Assembly: GCA_013911415.1 (NCBI GenBank)
Contig: JACETI010000001.1
Span: 248,001 to 312,000, forward strand
Source: Legionella sp.
GTDB taxonomy: Bacteria; Pseudomonadota; Gammaproteobacteria; Legionellales; Legionellaceae
Direction: 5' to 3'
Length of the DNA stretch: 64,000 nucleotides
The notes below the pieces were generated by a model. That model ran no database searches, was not told the DNA's origin, and saw only the letters and a list, made by a program, of their open reading frames with translations. This document shows, one piece after another, positions 1 to 64,000 of the stretch. Made by a program: the position numbers and the translations under genes. Numbering within the stretch: the stretch's first letter is position 1; the number at the start of each line of letters is the position of its first letter.

Positions 1-1
1 T

Positions 2-802
2 TCAGGGATCACTAAAAATCCTTTATTTGATTATTACTGGGGCACTGAACTCTATCCTCAAGTGGGTGGTTGTCATCTCAAAAAATTGATTACTTGTCGT
101 CTTGGCATGATGAGCTGGGGATTATTATTGCTATCTTACGCTGCAAAACAAATTGAATTAAATGGTGAACTTTCAAACGCCTTGTTGATTTCAGTTTTAC
201 TGCAATTTTTTTACCTAACAAAATTCTTTATCTGGGAAAAAGGTTACCTACGATCACTAGATATCATGCATGATCGTGCTGGTTTTTATATTTGCTGGGG
301 TTGTCTTGTCTGGGTGCCTTGTATCTATACATCCCCAAGCATGTACCTTGTTCTCCATCCGATCCAACTCAGCGAAGGCCTAGCCATCAGCATTTTACTT
401 TTAGGTAGTATCAGCATTCTGATTAATTACCTGGCCGATCGACAACGTTTGTTTATCCGTTCCACACAAGGTCAATGTAAAATCTGGGGTAAAACGCCCA
501 TTGTGTTGCCCGCACATTACACAACTCAAGAGGGTGCTCGAAAAGAAACACTTTTATTAGCTTCCGGATGGTGGGGTGTGGCACGGCATTTTCATTATGT
601 TCCAGAAATTGCCGCCGCATTTTTATGGTCGCTTCCAGCGCTTTTTACCCATTTTGCACCGTATTTTTATGTGTCCTTTCTAACAATACTCTTGATAGAT
701 CGCGCTTTCAGAGACGATCAACGGTGCGCAGCGAAGTACAAGGAGTATTGGAATGACTACTGTAACCTCGTCCCTTACAAGATTATTCCTTATGTACTCT
801 AA
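2..802 (+). CDS. ERG4/ERG24-family sterol reductase, 5' truncated by window edge
   Basis: The frame is open from the first bases of the window, so the N-terminus lies outside it; about 266 residues are visible. The family reduces sterol double bonds (delta-14, delta-7 or delta-24) with NADPH in a polytopic membrane enzyme. Family hallmarks seen: an early DYYWGTELYPQ segment, several hydrophobic helices, GWWGVARHFHYVPEI, and the C-terminal RDDQRCAAKYKEYW followed by CNLVPYKIIPYVL. These match the conserved C-terminal block of eukaryotic sterol reductases. Coxiella burnetii is known to encode such eukaryote-like enzymes, and bacteria generally make no sterols, so modification of host sterols is a reasonable inference. 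Which double bond is reduced cannot be told from sequence. The gene converges on the next gene across a small hairpin. Confidence 0.9.
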   Translation, partial: SGITKNPLFDYYWGTELYPQVGGCHLKKLITCRLGMMSWGLLLLSYAAKQIELNGELSNALLISVLLQFFYLTKFFIWEKGYLRSLDIMHDRAGFYICWGCLVWVPCIYTSPSMYLVLHPIQLSEGLAISILLLGSISILINYLADRQRLFIRSTQGQCKIWGKTPIVLPAHYTTQEGARKETLLLASGWWGVARHFHYVPEIAAAFLWSLPALFTHFAPYFYVSFLTILLIDRAFRDDQRCAAKYKEYWNDYCNLVPYKIIPYVL

Positions 803-804
803 GC

Positions 805-822
805 ATAAGTAGGTGTACTTAT
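805..822. terminator. Weak bidirectional hairpin between convergent genes
   Basis: A perfect 7-bp inverted repeat (ATAAGTA / TACTTAT) with a GGTG tetraloop lies 3 nt after the sterol reductase stop and just past the end of the opposing gene. It is followed by a short T-rich stretch (acttttat). The stem is AT-rich, so its strength as a terminator is doubtful. Confidence 0.4.
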
Positions 823-826
823 ACTT

Positions 827-1558
827 TTATGGCGTTGTATTGATTGTCACGTGAGCAGCAGGTGGCTCACTAGCCGCTCTAAAACGTCTGTGGCCACTGA
901 AGAAATCGTAGCGGCTAGGCTGCTGCGATGCCTCTCGTACAGCGCTTAGTTGTTCGATCGCGTTTTGTTCAGTTATTTTTAAGGCTTTATCTATTGCTAC
1001 TCTTTCAGAGAGTAAGCTGTGCTGATGAACATTCTCATTATCATGCGTTAAGTCGCGAGCGGCTTCGCTTCTTTGCGTCGTTCTCAAACTGTCTTCGGGA
1101 GTATTGGGCCCAGAGGCAGACGGGTTAGCTACATCACTGAAATTGGTATTGGCTTGCACATCTTCATTATTAGAAACAGGATTTACTGTTTGAGGTCTTT
1201 CTGGCATGTTTGCATTTGCTAGTTCGGCTTCAAGTCTTTGCGGATTATCGGCTCGTTCTAGATCGATTGTCCTTGCTGATTGCTTATTTGAGAAGGTCAA
1301 GCAGTCGCAACATTTTGCTCGCTCTTTTCTCAAAAAACAGCAGAAAATTAACAAAGCAAGCCCTCCACCGACACCAAAAATAATTCCTAAATCGCCTCCA
1401 TCCAGTGACGTACCGGAATGGTTTGTAGTAAGAGTGGCATTGTTCGTATTGTTGACCGCAACTGTGCTGTTTTGCTGCGCCTGGACAACTTTATTTGCCA
1501 ACGCTGCTGATAAAATCAACGTTGTCGTTAAAAGATTATTCAAGTTTTTATTATTCAT
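827..1558 (-). CDS. Putative secreted single-pass membrane protein, unknown function
   Basis: No family recognised. The 243-residue protein has an N-terminal signal peptide (hydrophobic core near residues 9-21, probable cleavage near VVQAQQ). An Asn/Thr-rich low-complexity stretch (about 28-50) follows, then one transmembrane helix (about 57-76, Gly-rich then Phe/Cys-rich), a basic and Cys-rich juxtamembrane segment (RKERAKCCDC), and a charged polar tail to the C-terminus. The gene at 1712-2317 and the one at 57870-58832 share this plan, although their tails do not align by eye. The tail contains predicted helical segments (for example IDKALKITEQNAIEQL). A surface receptor or a secreted effector that inserts in a host membrane are both possible; neither is shown. 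Confidence 0.7.
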   Translation of the reverse strand: MNNKNLNNLLTTTLILSAALANKVVQAQQNSTVAVNNTNNATLTTNHSGTSLDGGDLGIIFGVGGGLALLIFCCFLRKERAKCCDCLTFSNKQSARTIDLERADNPQRLEAELANANMPERPQTVNPVSNNEDVQANTNFSDVANPSASGPNTPEDSLRTTQRSEAARDLTHDNENVHQHSLLSERVAIDKALKITEQNAIEQLSAVREASQQPSRYDFFSGHRRFRAASEPPAAHVTINTTP

Positions 1559-1682
1559 GATTTAAAAAACAATGCGGGTTACTGCGCATGTTACCACGCC
1601 CTTCTAAATTTTGTATATTACACTTGCACATGGTGCACGTTTTTAGATTTTATTGCAGTGATCAAGAGTGGAATAATCGTAT

Positions 1683-1702
1683 GCAGGCTTAAATAAGCCT
1701 GC
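1683..1702 (-). terminator. Hairpin downstream of the 1712-2317 gene
   Basis: A perfect 9-bp inverted repeat (GCAGGCTTA / TAAGCCTGC) with a 2-base centre begins 10 nt after the stop codon of the minus-strand gene. The GC-rich stem fits a terminator. The following minus-strand bases (ATACGATTATTCC) are only moderately T-rich, so efficiency is uncertain. Confidence 0.5.
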
Positions 1703-1711
1703 CCTTGTTCT

Positions 1712-2317
1712 TTAGATTGCATATCTATTGATATTGACGGTTTCTTGAGCTTCATTAGGATTAGTATTAGTTTGTGCGCGATTATCTTGAAAAATGCCAA
1801 AATTACCGACTCTAGGCTCTTCATTTTGTAAATGAATTGCCTCTGGTGCATGCGCCACAGGATTTTGCATATTTATTTGTTGGGCAAGCTCTACCTCAAC
1901 GTTGTTATTATTAACAGGGGCGGCATTATCGCCTTCCTGGACCTGTCCTTCCCCCTGTGGCACTACCGGGTTTGTGGTACGAAGTCGATTTTGGACTTGT
2001 CGGTTTTGATAACTACTACGCAACTTGCAAAGCGCAGCGCATACAATCAACGCACCCGTAATGCTGCCTAGAACAATGCCAATGATTTTAGCGGTTGAGC
2101 TTTTGGGATCAATGAGTCCATATCCATAATAAGGGTAATAGCGCAGGTTTTCTGCTTGAGGATTCGATAGCGCATTTTGGTGCGTGCGAAGATTAGTATC
2201 CTCCTGTATGCTGGTACTAGCGCCCATCGCTGCTGCAGTTAATCCTAGTGTTAGGATCATGGTTAAGGTATTACGTAATTCTTGATTCATTCTATGCTCA
2301 TTCAATTGATACTTCAT
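1712..2317 (-). CDS. Putative secreted single-pass membrane protein, unknown function
   Basis: Unrecognised 201-residue protein. An N-terminal signal-like segment (TLTMILTLGLTAAAMGA) is followed by a short polar ectodomain with a Tyr-rich patch (LRYYPYYGYG). A transmembrane helix follows (about 77-97, IIGIVLGSITGALIVCAALC), then a basic juxtamembrane region and an Asn/Gln/Glu-rich tail. The layout is the same as in its downstream neighbour at 827-1558. The start at 2317 is the longest; an internal ATG at 2290 gives a more compact signal peptide and is an equally good choice. Neither start has a strong Shine-Dalgarno sequence. A hairpin 10 nt after the stop suggests it is transcribed separately from the gene below. 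Confidence 0.65.
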   Translation of the reverse strand: MKYQLNEHRMNQELRNTLTMILTLGLTAAAMGASTSIQEDTNLRTHQNALSNPQAENLRYYPYYGYGLIDPKSSTAKIIGIVLGSITGALIVCAALCKLRSSYQNRQVQNRLRTTNPVVPQGEGQVQEGDNAAPVNNNNVEVELAQQINMQNPVAHAPEAIHLQNEEPRVGNFGIFQDNRAQTNTNPNEAQETVNINRYAI

Positions 2318-2484
2318 TTAGGGGATCACCATTCTACCGTTGATCTCTTTTTTTAATCAATTATTTTTACTTATTGTTTATATAAAAATCTATTTGATTT
2401 TAAATTTGATTTAAATTGAAAGAATTACACATAATCAAAAGAAGCTCACACCTTTCCACTTTCTTAATAATGTTAAAAAAACGG

Positions 2485-3054
2485 TTAATTGATTTCTTGT
2501 AGGTGTCCATTTAAAAATGTCAATGTATAAGGTGGCTGATAAGCATCCACTTGATACGTCCAGATTTGAGGCATTTCTTCACTGGGAATGGGTTGATTGA
2601 TGTAAGTATTGTTCGCCAGTGACGGGCTTCCGCAATAACTATAGACTTTATTCACCGGATCCCCGATTTGGATCATATTACCGCCACAAATGGTAATGGC
2701 TTGGGTACTGGATCCATTTAACTGCACACTACTCACTTTATCGTTTGTCACTTCAACTTCTAATTGCACCCCGCTGTTAACACCCACCGGTAATGACCAA
2801 ACACCGTAAAAAGCATTTTGTGAGCCTTGTGCATTATAAATTAATTGCAAAACAGGAATTTTTCTCATTAGAGGTCGATTTGATTCCTGCTTTTTTAGAG
2901 GTTGACCGCAGGCACTGATCACTTCGTTAGTTGTCATTCCAAGCCGGATATACGCATGATTTTGTGGGCAATAAATCGTGTCTTCAGCCATGGCAGGCAG
3001 AGGAACGATGATCAGAAGAGCAGCTGTGAAAGAGGAGATCCAACGATAAACCAT
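2485..3054 (-). CDS. Periplasmic protein with two DUF2845-like Cys repeats
   Basis: A 189-residue protein with a clear signal peptide ending near PAMAED, so probably periplasmic. The mature part contains two copies of one motif: LGMTTNEVISACGQP (about residues 38-52) and IGDPVNKVYSYCGSP (about 131-145). Each is followed by a region that includes a beta-strand-like segment. This [IL]G-x(5)-V-x(3)-CG-x-P pattern is typical of DUF2845-type proteins (small SmpA/OmlA-like folds) common in Legionella and Coxiella, whose function is unknown. The paired cysteines could form disulfides. The gene is separated from dolP by about 40 bp on the same strand and may share its transcript. Confidence 0.7.
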   Translation of the reverse strand: MVYRWISSFTAALLIIVPLPAMAEDTIYCPQNHAYIRLGMTTNEVISACGQPLKKQESNRPLMRKIPVLQLIYNAQGSQNAFYGVWSLPVGVNSGVQLEVEVTNDKVSSVQLNGSSTQAITICGGNMIQIGDPVNKVYSYCGSPSLANNTYINQPIPSEEMPQIWTYQVDAYQPPYTLTFLNGHLQEIN

Positions 3055-3093
3055 TGTGCTTTTCCTATTATTACCCTGCTTTAATTATAGCCC

Positions 3094-3666
3094 TTAATCT
3101 TCAGGTAGGTATTGGAAAATCTTTACGACCTTATGAACGCCATCGATTTGCCTAGCAACGTTTGCCGCAATTAACGATTGCTTATGGGTTGTTTTGCCCA
3201 TTAAATAGACAATACCATTTTCGGTAACCACACGAATAGAACCTGAAGCAAGCCCCTTCTCAGCCAATAGATTTGCCCTAACTTGGCTCGTAATCCACGC
3301 ATCCTTCGTACGCTGGGCATAACTAATAGGGAAATCGACCGTCATTTCATTATATACATGCCCGACATTGGGTGTATTCCGTGCCACTGTTTCGGCCGTT
3401 TGACGAAGAAACGCTGTGGGCGCTTGCCCCGCAAGCAATACCACTTGATTGAAACTTGTGATCTGAACACGTGCCTCATGAAAGCGAGGATCGCGAGCGA
3501 TGGCGCGCTCTATTAAATAAAAGATTCGAGCATCCGATTCCAGTACAGGTAAGCTACGCTTATCATATACAATCAAGCCAGCTGCTGTCCCGACTACGAC
3601 AGCTGCCATGCAGCCCGTCAATAAAATAGTTGCACACAACCCCAAAATTAATAGATTTTTCTTCAT
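3094..3666 (-). CDS. dolP: Outer-membrane BON-domain lipoprotein DolP (YraP-like)
   Basis: The signal peptide ends in a lipobox (LLTGC, Cys19 from the ATG at 3666), so the protein should be lipidated and anchored to the outer membrane facing the periplasm. Two BON domains follow: roughly residues 45-110 (with VQITSFNQVVLLAGQ) and 120-190 (with IRVVTENGIVYLMGKTT). DolP supports outer-membrane integrity and envelope quality control in gammaproteobacteria. The gene lies downstream of murI, yraN and diaA; the yraN-diaA-yraP order is that of Escherichia coli, which supports the name. A GTG four codons upstream (3678) is an alternative start; neither start has a strong ribosome-binding site. Confidence 0.88.
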   Translation of the reverse strand: MKKNLLILGLCATILLTGCMAAVVVGTAAGLIVYDKRSLPVLESDARIFYLIERAIARDPRFHEARVQITSFNQVVLLAGQAPTAFLRQTAETVARNTPNVGHVYNEMTVDFPISYAQRTKDAWITSQVRANLLAEKGLASGSIRVVTENGIVYLMGKTTHKQSLIAANVARQIDGVHKVVKIFQYLPED

Positions 3667-3779
3667 CAAATGGCTCACTACAAAATACTTTTAAGTTAAC
3701 TGTACAAGCGTTAAGGCAGTGGCTTTTCATCATATACATAATACTGCGGCTGTTTTGTTAGATGCCGTGGTTACAAGCC

Positions 3780-4382
3780 TTATCCTAGCATTTGTCCAAA
3801 AAGAGATTGATCAATCAAATCGCAAAAGCAATGTAAAATAAATAAATGCATTTCACGAATGCGGGTTGCATTGTCTGCATAGACACGTAATTCAAAATCT
3901 TCCGGCCCTAAATGATTTGTTAAGATACCACCATCACCCCCGGTTAAAGCAACCATGTCCATACCTCTATCATTCGCCGCATGAACAGCGTTTAAGAGAT
4001 TATTACCGTTTCCAGAGGTCGATAAGACCATCAATATATCGCCTTCTTGACCAAGCGCTTGTACTTGGCGGGCAAACACTTGATCGGCATGACTGTCTGT
4101 AGCGATGGAGGTTAAAATAGTGACATCCGTTGCTAAAGCAATGACCGGCAGCGGCGGGCGTTCTACTTCAAAGTGATGGATCATCGCTGTAGAAAAATGC
4201 AAGCAATTCGCCGCGGAACCGCCATTTCCACATAACAATATCTTTCGATCACTCAATAAACAATTAACCAAGCGCTGCGCTGCCTTCGCAATTTGCGCCG
4301 ACAAACTATCTGCAGCGGCTAATTTTGTTTCAATACTGATCGCAAAAAGCTGACGTACTCTTTCTTCTAATGATTGTGTCAT
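3780..4382 (-). CDS. diaA: DnaA initiator-associating protein DiaA (SIS domain)
   Basis: A 200-residue single SIS-domain protein of the GmhA/DiaA group. Seen are the phosphosugar-binding loops LLCGNGGSAANCLHF (about residues 49-63) and MVLSTSGNGNNLLNA (about 117-131). The N-terminal helix MTQSLEERVRQLFAISIETK matches the DiaA/GmhA entry helix. DiaA binds DnaA and promotes orderly replication initiation; GmhA is the sedoheptulose-7-phosphate isomerase for heptose synthesis. The position between yraN and dolP favours DiaA. It starts 6 nt after the yraN stop, so the two are probably cotranscribed. Confidence 0.87.
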   Translation of the reverse strand: MTQSLEERVRQLFAISIETKLAAADSLSAQIAKAAQRLVNCLLSDRKILLCGNGGSAANCLHFSTAMIHHFEVERPPLPVIALATDVTILTSIATDSHADQVFARQVQALGQEGDILMVLSTSGNGNNLLNAVHAANDRGMDMVALTGGDGGILTNHLGPEDFELRVYADNATRIREMHLFILHCFCDLIDQSLFGQMLG

Positions 4383-4388
4383 GCTGTC

Positions 4389-4784
4389 CTAACTATCAAA
4401 ACCAAAGGCATTCTTAATCCAATTGATTTGGTAAGGATGCCCATCAAAACATATAACGTCAAAACGCATCGGACGTTGGGCATATTGACGGCGAGATAAA
4501 AGAAAATGGCTAGCTGTTTTTAGCAACTTCCCTCTTTTTTGTCGAGTAATACTCTCGACTGCACCCCCAAACGCTTTAGCATTACGACGCGCTCTCACTT
4601 CAACAAAAATCAGATCCTTTTGGCAGGAATCTTCCATGATTAAATCAATTTCCCCGCAATAACATCGATAATTGCTGGTTATCCAGCTTAACCCTTCCGC
4701 CAATAAATAATTTTTTGCCGCATCTTCGGCTGCTTGACCAATGGTTTTCGTGGTTAGCTTTACCTGTTTTATAGCATTATCCAT
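4389..4784 (-). CDS. YraN family (UPF0102) endonuclease-like protein
   Basis: A small restriction-endonuclease-fold protein. The PD-(D/E)XK-like core is visible as GEIDLIMED followed by DLIFVEVRARR, together with the family's GQAAEDAAKNYL entry helix and SITRQKRGKLLKTA. The biological role of YraN is not settled; a nuclease activity is inferred from the fold. The start at the ATG of 4784 gives MDNAIKQ and overlaps the end of murI by 8 nt; a longer version from 4802 overlaps it by 26 nt and has no ribosome-binding site. It belongs to the murI-yraN-diaA run. Confidence 0.88.
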   Translation of the reverse strand: MDNAIKQVKLTTKTIGQAAEDAAKNYLLAEGLSWITSNYRCYCGEIDLIMEDSCQKDLIFVEVRARRNAKAFGGAVESITRQKRGKLLKTASHFLLSRRQYAQRPMRFDVICFDGHPYQINWIKNAFGFDS

Positions 4785-5604
4785 GATCTTGCAACCCTGC
4801 ATTAATCAATTCAATGGATGTTGCATCAAGTGGCTCACCTAAAAAGATCTCACCGACACGTTGAAACCGTTGCACTGAGTCCGTAACACAATAATAAATT
4901 CCTGCCTTCGTTTGTGCTTCGACATTTAAAAGTTCTTTCTCAGATAGCAATTGTTGCAAAGCCAAAGCCGTCGCTTGGGCAGAATCAACGACACGCATAT
5001 GCTCGGGCAACAAATCGCTTAAGAGTCTAGTAAATACAGGAAAGTGGGTGCAACCTAATAATAAAGTATCTTCTTGATTTAAGCCTACAAGGTAATGTTT
5101 TAACGCCTCCTTGGCAATTGTATTATTAACCATGCCTTCTTCTGCCAATGCAACTAACAAACTGCACGCACGCGGTGTGATGACGGCATGAGGTAGTTGA
5201 GCGCTAATAAAGCGTTGATAGGCTTGCGAAGCGATGGTCGTTTCAGTTGCAAGAACAGCAATACGTGAGTTTCGAGTGGCAGAAACCGCTGCGGTAGCAC
5301 CAGGAAGCACCACACCCAGAACCGGAATATCTTCCAAAACGGATTGTAGATGAGGCAAAGCAGCTGTTGTAGCAGTATTACAAGCGATGACTAAAGCCTT
5401 AATTTGCCTTTCAACCAGCACTCGAGCCATTTGTAAAGCATATTGCTGAACTGTCTCAGCACTTTTGGTGCCATAAGGCAAGCGCGCAGTGTCGCCAAGG
5501 TAAATAAACGACTCATTTTTTAAAAGAGCTTTGAGCGCTTTTAAAACCGTTAATCCACCCATTCCCGAGTCAAAGACACCAATTGGCAGTTGTGTTTTAT
5601 TCAT
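4777..5604 (-). CDS. murI: Glutamate racemase
   Basis: Interconverts L- and D-glutamate, supplying D-Glu for peptidoglycan in the cytoplasm. At 275 residues it has the normal length. The two catalytic cysteines are present in their motifs: ACNTAT (Cys75) and LLLGCTHFP (Cys185). The N-terminal substrate loop IGVFDSGMGGLTVL and GDTARLPYGTKS are also intact. Its 3' end overlaps yraN, which suggests coupled expression. It starts 15 bp after the stop of spoT on the same strand. Confidence 0.97.
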   Translation of the reverse strand: MNKTQLPIGVFDSGMGGLTVLKALKALLKNESFIYLGDTARLPYGTKSAETVQQYALQMARVLVERQIKALVIACNTATTAALPHLQSVLEDIPVLGVVLPGATAAVSATRNSRIAVLATETTIASQAYQRFISAQLPHAVITPRACSLLVALAEEGMVNNTIAKEALKHYLVGLNQEDTLLLGCTHFPVFTRLLSDLLPEHMRVVDSAQATALALQQLLSEKELLNVEAQTKAGIYYCVTDSVQRFQRVGEIFLGEPLDATSIELINAGLQDHG

Positions 5605-5619
5605 TGTTGCCTTCGTGAG

Positions 5620-7767
5620 TTATTCGTCTTGCGTGCCTTGCTTAGATCGGCGATATAATCGCATAACGACGTTAATCGTACGTAAGCGACGCATGACTCG
5701 TGCCAGGTGTACGCGATCGCGGACAGTAATCGCAAACGTCACCGCATTATGATAGCCATCTTTGGGATCAACACTGATATTAGTGATATTCGATTCAGCT
5801 GAAGCAATAGCTGTGGCTAACGCTGCCAAAACTCCTCGCTGATTAGTCACTTCAACCACGATATCAACATGGTATTCTCCTTGTACGGTCTCGTCCCAAC
5901 GTAAGGTAATCAAACGACTGGGATGAATCTGACGTTGCGTTAAGGTAGGACAATCACTCACATGGACCAAAATACCACGTTCTTGTTGAAAATAACCGAT
6001 GATATTATCCCCAGGAATCGGCTGACAACATTCTGCAAAATGCAGGACCATCCCTTCTGTCCCCTTGATAGCTAGCGCAGGCCCGGGCGCAATATCTACA
6101 GCTTCTGCAGCGCGTGAGGGCGTTTCATGGCGCACAATTAAACGTTGCGCTATAACCATAGGCATTTGATTGCCCACTCCAATGGCATATAGCAACTCAT
6201 CAAAGGATTTATAACTTAAATCTTGCAGCAAAGCATGCAAGCTTTCTGAAGGAATCTTAGCGTAATCTGCCGATAATTCAGCACAAGCCTGCTCTAGTAG
6301 CCGCTTGCCTAACACAACAAACTCAATGTGCTGCTGACTTTTGATGAAGTGTCGGATATTACTTCGTGCTTTACCTGTTACAACAAAATTAAGCCATGCA
6401 GGATTAGGATGGGCAGTAGCCGCAGTAATCACTTCGACTGTCTGACCATTGCTCAGAGGAAAACTCAGAGGCACAAGACGACGATTGACTTTGGCTGCAA
6501 CACAACTGTTCCCCACGTCTGAATGAACTGTGTAGGCAAAGTCCACCGGTGTTGCTCCCTTGGGCAACTCCATAATGTGGCCTTTCGGTGTAAACACGTA
6601 AACTTCGTCAGGAAATAAATCAATTTTTACGTTTTCAATAAATTCCAACGAATTCCCTGTGCTTCGTTGGATTTCAAGCAAACGCTGAACCCACTCACGA
6701 GCACGCAATTGCGCCTCATTGACTTCAATGCCTGATGATTTGTAAATCCAATGCGCAGCTATACCATTTTTAGCTACTTTATCCATTTCTTGTGTGCGTA
6801 TTTGCACTTCCAACGGCACGCCGTATGGACCAAACAAAGTGGTGTGTAGAGATTGATAACCATTGGCCTTAGGAATGCCAATGTAATCTTTAAAGCGTTG
6901 AGGAACAGGCTTATAAGCCTGATGCAAGGCGCCCAAGACACGATAACAAGCATCAATATCTTCGGTAATCACACGAAAAGCAAATACATCCGTAATTTCG
7001 GTAAAAGAGGCCTTTTTCTGCCGCATTTTCCGATAAATGCCGTATAAATGTTTTTGTCGGCCAAAAACATGTTCGTAGGGTATATGCAGTTGAGTCAATG
7101 ATTGTTCTAAATCGTGCTCGATTTTTACCGTCAGCTCCTGTCGGTAACCATGCGATTTTTCCAAAGCAGATTTAATCGCACGGTAGCGAAGCGGGTACAG
7201 TGCCTTAAAACCAAGATCTTCTAAGGCAATGTAGATAGCATGCATCCCAAGACGATTAGCGATAGGCGCATAAATTTCTAACGTTTCAATGGCAATACGT
7301 CGGCGCTTTACAGCAGGCATTACCGTTAACGTCCCCATATTATGGAGCCGGTCAGCCAGTTTAACGATAATAACCCGAATATCCTTGACCATCGCTAAAA
7401 CCATTTTGCGAAAGTTTTCTGCCTGTGCTTCAGCGCGCGATTCAAATTTAATCTTGGTTAATTTGGTTACACCCTCGACTAAAGCAGCAACTTCTTCTCC
7501 AAATTGATGTTTTAGATCATCCGTGCTGACGTTGGTGTCTTCCACTACATCGTGGAGGAGGGTTGCCATGATGGTTTGGTAATCGAGCCGCATTTGGGCA
7601 AGGATTAAAGCGGCCCCTACAGGATGAGTAATGTAGGGTTCGCCCGAGCGACGCATTTGGCCGCGATGTGCTTGTTCAGCAACCTGGTAAGCTTCGTGAC
7701 ATTTTTCAACAAAAGATGCGTCCAAATAGCGACGCAACTCTTCTTGCAATGCATCAAAATGATACAC
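5620..7767 (-). CDS. spoT: Bifunctional (p)ppGpp synthetase/hydrolase SpoT
   Basis: Stringent-response enzyme of 715 residues. The N-terminal HD hydrolase domain is intact (ITHPVGAALIL; HDVVED with His72-Asp73). The synthetase domain follows, with RFKDYIGIPKANGYQSLHT and EVQIRT. A TGS domain comes next (VFTPKGHIMELPKGATPVDFAY), then the RIS/CC-like segment with ECCQPIPGD, and a C-terminal ACT domain (VDIVVEVTNQRGVLAALATA). Both catalytic halves look functional, as expected for SpoT and unlike RelA. The GTG start directly abuts the rpoZ stop (TAAGTG), implying translational coupling. The rpoZ-spoT order is typical of gammaproteobacteria. Confidence 0.96.
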   Translation of the reverse strand: MYHFDALQEELRRYLDASFVEKCHEAYQVAEQAHRGQMRRSGEPYITHPVGAALILAQMRLDYQTIMATLLHDVVEDTNVSTDDLKHQFGEEVAALVEGVTKLTKIKFESRAEAQAENFRKMVLAMVKDIRVIIVKLADRLHNMGTLTVMPAVKRRRIAIETLEIYAPIANRLGMHAIYIALEDLGFKALYPLRYRAIKSALEKSHGYRQELTVKIEHDLEQSLTQLHIPYEHVFGRQKHLYGIYRKMRQKKASFTEITDVFAFRVITEDIDACYRVLGALHQAYKPVPQRFKDYIGIPKANGYQSLHTTLFGPYGVPLEVQIRTQEMDKVAKNGIAAHWIYKSSGIEVNEAQLRAREWVQRLLEIQRSTGNSLEFIENVKIDLFPDEVYVFTPKGHIMELPKGATPVDFAYTVHSDVGNSCVAAKVNRRLVPLSFPLSNGQTVEVITAATAHPNPAWLNFVVTGKARSNIRHFIKSQQHIEFVVLGKRLLEQACAELSADYAKIPSESLHALLQDLSYKSFDELLYAIGVGNQMPMVIAQRLIVRHETPSRAAEAVDIAPGPALAIKGTEGMVLHFAECCQPIPGDNIIGYFQQERGILVHVSDCPTLTQRQIHPSRLITLRWDETVQGEYHVDIVVEVTNQRGVLAALATAIASAESNITNISVDPKDGYHNAVTFAITVRDRVHLARVMRRLRTINVVMRLYRRSKQGTQDE

Positions 7768-7959
7768 TTAGTCATTTTCTCGCAGAAAACCGGCTGCGAT
7801 TTCGCGCAAGGCAATCACAGTAGGTTTATCATTCTCCCAAGCAACTTGCGGTTGTCTGCCATTAATGGCAATTTCTCTCGCGCGTTCGGTCGCAATTAAC
7901 ACAAGCTCAAAAGGATTGTCTACATGATCTAAACAGTCTTCAATGGTCACACGCGCCAT
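7768..7959 (-). CDS. rpoZ: RNA polymerase omega subunit
   Basis: A 63-residue protein starting [20 protein letters not shown], the canonical omega N-terminus, with [15 protein letters not shown] and the IALREIAAG helix. Omega helps assemble beta-prime in RNA polymerase and takes part in ppGpp sensing. It is somewhat shorter than the E. coli protein (91 aa) because the C-terminal tail is missing, as in several relatives. A Shine-Dalgarno sequence (GGAGGG, seen as ccctcc on the plus strand just upstream) precedes the ATG. It lies between gmk and spoT on the same strand. Confidence 0.96.
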
Positions 7960-8005
7960 AAACCCTCCTAATACTAAACGAAGAAAAACACTAAAGGGTT
8001 CTATC

Positions 8006-8629
8006 TTACTTAGAGGCCAACAAAAATGAAAGCAGGCCCTGATGTTTTCTTGCCTGCCGCTTGGTTTGTAAGCGGTTACTAATGATAATTGCTTCTAATT
8101 CGACCGCGGCCTTATCGAAAGCATCATTAATTATAATATAGTCGAATTCAGAAAAATGACGCAACTCATCTTGTGCATGTCGCATGCGATGCTTCACGAT
8201 TTCCATATTATCCTGACGTCTATTTAGCAACCGCTGCTTTAAAACGTCTAATGAAGGCGGGACAATAAACACAGAAATTGCCTCAGGAAAGAGATGCTTA
8301 ATTTGTTCGGCACCCTGCCAATCAATATCGAGGATAACATCAATGCCTTCTTCAAGGCGTGCCTCGATTTGTGCGATAGATGTCCCATAGTAATGATCAA
8401 ACACTTGTGCATATTCGATAAATGCTTTCTGCTTGACCATGGTTAGAAATTCTTGGGGGGTTACAAAAAAATAATGAACACCATGTTCTTCGCCAGGGCG
8501 ACTTTGCCGTGTCGTATGCGAAATGGATACTTCGATATTCTTTAATGTACTTGTTACTTTTTTAACAAGACTGGTTTTTCCGCCTCCAGAAGGGGCGGAC
8601 ACAATAATTAAATTACCTAGATAACTCAT
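8006..8629 (-). CDS. gmk: Guanylate kinase
   Basis: Phosphorylates GMP to GDP with ATP. At 207 residues it has the usual length. The P-loop is [14 protein letters not shown] (residues 10-23). The GMP-binding region includes [19 protein letters not shown], and [13 protein letters not shown] is the Walker B-like segment. The start codon overlaps the stop of the upstream Wzc-like gene (ATGA), so gmk may be translated by coupling to a polysaccharide-export kinase gene, an unusual partner. The gmk-rpoZ-spoT order below it is standard. Confidence 0.97.
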
Positions 8630-10791
8630 AAATTTTCGATGAGAGGCTTTGTTCTACTTAGCAGATCAGGCTTTGACGGATAGTACTTATAATAAGCGGT
8701 TTTTTTATTACCTGCATTATAAAAATTAAAAATTGTTCCCTGAATAGAGACATTAGCACGCGATAGGCCTTTCATGACCATATCAACTTCCATCGGTTGG
8801 TGAGCATCTGCGCCCACCACTAAGTAGTTCACCGAAGCAATTGCGGCTACAGATAAAGCATCTGTCATTGGTGAAATAGCGCCTGTATCTAAGATCACAA
8901 AATCAAATTCTTTCGCCAAGGTTTTTAAATGATTTTTAAACTGCTCACTTGCTAATAACTCTGAAGGATTGTACGGATAGGCACCGCTTGTCAGTACCGT
9001 TAGTGATCGATGAGTCGTTGGTTTTAAAGCACTTTCCAAGGGCACGAGCCCTTGCAAAACTTCTGATAAACCTTGCTTAGCGTTTAAACCAAAGGTTTTA
9101 TGAACCATACCGGTACGTAAATCAGTATCGATTAATAGCACGCGCTTATTGGTACTGGCTAAAAGATAAGCCAAATTACAGGCAATAAAAGTTTTACCCA
9201 CCCCATTCGCAACACCTAAGATGGCTAAAGTTTGCGCCGATGCACAACTTAAATGCACGTAAAGACTGGTTCGCAAATTACGTATTGATTCAACGGCCAG
9301 GTGTCGACCATTATTTTGAGCAAGCAGCGATCGTTGCCCCAGTACAGGTGAATCTTCTTGCTCGGGAGCATAAGGAATAATTGCGAGCGTTGGTGTTTGG
9401 TATTGATACTCAATCCAATGAGGGTCATCGACGCGGGGAAAGAGTAGCTTTCGACCAAAGATATATAAGCTACCTAACATTAAACCAAAAAGAAGGCTCG
9501 CAAAATAGATTAAAGATCGCTTTGAGGGTAAGGGTTTATCAGGAACATTTGCGTAAGATAAAATACGTACATCACTGACAGTCGCTGCCTTAATCACCTG
9601 TAACTCTTGGATTTTATTTAATAAGGTGGTGTAAAGCTCACTGTTTACTTGAACCTCTCTCATAAGATCAATAGCCATTTGATCATGTTCGGGCAAGGCA
9701 CTCAACCGGGCTTCTAACTCACCTTTTTTTTGCTTGAGTATCGTTATTTGATGTCGCAAAGTCTTCACATCAGGATACTCAGCGGTATAACGTTGCCTCA
9801 TTTCCAGTGCATCACTTTCGAGCTGCCCCAATTGCTTTTCTACTTCTGCAAGCTGCTGCAAGCCTTTCTGTGTTTGGAGTTTAATATCAATTTTATCGTG
9901 AGAAACACGATACTGATTTAAAGCCAGCTCAGCTTTTTCAAGGGATTTTTTTGTTTCAGGCAATTGTTGATACAAGAAATTCAACAGCTTAGACGCTTCT
10001 AATAATTTCTTTTTAGCATCTTCTTCTTGCGTGACGACAGCAATTTTATTCAGTACGCGGGCAGCTTGTTTGCCATCAGGATCACGAAAGGAAATATCGA
10101 AAATACCCACGCTTCGCTTAACGCCAATATCATCAATCTTTAGCTTCGCGCCCAACTGTTGACTGACTTCTACCTCCGACCTTTTGATAACGAGAAAACG
10201 GCTACCTACAGGCGCTTGAACCTTTTTAACTGCTAGTTGGATGTCCCCTTTATCGGATGCAAGGGCCTTCCCAACAGGGCCCTCAAGGATACGTTTCTTA
10301 TGACTATCGTATAAAGCGACGAAACCTGGTTTTTCATATTTCAAATAAAAATGCTGACCGAATTGTTCTTGAGGTACCTCAAAAACGATATCTTTTACTT
10401 TTGCTTTAGAGGGGAACAGCCAACGTCCTAACCGACTTTGGTTAGGTCTTACGACCACATCAAGTTGCAATGCTTGAACAACAGGCTCCAGAATAAATCG
10501 AGATTTCATTAAAGCAACCTGAATGGCAGGCGTATCGCGACGTGTCCCCTCAACCAGATGAGTGGTCGCCGTGTTTAACATTGCCTTAGTGCGATTTCTA
10601 CCTTCTTCAATTTGTAAGAGTAAGTTTGCTCGAAATTCCGGAACCTGACGGGCTGTATAGAGTATAGCGCCGGTCAAGCATACAAACATGAGCGCGAGCA
10701 AAAACCATTTTTTTTCCCACAGCGTTTGGAGGATTCCCAAGACATCGGTTTCCCCTTCATGCTGATAATTAGGCTGTTCCTTAGAAATCAC
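8626..10791 (-). CDS. Wzc-like polysaccharide co-polymerase/tyrosine autokinase
   Basis: A 721-residue inner-membrane protein of the Wzc/BY-kinase family that controls capsule or exopolysaccharide chain length and export. In order: an N-terminal Wzz domain with TM1 (about 31-48), a periplasmic coiled-coil region (about 265-390) with a GNVR-like segment, TM2 (about 424-442), and a cytoplasmic kinase. The kinase has Walker [11 protein letters not shown] (about 526-535), Walker A' VLLIDTD (about 551-557) and Walker B FVILD (about 631-635). The C-terminus ends in a tyrosine cluster (AYYKYY, about 699-704), the usual autophosphorylation site. The Wza-like gene lies 43 bp upstream. No Wzb phosphatase is present in the window. 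Confidence 0.93.
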
Positions 10792-10834
10792 GCCTTTGTC
10801 ATCCTTTTCTATAATGACCCGCTCTTCAAGGCAT

Positions 10835-11659
10835 TTACATACCGTTGATTACCGACTGTGTTAACAACATCGGTTGAACAGTGGGTACAAGTTGTTCAAT
10901 AACCCGATTCCATTGAGCAATCGGTGCAATTGCGACAAATAAAATATCCTGAGGCTGCATGCGGAAACACTTAGCTAGTAACATTCTATCAGGGGTTTTT
11001 GCATCCAACCAGTATATCTGTGGTGCGGTAAAGTCCCCACGAATTACATAAATATAGCGAGGATCGGCAGAACGCGAATTGATTCCTCCCACTAAAGCAA
11101 GTGCATCGGCAATCGTTAGCGGCTGATCTGTAAACGGTACAAAGCCAGGTCGCATGACTTCCCCAATTACATAGGCCTTGCGTCCGCGATAATCAGCGAC
11201 ACGCACGTTTACTTGGGGATCAGGTACGTACCTTCTTAATCGTGCCGTTAGTTTTGCTTGAACGGTCTCAAGGGTATTGCCCGCTACTGATACGTATCCG
11301 AGCAAGGGGAAATTAATTTGGCCACTTGAATTTACTAAGTAACCTGCCTGGCCTGCTGCTCCATGAGCCCCCACCAGATTATTCCATGTCATATTTGGTT
11401 TTTCTAAAAAATCGAATTCGGGGTGTTGCCACACATGAATACTTAAAATATCAGCGGGTGCAACACGGTAATGATAAGAAGCTTCTCGCCGACTTAGCAA
11501 CAACGATGGAGTAATGGGGATTAGGATGGGATTGGTTTGAATGATTTGCGAAGGTAATCTTACCCGAATTTGTGATGTATTTAAATTGCGCATGCCAGGC
11601 ATTAAAATACAGCCTGTAAGCATAAGGCAGCTGCTCAAAACTCCGATAACTTTTAACAT
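10835..11659 (-). CDS. Wza-like outer-membrane polysaccharide export lipoprotein
   Basis: Signal peptide with lipobox (LMLTGC, Cys17). The Poly_export domain follows (YRVAPADILSIHVWQHPEF... VNSSGQINFPLLGYVSVAG), then SLBB-type repeats (KAYVIGEVMRPGFVPF and LTIADALALVGGINSRSADP). The family forms the octameric channel through which capsule or exopolysaccharide leaves the cell. At 274 residues it is shorter than E. coli Wza (about 380), so it probably lacks part of the C-terminal region. It is followed 43 bp later by the Wzc-like gene, the usual partner, so these two are very likely an operon. Confidence 0.92.
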   Translation of the reverse strand: MLKVIGVLSSCLMLTGCILMPGMRNLNTSQIRVRLPSQIIQTNPILIPITPSLLLSRREASYHYRVAPADILSIHVWQHPEFDFLEKPNMTWNNLVGAHGAAGQAGYLVNSSGQINFPLLGYVSVAGNTLETVQAKLTARLRRYVPDPQVNVRVADYRGRKAYVIGEVMRPGFVPFTDQPLTIADALALVGGINSRSADPRYIYVIRGDFTAPQIYWLDAKTPDRMLLAKCFRMQPQDILFVAIAPIAQWNRVIEQLVPTVQPMLLTQSVINGM

Positions 11660-11871
11660 AATGACGTCCTGTCGATGCCGATGAACCGGTCAAATGTTTC
11701 GCGATACAACGATACCATAACCTCGATTAGATTGACATCCTTCAGTGTTATGCTGAGTGATTAGGCTAACGAGTCTCTTCTTCTGCCATCTCCTTTTTCG
11801 ATTAAAAGATAATTTCCCTTCCTTTTTTTAGCTTAATTAGCTAACTTAGCATTGCCCTTTTTTTAGAAGTA

Positions 11872-14190
11872 ATGCCTCTCATGAAAGCGAAATACATTGA
11901 CGAACGTCTTCTCAAGCAACCCCTCTCGGACGAAAAATCCCACGCCTGCGACACACATTACCATGCTCATACCGATGAGGTAGACCATGGACATACTCAC
12001 CACGAGCACTCTCACGAAAATCACTGGATTAAAGCAGGTATCGGTCTGGCCTCAGGCATCGGCTTACTAACCCTTTCTGTGTTAGGTTTACCCTTGGGTT
12101 GGCTACTACAAATGCTAATCACCGGTTTTTCTTCGTTATTGACTTTATATTTAGGACGGACCATTTATCAATCTACTTGGAAAACACTAAAAAAACGGCA
12201 ATGGGACACCTCACTTCTCTATTCAATAAGTACCTTAACGATTTTTACGCTTTCACTTGCAAGCTTGTTCATACCTGGGGCACCCATCATCCTTGAGTCT
12301 GCAACCCTAATTCTTGGTTTTTGGCATTTAGGTGAGGGGTTGGAACATTCTGTTTTGCAGAAAATTAATAAAAAATTAGATATTCGAGATTGTGCACCCG
12401 CCATGGTCAAACTAAAACCCTCTAATCAAGAGGTACCGATAACCGCCCTTAAGCCCGGAGATATAATCGAAATTACTGAGGGCAACACTGTCCCCGTCGA
12501 TGGGAAGATGCTAGATGAGGCTTCACTCTTTACCGCCCGCGTTGATGGCTCGCCCTCCCTGAAAAAATTCGTTAAAGACGCTGATATTAAAGCCGGCATG
12601 CTTCTTCCTAACGATGCTCATCCTTTCAAGATGCTAGTCACTGAAGCCTTTGAAAATTCTTATTTATCGTTAATCGCCAAAAACCTTCAGCATGCCAATG
12701 ATGAAAAAGCACCTATCGAACTGCTCACCAATAAAATACTACGCTATTTTATTCCTGGATTATTAACGATTGCTGTCACAGCAGGGCTAAGTATCGCTTT
12801 AATATTTAATCTTAGCTTAGCCATACAATGTGTTACTTCTGTACTCGTCAGCGCCTGTCCTTGTGCATTAAGTCTGATCACACCGCTTGCGGTTAAAATC
12901 GGTATGGCAAAAGCCGCTGAACATGGCATCCACTTTAAAAATGGCAAAGCATTACAGACTACGCCGGATATTGACACACTTGTTTTCGATCTCAACGGGA
13001 CCCTTACCAAAGGTGAAATGTCTCTCGCGTTCAAAGTGACTGATCCCACCTGCTTAAATGCAGTTGCTCATTTAGAAAAAAATGCGCGACATCCCATCGG
13101 TAAAGCGATTTTTTCTTTTCTTCAAAAAAAAGGTCATATGACCAATGAAGCAATCGATGTGCATTCGGTTGATAACAGCCACCACGCAGGAATTACAGGG
13201 GTTGTTAATGGCATCCGCTATGTAATTGGCAACATTCATTTTCTTGCAGCCAATGGCATTGAATCGATTCATGCGCCTTATAATAATCCCGATAACGGTA
13301 ACACCTATATTGTCCGCGACAACAAAATTGTCGGACAAATTGCTTTAGTTGATCCGCTCCGCTACGATGCCATCGTCACCATTCAAGCACTTAAAAAGTT
13401 AGGTAAATCAATCCACATTTGCACCGGAGCGGACATTAATACCGCTCAGAAATATGCAAATGAATTAGACATCCCCATAGAAAACGTATGTGCCAATGCG
13501 ATGGCAGTGCCCACGGATGCGAGTGAAATTTCAAAAACCGGCTATATTAAAAAGTTGCAAAAACGGGGTAGCAAGGTCGCCATGATTGGTGATGCAGCGA
13601 ATGACCTTGTTGCTCTGGATGTATCCGATCTGGGGATAGCAGTTAAATCAACGATTGGAGATAGCATTACAGAGGAACACGCCGGTATTGTGCTGCAACA
13701 AGGATCCTTGCTGCCCATTGCCACAGCGTTTAATGTGGCTCATAAAACGAAACGAAACATTTTACAAAATCTTTTTTTAAGTTTGACGTATAATTCCGCC
13801 GTCACTTTGGTTGCATCTGGCCTGTTTATTGCGCTAGGTCTCACATTGAGCCCTAGTCTAGGCGTTGCTTTAACCGTTCTCGAATCCACCGTTATTCTAG
13901 GAAACTTAGCTCGTTTTCGTCATCAATCGATTCAAGCCTTCAAATCAGCAAACGTCTCTATAGCAAAAGTGGTGCAAGAACCTGAAGAGACGACGTCAGC
14001 CTTATTAAAACAGTTGAGTACGCAACCCCAAGATCACTGCGGCTCTGCCCCAACCCTAAGCGTCAGTAATCACGCCTGCTCTCATGCACAGTTCACTTTG
14101 TTGTCGCCGGCAAAGACGCTAGCTAAAGGACCTGAATCCGAGAAACAATGCGATGACAGCAAACATCCACCATTGCTGCAAAACGTTTAA
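11872..14190 (+). CDS. Heavy-metal-type P-type ATPase with degenerate catalytic motifs
   Basis: A 772-residue P1B-like ATPase. The N-terminus (about 25-50) is very His-rich and could bind metal; there is no CxxC HMA domain. The metal-site motif ACPCAL is present (about 327-332) and the phosphorylatable Asp is kept (about Asp373), as is the HP pair (about 407-408). Several hallmark motifs are altered: DKTGT reads DLNGT, TGES in the actuator domain reads VDGS (about 224-227), TGDN reads TGAD, and GDGxND reads GDAAND (about 573-578). The C-terminal 70 residues are polar, with scattered Cys and His. Phosphorylation may still occur, but loss of the TGES glutamate would affect dephosphorylation. 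Substrate is unknown. The gene overlaps the convergent YggT gene by 4 nt. Confidence 0.9.
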   Translation: MPLMKAKYIDERLLKQPLSDEKSHACDTHYHAHTDEVDHGHTHHEHSHENHWIKAGIGLASGIGLLTLSVLGLPLGWLLQMLITGFSSLLTLYLGRTIYQSTWKTLKKRQWDTSLLYSISTLTIFTLSLASLFIPGAPIILESATLILGFWHLGEGLEHSVLQKINKKLDIRDCAPAMVKLKPSNQEVPITALKPGDIIEITEGNTVPVDGKMLDEASLFTARVDGSPSLKKFVKDADIKAGMLLPNDAHPFKMLVTEAFENSYLSLIAKNLQHANDEKAPIELLTNKILRYFIPGLLTIAVTAGLSIALIFNLSLAIQCVTSVLVSACPCALSLITPLAVKIGMAKAAEHGIHFKNGKALQTTPDIDTLVFDLNGTLTKGEMSLAFKVTDPTCLNAVAHLEKNARHPIGKAIFSFLQKKGHMTNEAIDVHSVDNSHHAGITGVVNGIRYVIGNIHFLAANGIESIHAPYNNPDNGNTYIVRDNKIVGQIALVDPLRYDAIVTIQALKKLGKSIHICTGADINTAQKYANELDIPIENVCANAMAVPTDASEISKTGYIKKLQKRGSKVAMIGDAANDLVALDVSDLGIAVKSTIGDSITEEHAGIVLQQGSLLPIATAFNVAHKTKRNILQNLFLSLTYNSAVTLVASGLFIALGLTLSPSLGVALTVLESTVILGNLARFRHQSIQAFKSANVSIAKVVQEPEETTSALLKQLSTQPQDHCGSAPTLSVSNHACSHAQFTLLSPAKTLAKGPESEKQCDDSKHPPLLQNV

Positions 14191-14762
14191 AATAAGGACA
14201 ATGGTAACGAATGGGTCACAAAGAGAATAATCACCTTCAACAACAATAAAACTATAATGGGCGAAAAATCAAAACCGGCGATGGGAGGAATGAGCCGTCG
14301 CCCTAATCTTAATACTGGCTCGGTCATTAAGTGAATAACTGGAACAACGGGGTGCTGCCAGAAAGGATTTACCCAACTCATCACTACACGAATGACAATT
14401 AAGTAAAACAAAAAATTACAGGGTTGGACAATAAAATCACCTGCTGCAAGCAACAACAGGTAAGGAACAGGTATCAACGCTTTGTATATAAGCAACCCAA
14501 CGACCATGAATTTGACCAGTTCGAGTGCAAAAATAACGAGCATGCTGACCCAGTCATAAGTATGTACAGGTGTTTTACGCGGGCGGAGCACTTTTTCGAG
14601 GGGGCGTATCACAGGCTCTGTAAGCGTGTATACTAATTGGCCGACCGGATGCATTGCACTAACGTGAAAATACCTTAGAGCAACCCTGACCCACAAAGTA
14701 AAGATAACTAAATTGAAAAACATCGTTGCTAGAAAATAGAGAACACTCATTATACCGGACAT
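14187..14762 (-). CDS. YggT family integral membrane protein
   Basis: A 191-residue polytopic inner-membrane protein with two tandem YGGT domains. The repeated signature is MHPVGQLVYTLTEPVIRPL (about 36-54) and QHPVVPVIHLMTEPVLRLG (about 133-151), each between hydrophobic helices. The family is widespread in bacteria and plastids; roles in osmotic or ion homeostasis and cell shape have been suggested, but the function is not firmly known. It sits on the minus strand just upstream of the efflux gene cluster in transcription order reversed, with no clear operon partner. Confidence 0.9.
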   Translation of the reverse strand: MSGIMSVLYFLATMFFNLVIFTLWVRVALRYFHVSAMHPVGQLVYTLTEPVIRPLEKVLRPRKTPVHTYDWVSMLVIFALELVKFMVVGLLIYKALIPVPYLLLLAAGDFIVQPCNFLFYLIVIRVVMSWVNPFWQHPVVPVIHLMTEPVLRLGRRLIPPIAGFDFSPIIVLLLLKVIILFVTHSLPLSLF

Positions 14763-14817
14763 ACATTTACCTCAACTTCATCAGGTGCAAACCGCAGCCA
14801 TTGGCGTTTCATGTTGA

Positions 14818-16275
14818 TCATCTGGGTCGCCAACCACCCCCCAAAGATTTGATTAATTGGACCGTTGCGATTTGACGACGTACAGCAAGATTAATGAATG
14901 CCAGTTCCGATTGCAAGGCAAGATTCTCACTAACAACTACCTCTAAATAAGTGGTTAAACCCCCTAAGTTTCGGTCACGTGCCTGAATCCAGGCCCGCTT
15001 TGCAGCGCTCGTTGCAGCGGATTGACTGGCATATTCCTGATCTAAACGACGTATAGCAACTAAATAATCCTCCACTTCCTGAAAAGCGGTTAAGACCGTC
15101 TGGCGATAGAGAGCGACTGTCTCAAAATAATTTGCTTTTGCCGCTCGTAATAAACTTAGTAAGTGACCAGCATCAAACAACACAACACTTGCAACCGGTT
15201 GCACAAGCGTCAATGCCGTAATAGGCCCCAGGGACCAAAGCGTACTTGGGGAACTGAACAACCTTGATAAGTTTCTACTTTCTTTACCAGCAATTGAAAT
15301 CAGATTAAATCTTGGAAAGAAAGCAGCTCTTGCGACGCCTATTTCTGCGTTTGCTGCTGCTACTCGCTCTTCTGCTGCAACAATGTCGGGGCGACGTTCT
15401 AATAGTGTTGATGGAAGCTCAGCTGTTATTCGTGGATGCTTTATTTTCGTTCTCATTGGAGGGATTTTAATATTTGATGGAATCTCTCCAATTAGTACCG
15501 CTATCACATGCTCAAGCTGAGCACGTTGTAATCGGATATCCGCTGCTAAGGTTTTTGTGTTTTCCAGTTGCGTCACTGCTTGATCAACATCTATTTCTGG
15601 TGCAACCCCTCCTCGAAAACGTTGTCGCGTTAAATACAGCGCTTTCTCATACGATTTAACTCGTGCGTCCAACACTCGTTGCTGTGCATCGGCACCCCGT
15701 AATGAAAAATAGGTGCTTGCAAGTGTTGCGTGTAGACTCAGTGACACACCTGCTAAATCAGCCGCACTCGCCTGCTCCCTCCCTGTTTGTGCTTTGACTA
15801 AATTCCGAACTCGTCCCCATACATCCAACTCATAGGTAAGTTCAGCAGCGATTAAAAAATCACTAAAATATCTAACAGGGTTGCGGTTAGCAGTTGTATT
15901 AGAGGTTTGTTGTTTGTCGGCATTACCAATCCCAAGAACTTTGGGGTAAAGGTAGGAGCGTGTCGCTTGCAGATACGCACGCGTTTGTAGGTAACGAGCG
16001 AGCGCTTGTTTCAGGCTTTGATTCGATTGGCTCAATTGTTCTTCGAGTGCATTTAAATGCGGATCACAAAACACTTGCCACCAAGGCCCTAGCGGAATTT
16101 CTGCCATGTTTTGTTTCGCAGGCTGCCACATCGCTGCTTCTTTCTTCCAATGAACAACTTCTTTGTAGTCTTCTGGAATAGCCATGGCTGGTCGATGATA
16201 GGTGGGTGCAAATGAGCATGAACAAAGAGAGGCGACAATCAAGACCCAATAAAACCTGTAGTAAATCAGCTTCAT
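14818..16275 (-). CDS. RND efflux outer-membrane lipoprotein, NodT/OprM family
   Basis: Outer-membrane channel of a tripartite efflux pump, 485 residues. A lipoprotein signal peptide (LCSC, Cys20) is followed by APTYHRPAMAIPEDYKE, the usual NodT N-terminus. Two OEP (TolC-like) repeats follow, with coiled-coil helices; TLLERRPDIVAAEERVAAANAEIGVARAA-type sequence (around 300) and LTAFQEVEDYLVAI are characteristic. The start overlaps the stop of the upstream membrane-fusion gene by 4 nt, so the three genes at 14.8-20.7 kb form one operon in the order RND, MFP, OMF. Confidence 0.94.
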   Translation of the reverse strand: MKLIYYRFYWVLIVASLCSCSFAPTYHRPAMAIPEDYKEVVHWKKEAAMWQPAKQNMAEIPLGPWWQVFCDPHLNALEEQLSQSNQSLKQALARYLQTRAYLQATRSYLYPKVLGIGNADKQQTSNTTANRNPVRYFSDFLIAAELTYELDVWGRVRNLVKAQTGREQASAADLAGVSLSLHATLASTYFSLRGADAQQRVLDARVKSYEKALYLTRQRFRGGVAPEIDVDQAVTQLENTKTLAADIRLQRAQLEHVIAVLIGEIPSNIKIPPMRTKIKHPRITAELPSTLLERRPDIVAAEERVAAANAEIGVARAAFFPRFNLISIAGKESRNLSRLFSSPSTLWSLGPITALTLVQPVASVVLFDAGHLLSLLRAAKANYFETVALYRQTVLTAFQEVEDYLVAIRRLDQEYASQSAATSAAKRAWIQARDRNLGGLTTYLEVVVSENLALQSELAFINLAVRRQIATVQLIKSLGGGWRPR

Positions 16276-17474
16276 TGCAACGTGCTCGCATTTTTCTCTG
16301 CTGAAGGCCTTGAAGCCAAACGCACTTTTTGACCAGTGGATAAGGAATCCGGTGGGTTTAAAATAATTGTTTCACCGACCTTTAGTCCTGCATCAACTTC
16401 AACCTCTGTCCCAAAATCACGACGAACATGGATTGATTTTAAAACAACCGTATTATTTTCATCGACCGTACCTACTTGCAATCCTTCCGAGCGAAATAAT
16501 AAAGCGTTGACAGGTAGGCGAATAAAGCTTTGTGAAAGGGGCATCTTAAAATGAACCTCCGTGTATCCACCTGGCAACAGTTCTCCCTCTGGGTTATCTG
16601 CAAAAAATTGCGCCTGTAGGGTGCGAGTCGCTGTGTCAATTGCATCCGCAGTTTTATACAGTTTGGCGGTATAATACTTTCCCGGATGTTCTGCAAAATA
16701 GAGCGTCACTGACATTTTTGGTTGAATTTGATCGGCATAAGTCTGTGGAATTTGTACATAAATACGAAGGGGTTGGGTCTGAACAAGCCGAAACATTGCA
16801 CGAACACTCGCTGAACTTCCTGCATTTATCAGCACCCCAATATCGGTGGAACGTAACGAAATAACACCATCAAAAGGGGCAATAATTCGCTCAAAACTGA
16901 CCAACTCTCGTAATCTATCGCGATTCGCTTTTGCTGCAATCACTGCCGCTGTTCTTGCTTTAAGTGTACTGACTTTTTCGTCTGTCTCTTGTTGTGAAAC
17001 AGAGTTAGTTTTTAAAAGATGTTGCCAACGTTTAGCTGTAATTACCGCCAATTCTTCATTCGCTAAAGCAATGTTAACATCTGCCTCGGCTTGTCGTAAT
17101 TGAGCATCGATTTCAGGGGACTCTATTTCTGCTAAGAGATCTCCTTCTTTCACACGACTGCCGATGTCCACATACCATTGTTTCACATAGCCATTGGTAC
17201 GCGCGTATAATGTGGCTTCATGCCAAGCCTCTACATTCCCAGGAAGAATCACTTCCTCAGAAAGAGGGCCACGGCTAGCAACGAATGTTTTAACTACAGG
17301 GACTGCTTGTTCATTCGTAGTGCGCTTTAAATTTTGCGCAGCACGCATCCGCATTGCCATCATGGCTAAGACCACTAAAACGAGCATCAGCAGCAAAACC
17401 CATAGAAGATGCGATAGATTATGTCGTGATTTTACCGTTTCATTTTTCACCAGAAATCGATGCTTCTTAAACAT
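16272..17474 (-). CDS. RND efflux periplasmic adaptor (membrane fusion protein)
   Basis: Links the inner-membrane pump to the outer-membrane channel. From the chosen ATG the protein is 400 residues. An N-terminal transmembrane anchor (LLWVLLLMLVLVVLAMM) is followed by a biotinyl-lipoyl half-motif (GNVEAWHEATLYARTNGYV), a hairpin coiled coil (about 115-160, ALANEELAVITAKRWQ), the second lipoyl half (IIAPFDGVISLRSTDIGVLI), and beta-barrel and membrane-proximal domains. The start at 17474 lies 8 nt beyond the RND stop and has GAGAAG just upstream. Longer versions from 17516 or 17543 would overlap the RND gene and lack a good ribosome-binding site. Confidence 0.92.
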   Translation of the reverse strand: MFKKHRFLVKNETVKSRHNLSHLLWVLLLMLVLVVLAMMAMRMRAAQNLKRTTNEQAVPVVKTFVASRGPLSEEVILPGNVEAWHEATLYARTNGYVKQWYVDIGSRVKEGDLLAEIESPEIDAQLRQAEADVNIALANEELAVITAKRWQHLLKTNSVSQQETDEKVSTLKARTAAVIAAKANRDRLRELVSFERIIAPFDGVISLRSTDIGVLINAGSSASVRAMFRLVQTQPLRIYVQIPQTYADQIQPKMSVTLYFAEHPGKYYTAKLYKTADAIDTATRTLQAQFFADNPEGELLPGGYTEVHFKMPLSQSFIRLPVNALLFRSEGLQVGTVDENNTVVLKSIHVRRDFGTEVEVDAGLKVGETIILNPPDSLSTGQKVRLASRPSAEKNASTLQ

Positions 17475-17481
17475 TTTCTTC

Positions 17482-20400
17482 TCAGTCTTTAGTGTGCTTT
17501 TTTTGCCTGCGCTCATGAATTTCACAAAATACAGCCGGCACAAAAAATAAAGTTGCCACGGTAGCGAACAACAACCCCCCGATCACTGCACGCCCCAGAG
17601 GCGCATTTTGCTCGCCTCCTTCACCCAAACCCAATGCCATTGGAATCATACCGATAACCATTGCGGCAGCCGTCATCAATACCGGTCTTAATCGTGTTTT
17701 ACCGGCTTCTAAAGCAGAGCTCACGGGATCATTACCTAATCGCATGTGATCACGCGCAAAACTAATCACTAAAATACCATTGGCGGTCGCCACGCCCATG
17801 CACATAATTGCCCCTGTTAGGGCAGGAACGCTTAGGGGAGTCGCCGTTAAAAATAATATCCATACAATACCTGCAAGCGCTGCCGGCAGAGCAGTAATAA
17901 TGATGAAAGGATCTAACCAAGATTGAAAATTGATAACCATTAGCAAATAGACTAAGAGAATAGAGAAAAGCAGTCCCCAATATAATCCTTGAAATGCATC
18001 TTCCTGAGTTTGAATTTGACCGCGCACGTCCACCGACGTTCCCTTGGGCAAATAGCTATTACTATCCGCTACGGTTTGCTTCACTGCCTTAGCAACAGCG
18101 GCCAAATCCCGCCCTTGCACAGAGGCAAAAATATCGATAAGAGGTTGGACGTTATAATGAGATTCATCGCCTTCTGTGAGTGTGCGTTTGATTTGCGAGA
18201 CAGCACCCAGAATTTGTGGTGAGGTGCTATGCGCTTTATTCGTAATAGGAATATTACGTAACGATTGAAAAGAATTCATGGCATATTGCGGTGTTTGCGT
18301 TACCAAGGGATACGAAACACGGTTTTCTGGATTCAACCAAAAAGTTGGTTGAGTTTGAAAGCTACCTGAAAGCGCAATCAGTAAGCTATTGGCAATATCG
18401 GCTTCGGTAAAACCTAACTCGCTAGCACGGCTACGATTTGCTTCTACAAACAAGCTTGGGTAATCAAAAGCCTGCTTAATTCTTGCATCAGCAATACCAG
18501 GGATACACTTTAATCGTTCTAGTAATTTTTGCGCATAACTTAAGTTCTTTTGAGGATCTAAACCCGTTACTTGAATATTAATCGGTGATGGCAGTCCAAA
18601 GTTTAGAATTTGGTTAACAATGTCCGCAGGGAGAAACGCGAAATTAACGCCTGGAAAAGCCATCGATAACACAGGTCGCAAAGTGCTGATATATTCATTA
18701 ATGGAACGATGAGTGGGATTAAGTGAGATTAAAATATCCGCGTCCGAAGGACCAATAATACCCGAATTTTCATACGAGAGATTGATACCACTCGTTGGCA
18801 GGCCAACGTTATCCACAATCGTATCAATTTCATCCTTGGGAATAATTTGACGGATCTGCTGATCAACTTCATCGACAAGCCGGGCGGTTTCTTCAACCCT
18901 GGTTCCTGTGGGTGCACGAAGATGGAGCTTAATTTGCCCTGCGTCGACACTTGGGAAAAAATTTGCCCCTAACCAAAACCATAACACTAAAATAGAAATC
19001 AAAATAAACGCAAGAAAATAGCTGATGAAGCATCCTCTATTTTCTAAAACCCTAGCGAGGTTTTCTTGATAACGCTTCCGAAAGTGCTCATATCGGTCAT
19101 TAAAGTGATAATGTACATTTCCCAATAGCCTTCCCATATGGGATAATCCAGTCGCTACCTTTAAAGATCTTATCGAGTCTTTTGTTCGATCGGATCCTTG
19201 GCTTTGAAGCACTCGATCTGCTTCATGGGGTTTCAACAAATACTTTGCCATTGTCGCCACCAATGTTCTAGACAATAGATAAGAAGCGAGCATCGCAAAA
19301 ATGACAGCTTCTGCCATTGGCGCAAACAGATATTGTGCGACCCCGCCTAGAAAAAACATAGGTACAAAAACAATACAAATACATAAAGTCGATACGAGCG
19401 CTGGAATAGCGATTTGCTGTGCTCCATCGAGAATCGCTTTTTCGACTTCTTTGCCTTGCTCGATATTCCAGTTAATATTTTCAATCGCTACCGTAGCATC
19501 ATCAACAAGGATACCGACAGCTAGTGCTAAGCCTCCTAGTGTCATAATATTGATGGTTTCACCTAATGCTGATAAAACAGTTAGTGATGCCAAGATAGAA
19601 AGAGGGATGGATAGCGTAATAATTAATGTGCTACGCCAGCTACCCAAAACCAATAAGATCATCAATCCCGTTAATGCAGCCGCTATCACACCTTCTTTGA
19701 TCACCCCTTCGATAGCTGCAGTAACGAAAATGGATTGATCGGCAAAGGTTCTCAGGGTTAACGTTGCTGGAAGCATGGTCTTAATTTTAGGAATGAGATC
19801 TTTCACCCGTTGAATAATGGCAAGTGTTGAGGCGTTGCCCGTTTTTTGAATCGACATCATTACGGCGCGCTCACCATTCACACGCACAATGTTGGTTTGT
19901 GGTGAAAAACCATCACGGACATGCGCTACATCACGGATATAAATGACACCCCCGGGAATCGCTTTCAGCGGCACATTATTTAAGGTTTCTACCTGCAGCG
20001 GACTGGCATTCAATTTCACCAAATATTCATAGATCCCAATTTTTTCGGTCCCTGCAGGAATAATCAGATTTTGTGCATCAATAGCGGCATTCACATCTTG
20101 CGGTGAAACCCCATAGGTTTGCATCGCTTTTGTATTAAGATCCACTTGTACTTGCCGGATTTTCCCTCCGTAAGGGTAAGGGAGTGCAGCGCCCTGCACG
20201 GTTGCCAATTGGGTACGAATGAAATTATTGCCTAAATCATTTAATATTTGTTCAGATAAAGTCGTGCTAGATAAGACAAGCTGAAGCACCGGTACCGTCG
20301 CTGCGTTATAACTCAATACCAGCGGTGGCGTTGTTCCTGGGGGTAGCAGACGCAATATAGTTTGGGAAATAGCAGTGACTTGGCTCAGTGCAACATCGAC

Positions 20401-20709
20401 ATGCACATTTTTATGAAAAAATAACTTTGTAATACTAACGCCGTTTAGAGATTCGGATTCAATGTGCTCAATATCATTAACAGTCGTCGTTACCGCCCTT
20501 TCAAAAACACTGGTAATACGATTTGCCATTTCATCAGGAGGTAACCCTGTGTAAGTCCAGACTACACTAACAATAGGTATATCAATGCTAGGAAAAATAT
20601 CAGTAGGCGTACGATAAATAGCCAGCGGCCCAATGATGAGCAGCATCAGTGCCATTACAACAAAGGTATAAGGTCGAGAGAGCGCAACCCAGACAAGCCA
20701 CATAGCCAT
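17482..20709 (-). CDS. RND efflux pump, inner-membrane transporter
   Basis: A 1075-residue HAE/HME-type pump with the normal 12-TM plan and two large periplasmic loops. Seen are the N-terminal TM1 with TPTDIFPSIDIPIVSVVW, the TM4 motif GILVDDATVAIENINW carrying the proton-relay aspartates, and the C-terminal MALGLGEGGEQNAPLGRAVI followed by LFFVPAVF. The substrate cannot be read from sequence. Typical drug-pump (HAE1) and other subtypes share these motifs. The first 12 nt of the gene (ATGGCTATGTGG) are also part of a repeat found near 30.75 kb. It is the first gene of the efflux operon. Confidence 0.95.
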   Translation of the reverse strand: MAMWLVWVALSRPYTFVVMALMLLIIGPLAIYRTPTDIFPSIDIPIVSVVWTYTGLPPDEMANRITSVFERAVTTTVNDIEHIESESLNGVSITKLFFHKNVHVDVALSQVTAISQTILRLLPPGTTPPLVLSYNAATVPVLQLVLSSTTLSEQILNDLGNNFIRTQLATVQGAALPYPYGGKIRQVQVDLNTKAMQTYGVSPQDVNAAIDAQNLIIPAGTEKIGIYEYLVKLNASPLQVETLNNVPLKAIPGGVIYIRDVAHVRDGFSPQTNIVRVNGERAVMMSIQKTGNASTLAIIQRVKDLIPKIKTMLPATLTLRTFADQSIFVTAAIEGVIKEGVIAAALTGLMILLVLGSWRSTLIITLSIPLSILASLTVLSALGETINIMTLGGLALAVGILVDDATVAIENINWNIEQGKEVEKAILDGAQQIAIPALVSTLCICIVFVPMFFLGGVAQYLFAPMAEAVIFAMLASYLLSRTLVATMAKYLLKPHEADRVLQSQGSDRTKDSIRSLKVATGLSHMGRLLGNVHYHFNDRYEHFRKRYQENLARVLENRGCFISYFLAFILISILVLWFWLGANFFPSVDAGQIKLHLRAPTGTRVEETARLVDEVDQQIRQIIPKDEIDTIVDNVGLPTSGINLSYENSGIIGPSDADILISLNPTHRSINEYISTLRPVLSMAFPGVNFAFLPADIVNQILNFGLPSPINIQVTGLDPQKNLSYAQKLLERLKCIPGIADARIKQAFDYPSLFVEANRSRASELGFTEADIANSLLIALSGSFQTQPTFWLNPENRVSYPLVTQTPQYAMNSFQSLRNIPITNKAHSTSPQILGAVSQIKRTLTEGDESHYNVQPLIDIFASVQGRDLAAVAKAVKQTVADSNSYLPKGTSVDVRGQIQTQEDAFQGLYWGLLFSILLVYLLMVINFQSWLDPFIIITALPAALAGIVWILFLTATPLSVPALTGAIMCMGVATANGILVISFARDHMRLGNDPVSSALEAGKTRLRPVLMTAAAMVIGMIPMALGLGEGGEQNAPLGRAVIGGLLFATVATLFFVPAVFCEIHERRQKKHTKD

Positions 20710-20770
20710 CCATGCAAATCTGTCGCTGAATTTTCAGTTTGCCACCCTTATAAAGTTAAAGCAAAGCCAT
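20698..20770 (+). repeat. Dispersed direct repeat, copy A (overlaps RND start)
   Basis: A 73-bp element shared with copy B at 30751-30822. The two match in long exact blocks: CCACATAGCCAT, TTTTCAGTTTGCCACC and TTAAAGCAAAG. About 59 of 73 positions agree by eye. The first 12 bases are the reverse complement of the RND gene's first four codons. It lies immediately downstream of the first PP2C-like gene. A third, shorter relative is at 22941-22987. Confidence 0.75.
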
Positions 20771-20808
20771 CCATCGTATTTAGATCGGCAATAAGCCGAG
20801 CAGCCCTC

Positions 20809-22605
20809 TTAATGAGAAGAGGATCGTCGTATCCGCACTTCCTGAGTGGGGCGGGGGCGCTCAAAAGAAGCGTCTTTAAAAAGATCATAGAAGGCTTGCG
20901 TACCCTTATCCCTGCCTAGACCTCCGATCGAGCAGGGTTTTTTTCTGGCCGCACGCTTGCCGATATTTAATACCTTTTGCAGTGCATCTACGGTCAACTG
21001 TTCTGGTGTCTTCGGTTTGGAGGAGAACAATCTCCAACAACTTGAGAAGCATCCAGTATTACGAACAGGATTTTCATCGAGCGTTTTATTGATAACTGCG
21101 AGCATTTCTACTACATGCCTTGGATAGATCCTTTTCACATTTCCATTCTCATCTTCTTGTCTCCTTGTCCTTTCTGTCTCTTGGAACTTGCCCACTTTCC
21201 ATAGATTGTCCGTGATAAGCGTTCGAATATCTTGAAGTAAATTTCTTGCAACTGCGCCTTGGCGGAGTGTAGCTGCTTCAACGCTGTCATTATCCGCATA
21301 AAAATTGTTTTCTACGCGGTAATGAAAGATTTTTCCGATGTTTGCGATTTGACACTGGCGAACTGCTTTTTTAATACTCTCTTGCTCTATAGAAGTAATT
21401 GCTTGAATTTTTTCATTTAACTTGTCCTCTGTTTCTTCCAGCGCTAGAGCTACTATTTGATCTGATTTAATATTTAACCACTTATTATGAGATTCAAGCT
21501 CGTTTTTAAGCGTTGGATAAAAATCCTTGCCAATTTTTTCTGCGATTGTTCGCCCCGTGACCTTAAGGAGACGCTTCTCTTTTGTAGTAATTTGATCAGA
21601 GCCATGGCCATCCAGCACCGTTATCGAACAAGGCTTACCTGGTTGAACATGACCAAGCCCAACAGTAATGTTATCTTTTGAAAAGTTATTTAAGGCATCT
21701 TGGACCATCTTTTCTGAAATTTTAGACAAAGACACTTTACCTCGACTTTTCATTTTACCTTGACTTTTAATTTGCCTTTTTATTTCACCACCTATAAAAC
21801 GACGTAGCTGTCGAGTACCATCCAAAGGATCGAAGTCACTTTTTTTTGTATAACCGTTTGAAGCTGCTAATATAAAGGCCTTTTCACCTTTTTCTAATAG
21901 GGTTTCGAAGCGTGTGATGTAAGGCTCATGTGTCACTCCGCAGTCTTCTGAAGCAATATCACCAAACACTGGACCTTTATCACCAAACACTCCCGTGACC
22001 CCTAACTTTCCTAGCCTACCTTTTGACAATTCAGCTTCTAGGATCCAAGGTCTTAAGGCTGTTTTCTCATCAATTCGTCTTTCTTCATTAAACTCTCTAA
22101 TTCGTTTCTTTTCTTTTTTTACTCTTGGGTCATGCAGATCCGGATTGAGGGCCTCGACTATAAGCGTCCCATTCTCTTTAACACGTAATAAGAACGCTAC
22201 ACTGTCCCCTAAACTAGCAGTCCACACCGTTAACTTTTGGACTTCCTTGCCTTTTGACCGCGCTGAGCTAATCCATCCGGTAGCAGAACAACAGGTTGTA
22301 CCGACCTTACGACTTTCGATACCCGAATTCCTACTGTCTAATGTTTTAAATGTTCGTTTAAGGCTTTCTTCAATCAATTTTTCGTCCATTTGAGGCATCA
22401 AATTGACATCTTCTGTCCCAAAAACAATGTAATCTTGTTGTTCTTCATGGTGTATAAGATCATTGCCAACTACGCTACAATATCCGAAGTTAACCTCGTG
22501 CTGCTGAAATTCCTCCGTGATATCGCCCTCTTTCGGGACATAATTAGGAATATCAACCTTTTCTAACTTTAAATGAATATCAATTTCTTCATTACTCTTA
22601 CTCAT
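20809..22605 (-). CDS. PP2C-like protein with relocated DGHG motif and altered active site (copy 1)
   Basis: A 598-residue protein paralogous to the one at 30930-32663. PP2C (PPM phosphatase) motifs in order: FGYCSVVGN and EQQD (55-58), GTTCCSATGW (102-111), SLGDS (131-135), GVTGVFGD (202-209), ILAASNG (245-251) and KDNIT (310-314). Only then comes LDGHG (331-335) with the helix expected after it. In normal PP2Cs the DGHG motif is second, not last. The SDG motif reads SNG, so a metal-binding Asp is replaced by Asn250 and the enzyme may be inactive. The C-terminal half is helical and of unknown type; its end (GTQAFYDLFKDAS) matches the paralogue. AGAGG precedes the start. A secreted effector is possible but unproven. 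Confidence 0.75.
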   Translation of the reverse strand: MSKSNEEIDIHLKLEKVDIPNYVPKEGDITEEFQQHEVNFGYCSVVGNDLIHHEEQQDYIVFGTEDVNLMPQMDEKLIEESLKRTFKTLDSRNSGIESRKVGTTCCSATGWISSARSKGKEVQKLTVWTASLGDSVAFLLRVKENGTLIVEALNPDLHDPRVKKEKKRIREFNEERRIDEKTALRPWILEAELSKGRLGKLGVTGVFGDKGPVFGDIASEDCGVTHEPYITRFETLLEKGEKAFILAASNGYTKKSDFDPLDGTRQLRRFIGGEIKRQIKSQGKMKSRGKVSLSKISEKMVQDALNNFSKDNITVGLGHVQPGKPCSITVLDGHGSDQITTKEKRLLKVTGRTIAEKIGKDFYPTLKNELESHNKWLNIKSDQIVALALEETEDKLNEKIQAITSIEQESIKKAVRQCQIANIGKIFHYRVENNFYADNDSVEAATLRQGAVARNLLQDIRTLITDNLWKVGKFQETERTRRQEDENGNVKRIYPRHVVEMLAVINKTLDENPVRNTGCFSSCWRLFSSKPKTPEQLTVDALQKVLNIGKRAARKKPCSIGGLGRDKGTQAFYDLFKDASFERPRPTQEVRIRRSSSH

Positions 22606-23220
22606 AGGGGACCTCTGCTTGATACTTCATAACGTAATAATTCATTATACCTATTTTTGATCAAATTGTATCTATTTTTACTTTATTTATAAATTTGAGA
22701 GGCGAAAGGTAAGTGCTAATGCCTTTTGTTTTTATTCGCGTAGGCTTTGAGTTAACATGCTAAGAAGCTCAATAAATGCCGATGTAGGCTATTTTCTTTT
22801 CGTGAATTTGTTGAAAATTTAAGTTTTTATTAGCAAGCAGTACAGGCAAAAAACAAGTTAATGTTGGTGGTTACAAAATGTTGATCTGACCGCGAGTATT
22901 CCATCTAACTTCCAGTCATATTGAACATTGAGCGCGGGGTTGAATTTTTAGTTTGCCACTTCATGGAGTAGGTTAAGCACAGTCATTCTTAATCCACACT
23001 GTTTATTTAGTGAGATGGCATTCGTAAAACAACTTCACAGCCAATTGACTAATCAAAAGTTATCCTTATCAAACAAATTCGGTGATTGCTCAAAGTTATC
23101 TCTTTTTTATCGGTTAGTCCTTGGTAACCATGCTAAATCCATTCTTCTGTATTCTTTAGTTGTAAAAAAACCGGCATTCACTTTAAAATTTACTGAGTAT
23201 TTACATCTCCTGGAGAAAGC
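22606..23220. other. Intergenic stretch with one repeat copy
   Basis: 615 bp without a gene I can support. It contains the upstream region of the first PP2C-like gene (AT-rich) and the short repeat copy at 22941-22987. A possible 76-codon frame (23015-23245) overlaps the start of the glycosyltransferase and is not convincing. The last bases (ctcctggagaaagc) hold the ribosome-binding site of the next gene. Confidence 0.6.
22941..22987 (+). repeat. Dispersed direct repeat, copy C (shorter)
   Basis: Contains TGAATTTTTAGTTTGCCAC, matching copy A (20729-20747) at all but one base, followed by a looser match to the GTTAAAGCAAAG-CAT end. It is in the same orientation as copies A and B. It lacks the leading CCACATAGCCAT block. 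It sits between the first PP2C-like gene and the glycan cassette. Confidence 0.55.
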
Positions 23221-24324
23221 TTGCAAAAGAAAATTACGCCCCTAATTAGTGTATGTCTCATAGTTTTCAATCATGAAAGATACGTTGCAGAAGCGATCAC
23301 CAGTATTTTGAAACAAACGTTTTCAAATTTTGAACTGATCATTGTAAATGATGGATCAACTGATAAAACAGAAGCAGTGATTAACTCTTTTCAAGACAAA
23401 CGAATGCATTATATTTATCAAAAAAATCAGGGTCCAAGCGCCGCACTTAATAGAGCTATTAGACATAGTACCGGGAAATATTTAGCATTTTTATCAGGTG
23501 ATGATATTTGGCATCCCGATAAACTACAGAAGCAATATACATGGTTAACTGCGGAATCTAATAGAAAAATTATTTTTTCTCATATTGATTTTATAGATGA
23601 TAACAGTGGTCCAATCGCAGTCCCTTGGGCAGACAATCTCTTTAACCAAAAAGATTCTAAATCAAGGCCAGAATATTTAAGAACGTGGTTCTTTAAGGGC
23701 AATTGTTTGAATGCTGGCACTTGCCTGGTAGAGAAAAAGTTAATCTTGGATCTAGGTATGTTTAACTTAGCTTCTCTTCAATTACAAGATTTTGATATGT
23801 GGATAAAAATCATATCAAAGTATGATATTTATGTATTACCCCAAAAGCTTATGAAATATAGGATTCGTGCCAATGAAATGAATTTAAGCAGTAATAAAAA
23901 TCATCTTCGCACATCTTTTGAATGGTATGCTCTTGCCAAGAATATATTTAACGCTATTGACATTGAACTTTTTAAAGAATCATTTTCCGACCAGCTAAAA
24001 AAAGCAAATTTTACAACTAAGATTGAGTATGAGTTAGAAAAGGCTTTTCTTTTTTTGAATAATGAGCTGGCTTATATCAAGATCATTGGCATTGAAAAAC
24101 TTTTCAACCTTTTACAAAATGAAAATATTCTCAAGGTGTCTCGGTCTGAATACAATTTTGACTTACCGGATTTATATCATTTAACCAAACTCAATCAAAA
24201 TATTGACGTTAGTCCTGAATACCCTTCAAAATCGGCCAATTTTTATCAAAAAATAATTAATTATGCATATCCAGTTATTCCAAAACCATTTCTGAAATTT
24301 TATCGAATGTTTTATAAGACTTAA
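23221..24324 (+). CDS. Family 2 glycosyltransferase
   Basis: A cytoplasmic or membrane-associated GT-A enzyme of 367 residues that moves a sugar from a nucleotide-sugar donor to a glycan acceptor. The N-terminal half holds the GT2 signature: ISVCLIVFNHERYVAEAI, LIIVNDGSTDKTEAVI with the DGS loop, NQGPSAALNRAI, and FLSGDDIWHPDKL with the metal-binding DD. The C-terminal 130 residues match nothing I know. The start is TTG, chosen because GGAG lies 6 nt upstream and no ATG or GTG precedes it after the in-frame stop. It is the first gene of the AT-rich sugar cassette; donor and acceptor are unknown. Confidence 0.9.
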   Translation: MQKKITPLISVCLIVFNHERYVAEAITSILKQTFSNFELIIVNDGSTDKTEAVINSFQDKRMHYIYQKNQGPSAALNRAIRHSTGKYLAFLSGDDIWHPDKLQKQYTWLTAESNRKIIFSHIDFIDDNSGPIAVPWADNLFNQKDSKSRPEYLRTWFFKGNCLNAGTCLVEKKLILDLGMFNLASLQLQDFDMWIKIISKYDIYVLPQKLMKYRIRANEMNLSSNKNHLRTSFEWYALAKNIFNAIDIELFKESFSDQLKKANFTTKIEYELEKAFLFLNNELAYIKIIGIEKLFNLLQNENILKVSRSEYNFDLPDLYHLTKLNQNIDVSPEYPSKSANFYQKIINYAYPVIPKPFLKFYRMFYKT

Positions 24325-24417
24325 AAGCAATAGGAGTAATTTTAAATATTTTTATCTTAAAATGTATTTATTTGTATATTTAAGAAGCGCGCATATACCG
24401 TTAATAGTAAAAACTTC

Positions 24418-25545
24418 CTAGCCGGATAGTTCATCACTTGCTTGATATTGGTTGATAATCTCAATTATATATTCGGTTTGTTCTTGGGTCTGCACAGGGC
24501 TAATGGGTAAACTAATTACTTCACGATGAATTTTTTCAGTTATGGGGAATGACATGGCATTTAAACTTTTATATGCAGCTTGTTTATGAGGGGGAATAGG
24601 GTAATGTATAAGTGTGTCTATGGAATAGCTCCTCAAATATTGCTGAAATCGATCTCTCTGTTCGACACGAACCACAAATAAGTGCCACACATGAGTATTT
24701 TCTTCCAACGCCACGTTGGGTAGTATAAGAGATGGATTTCCGATCTTTGTTCGATACATCTGCGCAATGTGTCGACGTTTTTGATTGTCATCATCTAATC
24801 TTGCAAGTTTCACATTTAATATAGCCGCTTGAATCTCGTCTAAACGGCTATTTATTCCTTTGACGGCATTATTATATTTAATTTTACTTCCATAATTCGC
24901 TAAACAACGAATTTTTTCTGCCAACGCATCGTCGCTCGTTGTAACGGCCCCTCCGTCTCCTAGGGCACCTAGGTTTTTACCTGGATAAAAGCTAAAGCCA
25001 CTAGCATCCGCCAAATTTCCTGCTCGAATATGCTGATAGCATGCTCCATGCGCTTGAGCACTATCTTCAATGATTTTCAGGCCATACTTTTTTGCTAATT
25101 CCCAGATCTTTTGCATAGGTGTAATCTGACCGTACAGATGTACTACCATGAGAGCCTTTGTTTTTTTTGTAATCGCAGACTCTATGTGATCGAGATCTAT
25201 TAAATAGCTCTCAATGTTAGCGTCAATAAGAATAGGCTTTAAATTATTTGCACAAATTGACAATATACTAGCAATGTAAGTGTTTGCGGGTACAATTACC
25301 TCGTCATTATCCGCAAGAATGCCTAACTCTTTGTAAGCACGGAGGATTAATATTAACGCATCTAACCCGTTCCCAACGCCTATGCAATGTTTAGATCCAC
25401 AATAATTCGAAAAATTTGATTCAAATTGACCACATGAGTTCCCTAAGATATACCATCCAGATTCTATAACATTCCTTATACCTTTATTAATTTCATCATA
25501 ATCCCTTTGGTTAATCGCTTTTAAATCAACAAATGGTACTTTCAT
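24418..25545 (-). CDS. fdtB: dTDP-3-keto-6-deoxyhexose aminotransferase, FdtB/QdtB-like
   Basis: A PLP-dependent DegT/DnrJ/EryC1 (SHAT) aminotransferase of 375 residues. The start [13 protein letters not shown], the [10 protein letters not shown] loop, EDSAQAHGA (PLP-contacting Asp) and the Schiff-base lysine in [15 protein letters not shown] are all seen. The closest functional group by feel is FdtB/QdtB, which aminates the 3-keto sugar made by FdtA/QdtA. FdtA-like and FdtC-like genes lie within 5 kb, which supports this. A strong ribosome-binding site (GGAAGG) precedes the ATG. A TATAAT -10 box lies about 40 nt upstream. It is transcribed opposite to its neighbours. Confidence 0.88.
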
Positions 25546-25584
25546 CTTTTCCTTCCCTGACTTACATTGACCGATAATTGTTAC

Positions 25585-25613
25585 ATTATACTATGGAACC
25601 ATAAGGCATTAGA
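25585..25613 (-). promoter_or_regulatory. Candidate promoter for fdtB
   Basis: A perfect TATAAT -10 (plus-strand 25585-25590) lies about 40 nt before the fdtB start. The -35 region at the right spacing (TCTAAT) is poor, so this rests mainly on the -10 box. Confidence 0.4.
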
Positions 25614-25795
25614 AAAATTCACTTTATTTTAACCGATCAAGCTCGACTTTAAAGTTTGGGCTGTTATTATATAGCATACGAAATACTACAATTAAATTTA
25701 TTGAAATTGTCAAAAGCACTTGACTTTGGATCATACTTCTAAACGTTTGAGAATCTCTCGCGATGCGGTTATGGTTAGCGTAAATTCATGCATTG

Positions 25796-28372
25796 ATGAA
25801 CGGACTTGATAGAAACGAAATGGATAATATCATAAAAGCAAATCTTAAAAGGATAAAAAGACATTCCTTAACTTTTACTTTTTATTTTTTTTACCTGGCA
25901 GTAACAGGTATTTTTCTGGTACATAATCTTCACTCAAATTTGTTTTGTAATATCGAAAGTTTCCTGGCTTTACCCTCAGGACTAGACTCACACTCTTTTG
26001 CAACCGGGGCTTTAGATCTTTACCATCACGGAAATTTTTCCCCGGAAAATCGCTGGTTAATAAGACTCTGGCCACCCGGATTAATGGCCTTGGAAGCTGC
26101 TATTTTAGCAGTTTTTGGTAAAAATGTGCCTTTTATCCTAATATTAATGATCTTAAATACCTGTTTAGTTGCTTTAACTTTAGTAATATTAAATCTTAAT
26201 TTTAGGTATTTCATACCTAAGCGAACTACTTACCTTTTACCCATTGTTATTTTTTTATTTTTCCCATTACATCACTTGTTTTTTATCGACTCGCAAATGG
26301 TAATCCTGGGTGAAGGATTTGCTAGCTCCTTTTTCATCAGTGCAATGTTCCTCTTGCCTATAGCAATTCAAAAAAAATCCTATTCAATAGCGATGATTGC
26401 CGGAACTCTGTTGGGATGCTCTTCGTACTTCAGACCACAATTTGAAATAATCGTATTATTTCAGACAATTTATGCAATTATTGGTTTGCTATGTTATGTA
26501 GTTATCCGACTGCGATATAAACAAATCCAACAACATATTCATTTTTCATTTAGAGTAATATTATTAACTCTGATATGCGCACATTTAATTATGCTACCCT
26601 GGAGGCTGCATAATTTTGTTAAAGAGAACACCATTTCTTGGGTATTAACCTCGACTTTGGTTTATCAACATGCAGCGTTAACCGATAAACAATTGCAAGA
26701 AGTAGGGGATAAGTTTTTCCGTAAAGGAGGAGGTAACTTAGCGTGTCAAATAGATCCTACCTATTGCGGGTCAGGAGGGCAGGCTGCTTTTTATCGGGTT
26801 TTTTTCACCCATACCAGGGAATGGCTATTTAAAAAGTTTAAAATATTATATGCCTACTGGTTCTCGACCAATGCAATCTCAGATTCAAATACAACGGCTA
26901 ATTTACTTGAAAATTTTTTCAATGTTTTTGCTTTGTTTTGTATTGTAATAACATTACCACTTCTTTTGGCTATTAAAAAACATCCATTTTTTATAATTTT
27001 TAGTTGGATGTGTGCATCTTTTTATAGCTGTTTTCTAACTATATATACGTTAGTGCATATAGAATTTCGTTACTTTTTTATAGTGAAGTTATTTTCAATT
27101 TTTTCCGCGGCAATTTTAAGCATAATTGCGTGGCATTGCTACAAAAAAAATAAAAAGCCATTTAAGAGTAAAAACGTTGAGGTTACTAACGTTGAGGTTA
27201 CTAATGATCTCTCCTTTAACAATAATACAAAAATATTACTTTCGAAAAAGAATCGGCAATCGAGTATGCAAGCTCCCGTTATATATAACGCACAAGCTTC
27301 TGAATGGGAGACGTTGGATGAAATTTCAAGCAGCGAACCTGATCTGCACGTAGTTTTATTCAGCAAGATAACCGCGATAGGTCGGACCCTAGGTATTTTA
27401 AATAAAAAAGTTTTTTATCATCCTGAACTTGTACAGCATTGCTCTTCGCACGATTCTAAAGGGGGGGCTATATATACTTATAAAAATACAGACAGGGGTA
27501 TTTCAAACGTTCAACTTAATTGCAAAAAGCCCATCAGTATAAGCGGTTATTGTTTACACCTATTAAAAGAACACTCTCCAAATTATTATCATTGGTTATT
27601 CGAATGCATGCCGAGATTAATTTATTGCATACTTTATTTAAAAAATAACAATCTCTTGAGAAAAAACCTTACAATTTTGGTAGATCGAGGTGTGCCTTCC
27701 CAAGGAATTGAACTCCTTAAAATTTATATGGAACGTTTTCACGTACCTTACAGGATTTTTTTCGTCGATGCAGGCCAATTTATCTTATGTAAACATTTAT
27801 ACTATGTTACTCCCTTTTGGTATGCACTAGATAATACTTCCCGAAAACCTCACGTAACTAGAGATTTTTTTGTTGATTCCTATGCTGTATCTCTCATACA
27901 AAAATTATTCGATCATGACTCGAATAACACACCGAGCAAATATATTTATTTAGCTCGCAATCATTCCACATATAGAAAGATGATCAATGCGGAGGAAGTG
28001 GAAAAACTACTCACAAACTTTGGATTTGAAATCATCAATCCACATTTATTGAGTTTTAGAGAACAACTGGAATTATTTAGCACAGCCAAGTTAATTGCGG
28101 GCCCAGCAGGCGCAGCTTTTAGTAATATAATATTTATGCAAAAAAAAACAACTGCCTTGATTTTTTCGCCGAGTACTCCCTCAACAAATTATTACGTTTT
28201 CCAACAACTAGCTGACAGCGCCCATGTTAAACTTGTCCATTTTTTAACCAGCCCAGCATCTACAGATAATAATAGTGTTCATGCTGATTTCCACGTGGAT
28301 TGCAGACAACTAACTCATATAATTAATGAGTTAGGAGGAAATTATGCTCCGAAAAAATTGGCAACTTTTTGA
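25796..28372 (+). CDS. Fusion: polytopic membrane (GT-C-like) domain plus GT61-like glycosyltransferase
   Basis: An 858-residue two-part protein. Residues 1 to about 455 form a polytopic membrane region with around ten hydrophobic helices and an early WPPGLMALEAA loop, resembling PMT/ArnT-type lipid-linked sugar transferases. Residues from about 500 to the end resemble GT61 (DUF563): NYYHWLFECMPRLIYC, KYIYLARNHSTYRK, LFSTAKLIAGPAGAAFSN and a late acidic/His segment. The join contains a 15-bp tandem duplication giving NVEVTNVEVTND. TTG at 25793 and ATG at 25820 are alternative starts. The last 29 nt overlap fdtA, so the two are probably cotranslated. It likely builds or decorates a surface glycan. 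Confidence 0.8.
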   Translation: MNGLDRNEMDNIIKANLKRIKRHSLTFTFYFFYLAVTGIFLVHNLHSNLFCNIESFLALPSGLDSHSFATGALDLYHHGNFSPENRWLIRLWPPGLMALEAAILAVFGKNVPFILILMILNTCLVALTLVILNLNFRYFIPKRTTYLLPIVIFLFFPLHHLFFIDSQMVILGEGFASSFFISAMFLLPIAIQKKSYSIAMIAGTLLGCSSYFRPQFEIIVLFQTIYAIIGLLCYVVIRLRYKQIQQHIHFSFRVILLTLICAHLIMLPWRLHNFVKENTISWVLTSTLVYQHAALTDKQLQEVGDKFFRKGGGNLACQIDPTYCGSGGQAAFYRVFFTHTREWLFKKFKILYAYWFSTNAISDSNTTANLLENFFNVFALFCIVITLPLLLAIKKHPFFIIFSWMCASFYSCFLTIYTLVHIEFRYFFIVKLFSIFSAAILSIIAWHCYKKNKKPFKSKNVEVTNVEVTNDLSFNNNTKILLSKKNRQSSMQAPVIYNAQASEWETLDEISSSEPDLHVVLFSKITAIGRTLGILNKKVFYHPELVQHCSSHDSKGGAIYTYKNTDRGISNVQLNCKKPISISGYCLHLLKEHSPNYYHWLFECMPRLIYCILYLKNNNLLRKNLTILVDRGVPSQGIELLKIYMERFHVPYRIFFVDAGQFILCKHLYYVTPFWYALDNTSRKPHVTRDFFVDSYAVSLIQKLFDHDSNNTPSKYIYLARNHSTYRKMINAEEVEKLLTNFGFEIINPHLLSFREQLELFSTAKLIAGPAGAAFSNIIFMQKKTTALIFSPSTPSTNYYVFQQLADSAHVKLVHFLTSPASTDNNSVHADFHVDCRQLTHIINELGGNYAPKKLATF
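27173..27202 (+). repeat. 15-bp perfect tandem repeat inside the GT fusion gene
   Basis: AACGTTGAGGTTACT occurs twice head to tail. Because the unit is 15 bp, change in copy number would keep the reading frame and add or remove five residues (NVEVT) in the linker between the membrane and GT61 parts. Confidence 0.9.
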
Positions 28373-28775
28373 TTTGCCTCAAATTAAGGAAAAAGAAAGA
28401 GGAAATTTAAGCTTTATTGAGGGAGGGGGTCGCAATATCCCTTTTGATATTAGGCGAGTTTATTACCTCTACGATGTTCCTAAAAGTCAAGAAAGAGGGA
28501 TGCACGGACACAAGCAGCTGGAGCAACTTTTTATTGCTATAGCAGGAAGCTTCGAAATTTTACTGGATAGTGGTGAAACCAAAGAAAATTTCTATCTGGA
28601 TAACCCTACCAAGGGCTTATACGTCAAAGGAGGAACATGGCGTGAAATAAGAAACTTTTCTAATGGCGCCGTGTGCATAATCCTAGCCTCTGACTTTTAC
28701 GATGAAAAAGATTATTTAAGGGAATATAAAAGTTTTTTAAAATTTGCACGTAGCAACAATGAAAAAAACCTTTAA
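28344..28775 (+). CDS. fdtA: dTDP-6-deoxy-hexulose 3,4-ketoisomerase, FdtA/WxcM-like
   Basis: A 143-residue single cupin domain. It has the family's histidine motif RGMHGHKQLEQLFIAIAG (FdtA relatives have RGxHAHxxLxQ) followed by FEILLDSGE, and GLYVKGGTWREIRNFS. These enzymes isomerise dTDP-6-deoxy-4-keto-glucose to the 3-keto sugar that FdtB aminates. The start is well supported: GGAGG lies 6 nt upstream, inside the end of the preceding gene. The HAH of FdtA reads HGH here. The product stereochemistry (galacto, FdtA; gluco, QdtA) cannot be decided by eye. Confidence 0.88.
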   Translation: MLRKNWQLFDLPQIKEKERGNLSFIEGGGRNIPFDIRRVYYLYDVPKSQERGMHGHKQLEQLFIAIAGSFEILLDSGETKENFYLDNPTKGLYVKGGTWREIRNFSNGAVCIILASDFYDEKDYLREYKSFLKFARSNNEKNL

Positions 28776-28961
28776 AGGGATATTTATATTATCCACTTAC
28801 TTGAGGGATGGTATCAGGCCTTCACTCAAGTCACGAATTTGAAGCACCTAACTTACTTCTAGCTAGGACTAAATTGCACATTAAAAGATTAATCTCTTAA
28901 AAGGTTACTAAATTAAAAGTTACACCAAGTTCCTTGTCAGGAGTTATACAAGCAGAAGGAG

Positions 28962-29870
28962 ATGAGTTCAATCGTAGTTCCCGTATACGGGGCAGAAAAT
29001 ACATTACTCGTCGCCTTATTACAACATTGCACGCCATGAGCATTTGTTTCTTTTGAAATTATATTTGTGGAGGAGATCATTTTTGGTCAATCATTAATCA
29101 ATTATCCACAGAGTTTACCCGGGTAATCAGCATCAGAAAGAGCAGAAACTATGGTCAGCACAACGCATTACTAGCCGGAGTTAGAGCAGGTAATGGTGCT
29201 TTAATAATTACTTTAGATGATGATCTCCAGCATCCGCCAGAAGAAATTCCTAAGTTAGTTGACAGAATTTATTGTGGTTACGACGTTATTTATGGTTCGC
29301 AAATAGAAGCTCAACAGAGTTTTTTTTAGAAATATGGCATCTTGCGTAACAAAATTTTCCTTACAAAGATTATCAGGGTCAGAATCTGTTCAAAGTATTA
29401 GCGCACTTAGAGCTTTCAGAACAAATCTACGCGCTGCTTTTGATAAATACCATCGCCCTTCTGTCAATCTAGATATACTCCTAACATAGGCCACAACAAA
29501 TTTTGGCATATGATATGTTAAACATTACATTCGCAAAGACAGCAAATCTGACTATAATTCAAGAAAATTATTTGATCATGCATTAAACATGATCATTGGT
29601 TTTTCGACTATTCCTCTCAAAATTGCTAGTTGTTAGGATTAGTATTAGCTCTTTTTGGCCTTAACATTTTATTTTATGTGGTTCTGCGTTTTTTTCTTGT
29701 AGATATACAAATACGTGGGCTCCCCTTTCTCACATCAATTATCTCATTTATTTTAAGGCGCACAGCTTTTAGCCCTTGGCGTCGTAGGGGAATATATAAG
29801 GAGGGTATATGAACAATCTATTAATCGCACACCTTATTGTTGCAGTTTGATATTTTGCCAGATTTTCTAG
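28962..29870 (+). pseudogene. Degraded family 2 glycosyltransferase (DPM1/GtrB/ArnC type)
   Basis: Successive frames spell out the landmarks of a membrane-anchored GT2, but frameshifts and stops break it. The first 20 codons give MSSIVVPVYGAENTL. Later frames give EIIFVEE (a damaged VDDGS), SRNYGQHNALLAGVRAG, DDDLQHPPEEIPKLV, then a C-terminal membrane part (GLVLALFGLNILFYVV), and finally GAQLLALGVVGEYIRRVYEQS. The order is that of an intact gene of about 310 codons. At least four lesions are seen, including a stop after IEAQQSFF. It starts with an ATG after GAAGGAG. An active copy would have transferred a sugar to a polyprenyl phosphate carrier. Confidence 0.85.
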
Positions 29871-29959
29871 TTCAGGGTGAAGCTATTTTTAGGGAGAAGA
29901 TCACTATGTAAATTTATAAATTAATCCTATTAATCATATATCATGCTGACAAATCGATA

Positions 29960-30664
29960 TTATTTTTTTTCAACCGGACACGCGGGTAATCCTCTAACAT
30001 GAATATTTGGAGGAACATCTTTGGTCACTAAAGCTCCTGCCCCAATAAATGCTTCTTTTCCTATCACAATATTTGGTAATAAATTAGCCCCTAATCCAAT
30101 AACTACATTATCTTTGATAATGGCACCCACCACGTGCTTGTCATAAGTATTAGTTACCACATTATCATTAGCGCTACCAACGTTAGCGCTGATAAAAACA
30201 TTGCTACCAATTGACATATTTCCTGTCAAATGTGTGTTATCCATTACTTTAGTGTGGTCACCAATAATTGTATTATAATTGATGGTTACATATCGGCTAA
30301 TAATGCACTTATTCCCAATTTCACAGCCCTCACGGATAGAAGCGCCATCTCCCAATAATGTACCTGAACCTATAGTTACCCCGTAATATATAATGACATG
30401 TGGGCTGATTACGGTCCCGTCGCCTACATTGATAGGCTTATTAACAGCCTCGACTTTTCTAGACGTAGCACCAGCACCATTGGGGGTTTTACCGATCACA
30501 GCACCGTGATAAATTTCAAGATGACTTCCTAAAGTGACATTATCTCCAATGTACACATAGGGGTGAATTACAGTGTTGTCCCCAATCGTCGCTTTTCCAA
30601 TAATAGCATAGGGTGCAATACTAACATTTTTCCCTATAATTGCTTCTGGGTGAATTTGGTTCAT
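29960..30664 (-). CDS. Hexapeptide-repeat sugar N-acyltransferase, FdtC-like
   Basis: A 234-residue left-handed beta-helix protein made almost entirely of [LIV]GxxxxI hexapeptide turns (IGKNVSIAPYAIIGK, IGDNVTLGSHLEIYHGAVIG). It ends with AGALVTKDVPPNIHVRGLPA, the usual acetyltransferase C-terminal turn. Such enzymes use acetyl-CoA. With FdtA- and FdtB-like genes nearby, the best reading is the N-acetyltransferase for dTDP-3-amino-3,6-dideoxyhexose, giving dTDP-Fuc3NAc or dTDP-Qui3NAc. The specificity is inferred from context only. UDP-linked sugar or acyl-lipid transferases share this fold, although the longer LpxA architecture is not seen. It faces the broken GT2 gene. Confidence 0.82.
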   Translation of the reverse strand: MNQIHPEAIIGKNVSIAPYAIIGKATIGDNTVIHPYVYIGDNVTLGSHLEIYHGAVIGKTPNGAGATSRKVEAVNKPINVGDGTVISPHVIIYYGVTIGSGTLLGDGASIREGCEIGNKCIISRYVTINYNTIIGDHTKVMDNTHLTGNMSIGSNVFISANVGSANDNVVTNTYDKHVVGAIIKDNVVIGLGANLLPNIVIGKEAFIGAGALVTKDVPPNIHVRGLPACPVEKK

Positions 30665-30750
30665 ATATCGCTTACTCTCACAGGCTGCTGTATAAAGTTA
30701 CGTTAACAAATCGAACTATTTTCTATTAAAACCATTAAGTTGTTATTAAA

Positions 30751-30822
30751 CCACATAGCCATTCATGCAGATTCGTTTTTAGGTTTTCAGTTTGCCACCT
30801 TATAAGATTAAAGCAAAGTCAT
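30751..30822 (+). repeat. Dispersed direct repeat, copy B (contains an RND-start fossil)
   Basis: Matches copy A over about 72 bp, including CCACATAGCCAT, the reverse complement of the RND gene's start ATGGCTATGTGG, although no RND gene is present here. As with copy A, it lies downstream of a PP2C-like gene. This suggests that the PP2C-like gene was duplicated together with a piece of RND 5' end. Confidence 0.75.
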
Positions 30823-30875
30823 TTTTAGGAGCATTTACAGGTTCAGCAAATTGAGAAACAGAAATGACAGGCGTT

Positions 30876-30911
30876 ACAAAAAGCGGTTGTGCTATTCATA
30901 GAGAATAGCAC
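30876..30911 (-). terminator. Rho-independent terminator of the second PP2C-like gene
   Basis: A perfect 9-bp stem (GTGCTATTC / GAATAGCAC, plus-strand 30889-30911) with a 5-base loop lies 19 nt after the stop codon. On the minus strand it is followed by AACCGCTTTTT, a short T-run. Position and structure fit intrinsic termination. Confidence 0.65.
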
Positions 30912-30929
30912 AGGAGAGGGGGCACTGAT

Positions 30930-32663
30930 TTATGGGTGTGACGATTTCTGAACTTGTTCCTCAGCGACTACTTTAGGCGGTAGAGAAGCATCTTTAAAGA
31001 GGTCGTAGAATGCTTGGGTCTCTTTATCGCGCACTCCCATTCCACCTATTGAGAAGGGTTGTTTTTTTGCAGCGTCTTTGCCTATCTTTACAATCTGTTC
31101 AAGCGCACTAAATTTTGGATCCGGTTTAGGAGTGGGTTTTTTTATCATAAACCAAAATAAAGACAAGCAACCTAGATTTTCAGTATCACGTTTTTGAGGA
31201 AACGCTTTGTCAATAACAGCCAACATTTCTGCGACATGCTTTGGAAATGTATTTAACTTATTTCCCTTTTGATCCGGAATCACAGTTCCTCCCATTTTAC
31301 CTACCTTCCAAGGGGTAGCGAGAATTGCCGCTCGAATATCGAGCAGTAATTCTGCAGCAACGGATTCTTTAGACTGTAATGCATCAACTCCAATTAAACT
31401 AGGTTGTTGCATTCTTTTAGTAAAAATTTTACCAAGGTTAGGAATCTGATACTCTAGAACCATTTTTTCAGGGCTGCATTGCTCCTTCGCCGCGGGGGGG
31501 TTCTGTTTAATCTCATTTACAACCTCCCTTCCTGTTTTAACCGACAATTCTCTCGGCCAAGAATTTATTTCAAGTTTTTTTTCAAGGGTTTGATAAAAAG
31601 CCTTACCGACATCTTCTGCCACTTTTTTCCCAGTTTTCCCTTCATAGTCTCTCCTGTCATTTCCGGCATAAGAATCGCCATGGCCATCCAAAATCGTCAG
31701 TGAAGCAGGTTTATCTGCCACAAGAGGACAAATGACGCAAGAAATATTATCCCTGGACTTTTGCTCTAAGGCTTTTGCAACCATCTTTTCAGCGATCTCT
31801 GAATAGTCTAGCTTTGTCTCAGCAGAAGATCGGCTTATGACTGCATCTCTTAAAATACCCCCTAAGATGTTTAAGCCACCCTGTAACGTTTGAGCCTTTT
31901 CCAATAAACCATCACAGCTGCCAACGACGTAGACGCGCTCATCTTTTTCTAACTCTATTACAGTTTTTGAAACATCCGGTATGTGAATCGTTCCCTCTAC
32001 TTCTCCTTCAATATTTCCAAATGTGCGGGTTACACCTAATCCTGCTACTCTCTTTGTTTCCTTAGCATTTTCTTCCCATATTTTTTGACGTTTCTGCGCA
32101 TAGGCTTCTGTTATATTATTATTCTTGATCCTCTCCTGTAGGTGTTTTTTATAAACGTTTCTTGCTCTTTCTTGTTCCGCTACTGCACTCGGCTTGTGGC
32201 TTTCCGGATCATTGAGGAGCTGAACGCTAAAGGTATTATCAGCTTTAACCCGTACTAAGAAAGCGACGCTGTCTCCCAAATTAGCAGTGTAAGCGGTGAG
32301 CGTAGGTTGAATCGGCTTTCCCTCAGAATCTACAGTATCTATCCACGCCGTCGTCGAGACACAAGTAGCACCAAGGTTATCAATGTTCGCGTGGTCGTTT
32401 TGTAATTCTTCGAATGCATCCAAGAAACTTTTTTTCACGAATGGTTCATCCATCGTGGACATTAAACTAATCCCTGGACCTGAAGAGACAACGATTGCAT
32501 CTTGTTGATCTGTTCTCTCAGTTCCTTGCACTTCACAGACACCAAAGAAAACCTCAGGGTTTCCGTTAGGATCAGTGAAAATCTTCTTAAAATCCCCTTC
32601 TTTTGGGGCGTATCCTGGGATATTTAGCTCTTTAACAGTCGATTCCTTCTTTTCTATACTCAT
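30930..32663 (-). CDS. PP2C-like protein with relocated DGHG motif (copy 2)
   Basis: A 577-residue paralogue of the protein at 20809-22605. PP2C landmarks in order: FGVCEVQGTERTDQQDAIVV (DQQD 52-55), GATCVSTTAW (98-107), NLGDS (128-132), GVTRTFGN (210-217), VVGSCDG (246-252) and RDNIS (304-308). Then comes LDGHG (325-329) with a following helix. The SDG-type metal aspartate is kept here (SCDG), unlike in copy 1, while the GD of the sixth motif reads GN. This copy is therefore the better candidate for an active Ser/Thr phosphatase. The remaining 220 residues are helical and end in ETQAFYDLFKDAS like copy 1. No signal peptide or membrane helix is seen, so secretion would need a type IV-like route (inference). 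Confidence 0.78.
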   Translation of the reverse strand: MSIEKKESTVKELNIPGYAPKEGDFKKIFTDPNGNPEVFFGVCEVQGTERTDQQDAIVVSSGPGISLMSTMDEPFVKKSFLDAFEELQNDHANIDNLGATCVSTTAWIDTVDSEGKPIQPTLTAYTANLGDSVAFLVRVKADNTFSVQLLNDPESHKPSAVAEQERARNVYKKHLQERIKNNNITEAYAQKRQKIWEENAKETKRVAGLGVTRTFGNIEGEVEGTIHIPDVSKTVIELEKDERVYVVGSCDGLLEKAQTLQGGLNILGGILRDAVISRSSAETKLDYSEIAEKMVAKALEQKSRDNISCVICPLVADKPASLTILDGHGDSYAGNDRRDYEGKTGKKVAEDVGKAFYQTLEKKLEINSWPRELSVKTGREVVNEIKQNPPAAKEQCSPEKMVLEYQIPNLGKIFTKRMQQPSLIGVDALQSKESVAAELLLDIRAAILATPWKVGKMGGTVIPDQKGNKLNTFPKHVAEMLAVIDKAFPQKRDTENLGCLSLFWFMIKKPTPKPDPKFSALEQIVKIGKDAAKKQPFSIGGMGVRDKETQAFYDLFKDASLPPKVVAEEQVQKSSHP

Positions 32664-32801
32664 ATAAATTTCTCTTTTGATAGGGTATTAATCTTATAGA
32701 GAGTTTATTATAGCTTATTTTCATTTAATTTGCATTTAATTTACATTTATTGTTTTCTTTTAATCCTAACGGGACTATTTCAATCTGTTTCCTCTCCTCA
32801 C

Positions 32802-32830
32802 TTGCGCTTAAAAGAACGCTTACATAATTT
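32802..32830 (+). promoter_or_regulatory. Candidate promoter of the double-barrel OMP gene
   Basis: TTGCGC (-35) and TAATTT (-10) are separated by 17 bp and end 66 nt before the ATG. The matches to consensus are partial. Confidence 0.3.
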
Positions 32831-32896
32831 CCTTCCTTCTCACTTGTAGCAGTTTTAAGTAAAATGCATTGAACCTTCATAAGGTATGTAATCGCA

Positions 32897-34552
32897 GTGA
32901 ATAAAGGATTATTAACGGCAGTTGTGTTACTGGGCGCAATACAAGGAAGCTTGGCTCAAAAAGTCAACACGGTTGAGTCTGGCCTTTCTTTATCGTCCTG
33001 GCAGTTTAAGTTGGGCCCGAGATACTGGGGTGGTAGCGGCAATTATTCTATCAATCTCGCTGATTTTTCTAAGCGCTTAGTCTCGCGGATTCGCTATGAT
33101 GATTTATCGCACAATGCAGCAGAACTATATTGGCGGCTGCAACACCTCAATGGTCTTTATTTAAAAGGCTATTTAGGGGGCGGATCACTGCCAAGGGGGC
33201 GGGTCATAGACGAAGATTTTCCGCCGTTTATCACCGAGTATTCTCAAACCCTTTCCAAACAACGCTATGGTTTTTTTAATTACTTTACTATAGATGTGGG
33301 CTATGATCTGTTGCGCCAGCCTTTTGAAAATTTCAGCCTTTTTCTGGGTTATCATTACTGGCATGAACGCTTCAACGGTTACGGCTGTCAACAACTCTCA
33401 GAAGGACTAAACTGCCCAGTAACTGAACCGCTGGCCGAAAATGGCTTAGATGAAGTTCCTACCTGGCAGGGGCTACGTTTTGGCCTTAATGGAAATAAAA
33501 CGCTTTTTCATACATTTTCTTTAGCTTTTGATGTGGCTTATCTTTATAGTGATCTTAACGCTATCAACTACCATAACGCACGACCAGACATCCGCGGTTA
33601 TGTAGAAACCGGCCAAGGCAATGGCATTCAGTTGGATGTATTACTGCATTGGCCATTAACCCCATCTTTCCATTTAGGCCTTGGCGGTCGCTGGTGGAAA
33701 TTAGTTACCGATGGTTTTGCTCATTTTGAACAAACTACCGCCTCAGCCCAACCTCAGCCTGCAAATATTGCCCATACACGGTACGGCGGGCTCTTAAGTG
33801 CACAATATAAGGTCGATGAAACCTCCTCATCTTTATCAGAGGGTATGATTAGCTCAATCACAGCACATTGGCCAGCCAGTTATATTGGCGTTAATACTGG
33901 TTATGCAACCCATCAAGATGAGATCAGCATTACCCCCACTTCGATTAGTGCCCAACGTTTAACGCAAGACGATGCGTCACCTTTAGGATTCAATACTCAA
34001 GAAGCAGGCTTCCTGGCGGGCGGGCAACTAGGTTACAACTGGTACCTGCCATCGCTGCTGTTAGGAATAGAAGCCGATCTTGATTTTACTCAAATGAGTG
34101 GCACTCAAAGCACGGGTTCTGACATCCTTGGCTTTATTACGATTGTGACTAACGTTGATAAAAAAATTGACTGGCTTTCAACAACTCGTGCGCGCCTTGG
34201 AAGTTTTATAGCTGAAAATACCCTGGCCTACCTAACAGGAGGCGCTGCTTTTGGCAAAACACAGTTTGCTTTTCATCAAAAACAAGTGGATGTTAATTGT
34301 GACGACAGCACCGTCTGTGCTGCAGCTAATCAAGCACGCGTTCAAACGGGATGGACAGCTGGCGCCGGCATTGAATTTTTAATCGCCCAACAATTAACGA
34401 TGAAAACGGAGTATTTGCACGTGGATCTGGGCAGTAGAACCTTAAATGTTTTTGGCAGAAATGGGATCGGCTCGGCAATGAACTACCATGTTCGCGCCAA
34501 TTTTACCAATGATCTGCTCAGAATAGGAATTAATTACCAACTGCCACTTTAA
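32897..34552 (+). CDS. Outer-membrane protein with two beta-barrel modules
   Basis: A 551-residue exported protein: signal peptide of about 20 residues (LLTAVVLLGAIQGSLAQ), then two barrel-like parts. Residues about 30-290 show alternating strands rich in Tyr/Trp (FKLGPRYWGGSGNY, LFLGYHYWHERFNGY, LGGRWWKL). Residues about 325-551 resemble Omp25/Omp31-type OmpA-like barrels: YIGVNTGYATH, FLAGGQLGYNWYLPS, LLGIEADLDFTQMSG, TTRARLGSF, LAYLTGGAAFGKTQF, TGWTAGAGIEFLI and MKTEYLHVDLGS. It ends in NYQLPL. Such 8-strand barrels usually stand alone, so the fusion is unusual. Role unknown: porin, adhesin or structural. Confidence 0.82.
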   Translation: MNKGLLTAVVLLGAIQGSLAQKVNTVESGLSLSSWQFKLGPRYWGGSGNYSINLADFSKRLVSRIRYDDLSHNAAELYWRLQHLNGLYLKGYLGGGSLPRGRVIDEDFPPFITEYSQTLSKQRYGFFNYFTIDVGYDLLRQPFENFSLFLGYHYWHERFNGYGCQQLSEGLNCPVTEPLAENGLDEVPTWQGLRFGLNGNKTLFHTFSLAFDVAYLYSDLNAINYHNARPDIRGYVETGQGNGIQLDVLLHWPLTPSFHLGLGGRWWKLVTDGFAHFEQTTASAQPQPANIAHTRYGGLLSAQYKVDETSSSLSEGMISSITAHWPASYIGVNTGYATHQDEISITPTSISAQRLTQDDASPLGFNTQEAGFLAGGQLGYNWYLPSLLLGIEADLDFTQMSGTQSTGSDILGFITIVTNVDKKIDWLSTTRARLGSFIAENTLAYLTGGAAFGKTQFAFHQKQVDVNCDDSTVCAAANQARVQTGWTAGAGIEFLIAQQLTMKTEYLHVDLGSRTLNVFGRNGIGSAMNYHVRANFTNDLLRIGINYQLPL

Positions 34553-34593
34553 AGCCCTCCCAGGGGGATTAAGGCTAAACGACTGACTCCGTG

Positions 34594-36024
34594 TTATCTA
34601 AAAGAATAATCACTGCCGCTTGGATAATCTTCTAGGGACAAGGATTCATCCCCTGCCGGTAGCGGGTGAAAAAAATGGGGTTTCGGATAAAATATATTTT
34701 GTTTTATCAGTATCGGTTCATGATTCGTTTTTTCTTCTTCCAAAGATTGCGCTTCGTCTGATTCACTCTCCGTTTCCGAAACAGAAATTTGATCTTCCTC
34801 GGATCCTATCAGCGCATTGAATAATTTAGGCAAATCAGGCGAATCCTCCTCATCGATCATCGCAATATATTGGTTGGCCTTATCCTGTTCATCATCGCTC
34901 TCGGCAGCACTGTCAGCATCACTATCGTAGTCGGATAAAATGGTCACATGATCTTTTTGTAAAAATTTACCTAAAGCACGCTCGGCTAAAGAACCATCAA
35001 AGCTATCTTCCTCAATGACTAACACACTGATGGTTGTATCCTTGATAGCTCTCATTAAGGCGACGATATCGGCTGCTTTAAATGACATATCATTAAAAAT
35101 AAGTTTTTTAAGCTGTGTCTTTTGTAAGGGTTCTTTAATCGTTAAGAAGCCGTCGGCCGTCAAACTGTTACCACTTAAATTCAAGGTCGTTAATTCTGTG
35201 TTTGCTAAAGCTTCGATGAGCTTTTTCAACCCCTTATCATTAATTCCACAGTAGCTAAGATCCAGTACCTTCAGTGCCGTCCCTTCTAACGCTTTGTAGA
35301 AAGTGTTTGAAAAATGCCCTTTACCAATTGGATTTTTACTTAAATTAAGTATTTTGGTTTCTGGGTTAAGTTTGCTGATTAAACAGCTTGCGGCTTCCGC
35401 TGTCATGTCATTTTCCGCTAGATTTAATCGCACCAGTGGCACTGCGCCTAGTACATCCATCCATCCCTCATAATCCATAATCCCTAAATAGTTTTTACGC
35501 AAATTGAGGTAGTGCAATCTGGTTAACGGTCGCTCTTTTAAAGGGTTTACAAGCGCCTCGAAAAAATCATCTTCGATACGGTTACAAGACAAATCTAAGG
35601 TCTCAAGGCAATCTTTTCTGAGCAGATTAACAAGATAGGGAGTACCTCTACCCATTGAATTGACAGCCAAGTTAAGATGCTTCAATGACAATTGCGCAAG
35701 TTCCTCACCTAGACTTTTCATCCCTTTATGACGAATATTATTTCTTGAAAGATCAATTGATTCTAAATCGGGCGTTCCTAAGCTATTTACTAAGAAGGCG
35801 GCTTCCTTATCCTTCAAATGGGCGTGTACTATGAGTTCCTTAACAGCTATCTGGTTTTTTTTAACGCTGTTAACGAATGCAACCAATGCTTCCGTCTCTA
35901 GAACAGAAGTAACAAATTTAACGTTACCGTTCTTCCATTGGCGAACATTTTTGCGATAGATGTGTTCAAGATCCGCTATACGTTCTTCGTTGAGCGTTTT
36001 TACGTCCAATGGATCGTTATGCAC
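34594..36024 (-). CDS. Leucine-rich-repeat protein (ribonuclease-inhibitor type), candidate effector
   Basis: A 476-residue protein with at least eight LRR units of about 28 residues. They are visible as LESIDLSRNNI, LKHLNLAVNSM, LETLDLSCNRI, LHYLNLRKNYL, LVRLNLAENDM, TKILNLSKNPI, LKVLDLSYCGI and LTTLNLSGNSL, followed by a weaker LKKLIFNDMSF. The spacing is that of the ribonuclease-inhibitor subclass, common in eukaryotes and in Legionella/Coxiella effectors. The C-terminal 130 residues are very acidic (DSDADSAAESDDEQ, ESESDEAQSLEEE). No signal peptide is seen. A strong Shine-Dalgarno sequence (AAGGAG) precedes the ATG. Secretion is inference; the partner is unknown. Confidence 0.85.
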   Translation of the reverse strand: MHNDPLDVKTLNEERIADLEHIYRKNVRQWKNGNVKFVTSVLETEALVAFVNSVKKNQIAVKELIVHAHLKDKEAAFLVNSLGTPDLESIDLSRNNIRHKGMKSLGEELAQLSLKHLNLAVNSMGRGTPYLVNLLRKDCLETLDLSCNRIEDDFFEALVNPLKERPLTRLHYLNLRKNYLGIMDYEGWMDVLGAVPLVRLNLAENDMTAEAASCLISKLNPETKILNLSKNPIGKGHFSNTFYKALEGTALKVLDLSYCGINDKGLKKLIEALANTELTTLNLSGNSLTADGFLTIKEPLQKTQLKKLIFNDMSFKAADIVALMRAIKDTTISVLVIEEDSFDGSLAERALGKFLQKDHVTILSDYDSDADSAAESDDEQDKANQYIAMIDEEDSPDLPKLFNALIGSEEDQISVSETESESDEAQSLEEEKTNHEPILIKQNIFYPKPHFFHPLPAGDESLSLEDYPSGSDYSFR

Positions 36025-36383
36025 GGAAATCTCCTTATCTTAATATGCTAATATGACGTTGTGTCAAATTGGGATAACAATTGAAGCCAGCTTTATCCAA
36101 AAAATCCTTTTCTGTGAAAAAACGTCAGTTTCTTCTTAAAACGTCTGAAGTTTAAACGCAGTTCATCCTAAATCGCTAAGAAAAAGGTGTCAAGGAAAGT
36201 TCCATAAATGTCTTGGGTGACAATTGACAATATGGCTGTGGTTGTTACTACAGGGAATTGCCTTCATCAAGGCTAGCAACCCTTTCTTCATCAAAACGTT
36301 TTGAGGCTGCCCCTTCTTGGGATGGCTCATTATCAAAGAGCTTTATATAATAAAACTATCCAGTATTGACCTTGTCTTTTTTT
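36025..36383. other. Intergenic stretch between divergent genes
   Basis: 359 bp separating the LRR gene (minus) from the hydrolase gene (plus). On the minus strand TTGACA (plus-strand 36062-36067) and TATTAA (36040-36045) are 16 bp apart, but they would start transcription inside the LRR ribosome-binding site, so they are doubtful. No repeat, RNA gene or coding frame stood out in the rest. Confidence 0.5.
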
Positions 36384-37055
36384 ATGAAAATACTTTTCGA
36401 AAAACTTTCTACCCCCGGGGAACATACACTGACACTTCAAGGATTAGTAGGAACCATAGAGGCGATTCTTACTGTCCCTGAGAAAGCAAGTACGTTCAAG
36501 AACTTTCATCTTGCTATTATTGGACATCCTCATTCCCTCCAAGGTGGCACCATGCACAACAAAGTTGTCACTACAACGGCAAGGGCATTTAAAGATTTGG
36601 CCATGCCCAGCCTACGTTTTAATTTTAGAGGTGTAGGAAAAACCGAAGGAACTTATGATGACGGGGTGGGTGAGAGCGAAGATATGTGTCATCTTATGCG
36701 TCTTTGTCAAAAAGAAAAACCGGATATTCATTTTTTACTCGCTGGCTTCTCCTTCGGTTCTTATGTCGCTTATCGTTCAGCTGCACAAATACCTTCTGAT
36801 TTACTAATAACGATAGCTCCCCCTGTCCACCATTTTGATTACGAAGCATTTCCAGAACCCCCCAAACCTTGGGTAATTTTTCAAGGTGATGAAGATGAGA
36901 TTGTACCTTTAACAACGGTACTGGATTTTTCGACACACTTTACCCCACCCCTACCCGTAGTACAGTTTGCTAAGACCAGCCACTTTTTTCATGGTAAATT
37001 GCTTGAATTGAGAACTCAGCTGACAGCAATTGTGTCAGAACAACTGTCATGCTAA
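36384..37055 (+). CDS. Alpha/beta-hydrolase (COG2945-like)
   Basis: A serine-hydrolase-fold protein of 223 residues from the ATG at 36384; the longer frame starts with a TTG. Seen are IIGHPHSLQGGTMHNKVV (oxyanion region of this family), LRFNFRGVGKTEG, the nucleophile elbow LLAGFSFGSYVA (Ser in GFSFG), IFQGDEDEIVP (acid) and SHFFHGKL (His). This family is common in gammaproteobacteria and its substrate is unknown. It overlaps the zapE start by 7 nt, so the two are cotranscribed, but no functional link is established. Confidence 0.88.
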   Translation: MKILFEKLSTPGEHTLTLQGLVGTIEAILTVPEKASTFKNFHLAIIGHPHSLQGGTMHNKVVTTTARAFKDLAMPSLRFNFRGVGKTEGTYDDGVGESEDMCHLMRLCQKEKPDIHFLLAGFSFGSYVAYRSAAQIPSDLLITIAPPVHHFDYEAFPEPPKPWVIFQGDEDEIVPLTTVLDFSTHFTPPLPVVQFAKTSHFFHGKLLELRTQLTAIVSEQLSC

Positions 37056-38113
37056 TTGATCAGTATCATGCTGACGTTGACGCTAATATCATTCAATATG
37101 ATGTGCAACAAGTAGACATTCTTCGCACATTGCAATCGTTAGCCGATGCTTTCACTCCTGTTGCCACACCTAAACTCAACATATGGCAACGTTGGTTCGG
37201 CTTAAAACCTCGGTTAAAGGGTGTCTATCTATATGGGCCTGTAGGACGGGGAAAAACTTACCTGATGGATTTATTCTATCGAGAGGTAGGCACCCCGCAT
37301 AAACAGCGTCTTCATTTCCACACATTTATAAAAAGTGTGGATGAGCAACTACGAAAAAAACAAGGTCAGAAAGACCCCTTAAAAATCATTGCTAAAGAAT
37401 GGGCAGCAACAACACGACTTCTGTGTCTCGATGAATTTCTTGTGCAGGACGTTGCACAAGCGATGATACTTGCCGAATTGGTACCCGCACTCTTTGAGGA
37501 AGGAGTAACACTTGTTACTACCTCAAATACAATGCCCGATAACCTTTACGAAAACGGGATGCAACGCGCACGTTTTCTCCCCGTTATTACCCTACTTAAA
37601 CAACATTGTCATGTGCTTTCGTTAGTCGGCAAAAAAGATTATCGCTGTGAAAAAATTACCGCAGGAAAAACGTATTGGCACCCTTTAAATGCTCTTAATG
37701 CCCAAGCGTTTGAAGAGCAGTTTATTACCCTTGCAACACAACAAGGGTTAATGCAAAATCAGGGAACTATCCTGATACAAAATCGTTTGATTCCTTTTAT
37801 CCAACGTGGAGAACGCTGCATTTGGTTTGAATTTGAGGTACTTTGCGGCATTCCGCGAAACACCTTAGATTATCTCGACATTACGGAACAATTTGATTAC
37901 ATCTTTCTAAGCAATTTACCGCAACTAAACCCAGACAATATTGTCCCAGCTTTATTACTTAGCCAATTAATAGATGTCATCTATGAACGACGCGTTCACT
38001 TAGTTCTTTTAGCCGCTGTACCGTTGGAAAATTTATACCCAAAGGGTAAGTTACTCTCTATGTTTGAACGAACTCACAGTCGTTTGCAAGAAATGCAATC
38101 TATCAATTACTGA
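37049..38113 (+). CDS. zapE: Cell division ATPase ZapE (AFG1-like)
   Basis: A 354-residue AAA-type ATPase of the AFG1/ZapE family. ZapE binds FtsZ and destabilises Z-ring filaments late in division. Walker A (GVYLYGPVGRGKTYLMDLFY) and Walker B (LLCLDEFLVQDVAQAMIL) are intact, as are the sensor-1-like TTSNTMPDNLYENGMQRARF and the later DYRCEK motif. Length is usual. The start overlaps the end of the hydrolase gene. A promoter of its own was not found. Confidence 0.95.
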   Translation: MLIDQYHADVDANIIQYDVQQVDILRTLQSLADAFTPVATPKLNIWQRWFGLKPRLKGVYLYGPVGRGKTYLMDLFYREVGTPHKQRLHFHTFIKSVDEQLRKKQGQKDPLKIIAKEWAATTRLLCLDEFLVQDVAQAMILAELVPALFEEGVTLVTTSNTMPDNLYENGMQRARFLPVITLLKQHCHVLSLVGKKDYRCEKITAGKTYWHPLNALNAQAFEEQFITLATQQGLMQNQGTILIQNRLIPFIQRGERCIWFEFEVLCGIPRNTLDYLDITEQFDYIFLSNLPQLNPDNIVPALLLSQLIDVIYERRVHLVLLAAVPLENLYPKGKLLSMFERTHSRLQEMQSINY

Positions 38114-38332
38114 GAGCTTAAAGAGAAAATTATATAGAAATTTCATAGACATAAGCTTGACAAGCAGCTATTGTCCATTAAAATAGCCAGCGTATCTACA
38201 TGGTTTGCTCCGAGTATAAGACGATAGCTAACACATGATAGCTCGCCCTTCTATTCAGAACCGATAGTCTAAAAATACGTCAATAACGGTACATATTTAA
38301 GTTGATAATAAAGCTTTTGATAAAGGATTGAG

Positions 38333-38914
38333 ATGAAATTATACAAGGGCCTAGCATTTTTTGGCGTTGCCACGCTGACAGTTAAGGGGCTGCTCCCTTT
38401 TGCTAAAAAAAACGATCTGATGTTAAATACAGCAGGACCCTACTCAGAAGATCCACCGACTTTTTTAGAAAAGGTCAATCGTCATAAAGTAACCCCTGAT
38501 AGTATCATGGATGAATTAGAAGCTATTTCAAATAGTACGACGCTTCCCAGCTTAGCAGAAACGATCGAACATGCTAAGCGATTAAGTCAAGATGACTTAG
38601 ATGATTTTTTAGAAATGTTAACCCCTCCGCTTGAGCAATACCTTGATGGAAGAGGCTTTGACCTCAATAATGCACTCGATGAAGCATATATCTATCTAAA
38701 ATCGAGCAACTTGACGACTTTTCGAGAACTCTTACAAACCGTCGATCGAGATACCCGATTAATGTTAATCCTCGTACTTGATGAAGTCGCTGCTATTGAG
38801 CGAGACAGATCTTCTCCATCACCTCTGTTTTTTTTGATGGCTATAATAGTACTAGCATGCGCGGCAGCGGCATTTTGTGAGGGCGACTCCAGCCGTAGGC
38901 ACCGTACACCCTAA
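38333..38914 (+). CDS. Unknown membrane-anchored protein
   Basis: I do not recognise this 193-residue protein. A short hydrophobic N-terminus (YKGLAFFGVATLTVKGLLPFA) may be a signal or anchor. The middle is acidic and helical with several leucine-rich helices (SLAETIEHAKRLSQDDLDDFLEML, about 75-100). A C-terminal transmembrane helix (PLFFLMAIIVLACAAAAFC, about 166-184) is followed by a short basic tail (SSRRHRTP). Codon use fits its neighbours. It stands alone between zapE and yqjG. GGATTGAG precedes the ATG as a possible ribosome-binding site. Function unknown. Confidence 0.6.
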   Translation: MKLYKGLAFFGVATLTVKGLLPFAKKNDLMLNTAGPYSEDPPTFLEKVNRHKVTPDSIMDELEAISNSTTLPSLAETIEHAKRLSQDDLDDFLEMLTPPLEQYLDGRGFDLNNALDEAYIYLKSSNLTTFRELLQTVDRDTRLMLILVLDEVAAIERDRSSPSPLFFLMAIIVLACAAAAFCEGDSSRRHRTP

Positions 38915-38968
38915 GCACCTAACTTGGAGTATCTTTGTCTAAGTTCCTGATTGAACAAAGATCTCATC

Positions 38969-39005
38969 GCGGAGGAAGCTGCACCCAATAGACTATACTT
39001 CCTCC
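38969..39005. repeat. 9-bp perfect inverted repeat with 19-nt loop
   Basis: CGGAGGAAG (38969-38977) pairs with CTTCCTCCG (38997-39005). It is 54 nt after the stop of the unknown membrane protein. No T-run follows, so it is not a clear intrinsic terminator. Confidence 0.45.
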
Positions 39006-39122
39006 GGGGTAGCTTTCATCGCTGCTTCATAGTATCGTCTAAAATTATTGTTCAGGCACCTTGAACTTACTGTAAACTGAGATAATGACCTACAACATTT
39101 TACCCGGGACGGAGCCTACACG

Positions 39123-40082
39123 ATGGGAGAGCTTATCGATGGTCAATGGTGCCGCACACCTTTTCAAGCCACGGTAGATGGTGGAGCGTTTAAACGAAAG
39201 CCTTCGCTTTTTCGCCATTGGATAACAAGCGATACTCCCATTGGAGATAAGCCCCATTTCCCTGCAGAAGCGGGCCGGTATCATCTTTATGTTTCGTTGG
39301 CTTGTCCCTGGGCCCATCGTACCATCATCATGAGAAGCCTTAAGGGCCTTGAATCTTATGTTGGCCTTTCTATCACCCATTGGTTAATGGAGGACGAAGG
39401 ATGGACTTTTACCCCAGGTCCTGATGTCATACCCGATGGTGTTAACGGTGCAACTAACCTGCATGAAATCTATACTCTCGCTGACCCGCATTGCACCTCT
39501 AAAGTAACAGTGCCAGTACTATGGGACACGGTAGAGCGTACCATCGTATCGAACGAATCCTCCGAGATTATTCGCATGTTTAATTCGGCCTTCGACCACC
39601 TAGGGGCGCTGCCAGGTGATTATTTCCCGACTGCACTTCAAGAAGAAATAGAAAAGATTAATGAGCGTATTTATACCAATGTAAATAATGGCGTTTACCG
39701 CGCAGGATTCGCCACAAAAGCGGCTGCCTACGAATCAGCTGCTTATGACGTTTTTGAGACATTGGACTGGTTAGAGTCACACTTAAAGGATAGGAGCTAT
39801 TTAGTCGGCAATCGGCTAACGGAAGCCGATATCCGTCTTTTCACCACGCTCATTCGCTTTGATGCAGTTTATTACAGTCATTTTAAATGCAATCTGCGTC
39901 GGATCATCGATTATCCGAACCTATGGGCTTATACGCGACGATTATTTCAACATCCTAAAATTCGGCCTACTGTAAACATGGCACATATTAAAGGGCACTA
40001 TTTCGGCAGCCATCCTCATTTAAATCCTACAGGGATTGTACCGATTGGTCCGATCCTCGAGCTCGATGCTCCTATCATTTAA
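39123..40082 (+). CDS. yqjG: Glutathionyl-hydroquinone reductase, YqjG/ECM4 family
   Basis: A Xi-class glutathione-transferase-fold enzyme of 319 residues that reduces glutathionyl-hydroquinones. The catalytic CPWAH is present (ACPWAHRTIIMR, about 59-70). WTFTPGPDVIPDGVNG, the Val-Pro of TVPVLWD, and the glutathione-binding SNESSEIIRMFN are seen. The C-terminal domain shows NGVYRAGFA, LVGNRLTEADIRLF, and YYSHFKCNLRRI with FQHPKIRPTVNM. Length is normal. It is a single gene with a short leader. The inference of substrate is at family level. Confidence 0.95.
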   Translation: MGELIDGQWCRTPFQATVDGGAFKRKPSLFRHWITSDTPIGDKPHFPAEAGRYHLYVSLACPWAHRTIIMRSLKGLESYVGLSITHWLMEDEGWTFTPGPDVIPDGVNGATNLHEIYTLADPHCTSKVTVPVLWDTVERTIVSNESSEIIRMFNSAFDHLGALPGDYFPTALQEEIEKINERIYTNVNNGVYRAGFATKAAAYESAAYDVFETLDWLESHLKDRSYLVGNRLTEADIRLFTTLIRFDAVYYSHFKCNLRRIIDYPNLWAYTRRLFQHPKIRPTVNMAHIKGHYFGSHPHLNPTGIVPIGPILELDAPII

Positions 40083-40103
40083 AAAGATGCACAGATGCAT
40101 CCA

Positions 40104-40892
40104 TTAGTCATAGGAATAAGTTTCACTTGGATAAAGCGTGTCTCTCACTTCGTGAGCATAAGCATTTAGTGCCTTTAAAAAGTCCGCTTTGCCTTGTGCA
40201 TACTGTTTAACAAATTTCGGTTTGAAAGCGGTTTGAAGCGCTAGCAAATCGTGCCAAACTAACACTTGACCATCGGTACAATGCCCCGCTCCAATGCCAA
40301 TCGTTGGAATACTCAAGATTTCTGTGATTTCTTTTGCGAGCGCAGAGGGTACACATTCAATGACTAGGGCGGTGCAACCGGCTGTTTCTAAACGTCCGGC
40401 CTCTTCTTTTAAACGCAGCGCATGATGACTCTCTTTGCCTTGAACTTTATAACCTAACTGATGAATGGACTGAGGTGTGAGACCAATATGACCAATGACG
40501 GGTACGCCACTTTTTACTAAATAAGCAATGCTCTCGCAGGTATCTAGATCGCCGCCTTCAATTTTTACCGCATGTGCACCCGCTTGCATTAAACGATGCA
40601 CATTGCGAACCGTTTGCGCGCGCGACGTCCGGTGCGCTAGAAACGGAAGATCAGCAATTAAAAATTGGCGTCCTATGCCGCGCGCAACCGCACGGGTATG
40701 CAACACCATCATATCCATGGTCGCCATTACTGTCGAATCATAGCCGTGGACAACCATTGCCACCGAATCACCGACTAAGGCGCAATCGATATCACTTTCA
40801 GCAACCATGGAAGCCGATGGATAATCATAGCAAGTTACCATGCTAATTTTTTTATGGGCTTCTTTTCGTTTTTTAAAGTCATGAATTTTCAT
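40104..40892 (-). CDS. panB: 3-Methyl-2-oxobutanoate hydroxymethyltransferase
   Basis: First committed step of pantothenate (vitamin B5) synthesis: adds a hydroxymethyl group from methylenetetrahydrofolate to ketoisovalerate. At 262 residues it is usual in length. MVTCYDYPSASMV, the metal and substrate site LVGDSVAMVVHGYDSTV, LMQAGAHAVKIEGG, GHIGLTPQSIHQLG and ALVIECVPSALAKEI are intact. It lies 9 bp downstream of panC on the same strand, an operon. No panD was seen in the window. Confidence 0.97.
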   Translation of the reverse strand: MKIHDFKKRKEAHKKISMVTCYDYPSASMVAESDIDCALVGDSVAMVVHGYDSTVMATMDMMVLHTRAVARGIGRQFLIADLPFLAHRTSRAQTVRNVHRLMQAGAHAVKIEGGDLDTCESIAYLVKSGVPVIGHIGLTPQSIHQLGYKVQGKESHHALRLKEEAGRLETAGCTALVIECVPSALAKEITEILSIPTIGIGAGHCTDGQVLVWHDLLALQTAFKPKFVKQYAQGKADFLKALNAYAHEVRDTLYPSETYSYD

Positions 40893-40901
40893 ACAAGCTC
40901 A

Positions 40902-41663
40902 TTACAAAGGGTAATTGTCAATCAAACGAATATCATCAACGTTAATCGCAATAAAGCGTCTTGATTGGTATTCTTCCAAATATTCAACAACGATTTGATG
41001 CGCATCTAGCTCTTCTAATAATTCCGCCTTCGATTTATTTTTCTGATGAAAAATGCGTGCAAAGGTTTCAGCTTTCAATCGTTGCTCGGCGTTCAAACGA
41101 TTGTTACGAGAACTGCACGCCAAGCCGCTTTGCTCACGGACAACAGGAAATGGCACCACTTCCATATCTAAAAAGAATGCTTTGACCATATCACGCACTA
41201 AACAATATTGCTGATAATCTTTCTCACCGAAATAAACACGATGTGGCTTTACTAAGTTGAATAACTTAATAAGCACTGTTAAAACGCCGGTGAAGTGCCC
41301 CGGTCGATGTTTCGCTTCCATTTCTTGGCTCAATGCCATTTCATGAACCTGATAGCGATAATCATCTGCATAGATCACTTCAATACTGGGTATGAGGCAA
41401 TAATCAATTTTTTGTTGTTTTAATACGATTAAATCCGCTTCAATAGTACGAGGATAGTTAACAAAGTCTTCTTGACGATCAAACTGGGTAGGGTTAACAA
41501 AAAGACTAACCACTGTATAGTCATTTTCACGTTGACTGCGTTCTATTAATTGACAATGACCTTCGTGTAAGTTACCCATTGTTGGCACAAAGCCCAAGGT
41601 TTTATTGAGAGGTAATTGCTGTCTTTCCTTGCGCCAAGTTTCCAGTATTTCAAAAAGCTGCAT
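40902..41663 (-). CDS. panC: Pantothenate synthetase
   Basis: Joins pantoate and beta-alanine using ATP. The nucleotidyl-transferase motif PTMGNLHEGHCQLIERS (HxGH) and the later FGEKDYQQYCLV are present, with SSRNNRLN near the C-terminus. At 253 residues it is about 25 shorter than typical PanC; the C-terminal domain is reduced and ends soon after INVDDIRLIDN. The start has GAGGATAT just upstream. The panC-panB order and 9-bp spacing indicate one transcript. Confidence 0.95.
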   Translation of the reverse strand: MQLFEILETWRKERQQLPLNKTLGFVPTMGNLHEGHCQLIERSQRENDYTVVSLFVNPTQFDRQEDFVNYPRTIEADLIVLKQQKIDYCLIPSIEVIYADDYRYQVHEMALSQEMEAKHRPGHFTGVLTVLIKLFNLVKPHRVYFGEKDYQQYCLVRDMVKAFFLDMEVVPFPVVREQSGLACSSRNNRLNAEQRLKAETFARIFHQKNKSKAELLEELDAHQIVVEYLEEYQSRRFIAINVDDIRLIDNYPL

Positions 41664-41811
41664 AATATATCCTCAGACTAACAGCAGAAGCGTCATTCTC
41701 GCCTAACTGATAGAGTAAAGGCAATCGACTTTGATAAAGATCTACGCAAGCTTTCTTTGTTGTCTAAAAGAAAATCAGTGATTTTGATGCCTCTTTTTCT
41801 ACAAATGCGAC

Positions 41812-41817
41812 TATAAT
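41812..41817 (+). promoter_or_regulatory. Candidate -10 box of tsaD
   Basis: A perfect TATAAT lies 39 nt before the tsaD start. The sequence 17 bp upstream (GCCTCT) is not a recognisable -35, so this is a weak assignment. Confidence 0.35.
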
Positions 41818-41856
41818 GGGCAATATTATATTGAGTTTACAGCGCATGGTTTACGC

Positions 41857-42894
41857 ATGTATGTTTTAGGTATTGAGTCTTCTTGCGACGAAACCGGTGT
41901 CGCTATTTATCATTCAGAAAAAGGTTTGGTCGCACATGCACTCCATTCCCAAATCACCACGCATCAACCTTTCGGGGGTGTTGTCCCTGAATTAGCATCA
42001 CGCGATCACGTTCGTCAGATTATTCCTTTAGTCGAGGCAGCGCTAACCGAAGCGAACCTTTCTAAAACAGCATTAGACGCAATCGCCTACACGGCAGGGC
42101 CTGGGTTGGTGGGTGCTTTATTAACAGGGGCTTGTTTTGCGAAAAGCTTCGCGATGGCTCTCGGAAAGCCATCTATTGCCGTCCATCACTTAGAAGCACA
42201 CATCTTGGCTGCTCAGCTCGATAATCCGAAATTGACGTTTCCGTTTTTAGCGCTACTGATATCGGGGGGGCATACCCAACTGATTGAAGCACGCGCACTC
42301 GGTGACTATCAATTGTTGGGTGAGACATTAGACGATGCCGCCGGCGAAGCTTTTGATAAAATTGCAAGGCTAATGAGCTTGCCCTACCCTGGGGGAGCTA
42401 TTCTCGCACGTTTAGCAGACGAGGCTACTACCCTTTACGCAAACGAGCCTCCACTAAAACCATTTCCTCGTCCCATGACCGTAAAGCCTAATTTAAACTT
42501 CAGTTTTAGCGGGCTAAAAACACATGCGATGCAGGTTTGGCAAAACAGTCCGCGCGATGAAAAAACCAAATCACTTATTGCCAAAGCGTTTCAGGAGGCG
42601 ATAGTGGAGACGCTCGCCTTAAAATGCACTTGGGCGATTAAACAAACGGGTTATCAGCAACTTGTGATCGCTGGCGGCGTCAGTGCTAATCGTACTTTAA
42701 GGAATCGACTTTTAAACTGTGCACAGGCAATCAACTGTCATGTGCATTTTCCCAGGCCTGAATATTGTACCGACAATGGTGCGATGGTAGCTTATGCTGG
42801 CTTTTTGTACGCACAGCAAGGCAGTTACGATTCCTCTACTTGCATTGAGGTAAAAGCACGTTGGCCATTTGGCGACTCAAAATCTGTCGGGTAA
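41857..42894 (+). CDS. tsaD: tRNA N6-adenosine threonylcarbamoyltransferase
   Basis: Installs the t6A modification on tRNAs that read ANN codons, with TsaB, TsaC and TsaE. At 345 residues it has the full length. It starts MYVLGIESSCDETGVAIY. The metal-binding HLEAHILA (His-x3-His), SGGHTQL, the ETLDDAAGEAFDK loop and the Asp-containing FPRPEYCTDNGAMVAYAG are intact. Its 3' end overlaps the convergent mutH gene by 59 bp. Confidence 0.97.
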   Translation: MYVLGIESSCDETGVAIYHSEKGLVAHALHSQITTHQPFGGVVPELASRDHVRQIIPLVEAALTEANLSKTALDAIAYTAGPGLVGALLTGACFAKSFAMALGKPSIAVHHLEAHILAAQLDNPKLTFPFLALLISGGHTQLIEARALGDYQLLGETLDDAAGEAFDKIARLMSLPYPGGAILARLADEATTLYANEPPLKPFPRPMTVKPNLNFSFSGLKTHAMQVWQNSPRDEKTKSLIAKAFQEAIVETLALKCTWAIKQTGYQQLVIAGGVSANRTLRNRLLNCAQAINCHVHFPRPEYCTDNGAMVAYAGFLYAQQGSYDSSTCIEVKARWPFGDSKSVG

Positions 42895-43564
42895 ACGACC
42901 GTCTGAGGTAAAAACCACGCGGTAGCGTACGTATTTTTTCACCGTGTGCATTCAAGCCATAACAGGTTGACTTTGCGTTCGCTGCTTTTGGTCTTACTTG
43001 CAAATATTCTCCCATTTTCGCATCGATTTCTTCGAGGTGCCCCGTACCGATCAGAGTGGTCAGCTCTTCCCAATCGCGTTTGAGTACCGTTTCTTCCGCT
43101 TGGCTAGGCGACCATAAAAAACCTTGGCCAATTCTTCGCTGCTCGAGGGGGATTCGACGATCACCTTCCACAGGCACCCATAGAATACGCTTTAATTTAT
43201 TGTAGCAAGCTGACGTAGACCATTCTTGTTCATGACTACTTAAAAGAGGAATATGCGTTACAAAGGTAGATTCTGCTGGTTCACCGTGCTGATTGACAGG
43301 CATAGTCTTCAATTCCACCCCGATGGCAGTAAAATCAGGCAATGCCTGTGTGCCTGCGGTGGCGCCAAGGGCCATTTCTATTGCTAAGCCTCCCCACCCT
43401 TTACGTTGACAAGGTGTACCCGGAATCTGCCGATTCAGAACACTTGCTAATTGCAAAAAGGTTAACCCTTCAATTGAGCGGCAACGGGCCAAGAGCCCTT
43501 CTTCCGACAGATTGACTTCTGATGTTAAGACGATGAATCTCCTATCTAAAGAGAGCAGGTTCAA
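42836..43564 (-). CDS. mutH: DNA mismatch repair endonuclease MutH
   Basis: Nicks the unmethylated strand at hemimethylated GATC in methyl-directed mismatch repair, activated by MutL. The catalytic acids and lysine are present in one block: Asp77 in LPDFTA, then Glu84 and Lys86 in IGVELKT. The N-terminal LLARCRSIEGLTFLQLA and QRKGWGGLAIEMALGA match the family. It is 242 residues, about 13 longer than E. coli MutH. Its presence implies a Dam-type GATC methylase elsewhere. It overlaps the mscK start by 4 nt and converges with tsaD. Confidence 0.95.
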   Translation of the reverse strand: MNLLSLDRRFIVLTSEVNLSEEGLLARCRSIEGLTFLQLASVLNRQIPGTPCQRKGWGGLAIEMALGATAGTQALPDFTAIGVELKTMPVNQHGEPAESTFVTHIPLLSSHEQEWSTSACYNKLKRILWVPVEGDRRIPLEQRRIGQGFLWSPSQAEETVLKRDWEELTTLIGTGHLEEIDAKMGEYLQVRPKAANAKSTCYGLNAHGEKIRTLPRGFYLRRSFTRQILSRQMANVLLPQCK

Positions 43565-46503
43565 TCAACAGATCGAGGATCACTGGGAATAATTCTACCC
43601 CGATCTTCTTTTAATTCAATTTGTATCGGTGGTATAGGCGGTTGCACTTTCGCTTCTTTAAAGCGTGCTGTCAATGCAAACAATACTTTCGATCGCACCT
43701 CAAAACGCGTATGTAATTGGACATTAATAAAATAGCGCATCTCAAACAAGATGAGTGCTTCATCAATTTGCTTCAGAAAAACTTGCGCGGGTGGATTGGA
43801 AACAATTTCTGGAATACTATGCAAGACTTCAAACATCAATTGCTGCACTAGTAGGGGATCATCGGAACGGCTGATTTTAATCGGAATGACCGTTCTCACA
43901 ATACTGTCTTGATGGGTCCAATTAATAAAAGGCTTATTAAATGTTTCTGCGTTAGGCACTAAGACTTCCGTATTATCCCAGGAAGAAACACGCATCGAAC
44001 GTATGCCAATGTGAGCGACTCTTCCCTCAAAATTTCCAAGCGTGATTAGATCACCTTCACGCACAGGTCGCTCTATCAATAACATCAAACCGCCAACGAT
44101 ATTGGACGCAAAATCCCTTAATCCAAAACCCATACCAACGGCCAGCCCCCCGACTACCATTGACATACCACTAAGATCCAAACCAAGCACGCGTAAAGTG
44201 ATAAAACTACCGACTAAAATGACCGCGTACTGTGTAAATACCGCCAAACTATTGCGGATACCGGTGTCACGCGCTTCGCGATAGAGCCAACGGTAACCAA
44301 ATTCGCGCGTCCACTTCGCCATCCAGATAAAGATGGATAAACAGATCACAAATTGTATGATGCTGCTAGGTGTAATATGAATACCCATTACATCGATAAG
44401 TGGATACGCTCCAAATTGAATGAGGTGGCGAATCACAAAAGAATCGGAGTGCCAGCCGTATAATTCACATAAAATAAAAAAGCTTAATCCTAAAAGCAAG
44501 AGACGAAAAATTTTATCTAAGGGCTTTAAAAAAACTTCAATCCATAACCAACCATTTCCCATTGAAGAGATCATCCATTCAGACAATAACTCTAACGCGT
44601 CGACTAACAATCCCCGGATCAATACGTAGCCAATCATGACAAGCAATAGTTCAACTTCATAACGGCTCATCGACCATGCAAGGTTAATGTAACCCACTAA
44701 GCCAATGACTGCAGTGATAAAAAGTGTGAGCGGGATTAATTCTACAAGCAACATCGTCGCATGTTGTAAATATCTTTTTTTGGTTTTAAGGCCTGGCTCT
44801 AATAAATGAGTAATCACCTCCCTGCTTTTCCAACCTACGATGGAAACGGCGAGAAGGAATAACATAAAAAGACGATTAAAGATGTCTTGAATGATGAGCG
44901 ATAAAGGTAACAAATGGCTAATGACCATTAAAGCGGTCGCCCAACCACCTGCTAAGAGCAGCCATTTGATACGGTAATATAAACGCACATCGCTACCAGA
45001 AACATCGCTAATACGTTCTAACAAGGTCAAGCGAGCAATCAAAATTAAAATACGAAAGGTTAACCAAACCATCATCAAGTCAAATAAAAGTTGATAGCTT
45101 GAAAAAAGCAAATGGTTTAAATGAAGAACGGTTACCAGCGCTGCCGGAATTGCTATATGCAATATATTACGGCTTAGCATGTTGAGCACCCCGTCATACA
45201 AATGGCCTGATAAGCGAGAGCGTTCTTTATCAGAAGTAAGGTATTTTAAAAGCCGATGTAATCCATATGCACAAATAAAGATGAGTGCCAAGATAGACCA
45301 CATAATGGCGGTAGGAAATACCTCCTGCCATAAATAATTTTCTTTGACTTTCAACACTAGCGATTTTAAGTATTGATAAAATTGTGCTGGAATGTGAAAA
45401 AGTTGCTCAATAATATTTGGCCAACTGTTAAATCGATATTCCGAAAGACTTTGCCTTGTTGATAATTGTTTCTTCAATTCTTCTTGATGGTTCTCAAGAT
45501 CTTCTTGAAGGGTTTGTTGTTGGATAGCAATACCTTCTAAGCGAGAATTAATAATGGTTAACAAAGAGCCAAATTGCTGTTTCAAACTTTCGTCAGGAAC
45601 CCGGGGCTGTTCTTCCGTGAGAATAGTGATCATTTGTTTCAATGCTTGTTCAATACTGACCAGCTTTGTAACGGATTCTTTGTAAGTCTCAGCCACTTTT
45701 TGAAGAGTCTTCACATCGGGATCTTTTCTTAAGGAATAATCCGCTTTTACTAATTTTTTCTGTAAATCTATCTCGGCTACTTTATATTGCGTTAGGTTAA
45801 TGATTTGATTATTCAATAATAATTTTGCTTCGGTTAGATAAGTGTTATTGAAATTGGTTCCAACCTTGACGTCTTGCTGCAACTTAATATTACTTTCATA
45901 AAGGTGGTTTAACGAATCATTCAAACGAGCTTCTTGTTCGCGCAATTGCTTTAATTGCTGGTTCATATGCTGCTTTGCTTCCCATAAATCTAACTGCTGT
46001 TTTACCGCAAGTAACCTTTCTTGGTAACGATTAGCGAGAACGAGATCTTCATTGATAAGTTCAATAGTCTTGCGATTGACAGCACTTAACGTGGTCATTT
46101 TACCAATTTGTTCTTGCGCGTTGCCTTGTGTCACTTGCGTAAGCGAAGCTTGCTGCAAATGTTTTAAACGTTGAACCAGGTCAGTCTGAATCTGTTTTTG
46201 ATTGGCTAGAAAACCTTCCAGACTTGCAATCTTTGCGTGGTTCATTGCCATCATCGCATCATTTTCTTGACGCTGTTTTTGATAAGCGAGTTCGTCCACC
46301 GGTGGCGCAATCAATTTTGCTTCATTGATGGCCACTGAGAGTTTGATTTTTTCTTGCGCGAGGTATTCAACTAACTTATTTGAATTTTCTGCAGGTTGAG
46401 CAATAACAAGCGGCGCAGAAAAGAGCATGCACACCCATGCGAGCATGCAAACGCAGATAAATCGCAATCTTTTAGCTCTTAATAGGCGCTGGTTTAGGTG
46501 CAA
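43561..46503 (-). CDS. mscK: Large mechanosensitive channel, MscK/KefA-like
   Basis: A 980-residue osmotic-release channel. A signal peptide (LLFSAP region ending near VIAQP) is followed by a large periplasmic coiled-coil region (about 40-370) and then about ten transmembrane helices. The C-terminal MscS channel domain is intact: [19 protein letters not shown] (pore helix TM3), [20 protein letters not shown] and [17 protein letters not shown]. It is slightly shorter than E. coli MscK (about 1120). The 5' end overlaps aspS by 32 nt and the 3' end touches mutH, giving a compact minus-strand run. Confidence 0.9.
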
Positions 46504-48259
46504 GATGAATCCCTAACTCCGTAAGCTGCTCACGACTTACCGCCGAAGGAGCAGACGTTAAAAGGCATGTAGCAGATTGGGTTTTGGGGAACGCAATGAC
46601 ATCACGTATTGACTGTCCACCACTTAACAACATAGCCAACCTATCAATGCCTAAAGCAAGCCCACCATGAGGAGGGCAACCATACTCTAATGCCGTTAAC
46701 AGAAATCCAAACTTGGCTTGCGCTTCTTCTTCGCTAAAGCCCAATAAATTAAAGACGGCTTGTTGCAAAGTTGGCTGGTGAATTCGAATGGAACCACCGC
46801 CAATTTCATAGCCGTTAATTACAATATCATAAGCCCTTGCCAAAACCTTCGTCGGTGATTGCTGCAATGCCTCCACTGAAGGTACTTGCGGTGCCGTAAA
46901 TGGATGATGCATCGCATTGAGCCGCTGATTGTCGGTGTCTTCTTCAAACATCGGCCAATCCACAATCCAGACTAAACGCCAACCCGGTTCTACGAGTTTG
47001 TGATCTTGTCCTAATTTGAGCCGCAAAGCCCCCATCGCTTCATAAACGGACTTTGCTGGCCCCGCACAAAAGAAAATAACATCGCCCGTGACTGCATTCA
47101 TTTGTGTCAAAAGTGCGTCAATTTCATCCGTCGATAAAAATTTCAAAATAGGTGACTGTAACCCTTCAATCCCAAGGCTTCGATCATTAACCTTGATATA
47201 GGCTAAGCCTTTTACACCATAGATCGTTACAAATTGGTTATAATCATCCAAGGTTTTCCGACTAAATGCTGACCCCTTAGGTAACCTTAATGCAATTACC
47301 TTGCCGAGTGGATCATTAGCGGCTGCCGCAAACACTTGGAATTGTGAATTTTTGACAGTTTCAGAGACATCTTGCAACTCCAGAGGAATTCTCAAATCAG
47401 GTTTATCGCTGCCGAAACGACGCATGGCTTCTTCATAGGTCATGCGTGGCAAGTTGGCAGGAAGTTCGACGTTTAAAAGCGATTTAAAAATCTTTTTTAA
47501 CATCCCTTCAACCAGTTGCTGAATATCCTCTTCCTGGATGAAAGCCATTTCAAGGTCAAGTTGGGTAAACTCTGGTTGCCTATCAGCACGTAAATCTTCA
47601 TCACGAAAACACCGCGCGATTTGATAATATTTATCAAATCCCGACATCATTAAAAGCTGTTTAAACAGTTGAGGTGATTGCGGCAGAGCGTAAAATTCGC
47701 CAGGGTGCTCTCTAGAGGGTACTAAATAATCTCGAGCTCCTTCAGGTGTTGCTCGCGTTAAAATCGGCGTTTCTATATCAAGAAAATCACGTTCGTTTAG
47801 ATAGTCTCGAATACAGCGCACCAATTGATGGCGTAATTTAAGTCGCTGCTGTAAAGAAGGTCGCCTTAGGTCCAGGTATCGATATCGATACCGTAAATCT
47901 TCGTGAACAACCTGATGTTCGTCTGGAAGAAACGGAGGAATTTTAGCTGTATTCAATATCTCCAGCTCAAGACCTAGGATTTCCAAACCGCCGGTAATCA
48001 TCTTTTCATTCACCATCCCTTCAGGGCGCGGACGAACGATACCAGCGATACGAACAACGTCCTCATGTCGTAATTTTTCTGCAATAGCAAACGTTTGAGC
48101 ATGTTCAGGTTCATAAACAACCTGCACAATCCCTTGGGCATCACGAACGTTTAAAAAAATTAATTCTCCGTGATGCCGGCTTTTGTTTACCCAGCCGCAA
48201 ACGCTGACTGATTGGCCGAGGAGGGTTTCATTGATCTCTATACTATAATGCGAACGCAT
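46472..48259 (-). CDS. aspS: Aspartate-tRNA ligase
   Basis: Class II synthetase of 595 residues with the bacterial architecture. It has an N-terminal OB-fold anticodon-binding domain ([23 protein letters not shown]), motif 1 ([16 protein letters not shown]), motif 2 ([20 protein letters not shown]), a GAD insertion (about 285-415), and motif 3 ([14 protein letters not shown]). [17 protein letters not shown] is the usual C-terminal flexible segment. Whether it is Asn-discriminating cannot be settled by eye. It follows the FmdB-type gene at 45 bp and likely shares its promoter. Confidence 0.97.
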
Positions 48260-48304
48260 AACATTTTACTCAAATATTTAATCGGTTAGCTTGCACGTAT
48301 GTGA

Positions 48305-48634
48305 TTAATTTTCTGTCTTCGTAGGACCCGTGCTTTCTTTTTTTACGCTCTGCTTAGTTTCAGTAGACGCTTCCTTCGCTTTCCCAGTTGGCGCATTTGT
48401 ATCGGTTGTTTTTTTGGTTTCTTGTGCAGCGTTTTGTTGTTTCGATTGATCTTTATTTTTAAAATCTGTCACGTACCAACCTGTTCCTTTTAATTGAAAG
48501 CCAGCAGCAGAAACTAAACGTTTTACAGACTCGTGAGAGCATTTTGGGCAAATTTTAACGGGAATCGCTTTTATTTTTTGCATCACCTCAAATTCATGGT
48601 TACAAAACTCACAGTGATATTCATAAATTGGCAT
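48305..48634 (-). CDS. FmdB-family zinc-ribbon protein
   Basis: A 109-residue protein with the FmdB/CxxC zinc-ribbon start: MPIYEYHCEFCNHEFE and later KICPKCSHESVKRL supply the four metal-binding cysteines. The stretch SAAGFQLKGTGWYVTDFK is typical of FmdB regulators. The C-terminal half is a low-complexity Lys/Thr/Gln-rich tail, a common extension. The family is often called a putative regulatory protein, but its function is unclear. In many gammaproteobacteria it precedes aspS, as here. Confidence 0.92.
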   Translation of the reverse strand: MPIYEYHCEFCNHEFEVMQKIKAIPVKICPKCSHESVKRLVSAAGFQLKGTGWYVTDFKNKDQSKQQNAAQETKKTTDTNAPTGKAKEASTETKQSVKKESTGPTKTEN

Positions 48635-48724
48635 TAAAAACTCCCTAAAACTTGCAACAAAAAGCTTGATTTCAAGGCAATAAAGTTCCTAGGAATGCCA
48701 AAAAAACAAGGAAATATGCTTAAA

Positions 48725-48753
48725 ATTATAACCAATTTTACCTTATCTCTCAA
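48725..48753 (-). promoter_or_regulatory. Promoter of the fmdB-like/aspS transcript
   Basis: On the minus strand TTGAGA (-35, plus-strand 48748-48753) and TATAAT (-10, 48725-48730) are separated by 17 bp. It lies about 90 nt upstream of the FmdB-like start. Both boxes fit the sigma-70 pattern well. Confidence 0.65.
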
Positions 48754-48791
48754 ATGTGTTTGCGCTTAAAAAGTCAAGCTATTTCTCTAGT

Positions 48792-48820
48792 TTGACAGCA
48801 CCCGATGAGAAGAATAGCAT
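48792..48820 (+). promoter_or_regulatory. Promoter of the giant F-box-like gene
   Basis: A perfect TTGACA (-35, 48792-48797) and TAGCAT (-10, 48815-48820) are 17 bp apart, 67 nt before the ATG. The -10 matches four of six consensus bases. Confidence 0.55.
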
Positions 48821-48887
48821 GAGCCACCACTATCGGCGCTCTCCATGCCAATTAAGTGAATGGCTGGAATAAAGGAACCCAGGGATA

Positions 48888-51800
48888 ATGATGTACGTAT
48901 TTTTACCTGATGTCTTAAAACATTTGATTTTTTCCTTTTTAAGCAATGACGAATTATTGCAAGTAGGACGATTAATCGATCATCAAAGTCAGACGCTGTC
49001 ACTTCATCATCTTTTTAACCGAGTAGACGACACCGTCATCGAGCAGCAATTTCAGCTTTTAAATCAATGGATCAGCTTCCGAAGTAAGACCGGTCAACAT
49101 TTAACGACGCTACAAATCAGTGCTTTGAATACGTTCTTTCATTCCAATGATCGCAGGGCCCTTGAATATCAAACTGTCTTACTACAAGAATGGCTAAGCT
49201 ACTTACCTAACTTGCCAGTTTTGAATAATCAGCAAAAAGATGCTTTAAGCATGCTTCAACCTACTTTAGAGGCAAAACTCCAGAGTTTTGCAACTGATAC
49301 AATCTATAAGAATTTAGCTCTTCTCTCCCTGTTGACCTGTCAAAGTTATCCTCGCAAGGTCGATGACGCTTTTTTTTCAGAATTTTTTAATCAATTTAAG
49401 CAGGCCCTGGATATTTTTCGAGAAACACCCTCTTCTCATGGCTCAACATACCAACGACCTAAAAAAATTTTTAAGGACTATCTCAAACTATTAATGACGT
49501 TTAGTGCAACTGTATTTACTGCCCCACAAATAAATACGCTCTGTCTTTTTATTAACGAGACCCTCTGCGAAAAACCAAAGGGGGAAAAAATATTGTTACG
49601 TGCATTGGCACAGTTAACAAATTTTCTCAATCCAAAGGACATGCCCGCAATACATTCCTTATTAATTGAAAGTCTTTGTCGTTCACAGAGGCTTTTGCAT
49701 CGATACAGTAAAACTGCGCATTCGTCACTCGATGAATGGTTATTTCCTGCCAATTATCAGTTGCTTATCTCTACATTTATAAAAAAAATTCAGTCTAAGG
49801 AATGCAAAATCGTCTTTTCTAACGAATCAATCTTAGCGCTGCTTGACCAAAAGGCTTATGCACATCTTGATACAGCCCAGCGTACTGCTCTTATCGACAG
49901 CCTCATGAATAATTTCCACCAACATTACCTTCTAAACGATCCGCTGAAAGATCCATTGAATAACAAAAAACTCGAAGAGCTGTATAAAATATTAGAGTTA
50001 GGTAAGCAACTCAATGCTCCTCTAAATAAAGAAGCCTGTCATTTGGCTGAAAGTGCTGTCACTGCCGCTTTTCGTGGTTATTTTTCGGCATGGCACACGT
50101 GTAAAAAATCAAACACCGTCTCCTACCCACTTCGCGAATCGATTCGCATTCTCGCTCAAATTATCCCATTCTTATTCACACAACTAGATAAAAATCAGCA
50201 GCTCGCCATCCGTAATCTTTTAGCCAATGCCGTCATTAGCAAATTACAAGACACCGATCGTTTTCTTTTTCGATCTGAACTCGTTACAACCTTTTTCTTT
50301 CCCTGCTTTCATATCCTTAGCACTTTAGCTTCTACACTTACCGACTTAGATAAGATAGCACTTGCACAGCTAATGCTGCATTACCAAAGTCATCTCTCTC
50401 AAGACAAAGAAAGAAAAGCATTTACCTCTTCTTTAACTCAAATTTTAAAACAGCTTTCTTCTGAAAGCTTTCTAGCAGTCGCTCCTGCTTGTGTAGATTA
50501 TTGCAAAGATAGCAGCGTGTCTTACCCGTTCGCGCTTTCATTATTTGTTCAGTTAACGGACGAACAAAAACGACTTTTTTATCGTTTTGCAGCCACTATT
50601 GATATCAGCCATGTTGACAGTAGACTTAAAATCACGGGCCTACTAAGTAAGGCTTTTAACCTTTTCAACGAGGATCAACAAACAACCCTTGTCAAACAAC
50701 TGTTAACACATTTACCCTCGAAAAATAATCAACATGTCTTATTAATACTTCTTGCCTTAAGTTCCTTGTGCACACAGTTGTCCTCTTCACAAGCGATTAC
50801 CTTTTCACAGAAGCTGATCCAACAACTCGAAGCGCCCCCTAAAGACCTTAATTACGAAGATATTTTTTATGCTTTGTCTTTACTACCCAAACAACTACCT
50901 CCTGAGCAACAAACTGAGCTCACATCTACCATTCGACATTTTCTAAAAAATTTTGCTGATTCTGCCTTGGATAATAAGTTGCTCGTCCGTGCGCTCCCCT
51001 ATGCTTATGTGGAGGAAAAAATACCACAGAAGGCTTTCTCTGCCTTGATAAAACAATTGAAATCTCCTAATTCAAACACTTGTAAGACCTCTCGAGCTTT
51101 ACAAAGTTTAAGCACCGTTTTACCTCAGCTCGATCAAAGACAATGGCAAAAAACGCTTGATCGCTCCCTACATGTCTTACATGAAACTTATTTCGCCGAA
51201 ATATGCGCTATGAATCTCTCATTGATAGAACAACTATTTACTCACCTTCCAAAAAAACAACAGCGGATTCTACAAAAACTCAGCATCAAAGTTAGTGAAT
51301 ATGATGAAAATACCACCCCTTTGAACTTAAAAACATTTAACGAACTCTATGAGAAATTAACCTTTAAGAAAAAAATGCAATTCGCAGATCACATTTTACA
51401 TACTTTGCGATCACCGCAGTCCAAAAAATATTTAGCCGCTCTGGATAAACTAAAGCTGCTTTTCCCCCATTTACAGGCAAGTCAACGGACAAAAACATTC
51501 TCCCTTCTCTCTGCACACTTTAATCAGGCCGAAAATGGTGCTGATAGTATATTGTTATTTGCATTAGCTGAGATCACTCCTTATTTGGAACGAGCTGATC
51601 TAATCCGGACGGAAATTGATAAAAACGCGCTGTTGCAAACTTGTAAGATTATTTTTAACGCTATTCACGAGAATAGCGAGGAAGGAGACCTCGACTGTTA
51701 TTTCCAACTGTTAAGAACACTCACACCCGTTTTGCCACCGGAAAGCAAATCATTGATGGCAGAAAAAATATTTAAACAATTAGTACAAAACATTCATTCG

Positions 51801-52304
51801 GATTATTTCAAAGAGGGCTTGGAGTTACTTGGCCTCTTAATGATGGAAGACGATAGCGAAGTGCCAAACACGCTTATTACTGTACTTTGTCAAATCATTG
51901 AATTGCATGCTGAAGAAAAAACCAAAAGTTTGGTGGCGCTTAAAATGACTAACCAGCTGGCTTTTAAGCTGACAGATAAGGCACTAACCTCTCTCGCCAC
52001 CGTTATCAATCCATGGGTTGAGGACAATGATCCCACTTTTCGGCTCGAAGCGGCGCAATTCATGTGTACTTACAAAATGAACTTAGGAAACATTTCAACT
52101 AACGATGCTCCCAGTCACACCTCTGCCTCATTGTTTTTACCCGAGAAGACGACTTCCTCTCGCAAGCCCGAATACATGGCGATGCATAGCAATCTTTACT
52201 TTTTTTCAGCACTTAAGCATCATCGAGAAAATACCAAGTCCACTCTTTCAACCCTGGAAGAAAGGACCGATTTACTCAACACTAATGAGTATCGTTTTAA
52301 CTAA
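48888..52304 (+). CDS. Giant helical-repeat protein with N-terminal F-box-like motif, candidate effector
   Basis: A 1138-residue protein with no signal peptide. Residues 6-30 (LPDVLKHLIFSFLSNDELLQ and following) match the F-box pattern LPxxLLxxIFSFLxxxDLL. F-box proteins recruit substrates to SCF ubiquitin ligases in eukaryotes. The rest is almost wholly helical: repeated pairs of amphipathic helices with Leu/Phe spacing, resembling HEAT/ARM solenoids (for example ILLRALAQLTNFLNPKDM, VLLILLALSSLCTQLSSSQA and LFALAEITPYLERADL). Solenoids are typical substrate-binding parts. Legionella has F-box effectors, so this is a strong effector candidate by inference. The polar C-terminus shows no recognised signal. 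bioD follows 24 bp later. Confidence 0.72.
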   Translation: MMYVFLPDVLKHLIFSFLSNDELLQVGRLIDHQSQTLSLHHLFNRVDDTVIEQQFQLLNQWISFRSKTGQHLTTLQISALNTFFHSNDRRALEYQTVLLQEWLSYLPNLPVLNNQQKDALSMLQPTLEAKLQSFATDTIYKNLALLSLLTCQSYPRKVDDAFFSEFFNQFKQALDIFRETPSSHGSTYQRPKKIFKDYLKLLMTFSATVFTAPQINTLCLFINETLCEKPKGEKILLRALAQLTNFLNPKDMPAIHSLLIESLCRSQRLLHRYSKTAHSSLDEWLFPANYQLLISTFIKKIQSKECKIVFSNESILALLDQKAYAHLDTAQRTALIDSLMNNFHQHYLLNDPLKDPLNNKKLEELYKILELGKQLNAPLNKEACHLAESAVTAAFRGYFSAWHTCKKSNTVSYPLRESIRILAQIIPFLFTQLDKNQQLAIRNLLANAVISKLQDTDRFLFRSELVTTFFFPCFHILSTLASTLTDLDKIALAQLMLHYQSHLSQDKERKAFTSSLTQILKQLSSESFLAVAPACVDYCKDSSVSYPFALSLFVQLTDEQKRLFYRFAATIDISHVDSRLKITGLLSKAFNLFNEDQQTTLVKQLLTHLPSKNNQHVLLILLALSSLCTQLSSSQAITFSQKLIQQLEAPPKDLNYEDIFYALSLLPKQLPPEQQTELTSTIRHFLKNFADSALDNKLLVRALPYAYVEEKIPQKAFSALIKQLKSPNSNTCKTSRALQSLSTVLPQLDQRQWQKTLDRSLHVLHETYFAEICAMNLSLIEQLFTHLPKKQQRILQKLSIKVSEYDENTTPLNLKTFNELYEKLTFKKKMQFADHILHTLRSPQSKKYLAALDKLKLLFPHLQASQRTKTFSLLSAHFNQAENGADSILLFALAEITPYLERADLIRTEIDKNALLQTCKIIFNAIHENSEEGDLDCYFQLLRTLTPVLPPESKSLMAEKIFKQLVQNIHSDYFKEGLELLGLLMMEDDSEVPNTLITVLCQIIELHAEEKTKSLVALKMTNQLAFKLTDKALTSLATVINPWVEDNDPTFRLEAAQFMCTYKMNLGNISTNDAPSHTSASLFLPEKTTSSRKPEYMAMHSNLYFFSALKHHRENTKSTLSTLEERTDLLNTNEYRFN

Positions 52305-52328
52305 TCAACCTGAGGTATTCCACTTTAG

Positions 52329-53009
52329 ATGAAAGCATTTTTTATCACGGGCACGGATACAGGCATCGGAAAGACCTACGTCACTTGCCAGTTGCTTGAT
52401 TATTTTCATGCAGCGCAACAAAAAGCATTCGCTATTAAACCCGTTGCGACGGGCAGTTCCACGATGGCTTTGAATCTCAGCATGAGCGCTGCGGATTTAA
52501 TCAATGAAGATCTACAACAGATACAACGTCACAACCCGAAAACTCGAGAAACACTTACTTGGCCAATTAACGGATGGCAATTCGCTACACCCGTTTCACC
52601 CCACATAGCGGCTAAAGAAGCAGGTTATGGTTTAACCGCTAAAGCTATAGCAGAATTTTGCCAAGATTCTCGTTATCGGTCCTTGGATGCCTTACTTATC
52701 GAAGGTGCCGGCGGATTGTGTGTTCCAATTAATGAGCAAGAAACATGGTTAGATGTTCTCAATTTTCTTGAATGTCCTGTCATCTTAGTCGTTGGCATCC
52801 GCTTAGGGTGCATTAATCACGCTATGCTTAGTGCCCACATGCTACAATCCAGCTCTACTCGCTGTTTAGGCTGGATCGCCAATTGTCTGGATCCTGACAT
52901 GCTGGCCTTAGAAGAAAATATTCAAACCCTCACTCGCATGCTGCAAGTGCCCTGTTTAGGAAGAACAGACTTTAATGGTCGGTTGCAAGTGTTGCAACCA
53001 TTTTACTAA
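52329..53009 (+). CDS. bioD: Dethiobiotin synthetase
   Basis: Closes the ureido ring of dethiobiotin from DAPA, CO2 and ATP. At 226 residues it is typical. Walker A is GTDTGIGKTYVTC (about 6-18). KPVATGS (substrate lysine), IEGAGGLCVPI and LGWIANCLDPDM are seen. It lies 24 bp downstream of the giant helical gene on the same strand, separated from the bioBFH block by a small membrane-protein gene and facing it. This arrangement is a break from the usual bioBFHCD order. Confidence 0.95.
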   Translation: MKAFFITGTDTGIGKTYVTCQLLDYFHAAQQKAFAIKPVATGSSTMALNLSMSAADLINEDLQQIQRHNPKTRETLTWPINGWQFATPVSPHIAAKEAGYGLTAKAIAEFCQDSRYRSLDALLIEGAGGLCVPINEQETWLDVLNFLECPVILVVGIRLGCINHAMLSAHMLQSSSTRCLGWIANCLDPDMLALEENIQTLTRMLQVPCLGRTDFNGRLQVLQPFY

Positions 53010-53081
53010 TGCAGACTTCAAAGTGGGATGCCAGCCTTTAAGCGTTTCTGAACGACGTTAAATGATAAAAGTGCAAGTAAT

Positions 53082-53102
53082 CTGCCATGGAAACCATGAC
53101 AG
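53082..53102. repeat. Imperfect inverted repeat downstream of convergent genes
   Basis: CTGCCATGG and CCATGACAG form a 9-bp stem with one mismatch and an AAA loop, between the ends of bioD (plus) and the small membrane gene (minus). It might terminate either transcript; no T-run is present. Confidence 0.3.
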
Positions 53103-53131
53103 ATCGAGCGTGTAGTACAAAGAACGGAAAA

Positions 53132-53326
53132 TTAGCTAAAAAGTGCCGGGAAAGAAACTAAGGGTTTAATGAGACCAAAGAATTGAAGGATGTACAAAAT
53201 AACTAAAACGAGGACAAGCATATTTAGAAGGTTTTTTATAACTGGCGCCATAGGAATATAGACATTCACCGCCCATAAAAGCACCCCTACGACAATAATA
53301 TAAATGATCAGATTTAAAATTGGCAT
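53132..53326 (-). CDS. Small two-TM membrane protein (Thivi_2564-like)
   Basis: A 64-residue, very hydrophobic protein with two transmembrane helices (LIIYIIVVGVLLWAV and LLNMLVLVLVILYILQFF) joined by a short loop (NVYIPMAPVIKN). Start MPILNLIIYIIVVGVLLW resembles the Thivi_2564 family of small bacterial membrane proteins, whose function is unknown. It lies between bioH and bioD, where bioC is commonly found. Confidence 0.72.
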   Translation of the reverse strand: MPILNLIIYIIVVGVLLWAVNVYIPMAPVIKNLLNMLVLVLVILYILQFFGLIKPLVSFPALFS

Positions 53327-53384
53327 AGCTTCCAGTCCCTTAGAGATGATGGCTAAATCAGTTTATTCAAACATACCTAAGAAA

Positions 53385-54113
53385 TCAATTCATTGATAGT
53401 TGTTGTCTAAGCGTCAACAAAAATTTCTCTTTTTCGGTAATAAAGGGAGCATGTCCAGATTGCTCAAAAAGAGGATAAGAAAAATGCGGATACTGTTGTT
53501 GCAAGGTCTTTCTTAACACGATTGGCACAATAGGATCAGAACACCCCCAAAAATAGGCCGTCGGTAACCTCAACTCGCTCAGTCGATCACGTAGATCCCA
53601 TTCTGCAAGGATACTTAATCCTGCCTTCAACCTTTCCAATGAAGGTACTGCCTTAGCCACTGTATCACTCACACCAGAAAATTTGGCAATCATCTCTTGT
53701 GGGTTTCTACGTAATTGCACACCAAAAGCACGAAAAGCAACAGGATCAACACCCGGCCACCCTTTCTCAGATAGAAATCGTGGGGAAGAAGTGATATTTA
53801 TCAATACATCCAGAGCATTAGGCCACTCTAAGGCTAGACGTGTCGCAAATAATCCTCCCATCGACCAACCAATTAAACCAAAGGAGTTCGGTAAATTAGA
53901 CAATAGTGCTAGTTTGAAAGATGACCAATCCATTGCAGGGCTCGCACCAAACCCGGGTAGATCAACTAAATAGCAGGTATGATCCCTGGCTAGATCATCC
54001 ATTAAAGGTAACCAAACCTGATGATCAAAACCCCAGCCGTGAAAAAAGACTAACGCTCGGCCCTTGCCTCTACATTCAATATTAAGATCAGTGCTCTCTT
54101 TGCTATTTTTCAT
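53385..54113 (-). CDS. bioH: Pimeloyl-ACP methyl ester esterase
   Basis: Alpha/beta-hydrolase that removes the methyl group from pimeloyl-ACP methyl ester, ending pimelate assembly. At 242 residues it is normal. The start of the fold is LVFFHGWGFDHQVWLPL, the nucleophile elbow is LIGWSMGGLFATRLA (Ser in GWSMGG), the acid is in WGCSDPIVP and the histidine is in QSGHAPFI. It overlaps bioF by 4 nt and follows it in the operon. BioH normally works after BioC, but bioC is not in this window. Confidence 0.9.
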   Translation of the reverse strand: MKNSKESTDLNIECRGKGRALVFFHGWGFDHQVWLPLMDDLARDHTCYLVDLPGFGASPAMDWSSFKLALLSNLPNSFGLIGWSMGGLFATRLALEWPNALDVLINITSSPRFLSEKGWPGVDPVAFRAFGVQLRRNPQEMIAKFSGVSDTVAKAVPSLERLKAGLSILAEWDLRDRLSELRLPTAYFWGCSDPIVPIVLRKTLQQQYPHFSYPLFEQSGHAPFITEKEKFLLTLRQQLSMN

Positions 54114-55315
54114 AGGCCTTTTGCAAGGAGATGTAGGTTATCAAATAAACAATCAACGTTTGCTTTGGTATGTTGAGCTGTCAAAATAATCCTTAGACCG
54201 GTTTCTTTCCGACTAACCGTCGGTTGTCTAAGCGCCTGACAGAAAATATTTCTTTCTAATAATCGGCTAGAGAAATTTAATGCCTTATAGGGACAACCTA
54301 ATTGCAATTGTTGGATCGGTGTATCAGATGCTGCCCAAGGTAACGACGACTGTCGGATCTGCGCTTTAAAATAGCGAATTAACATCGAGAGCGTTTGACG
54401 TGCTTCATCTGCTTCTTGCAGCAATCGAAACGCTTCTAAAAGGCCCGCTGCAAACGCAGGACTAATTGCTGTTGAGTAAATGTAGGAACGTGACGCTTGC
54501 AACAACGCGTCAATCCAAGCGTGGTTTCCCACAACAATTGCTCCCTGACAACCAAGCGCCTTGCCAAAGGGGATAACTCTCAAAGGGATTGCAGCTTGAG
54601 AGAGCTGAGCTTCGGCGACGGCCCCTAATCCACGCGGCCCTAAAACGCCGAATGAATGGGCTTCATCCACAATCATGATCGCTTCTGTCTCTAGGCAAAC
54701 TTGATCAAAAGCACTCAGCGGTGCCTTTTGACCACTCATGCTGAAAATACCTTCCGTGATCACTACCTTTCCATTTGTAAGCGGTTGATCGAAGCTTTGA
54801 TCCTGCCCATTGCCCAACTGCATTCGTAAGTGATCAAGATCGTTGTGTTTGAATCGTGAATAATGAGCAGCAGCGATTTTTAAACCATCGTAGAAAGAGG
54901 CATGTGCCGCTTTATCGAGGAACATATGAAGGTTTAGCTTGGTTAATAACGACACAATGCCTAAGTTAGCGGCATAGCCAGAAGAGAAAAGTAAAGCACT
55001 ATCAACACCATAAGCGTCTGCAAACGCTTTTTCCAGCGCCCTGTGACAGGGATGATAACCAGAAATCACCATGGATCCGCCGCTGCCAACGGGATAACGC
55101 TTAAAAGCATTCTGAAATGCTTTTTTAAGGCGTAGCTCTTCTGAAAGACCTAAATAATCATTCGAACTAAAATTCAGTGCATTCGAAATGTCGGCATGAA
55201 GATCGCCGTTCGATGATGATTGAACGGCAGCGGTTAATAAGCTGCCGTTGCGATGACGTTCTAATCCTTGCTTACGAATCCCTTCTAAATAATTAACAAC
55301 TAACTGGTTGATCAT
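54110..55315 (-). CDS. bioF: 8-Amino-7-oxononanoate synthase
   Basis: PLP enzyme condensing pimeloyl-ACP/CoA with alanine. The start is chosen at the ATG of 55315 ([21 protein letters not shown]), which overlaps bioB by 23 nt; an upstream frame from 55339 overlaps it more. Key motifs: [23 protein letters not shown], the PLP Asp in [12 protein letters not shown], and the Schiff-base lysine in [12 protein letters not shown]. Length is about 401 residues, within the family range. bioF sits between bioB and bioH. Confidence 0.95.
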
Positions 55316-56306
55316 GGGTTTCGCAGAGATCAATACCAAGTTTTTTAAATAAGGCGTCGTCTTTGTTTAATTCAGGATTTTCTTCCGTCAGTAATTTATT
55401 ACCAATAAACACCGAATTGGCACCCGCAAAATAACAGAGTGATTGCAGCTCATCGCTCATCTCTGTTCTTCCTGCTGTGAGTCTCACAGCACTCGACGGC
55501 ATGAGGATGCGAGCGGTTGCTACCGTTCTCACCAATTCAATGCCCTCTACCGGAGGAACTTTGCCTAAGGGTGTTCCTGGTACAGGGATTAATCGATTAA
55601 TAGGCACGCTTTCAGGCGGTGTTTCCATATTGGCAAGTGTCAATAAAAATTCAATGCGATCTTGTCTGGTTTCACCTAACCCCAAGATACCACCGCAACA
55701 AACGTGAATACCTGCTTGTCTTACCTGTGCTAAGGTTTCCAAACGTTCTTCAAACTGACGTGTTGTCACAACTTTCGAGTAATAAGAAGGAGAGGTATCA
55801 ATATTGTGATTATAATAATCAAGCCCTGCTTCTTTTAATGATTGTGCTTGATTCGCATTTAACATACCAAGGGTCATACAGGTCTCTAAGCCTAATGCTT
55901 TGACACCTGATATCATGGCTTGAAGTTCAGGCATGATTTTTTCAGGTGGGCTACGCCATGCCGCGCCCATGCAAAAACGTTGCGCCCCATTGGCTTTGGC
56001 TTCCGCCGCTTTCGCAAGGACGTCTTCTACGGCCATTAACTTTTCTTTTTCGACATGCGTTTTATAGTGCCCGCTTTGCGAACAATAACCGCAATCTTCC
56101 GGACAAGCGCCGGTTTTAATGCTTAGCAATTGAGCACGCTGAATCTTATTGTGTGAATGATGCGCGCGATGCACTTGATGCGCTTGATAAAGCAAATCAT
56201 TAAAGGGCTGCTCGTAGATTTCTGTGACCGTTTCTACAGACCAGGTCTGCTGACTGAGCATTTTTTCCTTTACTTCTCTGTCCAATGGAGTATTCATCTG
56301 GTTCAT
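55293..56306 (-). CDS. bioB: Biotin synthase
   Basis: Radical-SAM enzyme inserting sulfur into dethiobiotin. The radical-SAM cysteines are in [17 protein letters not shown] (CxxxCxxC). [29 protein letters not shown] and the later cluster-binding Cys/Arg region ([11 protein letters not shown]) are intact. It starts at ATG 56306 just below a GTG at 56312; AGGTG lies close upstream. It is the first gene of bioBFH and is divergent from bioA across about 90 bp. Length is normal (about 337 residues). Confidence 0.96.
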
Positions 56307-56348
56307 AAGCACCTATGGTTATCTTCAACTTGACGCGGCTATCCGGTA

Positions 56349-56354
56349 ATTATA
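56349..56354 (-). promoter_or_regulatory. Candidate -10 box for bioBFH in the bioA/bioB divergent region
   Basis: On the minus strand TATAAT lies 43 nt before the bioB start, in the 92-bp space between divergent bioA and bioB. The -35 at 17 bp (TTTATT) is weak. No clear BirA-type operator could be identified by eye. Promoter elements for bioA (TTGACG near 56330) are also only partly convincing. Confidence 0.4.
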
Positions 56355-56398
56355 CGCTTCGCAAGCAGTCTAATAAATCAATCCGGCGACATCCAATC

Positions 56399-57730
56399 AT
56401 GAATCTTACACAGTTACTTCAAAAAGATCAGCAGTACATTTGGCATCCTGGCACCCAGATGAAAGATCTTGCCGAGACCCCCCCCTTGGTTGTACATGAA
56501 GCAAAAGGCAGTTATTTGTACACGGACCGCGGGCCTATAATTGATGCTTTATCAAGTTGGTGGTGTAAATCACTCGGTCATCGACATCCTGCGGTTATCG
56601 ATGCGATACAAGCTCAGCTTGGTCGATTTGAACATGTAATTGGCGCAAACACCACACATCCTAACCTGGTTCAACTGGGTGAGAAATTAGCACAGATGAC
56701 AGGTAATCCCCATGTCTTTTTTGCGAGTGATGGATCAAGTGCCGTCGAAATAGCGATGAAACTTGCGTTGCATGCAGCGCAGCTCAAAGGAGAACCACAA
56801 CGGCGCGAATGGATAGCACTTCAAAATGGCTACCACGGTGAAACCTTTGGAGCATTAACCGTCAGCGATCTAAGCCTTTATAAAAAACCTTACCAATCGC
56901 TCGAAGCTCCCTGCCACTTTTTGCGCGATCTTCCTTATCTTAATACGGTAACAGACCCAGCTTGGTCTAACATTGATGATCAATGGCTGCAATTGCTTCA
57001 ACAATTAGAACCTTTTAAATCGACGGCTTGTGCGCTAATCTTAGAGCCGATTATACAAGGGGCTGGTGGCATGCGCTGTTATGGCCCTGCTCTTTTAGAA
57101 AAACTCGCCACTTGGACCCAACAAAACGGTATCTATTTGATTGCCGATGAAATCATGACCGGTTGTGGGAGAACTGGAAAATGGTTAGCTTCTGATCATG
57201 CCGGGATCCAGGCTGATCTCATTTGTTTATCAAAGGGGCTTACCAGCGGAACTTTACCCTTAAGTTGTGTCTCCGTTAGCCAATCCCTCTATGATTTATT
57301 TTATGATGACTATTTAACAGGCAAATCATTTTTACATTCGCACACTTACAGTGGACATGCTTTAGCTGCTGCTGCAGCAGTTGCTACCTTGGATGTGATG
57401 GCCAATGAAAATATCTTAGAACAGGCTCAAAAGATCGGGCAACACATGTACCGTTCTTTATCAAAAATTGCAGCAACAACTGGCTGCTTAACAGGTGTAC
57501 GCTCGGTAGGTGCGATGGTAGCCGCCGATTTCGTAAACGTCGATAATCCTTACCCCTCACGATTGGGTTATCAGTTTTATAAAGAGGCATTAAAGCGTGG
57601 CGCTTTATTACGGCCATTGGGTAATACTTTGTATTGGCTACCACCTCTGAATACTTCTTTGGACACGCTTGATCATTTGGCAGAGATAACTTTAGAGTCA
57701 ATTAAAGCACTTTATAGGGGAGAAAATTAA
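56399..57730 (+). CDS. bioA: Adenosylmethionine-8-amino-7-oxononanoate aminotransferase
   Basis: PLP enzyme that aminates KAPA to DAPA using SAM. The start at 56399 (MNLTQLLQKDQQYIWHPGTQ) is favoured; an upstream frame from 56315 would add 28 unusual residues. The conserved WWCKSLGHRHPAVI, FASDGSSAVEIAMKLA, NGYHGETFGALTVSD, the PLP Asp in IADEIMTGCGRTGKW and the Schiff-base Lys in LSKGLTSGTLPLS are present. Length is 443 residues. It is divergently transcribed from bioBFH. Confidence 0.95.
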   Translation: MNLTQLLQKDQQYIWHPGTQMKDLAETPPLVVHEAKGSYLYTDRGPIIDALSSWWCKSLGHRHPAVIDAIQAQLGRFEHVIGANTTHPNLVQLGEKLAQMTGNPHVFFASDGSSAVEIAMKLALHAAQLKGEPQRREWIALQNGYHGETFGALTVSDLSLYKKPYQSLEAPCHFLRDLPYLNTVTDPAWSNIDDQWLQLLQQLEPFKSTACALILEPIIQGAGGMRCYGPALLEKLATWTQQNGIYLIADEIMTGCGRTGKWLASDHAGIQADLICLSKGLTSGTLPLSCVSVSQSLYDLFYDDYLTGKSFLHSHTYSGHALAAAAAVATLDVMANENILEQAQKIGQHMYRSLSKIAATTGCLTGVRSVGAMVAADFVNVDNPYPSRLGYQFYKEALKRGALLRPLGNTLYWLPPLNTSLDTLDHLAEITLESIKALYRGEN

Positions 57731-57869
57731 ACCCAACATTCCTGACAAATATTATTGGGAGATCAAAACATAGAGCAATGACAGAAAGGTATAAAAATGA
57801 CATTGATTTAGCATCATCGACAAGACAAAATGCAAACAAAAACATGTGCTGTGTAGGAAGGATATAAAA

Positions 57870-58832
57870 ATGCCAGCCTTAACGTCTACCACTCCAATTT
57901 CTTCGACCTTGATCTTTTTGCTATTCATTCAGTTAACAAAAACGCTATCTACTTCTACATCCACTTCCGTCATCAATCCTGCTATTTTAGCAGCAACTTC
58001 AAATCAACCTACTACGAATACGCAAGACCAAGCATCCGGCAGCCATGACGATTTAACAGCAATCCCGGTTATTTTCAGTGCAGCCTTCGGAATTCTCGCG
58101 GGCTTAGCTTGCCTAAGCGCATCCTGCTGGCTTGCACTCGCTTGTTGCAGAAGAGCTTCTCAAAGAAATACTTGGCGTCGAAATAACCGTGCAATTGCTG
58201 CTCCACTAACTATTACTAACGTAACAGATGCAACTGCTCCCTCTTTAAAAGAAGATCAGATTATACCTATATTTATGGGAGAAACTTTATCCGAGGCTCT
58301 AAGCGCTGAGGAGCTACTTATCCTGAAGAACAGTACAAGTTTAGCCGCTATAAAATTAAAAGACCGCTACGCACGACTTATCTCGATCCTAGAAAAACCA
58401 AGATGTGTCATCACTCACGAAGAAATGAATCCTGTATCGCACTCCCCGGAATTACAATTTATTCTCGCCTTTCAAAACAATAATACTTCGGAAGCCATGG
58501 CCATTACTGAAAATTTAAAGACAATGGTAAATGGAATCAATGCAGTTGAAGGTCAACTATCTCGACTCATGGGTGATCTCCCCGGTCCACGAGTGACCTT
58601 AGAAAATACCCAATTTTTTGGCATTAATTATCTTCCTCAACAAGGTATATTTTCATGTGTCTTATTAGAAAATGTTAAGCAGGAGTGCCGGGTTGTGATT
58701 TCGAGCTTGCAGCAAAACTCTCTAAGCAAACCAACTTCGCCTTTATTTTTTGCGCACAAAGAAGCAAAGGAAGAAAAAGGAGAGATCGTTAGTCCGCATA
58801 AAATACTAGAGGTTCGATCTGGTTTTCCATAG
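57870..58832 (+). CDS. Putative secreted single-pass membrane protein, unknown function
   Basis: No family recognised. From the ATG at 57870 (AGGAAGG 8 nt upstream; a longer frame begins at 57846) the protein has 320 residues. It has a signal-like segment (STLIFLLFIQLTKTLS), a Ser/Thr/Asn-rich ectodomain (about 20-60), one long transmembrane helix (VIFSAAFGILAGLACLSASC plus LALACC), and then a juxtamembrane run of Cys and Arg (CCRRASQRN). The cytoplasmic-side domain of about 220 residues is predicted mostly helical (AEELLILKNSTSLAAIKLKD) with Cys in several places. Its overall plan matches the two proteins at 0.8-2.3 kb. Confidence 0.7.
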   Translation: MPALTSTTPISSTLIFLLFIQLTKTLSTSTSTSVINPAILAATSNQPTTNTQDQASGSHDDLTAIPVIFSAAFGILAGLACLSASCWLALACCRRASQRNTWRRNNRAIAAPLTITNVTDATAPSLKEDQIIPIFMGETLSEALSAEELLILKNSTSLAAIKLKDRYARLISILEKPRCVITHEEMNPVSHSPELQFILAFQNNNTSEAMAITENLKTMVNGINAVEGQLSRLMGDLPGPRVTLENTQFFGINYLPQQGIFSCVLLENVKQECRVVISSLQQNSLSKPTSPLFFAHKEAKEEKGEIVSPHKILEVRSGFP

Positions 58833-59224
58833 CCGTCCATCACCCTGGTCCATCCAAAGCAGAAAATTTATATCCGTTACCTCCAGCGCAATTTGCCATG
58901 ATTGACAAGAAACAATGTGCTTATCACGCTGAAGTTCGGAAAGGCTTGAGGGTTGGAATTCAAGCCTGTTGCGAGGTTGCCTTCCTATGGCGTTCCACTT
59001 TTCCTAAAAGTTTTTACTTTGTCAAATTTTCATAACTTTGCTTTGCTAGTTTCTTATTCAAGCTATCAGTTCTTTAACTTGCGCTATCAGCCCGCCATTC
59101 AAGTAAATTGTATATCCGTTATTTATATTTTTGTTTATTTAGTTTGTGTTAATTGTTTCAGGTATCTTTAAGATGTATAACCACCGCATTCGATGAGCGT
59201 AAGAATAGTACAATGACATTTTAA
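58833..59224. other. Intergenic stretch with two hairpins
   Basis: 392 bp without a supportable gene. An 8-bp inverted repeat (AGGCTTGA / TCAAGCCT, 58942-58967, 10-nt loop) and a weak ACTTTT-CCT-AAAAGT hairpin followed by TTTT (about 58997-59015) may terminate the upstream gene. The second half becomes AT-rich. Confidence 0.45.
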
Positions 59225-59523
59225 TTAAATCAGTGATTTTAACGGATGAACTTTCAGGCTTTGCAAGCTAAGTAAATTTAAATACCTGTCTGCTTCCTCA
59301 ATCTCAAATTCATTGAATACCCTTACACCATTTTCTTCTAACAAATAAGCAGTTACGCCAATTCCATTAATTACGTTTCCAGTGAAATTGCCGTCGTATA
59401 CGGAGCTATTGCCAATGAGGCTAGTAATGTACTATCACGACCATCAGAAAAAAGGACCACCTGTGTGTTTTTTGGCAATATCTCCTTTGTTAATGTAATT
59501 TCTTTTAAATTTTCAATTTGCAT
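59225..59523 (-). pseudogene. Frameshifted small gene after the LuxR regulator
   Basis: Two overlapping frames give about 99 residues if joined. The first begins at an ATG 17 nt after the LuxR stop (MQIENLKEITLTKEILPKN, then TQVVLFSDGRDSTLLA). The second continues with IGNSSVYDGNFTGNVINGIG and ends in LQSLKVHPLKSLI. A single shift near 59410-59425 joins them. No family recognised. It could be an inactivated gene, or the shift could be a sequencing error. The tight spacing suggests one operon with the regulator. Confidence 0.5.
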
Positions 59524-59540
59524 ATTTACTACCACTCATA

Positions 59541-60368
59541 TTATAAATAATTAGGATTTAAAGAATCGAAAATCCATTTTTTTTGCTGAACGTATTCTAT
59601 TAATAAGTCTGTTGTAATACAATTTGTTTTTAATTTAATGTTTTTAATGTGTGTCTCTACTGTTCTTGGTGATAAATACATTTTATTTGCTATGGCCTTG
59701 ACACTTAATCCTTTGCTTAGGTAGAAGCAACAATTAATTTCTTTTTGAGTTAATGTTATTTTACTATCTAATTGTATTTTTTTTAATAAAAATAAACTAT
59801 TTTTTTTGTCGTTAATTTTTTTATGATACGGCGGTAGAATAAGATCGGTTTTAATATTATTGCTGTGATCTTTTTTACTTAATAAGGGCTTAATATAATT
59901 GCTAATATAAAGAATAAAGCGATTCAGAAAATCGAAATTATTAATATAAAAATTTTTTATATTACAATTCTCAACCCCTGTAGTGAATGAATAAACTTCT
60001 ATCTTATTTGGCTGAGGAATATAGACATTGCAGCCATTCCATATGCCATATGAATGCAAGGCCCCCAATAAATTATTATTGACGTGATTCGGCCACAAAT
60101 ATATATGCGGTTTATTTAGTTGGTTATCCTGGAGTTGCTCTTTAAATAAGATTTGATACTTTATATTTTCATTAAACCTATATTCAATCCAATTGATGTC
60201 AGTTGACAGATTTACTACTGAACCATCAGCTTCAAATTTTAAGTAACTAAAATTTGTAATTGACGTATTTAAAAATAATGGCTCAGCCAGCAATTTTAAG
60301 GGCTGCACCATTGCCTTGGCAAAATCAAGGGCAGGCAAACTATGTTTAAAGTAGTTTAGACTCATCAA
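59541..60368 (-). CDS. LuxR-family transcriptional regulator
   Basis: A 275-residue regulator with a C-terminal LuxR-type helix-turn-helix (about 205-262): LTQKEINCCFYLSKGLSVKA then IANKMYLSPRTVETHIKNI. The N-terminal 190 residues resemble sensory domains found in Legionella LuxR solos but show no clear acyl-homoserine-lactone signature or receiver Asp; the ligand is unknown. The gene is very AT-rich and Asn/Ile/Lys-rich compared with the rest of the window. It is followed closely by a frameshifted small gene. No luxI-type synthase was seen. Confidence 0.85.
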   Translation of the reverse strand: MMSLNYFKHSLPALDFAKAMVQPLKLLAEPLFLNTSITNFSYLKFEADGSVVNLSTDINWIEYRFNENIKYQILFKEQLQDNQLNKPHIYLWPNHVNNNLLGALHSYGIWNGCNVYIPQPNKIEVYSFTTGVENCNIKNFYINNFDFLNRFILYISNYIKPLLSKKDHSNNIKTDLILPPYHKKINDKKNSLFLLKKIQLDSKITLTQKEINCCFYLSKGLSVKAIANKMYLSPRTVETHIKNIKLKTNCITTDLLIEYVQQKKWIFDSLNPNYL

Positions 60369-60626
60369 AAATCCACTAAATTATAAATTTTGTTATTCGC
60401 TAAATACACATTTTATGTAGGAAGCTAAGAAACCGACTTTTACAATATTTCTCTTTCCAGGATCATTCGAAATTATAACACCACAAATTTCAATATTTGT
60501 TGTAACTATAGGTTAAAGCACAAGAGTGATGTTAAGATTTTTAACTATAAATAGAGTGCTTTTATCTGTTACTAAATGATACATCGCTTTAAAAACTAAA
60601 TGGTTTTTCGAAAGATCAAAATTGCC

Positions 60627-61274
60627 TTAACAAAGTCCGTATAATTCTTTAGTTTTACCATATGCCATATCTAATAAACATTCCGCTACATCAGAGTAGA
60701 TTGAAGGTATTGTAGACTCCACTTCTGTAAGAAATCCATTTTTTTTAGCGTGTGTGACTAATTCAAAAAGCGGATTAAAGAATCCACAAATATTCATTAG
60801 TCCCATGTTTTTTTTTATAGATCCTACTTTAATTAAACACCATGTCTCAAACAATTCATCAAAAGTCCCTAGCCCTCCCGGAAACACAATAAACTGTGAT
60901 GACTTTTCACGTATCAAATTTTTTCTTTCATGCATGGATGAAACAATATAAATTTCATCTGCCTGTTTAAAAAGTATTTCTTTCGATTCGAGATGTTTTG
61001 TAATTATAGCGATTACCTTACCTCCATTCTCTTTAACCGTAGATGCTAAAATCCCCATTAAACCTATTGAAGCACCACCATACACGAGAGTATATCCTAA
61101 CCTAGCCAGCCCTTTTCCAAATTGAACTACGGATTCTTGTAAGATCGCCTTATCGCCAATAGAGGAACCAAGATACACTCCAATATTTATTGGAACTTTA
61201 CAATTAGTTGTTTTATTAGAGAGATCAGATGTCGTTGATGAATTTTCTTGATTCTCCATTAAATTTATGTTCAT
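60627..61274 (-). CDS. LOG-family (lysine decarboxylase-like) protein
   Basis: A 215-residue TIGR00730/LOG-family protein. Seen are INIGVYLGSSIGD, LVYGGASIGLMGILA, the family's hallmark PGGLGTFDELFETW, and MHERKNLI with the catalytic Arg-Lys region. LOG enzymes hydrolyse nucleoside 5'-monophosphates (cytokinin-type) to the base and ribose-5-phosphate; the older label 'lysine decarboxylase' is not supported biochemically. The gene is AT-rich and lies next to the LuxR regulator, possibly acquired together. A start at the second Met (MENQ, about 61259) is possible. Confidence 0.88.
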   Translation of the reverse strand: MNINLMENQENSSTTSDLSNKTTNCKVPINIGVYLGSSIGDKAILQESVVQFGKGLARLGYTLVYGGASIGLMGILASTVKENGGKVIAIITKHLESKEILFKQADEIYIVSSMHERKNLIREKSSQFIVFPGGLGTFDELFETWCLIKVGSIKKNMGLMNICGFFNPLFELVTHAKKNGFLTEVESTIPSIYSDVAECLLDMAYGKTKELYGLC

Positions 61275-61910
61275 TAGTTAACCATTTGAGATTTTAATTG
61301 TTATTTTAATGCAGATGAGAGCATTAAGATAATATTTTATGAAATTGTAAAGCAAATATGTGGAAAAGTGTGAAGTCCAATACCTTTTGATAAAAGGGGG
61401 TTCATACGTCAAAACGAAAATCTCTTTGTTGAGCAAACAAATAATATGGACTTAAAGAAATTATCCTTGACAGGTAGCAGGGTGTTAGATTTGGACTATT
61501 TTAAAATAAGAGTAAATAGTTCGTAGAAAGGCAACCACCATCGAATGATTGTAACCTTAAACAAAATTACTAAGGGTCTGTTGACGTTTTTTTTCTATTT
61601 ATTTCAAAGATAATATTAAAATCGTAAGTTCAACTTCTCACACAAGAAAAAACGATTTGGGCAGTGGCTATCCGTATGTTTCCTGATGAGCATTGGCAAA
61701 GATCAGAACAATCATGCCACATAAAATATATTTCGATTGCAAAACTATCTTTCTAATCGGCATACTGAACCTCAATTAAAATTATTTTAAATTTTTTTCT
61801 TAACTCGCCCTCTCTATCCAATTCCGACACAACTTCAGCATTTCTATTTTTCATTTCGGTATACTTTATGCATACCATCTTTAAATTACAGGACTTTAAG
61901 GCATATTTAG
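61275..61910. other. AT-rich intergenic stretch with possible insertion-sequence scar
   Basis: 636 bp without a gene. At about 61574 the sequence GGGTCTGTTGACG resembles terminal inverted repeats of some IS families. On the minus strand the bases just beyond it read ATAQIVFSCVRS before a stop, which could be a transposase C-terminal remnant. There is no second IR or intact transposase, so this is only suggestive. The rest is low-complexity AT-rich sequence. Confidence 0.35.
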
Positions 61911-62351
61911 ATGATTAAACCCAAGAAGCTCGCTAAAATTGGCCTTAAATGTATACTTTTTTGTTATTCAGCGACAATCTTTGCAGTAACTAACTGGCAA
62001 TGCAGTGCCTTGGATCAAGCGGGTCAACAATGGTCTGAACAGGGTAATTATCAATTGATGGCGCTTAATCGTGCCTTTCAATTATGCAAAAATCAAAGCC
62101 AATACCCTCAAACTTGCAAAGCAGCCAAAGAGAATTGCGAAATGATGTTAGACGGTGTCGTTACCTTAAAACCCATGTGGCGGTGTATGGCCATGGATGA
62201 AGCGGCGATACCTTGGTTCAGCACGGTTCATGATAAGGCAGCAGATGCCGTGATAGCAGCTGAAGCTTATTGTCGAGCTTATAGTGCACTGCCCTCTACC
62301 TGTTATATTGATCCAGTTATTTGTAGAAATTTAAATGTCTGGAGTCCTTAA
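61911..62351 (+). CDS. Secreted two-repeat Cys protein, unknown function
   Basis: A 146-residue exported protein with a signal peptide ending near TIFAVTNW. The mature part is two copies of one ~50-residue unit: NWQCSALDQAGQQWSEQGN... with YPQTCKAAKENC, and MWRCMAMDEAAIPWFSTVHD... with LPSTCYIDPVIC. Each has the pattern W-x-C-x-A-x-D, a W, an A-rich helix with a Cys, and P-x-TC. The cysteines probably form disulfides within each unit. It overlaps the longest coaE frame, but not the coaE start chosen here. Related small periplasmic proteins occur in Legionella; their function is unknown. Confidence 0.75.
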   Translation: MIKPKKLAKIGLKCILFCYSATIFAVTNWQCSALDQAGQQWSEQGNYQLMALNRAFQLCKNQSQYPQTCKAAKENCEMMLDGVVTLKPMWRCMAMDEAAIPWFSTVHDKAADAVIAAEAYCRAYSALPSTCYIDPVICRNLNVWSP

Positions 62352-62397
62352 GTTACAATATCTAAAAAAATCTTCAAAAATGGGGAAGGCTTTAACT

Positions 62398-63009
62398 ATG
62401 TATGTTGTTGGCTTAACAGGGAATATAGGCACGGGTAAATCTACTGTAGCAAATATGTTTAAAGAACACGGTGCTGCCGTACTAAGTGCCGATACAATTG
62501 CTAGAGAAGTGACTCGCCCCTCTGAACCGGCTTGGCAGGAAATTATCAATCACTTTGGTAACGAAATTGTATGCGCTTCCGGAGAAATTAATCGATCGGC
62601 TTTGCGAGAAATTATTTTTCAACGACCCACTGAAAGAACTTGGTTAGAAGCATTATTACACCCTTTAATTCGATCTCGTATTCTGGAAGTACTAGCATTA
62701 CAAAGTGTAAATCAAAAAATTACTTATAGCGTGGTCGAGATTCCTCTTCTTTTAAAGCGGGAAGATTATCCCTACCTTAACCGTGTTTTATTGATCGTTG
62801 CGCCGGAGCAACAAAAAATCTCCCGGCTTATGAAAAGAGACGGTCATTCCGAAGCAGAAGCTTTGGCTATATTAGCCACTCAGCCAAAAGAAACCTTACA
62901 ACGTACTTTTGCAGATGATATTTTGAATAATGACGGTGATCACATAGAACTTGGTAAGCAAGTCTCGCTTCTGCATATAAAATATTTGGAAGATGCTCAG
63001 TCGCAATAA
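62398..63009 (+). CDS. coaE: Dephospho-CoA kinase
   Basis: Last step of CoA synthesis, phosphorylating the 3'-OH of dephospho-CoA. Walker A is GLTGNIGTGKSTVANMF (about 5-21). DTIAREVTRP, LLHPLIRSRI and VVEIPLLLK are typical of CoaE. The ATG at 62398 is chosen because GGGAAGG lies 8-14 nt upstream and the P-loop is then at the usual distance; longer starts at 62335 or 62380 exist. Length is 203 residues, normal for the family. Confidence 0.94.
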   Translation: MYVVGLTGNIGTGKSTVANMFKEHGAAVLSADTIAREVTRPSEPAWQEIINHFGNEIVCASGEINRSALREIIFQRPTERTWLEALLHPLIRSRILEVLALQSVNQKITYSVVEIPLLLKREDYPYLNRVLLIVAPEQQKISRLMKRDGHSEAEALAILATQPKETLQRTFADDILNNDGDHIELGKQVSLLHIKYLEDAQSQ

Positions 63010-63018
63010 TGACTCCAG

Positions 63019-63357
63019 TTACTTAGAAGGTGGATTGGACCAATCTGTGGGCGGAGGCGATCCCCAGGGTGTAGCGGGCGGCTGCTCCCAAGCAGGTTTC
63101 AGTTCCGTATTATTTCTTTCCGTACCGGTATTACGATAAGGGGTTGTATCCATTGCCCCGTTTAAATTAAAGGTGCTACTTGAGCGATCATTCCCCGTTA
63201 ACACTTGATTTTTAGGGGGAGCATAAAAGGGGTCTTGCCCATCTCCTTGCCTTGATTCAGGAGAATAAGCCCCGGGACCAGGTATCCCATCGGCAAGTGC
63301 TACGCAAGCAAAGCAGCCTAGCATGATACTGATACATAACCCTTTTTGCACGTTCAT
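63019..63357 (-). CDS. Small Pro-rich secreted protein, unknown
   Basis: From the ATG at 63357 the protein has 112 residues. A signal peptide (LCISIMLGCFACVALADG) is followed by a low-complexity polar region rich in Gly, Asn and Pro, ending in a Pro/Trp-rich tail (WEQPPATPWGSPPPTDWSN). It has no recognised domain, and no lipobox with proper spacing. A start 10 codons earlier (63387) exists. It converges with coaE at 10 bp. Function unknown; a surface or periplasmic peptide is plausible. Confidence 0.6.
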   Translation of the reverse strand: MNVQKGLCISIMLGCFACVALADGIPGPGAYSPESRQGDGQDPFYAPPKNQVLTGNDRSSSTFNLNGAMDTTPYRNTGTERNNTELKPAWEQPPATPWGSPPPTDWSNPPSK

Positions 63358-63487
63358 GATCGCTCTCAATGTAAAAAGAACACTCATTTAAAGTATAGGC
63401 TATTGTGAAACCAGGGCAGGCTGCGTCTAAATCTCTTTTTTTTCAATTGGGTCAGATTAATGAATACTTACCTAGCCATTAATAGAC

Positions 63488-64000
63488 CTAACAAGCGTGT
63501 TTTTTTGGTCCGCTTGAGGTGTCATCTACCAAGGCAACTTCTTGTGAATCTTTCTTTTGAGAGATCGTTTTTGTATCAAAAAAAGAAATTGCGGGTGCAG
63601 TAATGGTCATTGAATCCTTTAGTTTCTTCTCAAGTCGAGCATAAATTGCATCGACAATACGCGGATCATGTTTTGCACTCTCGCTTGCCAATATTTGATC
63701 GAGAATTTTACCTGTTCCTGGTCCATCCGCCATGAGGAGGTCCAACGGAGATTCGTTTGTAATGATATTCACGGTGCTCAATATTTCAAATGTCAGTGCT
63801 TTTCTACAGGTCCCATTTTTTGAAAGTAAAATCTCTAAAATGCCCATCCCTCTTTGACTGCATAATAGCTTAGAAAAAGTCGATGTATTGTCTTTTGCAA
63901 TAATCGAATACAAAGATTCTGAGCTAATTTGCCCAATCTTTTTTTCATTCTTATTTAACCATTCTAAAAGAATTAAACAACCGATTTCATTGGAGGCTAA
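63488..64000 (-). CDS. C-terminal end of a helical-repeat protein, 5' truncated by window edge
   Basis: The minus-strand frame stays open to the window end, so only about 170 C-terminal residues are visible. A loosely repeated helical unit is seen: NEIGCLILLEWLNKNEK, RGMGILEILLSKN and TGKILDQILASES, each G-x-x-IL-x-x-LL-like, with SPLDLLMADGPG between. This resembles ankyrin-type or other alpha-solenoid repeats but is not a clear match. The tail is polar and ends GPKKHAC. Comparable repeat proteins are common effectors in Legionellales; this assignment is inference. Confidence 0.6.
   Translation of the reverse strand, partial: LASNEIGCLILLEWLNKNEKKIGQISSESLYSIIAKDNTSTFSKLLCSQRGMGILEILLSKNGTCRKALTFEILSTVNIITNESPLDLLMADGPGTGKILDQILASESAKHDPRIVDAIYARLEKKLKDSMTITAPAISFFDTKTISQKKDSQEVALVDDTSSGPKKHAC

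What the first reader, a model, noticed from the sequence alone, without database searches (positions are those of the whole stretch)
20809..32663. Two PP2C-like proteins with the DGHG motif moved to after the last catalytic motif
In known PP2C phosphatases the order is ED, then DGHG, then G-T-A, GDS, SR-GD, SDG and DN. In both paralogues here (30930-32663 and 20809-22605) the ED-like, GTT/GAT, GDS, GD/GN, SDG-like and DN motifs come in the normal order, but LDGHG with its following helix comes last (residues 325-329 and 331-335). The first helix before GAT (DEPFVKKSFLDAFEEL) is still in its normal place. A single strand-helix unit therefore seems to have been transplanted to the C-terminal side of the domain. 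I know of no described PP2C with this order.
Basis: partly seen in the sequence, partly recalled or inferred. Interest (0 to 1): 0.8.

Follow-up and report, generated by a model that had tools for sequence, protein, structure and literature searches.

The report
PP2C phosphatases with one segment moved
Two proteins here, and dozens of relatives in Legionella-type bacteria, look like PP2C-type phosphatases in which one catalytic strand-and-helix piece has been moved from near the start of the domain to its end, a reordering for which no earlier description was found.

The parts
30930..32663 (-). P0001, 577 aa: permuted PP2C domain (about residues 36-368) plus C-terminal region
32499..32507 (-). 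QQD (residues 53-55), ED-type motif at the N-terminal, normal place
   Evidence: coordinates counted from the ORF start at 32663
31908..32372 (-). core from GAT (98) through GDS and FGN to CDG (250-252), normal order
   Evidence: coordinates counted
31743..31751 (-). DNI (residues 305-307), normally the last catalytic motif; last core strand is model E307-313
   Evidence: coordinates counted
31560..31706 (-). relocated unit: strand E320-328 with LDGHG (325-329), a loop of low confidence at 331-340, and helix H345-368
   Evidence: coordinates counted
30933..31586 (-). C-terminal region (residues 360-577, its start overlapping the moved helix); no PDB sequence match; matches in 7 of 143 family genomes (own included), among them proteins without PP2C motifs by eye (L007, L013)
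20809..22605 (-). P0002, 598 aa paralogue (39% identical over 10-575 of P0001), same motif order, Asp of SDG changed to Asn (N250), Arg50 equivalent His53; not modelled
21601..21615 (-). LDGHG (residues 331-335) of P0002, after KDNI
   Evidence: coordinates counted from the ORF start at 22605

Best explanation
P0001 and P0002 belong to a family of PP2C (PPM) phosphatases with a non-circular permutation. The unit made of the DGHG strand and the helix after it (beta3-alpha1 of the normal fold) sits after the last strand instead of between the ED strand and the second helix. Shown: the motif order, its conservation, the block mapping, and confident models with the PP2C fold. Inferred: the unit slots back into the same place in the sheet, so that the DGHG Asp and Gly still bridge the two metals and the protein works as a Mn/Mg-dependent Ser/Thr phosphatase. 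Why this is possible (inference from the SpoIIE topology in PMC3517971): the strand-helix unit starts and ends at the base of the domain, the ED strand ends and the second helix starts at the base, and the last strand also ends at the base, so the unit can be cut out and re-attached at the C-terminus without altering the fold. Inferred further: these are host-directed proteins of Dot/Icm-bearing bacteria that act on host phosphoproteins, P0001 active, P0002 weak, inactive or of changed specificity.
Against: No coordinates, so the position of the moved strand at the metal site is not measured; of P0001 the loop 331-340 right after DGHG has pLDDT 58; P0002 was not modelled; models were made with family alignments only (69 and 55 rows). 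No activity or secretion data. P0001 has Q for E of the ED motif and N for D of SR-GD; P0002 lacks the CDG Asp. Of 93, 7 are degenerate, altered or normal-order and 5 are fragments. In 6 of 22 control proteins the DGHG block HMM had its best hit elsewhere. The tree does not show the permuted proteins as one side of a branch (3 changes; 0% of 200 bootstrap trees with 1), though well-supported branches do not exclude it and long branches disturb it. G388 gave no DotA match (88% complete).
Confidence: 0.88

Rival explanations
1. The C-terminal DGHG is not the moved catalytic strand but a separate, coincidental motif; the family are PP2C-like proteins that lost the second motif.
For: The superposition could not be computed; Pfam matches mainly the core (83 of 89 main family hits start at profile position 50 or later).
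Against: D of DGHG is invariant in A1 and H present in 79 of 81; the block matches the DGHG strand and helix of ABI1 and PPM1B and the DGxG of 16 of 22 other class proteins; the tail unit is modelled at 97-99 pLDDT in a pTM 0.93 model.
Confidence: 0.05
2. The unit works in trans: the C-terminal strand and helix complete the active site of a partner chain (domain swap).
For: SpoIIE's PP2C domain crystallised as a dimer with strands 1-3 swapped (PMC3517971, passages read).
Against: The link from the last core strand to the DGHG strand is only about 6 residues (E253-259 to E266-274) and the single chain is modelled with pTM 0.93; the SpoIIE authors found mainly monomer in solution. No dimer was modelled here.
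Confidence: 0.06
3. The fold is a permuted PP2C but the reaction is not phosphoserine/threonine hydrolysis: another host modification is removed, as SidD (de-AMPylation) and Lem3 (dephosphocholination) do with a PP2C fold.
For: Two PP2C-fold effectors of Legionella do this (PMC3656104, PMC10115812, passages read); P0002 has His for the Arg.
Against: The Lem3 paper ties that change of reaction to the residue in place of the phosphate-binding Arg; 76 of 81 members and P0001 keep an Arg there.
Confidence: 0.2
4. They are housekeeping bacterial regulators, not secreted proteins.
For: No secretion signal was tested.
Against: The best PDB matches are plant and animal PP2Cs (about 1e-32), the entries I take from recall to be bacterial (6ihl, 6ihv) about 3e-6 (best 60 of 78 seen); patchy presence (74 of 143 genomes); DotA in 5 of 6 genomes tested.
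Confidence: 0.15

Closest known systems
Eukaryotic PP2C/PPM phosphatases (ABI1, HAB1, PPM1A, PPM1B)
   Different: DGHG strand and following helix lie after DN, not between ED and GT
Bacterial group I PP2C (Stp1, PstP, tPphA, PrpC type; names recalled)
   Same: Metal aspartates, fold
   Different: Normal order; sequence further away (NCBIfam Stp1 model matched 16 of 69 members, best 5.4e-12; P0001 20.4 bits against a cut-off of 230)
SidD and Lem3, Legionella PP2C-fold effectors
   Same: PP2C fold in Legionella, with a C-terminal helical bundle (passages)
   Different: SidD metal residues D92, D110-G111, D326 are in normal order (passages); other reactions. Lem3's order I infer from its description as a conserved PPM-like fold
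Eukaryote-like Legionella PP2Cs of Kerk et al. 2015 (PMC4524716)
   Same: May include members of this family: Legionella sequences inside the eukaryotic PP2C clade (passages, section 21)
   Different: The main text does not hold 'permut', 'rearrange' or 'motif order'; its sequence list (supplement) was not read
Circular permutation, as discussed between PP2C and proteasome proteases (PMC5468089, passage)
   Same: Same parts, different chain order
   Different: Here not circular: the N-terminal ED strand stays first, one internal unit is moved

Membership tests
PP2C/PPM phosphatase | Significant match to the family profile | tested here: met
   PF00481 above cut-off in both proteins (37.4 and 26.7 bits, cut-off 20.3) and E<=0.001 in 69 of 69 members of A1
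PP2C/PPM phosphatase | Two-sheet PP2C fold | tested here: met
PP2C/PPM phosphatase | Four metal-binding Asp plus the His of DGH | tested here: met
   P0001 D55, D251, D305, D326, H328; 78 of 81 members. P0002 lacks one (N250)
PP2C/PPM phosphatase | Motif order ED-DGHG-GT-GDS-SRGD-CDG-DN | tested here: not met
   DG follows DN in 81 of 93; order is a usual feature, not part of the chemistry
PP2C/PPM phosphatase | Mn/Mg-dependent phosphatase activity | not testable with these tools
   no assay
Circular permutant of PP2C | Old termini joined, chain opened elsewhere, cyclic order kept | tested here: not met
   Blocks A-B-C become A-C-B, not B-C-A or C-A-B
Dot/Icm effector | Bacterium has a Dot/Icm system | tested here: met
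   DotA/TraY model above cut-off in the window's genome, G000; only this one component was searched
Dot/Icm effector | Translocation into host cells | not testable with these tools
   no assay; C-terminal signal not scored

The most novel reading that the evidence does not exclude
The move rewires control of the enzyme. In SpoIIE the metal-binding Gly after the DG Asp sits at the junction with the switch helices that regulate activity (PMC5468089, passages). Here the helix after DGHG is cut from the next one and leads straight into the C-terminal tail, which runs from 38 to 570 residues after the DGHG Asp (749 in the tandem protein; some frames are cut by the locus end). The permutation may have been kept because it hands the catalytic switch directly to interchangeable C-terminal modules, making a plug-in phosphatase family.
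Probability: 0.25. Interest if true: 0.88.

Novelty: new variant of a known kind. Interest (0 to 1): 0.78.

Why it matters
PP2C is a much-studied phosphatase fold and its motif order is treated as a constant. A conserved, widespread non-circular permutation in it would show that an internal strand-helix unit carrying a metal ligand can be moved while the catalytic residues are kept, and that domain searches which assume order report such enzymes as partial (Pfam here matches the window proteins without the second motif). It makes a general question testable: which units of a fold can move, and whether moving a regulatory helix changes how the enzyme is controlled.

Tried and rejected
Rejected: chance motif (conservation and block mapping). 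Rejected: a hidden normal second motif between ED and GT (none by a DGxG-type pattern in 81); the DG in 'vyDGkgN' after GTT aligns with the hairpin between the GT and GDS strands of canonical chains. Rejected: circular permutation (ED stays N-terminal). No sign of spread by phages, plasmids or viral contigs: no match (A3; L049), one query each. Led nowhere: first genome-contig scan with P0001 alone; a scan with A2 was not possible (no stretch conserved enough), so the closer alignment A3 (14 rows) was used. The phylum search with A2 found only the own genome among 398, yet five class genomes first seen through Pfam match A2, so the 398 did not hold them or missed them. The tree did not settle a single origin. 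No order-independent superposition: no coordinates. Foldseek 'pdb' and 'viral' jobs were never accepted; only the VIA second look on 'pdb' was obtained.
Full report
What is there. Two ORFs on the minus strand, 30930-32663 (P0001, 577 aa) and 20809-22605 (P0002, 598 aa), are paralogues, 39% identical. Between them lies a set of sugar-metabolism genes. Pfam finds PP2C in both, but only from profile position 73 or 72 to the end. In the own genome these two are the only PF00481 matches at E up to 1.

How wide it is. A PF00481 search of the 143 genomes held for the window's family hit 74 genomes (the order holds the same genomes). It gave 89 main matches in 88 proteins, plus six second stretches. 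I extracted the 88, added P0002 and four proteins from other families of the class, and aligned the 93. 81 of 93 have D of ED, G of GT, D of DN and a DG motif 17-26 residues after DN (median 21); five are fragments; seven are altered: L077, L078, the second copy in L085, and L087 (catalytic residues lost), L097 (ED, CDG and DN altered, DGHG kept), L129 (DEHR for DGHG), and L095, by my reading an ordinary normal-order bacterial PP2C. The 78 Legionellaceae proteins among the 81 come from 67 of 143 genomes. A scan of named genomes returned 34 loci, 31 titled Legionella or Fluoribacter (L. longbeachae, L. anisa, L. bozemanae and others), two Legionellaceae bins and one Proteobacteria bin. Outside that family the same order is in G307, G371 and, with DGFG, G388; profile A2 runs in its own order through the DGHG block there (query 17-362 at 4.7e-70, 14-370 at 2.0e-80, 78-301 at 1.5e-21), with further matches in G371. 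Of 274 class genomes 182 hit PF00481; I tried 28 of the loci returned and got 26 proteins, of which four are of the permuted kind (one degenerate) and 22 were taken as normal; 18 of these 22 have a DGxG within their first 70 residues.

Why the order is real. Profile A2 (55 relatives) searched against PDB sequences gives, in the three alignments shown, three blocks out of order: for ABI1 (3nmn) query 24-41 on chain 14-31 (0.7 bits only), query 270-301 on 55-86, query 59-267 on 103-309. The DGHG block alone has i-Evalues of 0.0014, 0.0013 and, in PPM1B, 0.14. A2 matches P0002 from 9 to 338 and P0001 from 97 to 285 in its own order. The Pfam search found a second stretch downstream of the main one in six genomes (profile 29-71 in G114, G125, G129; 29-103 in G126, 36-71 in G155, 33-80 in G143; 16.7-19.8 bits). 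The reverse control: an HMM of this family's DGHG block, run on the 22 other class proteins, has its best hit on their DGxG in 16 of 22; 13 of 22 reach 2.5 bits, against 2 of 440 shuffles. Spacing from ED to GT is 38-60, median 43, about 50-55 shorter than in PPM1B and ABI1 as I counted.

Why such a move can work (inference). In SpoIIE the sheets are ordered beta1-10-9-6-7 and beta2-3-4-5-8, the beta2-beta3 loop is at the base, and helices alpha1 and alpha2 lie between beta3 and beta4 (PMC3517971, passages). From this I infer that beta3-alpha1 leaves from and returns to the base. Cutting it out leaves two ends at the base that can be joined (ED strand to alpha2), and the last strand also ends at the base, where the unit can be attached by a short turn; in L091 that turn is about six residues. 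This gives the order A-C-B, which no circular permutation gives. A history of duplication and partial loss is possible: one protein (L099, 1205 aa) carries two permuted domains in tandem, but I saw no intermediate, and the tree left the number of origins open (3 changes of the label; 0% of 200 bootstrap trees with one; long branches).

What it does (inference). 78 of 81 members keep the four metal aspartates and the DGH histidine, and 76 an Arg before ED, the position whose change goes with the other reactions of SidD and Lem3 (PMC10115812, passages). P0001 keeps Arg50, D55, D251, D305, D326 and H328, with Q54 for E and N217 for D; I expect an active phosphatase. P0002 has His for that Arg and N for the CDG Asp; I expect weak or no phosphatase activity. 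The closest solved relatives are plant and animal PP2Cs, in line with Kerk et al. 2015, who placed Legionella PP2Cs in the eukaryotic clade (PMC4524716, passages, section 21). DotA is present in the own genome and in 4 of 5 others tested, not in G388. A secreted phosphatase family of eukaryotic origin is the likeliest reading; secretion and origin are untested.

Novelty. Ten paper searches joined PP2C or PPM with permutation terms, or Legionella with PP2C terms. Four listings were cut (20 of 184, 25 of 28, 15 of 2,651, 15 of 310 papers seen); the other six were complete. No listed title or abstract start pointed to a re-ordered PP2C. The two PP2C surveys PMC12088040 and PMC4524716 do not hold 'permut' in their main text; in PMC3517971 and PMC5468089 the word concerns a GTPase and a comparison with proteasome proteases. 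The library holds open papers only, so an account elsewhere is possible. I rate it a new variant of a known kind.

Noticed in passing
L099 (G047:C34): A 1205-aa protein with two permuted PP2C domains in tandem (DGHG at 456 and 1060).
   Followed up: no
L077, L078 (G163, G171): PP2C core that has lost its catalytic acids; L077's N-terminus matches Pfam F-box-like (5.4e-5, 23.3 bits, just under the cut-off of 24.3): a likely pseudophosphatase.
   Followed up: partly
L085 (G171:C13): Two neighbouring copies: one with all motifs and one degenerate, with YGGQQ in place of YDGHG.
   Followed up: partly
window 30933-31586: The C-terminal region of P0001 also matches Legionellaceae proteins with another N-terminal part (L007, L013; matches in 7 of 143 genomes), so it looks like an exchangeable tail.
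   Followed up: partly
window 34594-36024: 476-aa leucine-rich-repeat protein near P0001; eukaryote-like, possibly an effector (inference).
   Followed up: no
window 48888-52304: 1138-aa ORF without a Pfam match at 0.01, under the strongest GC skew of the 4-kb steps (-0.171).
   Followed up: partly
window 23221-30664: Sugar-chain gene set between the two PP2C paralogues: glycosyltransferase 2, DegT aminotransferase, glycosyltransferase 61 protein, FdtA-like protein, hexapeptide-repeat protein.
   Followed up: no
L095 (G015:C233): By my reading the one normal-order PF00481 protein among the family's hits.
   Followed up: partly
L180, L183 (G191:C6): Profile A2 matches in two pieces (77-208 and 251-346) in separate frames, so this relative may be a broken gene; not read further.
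   Followed up: no
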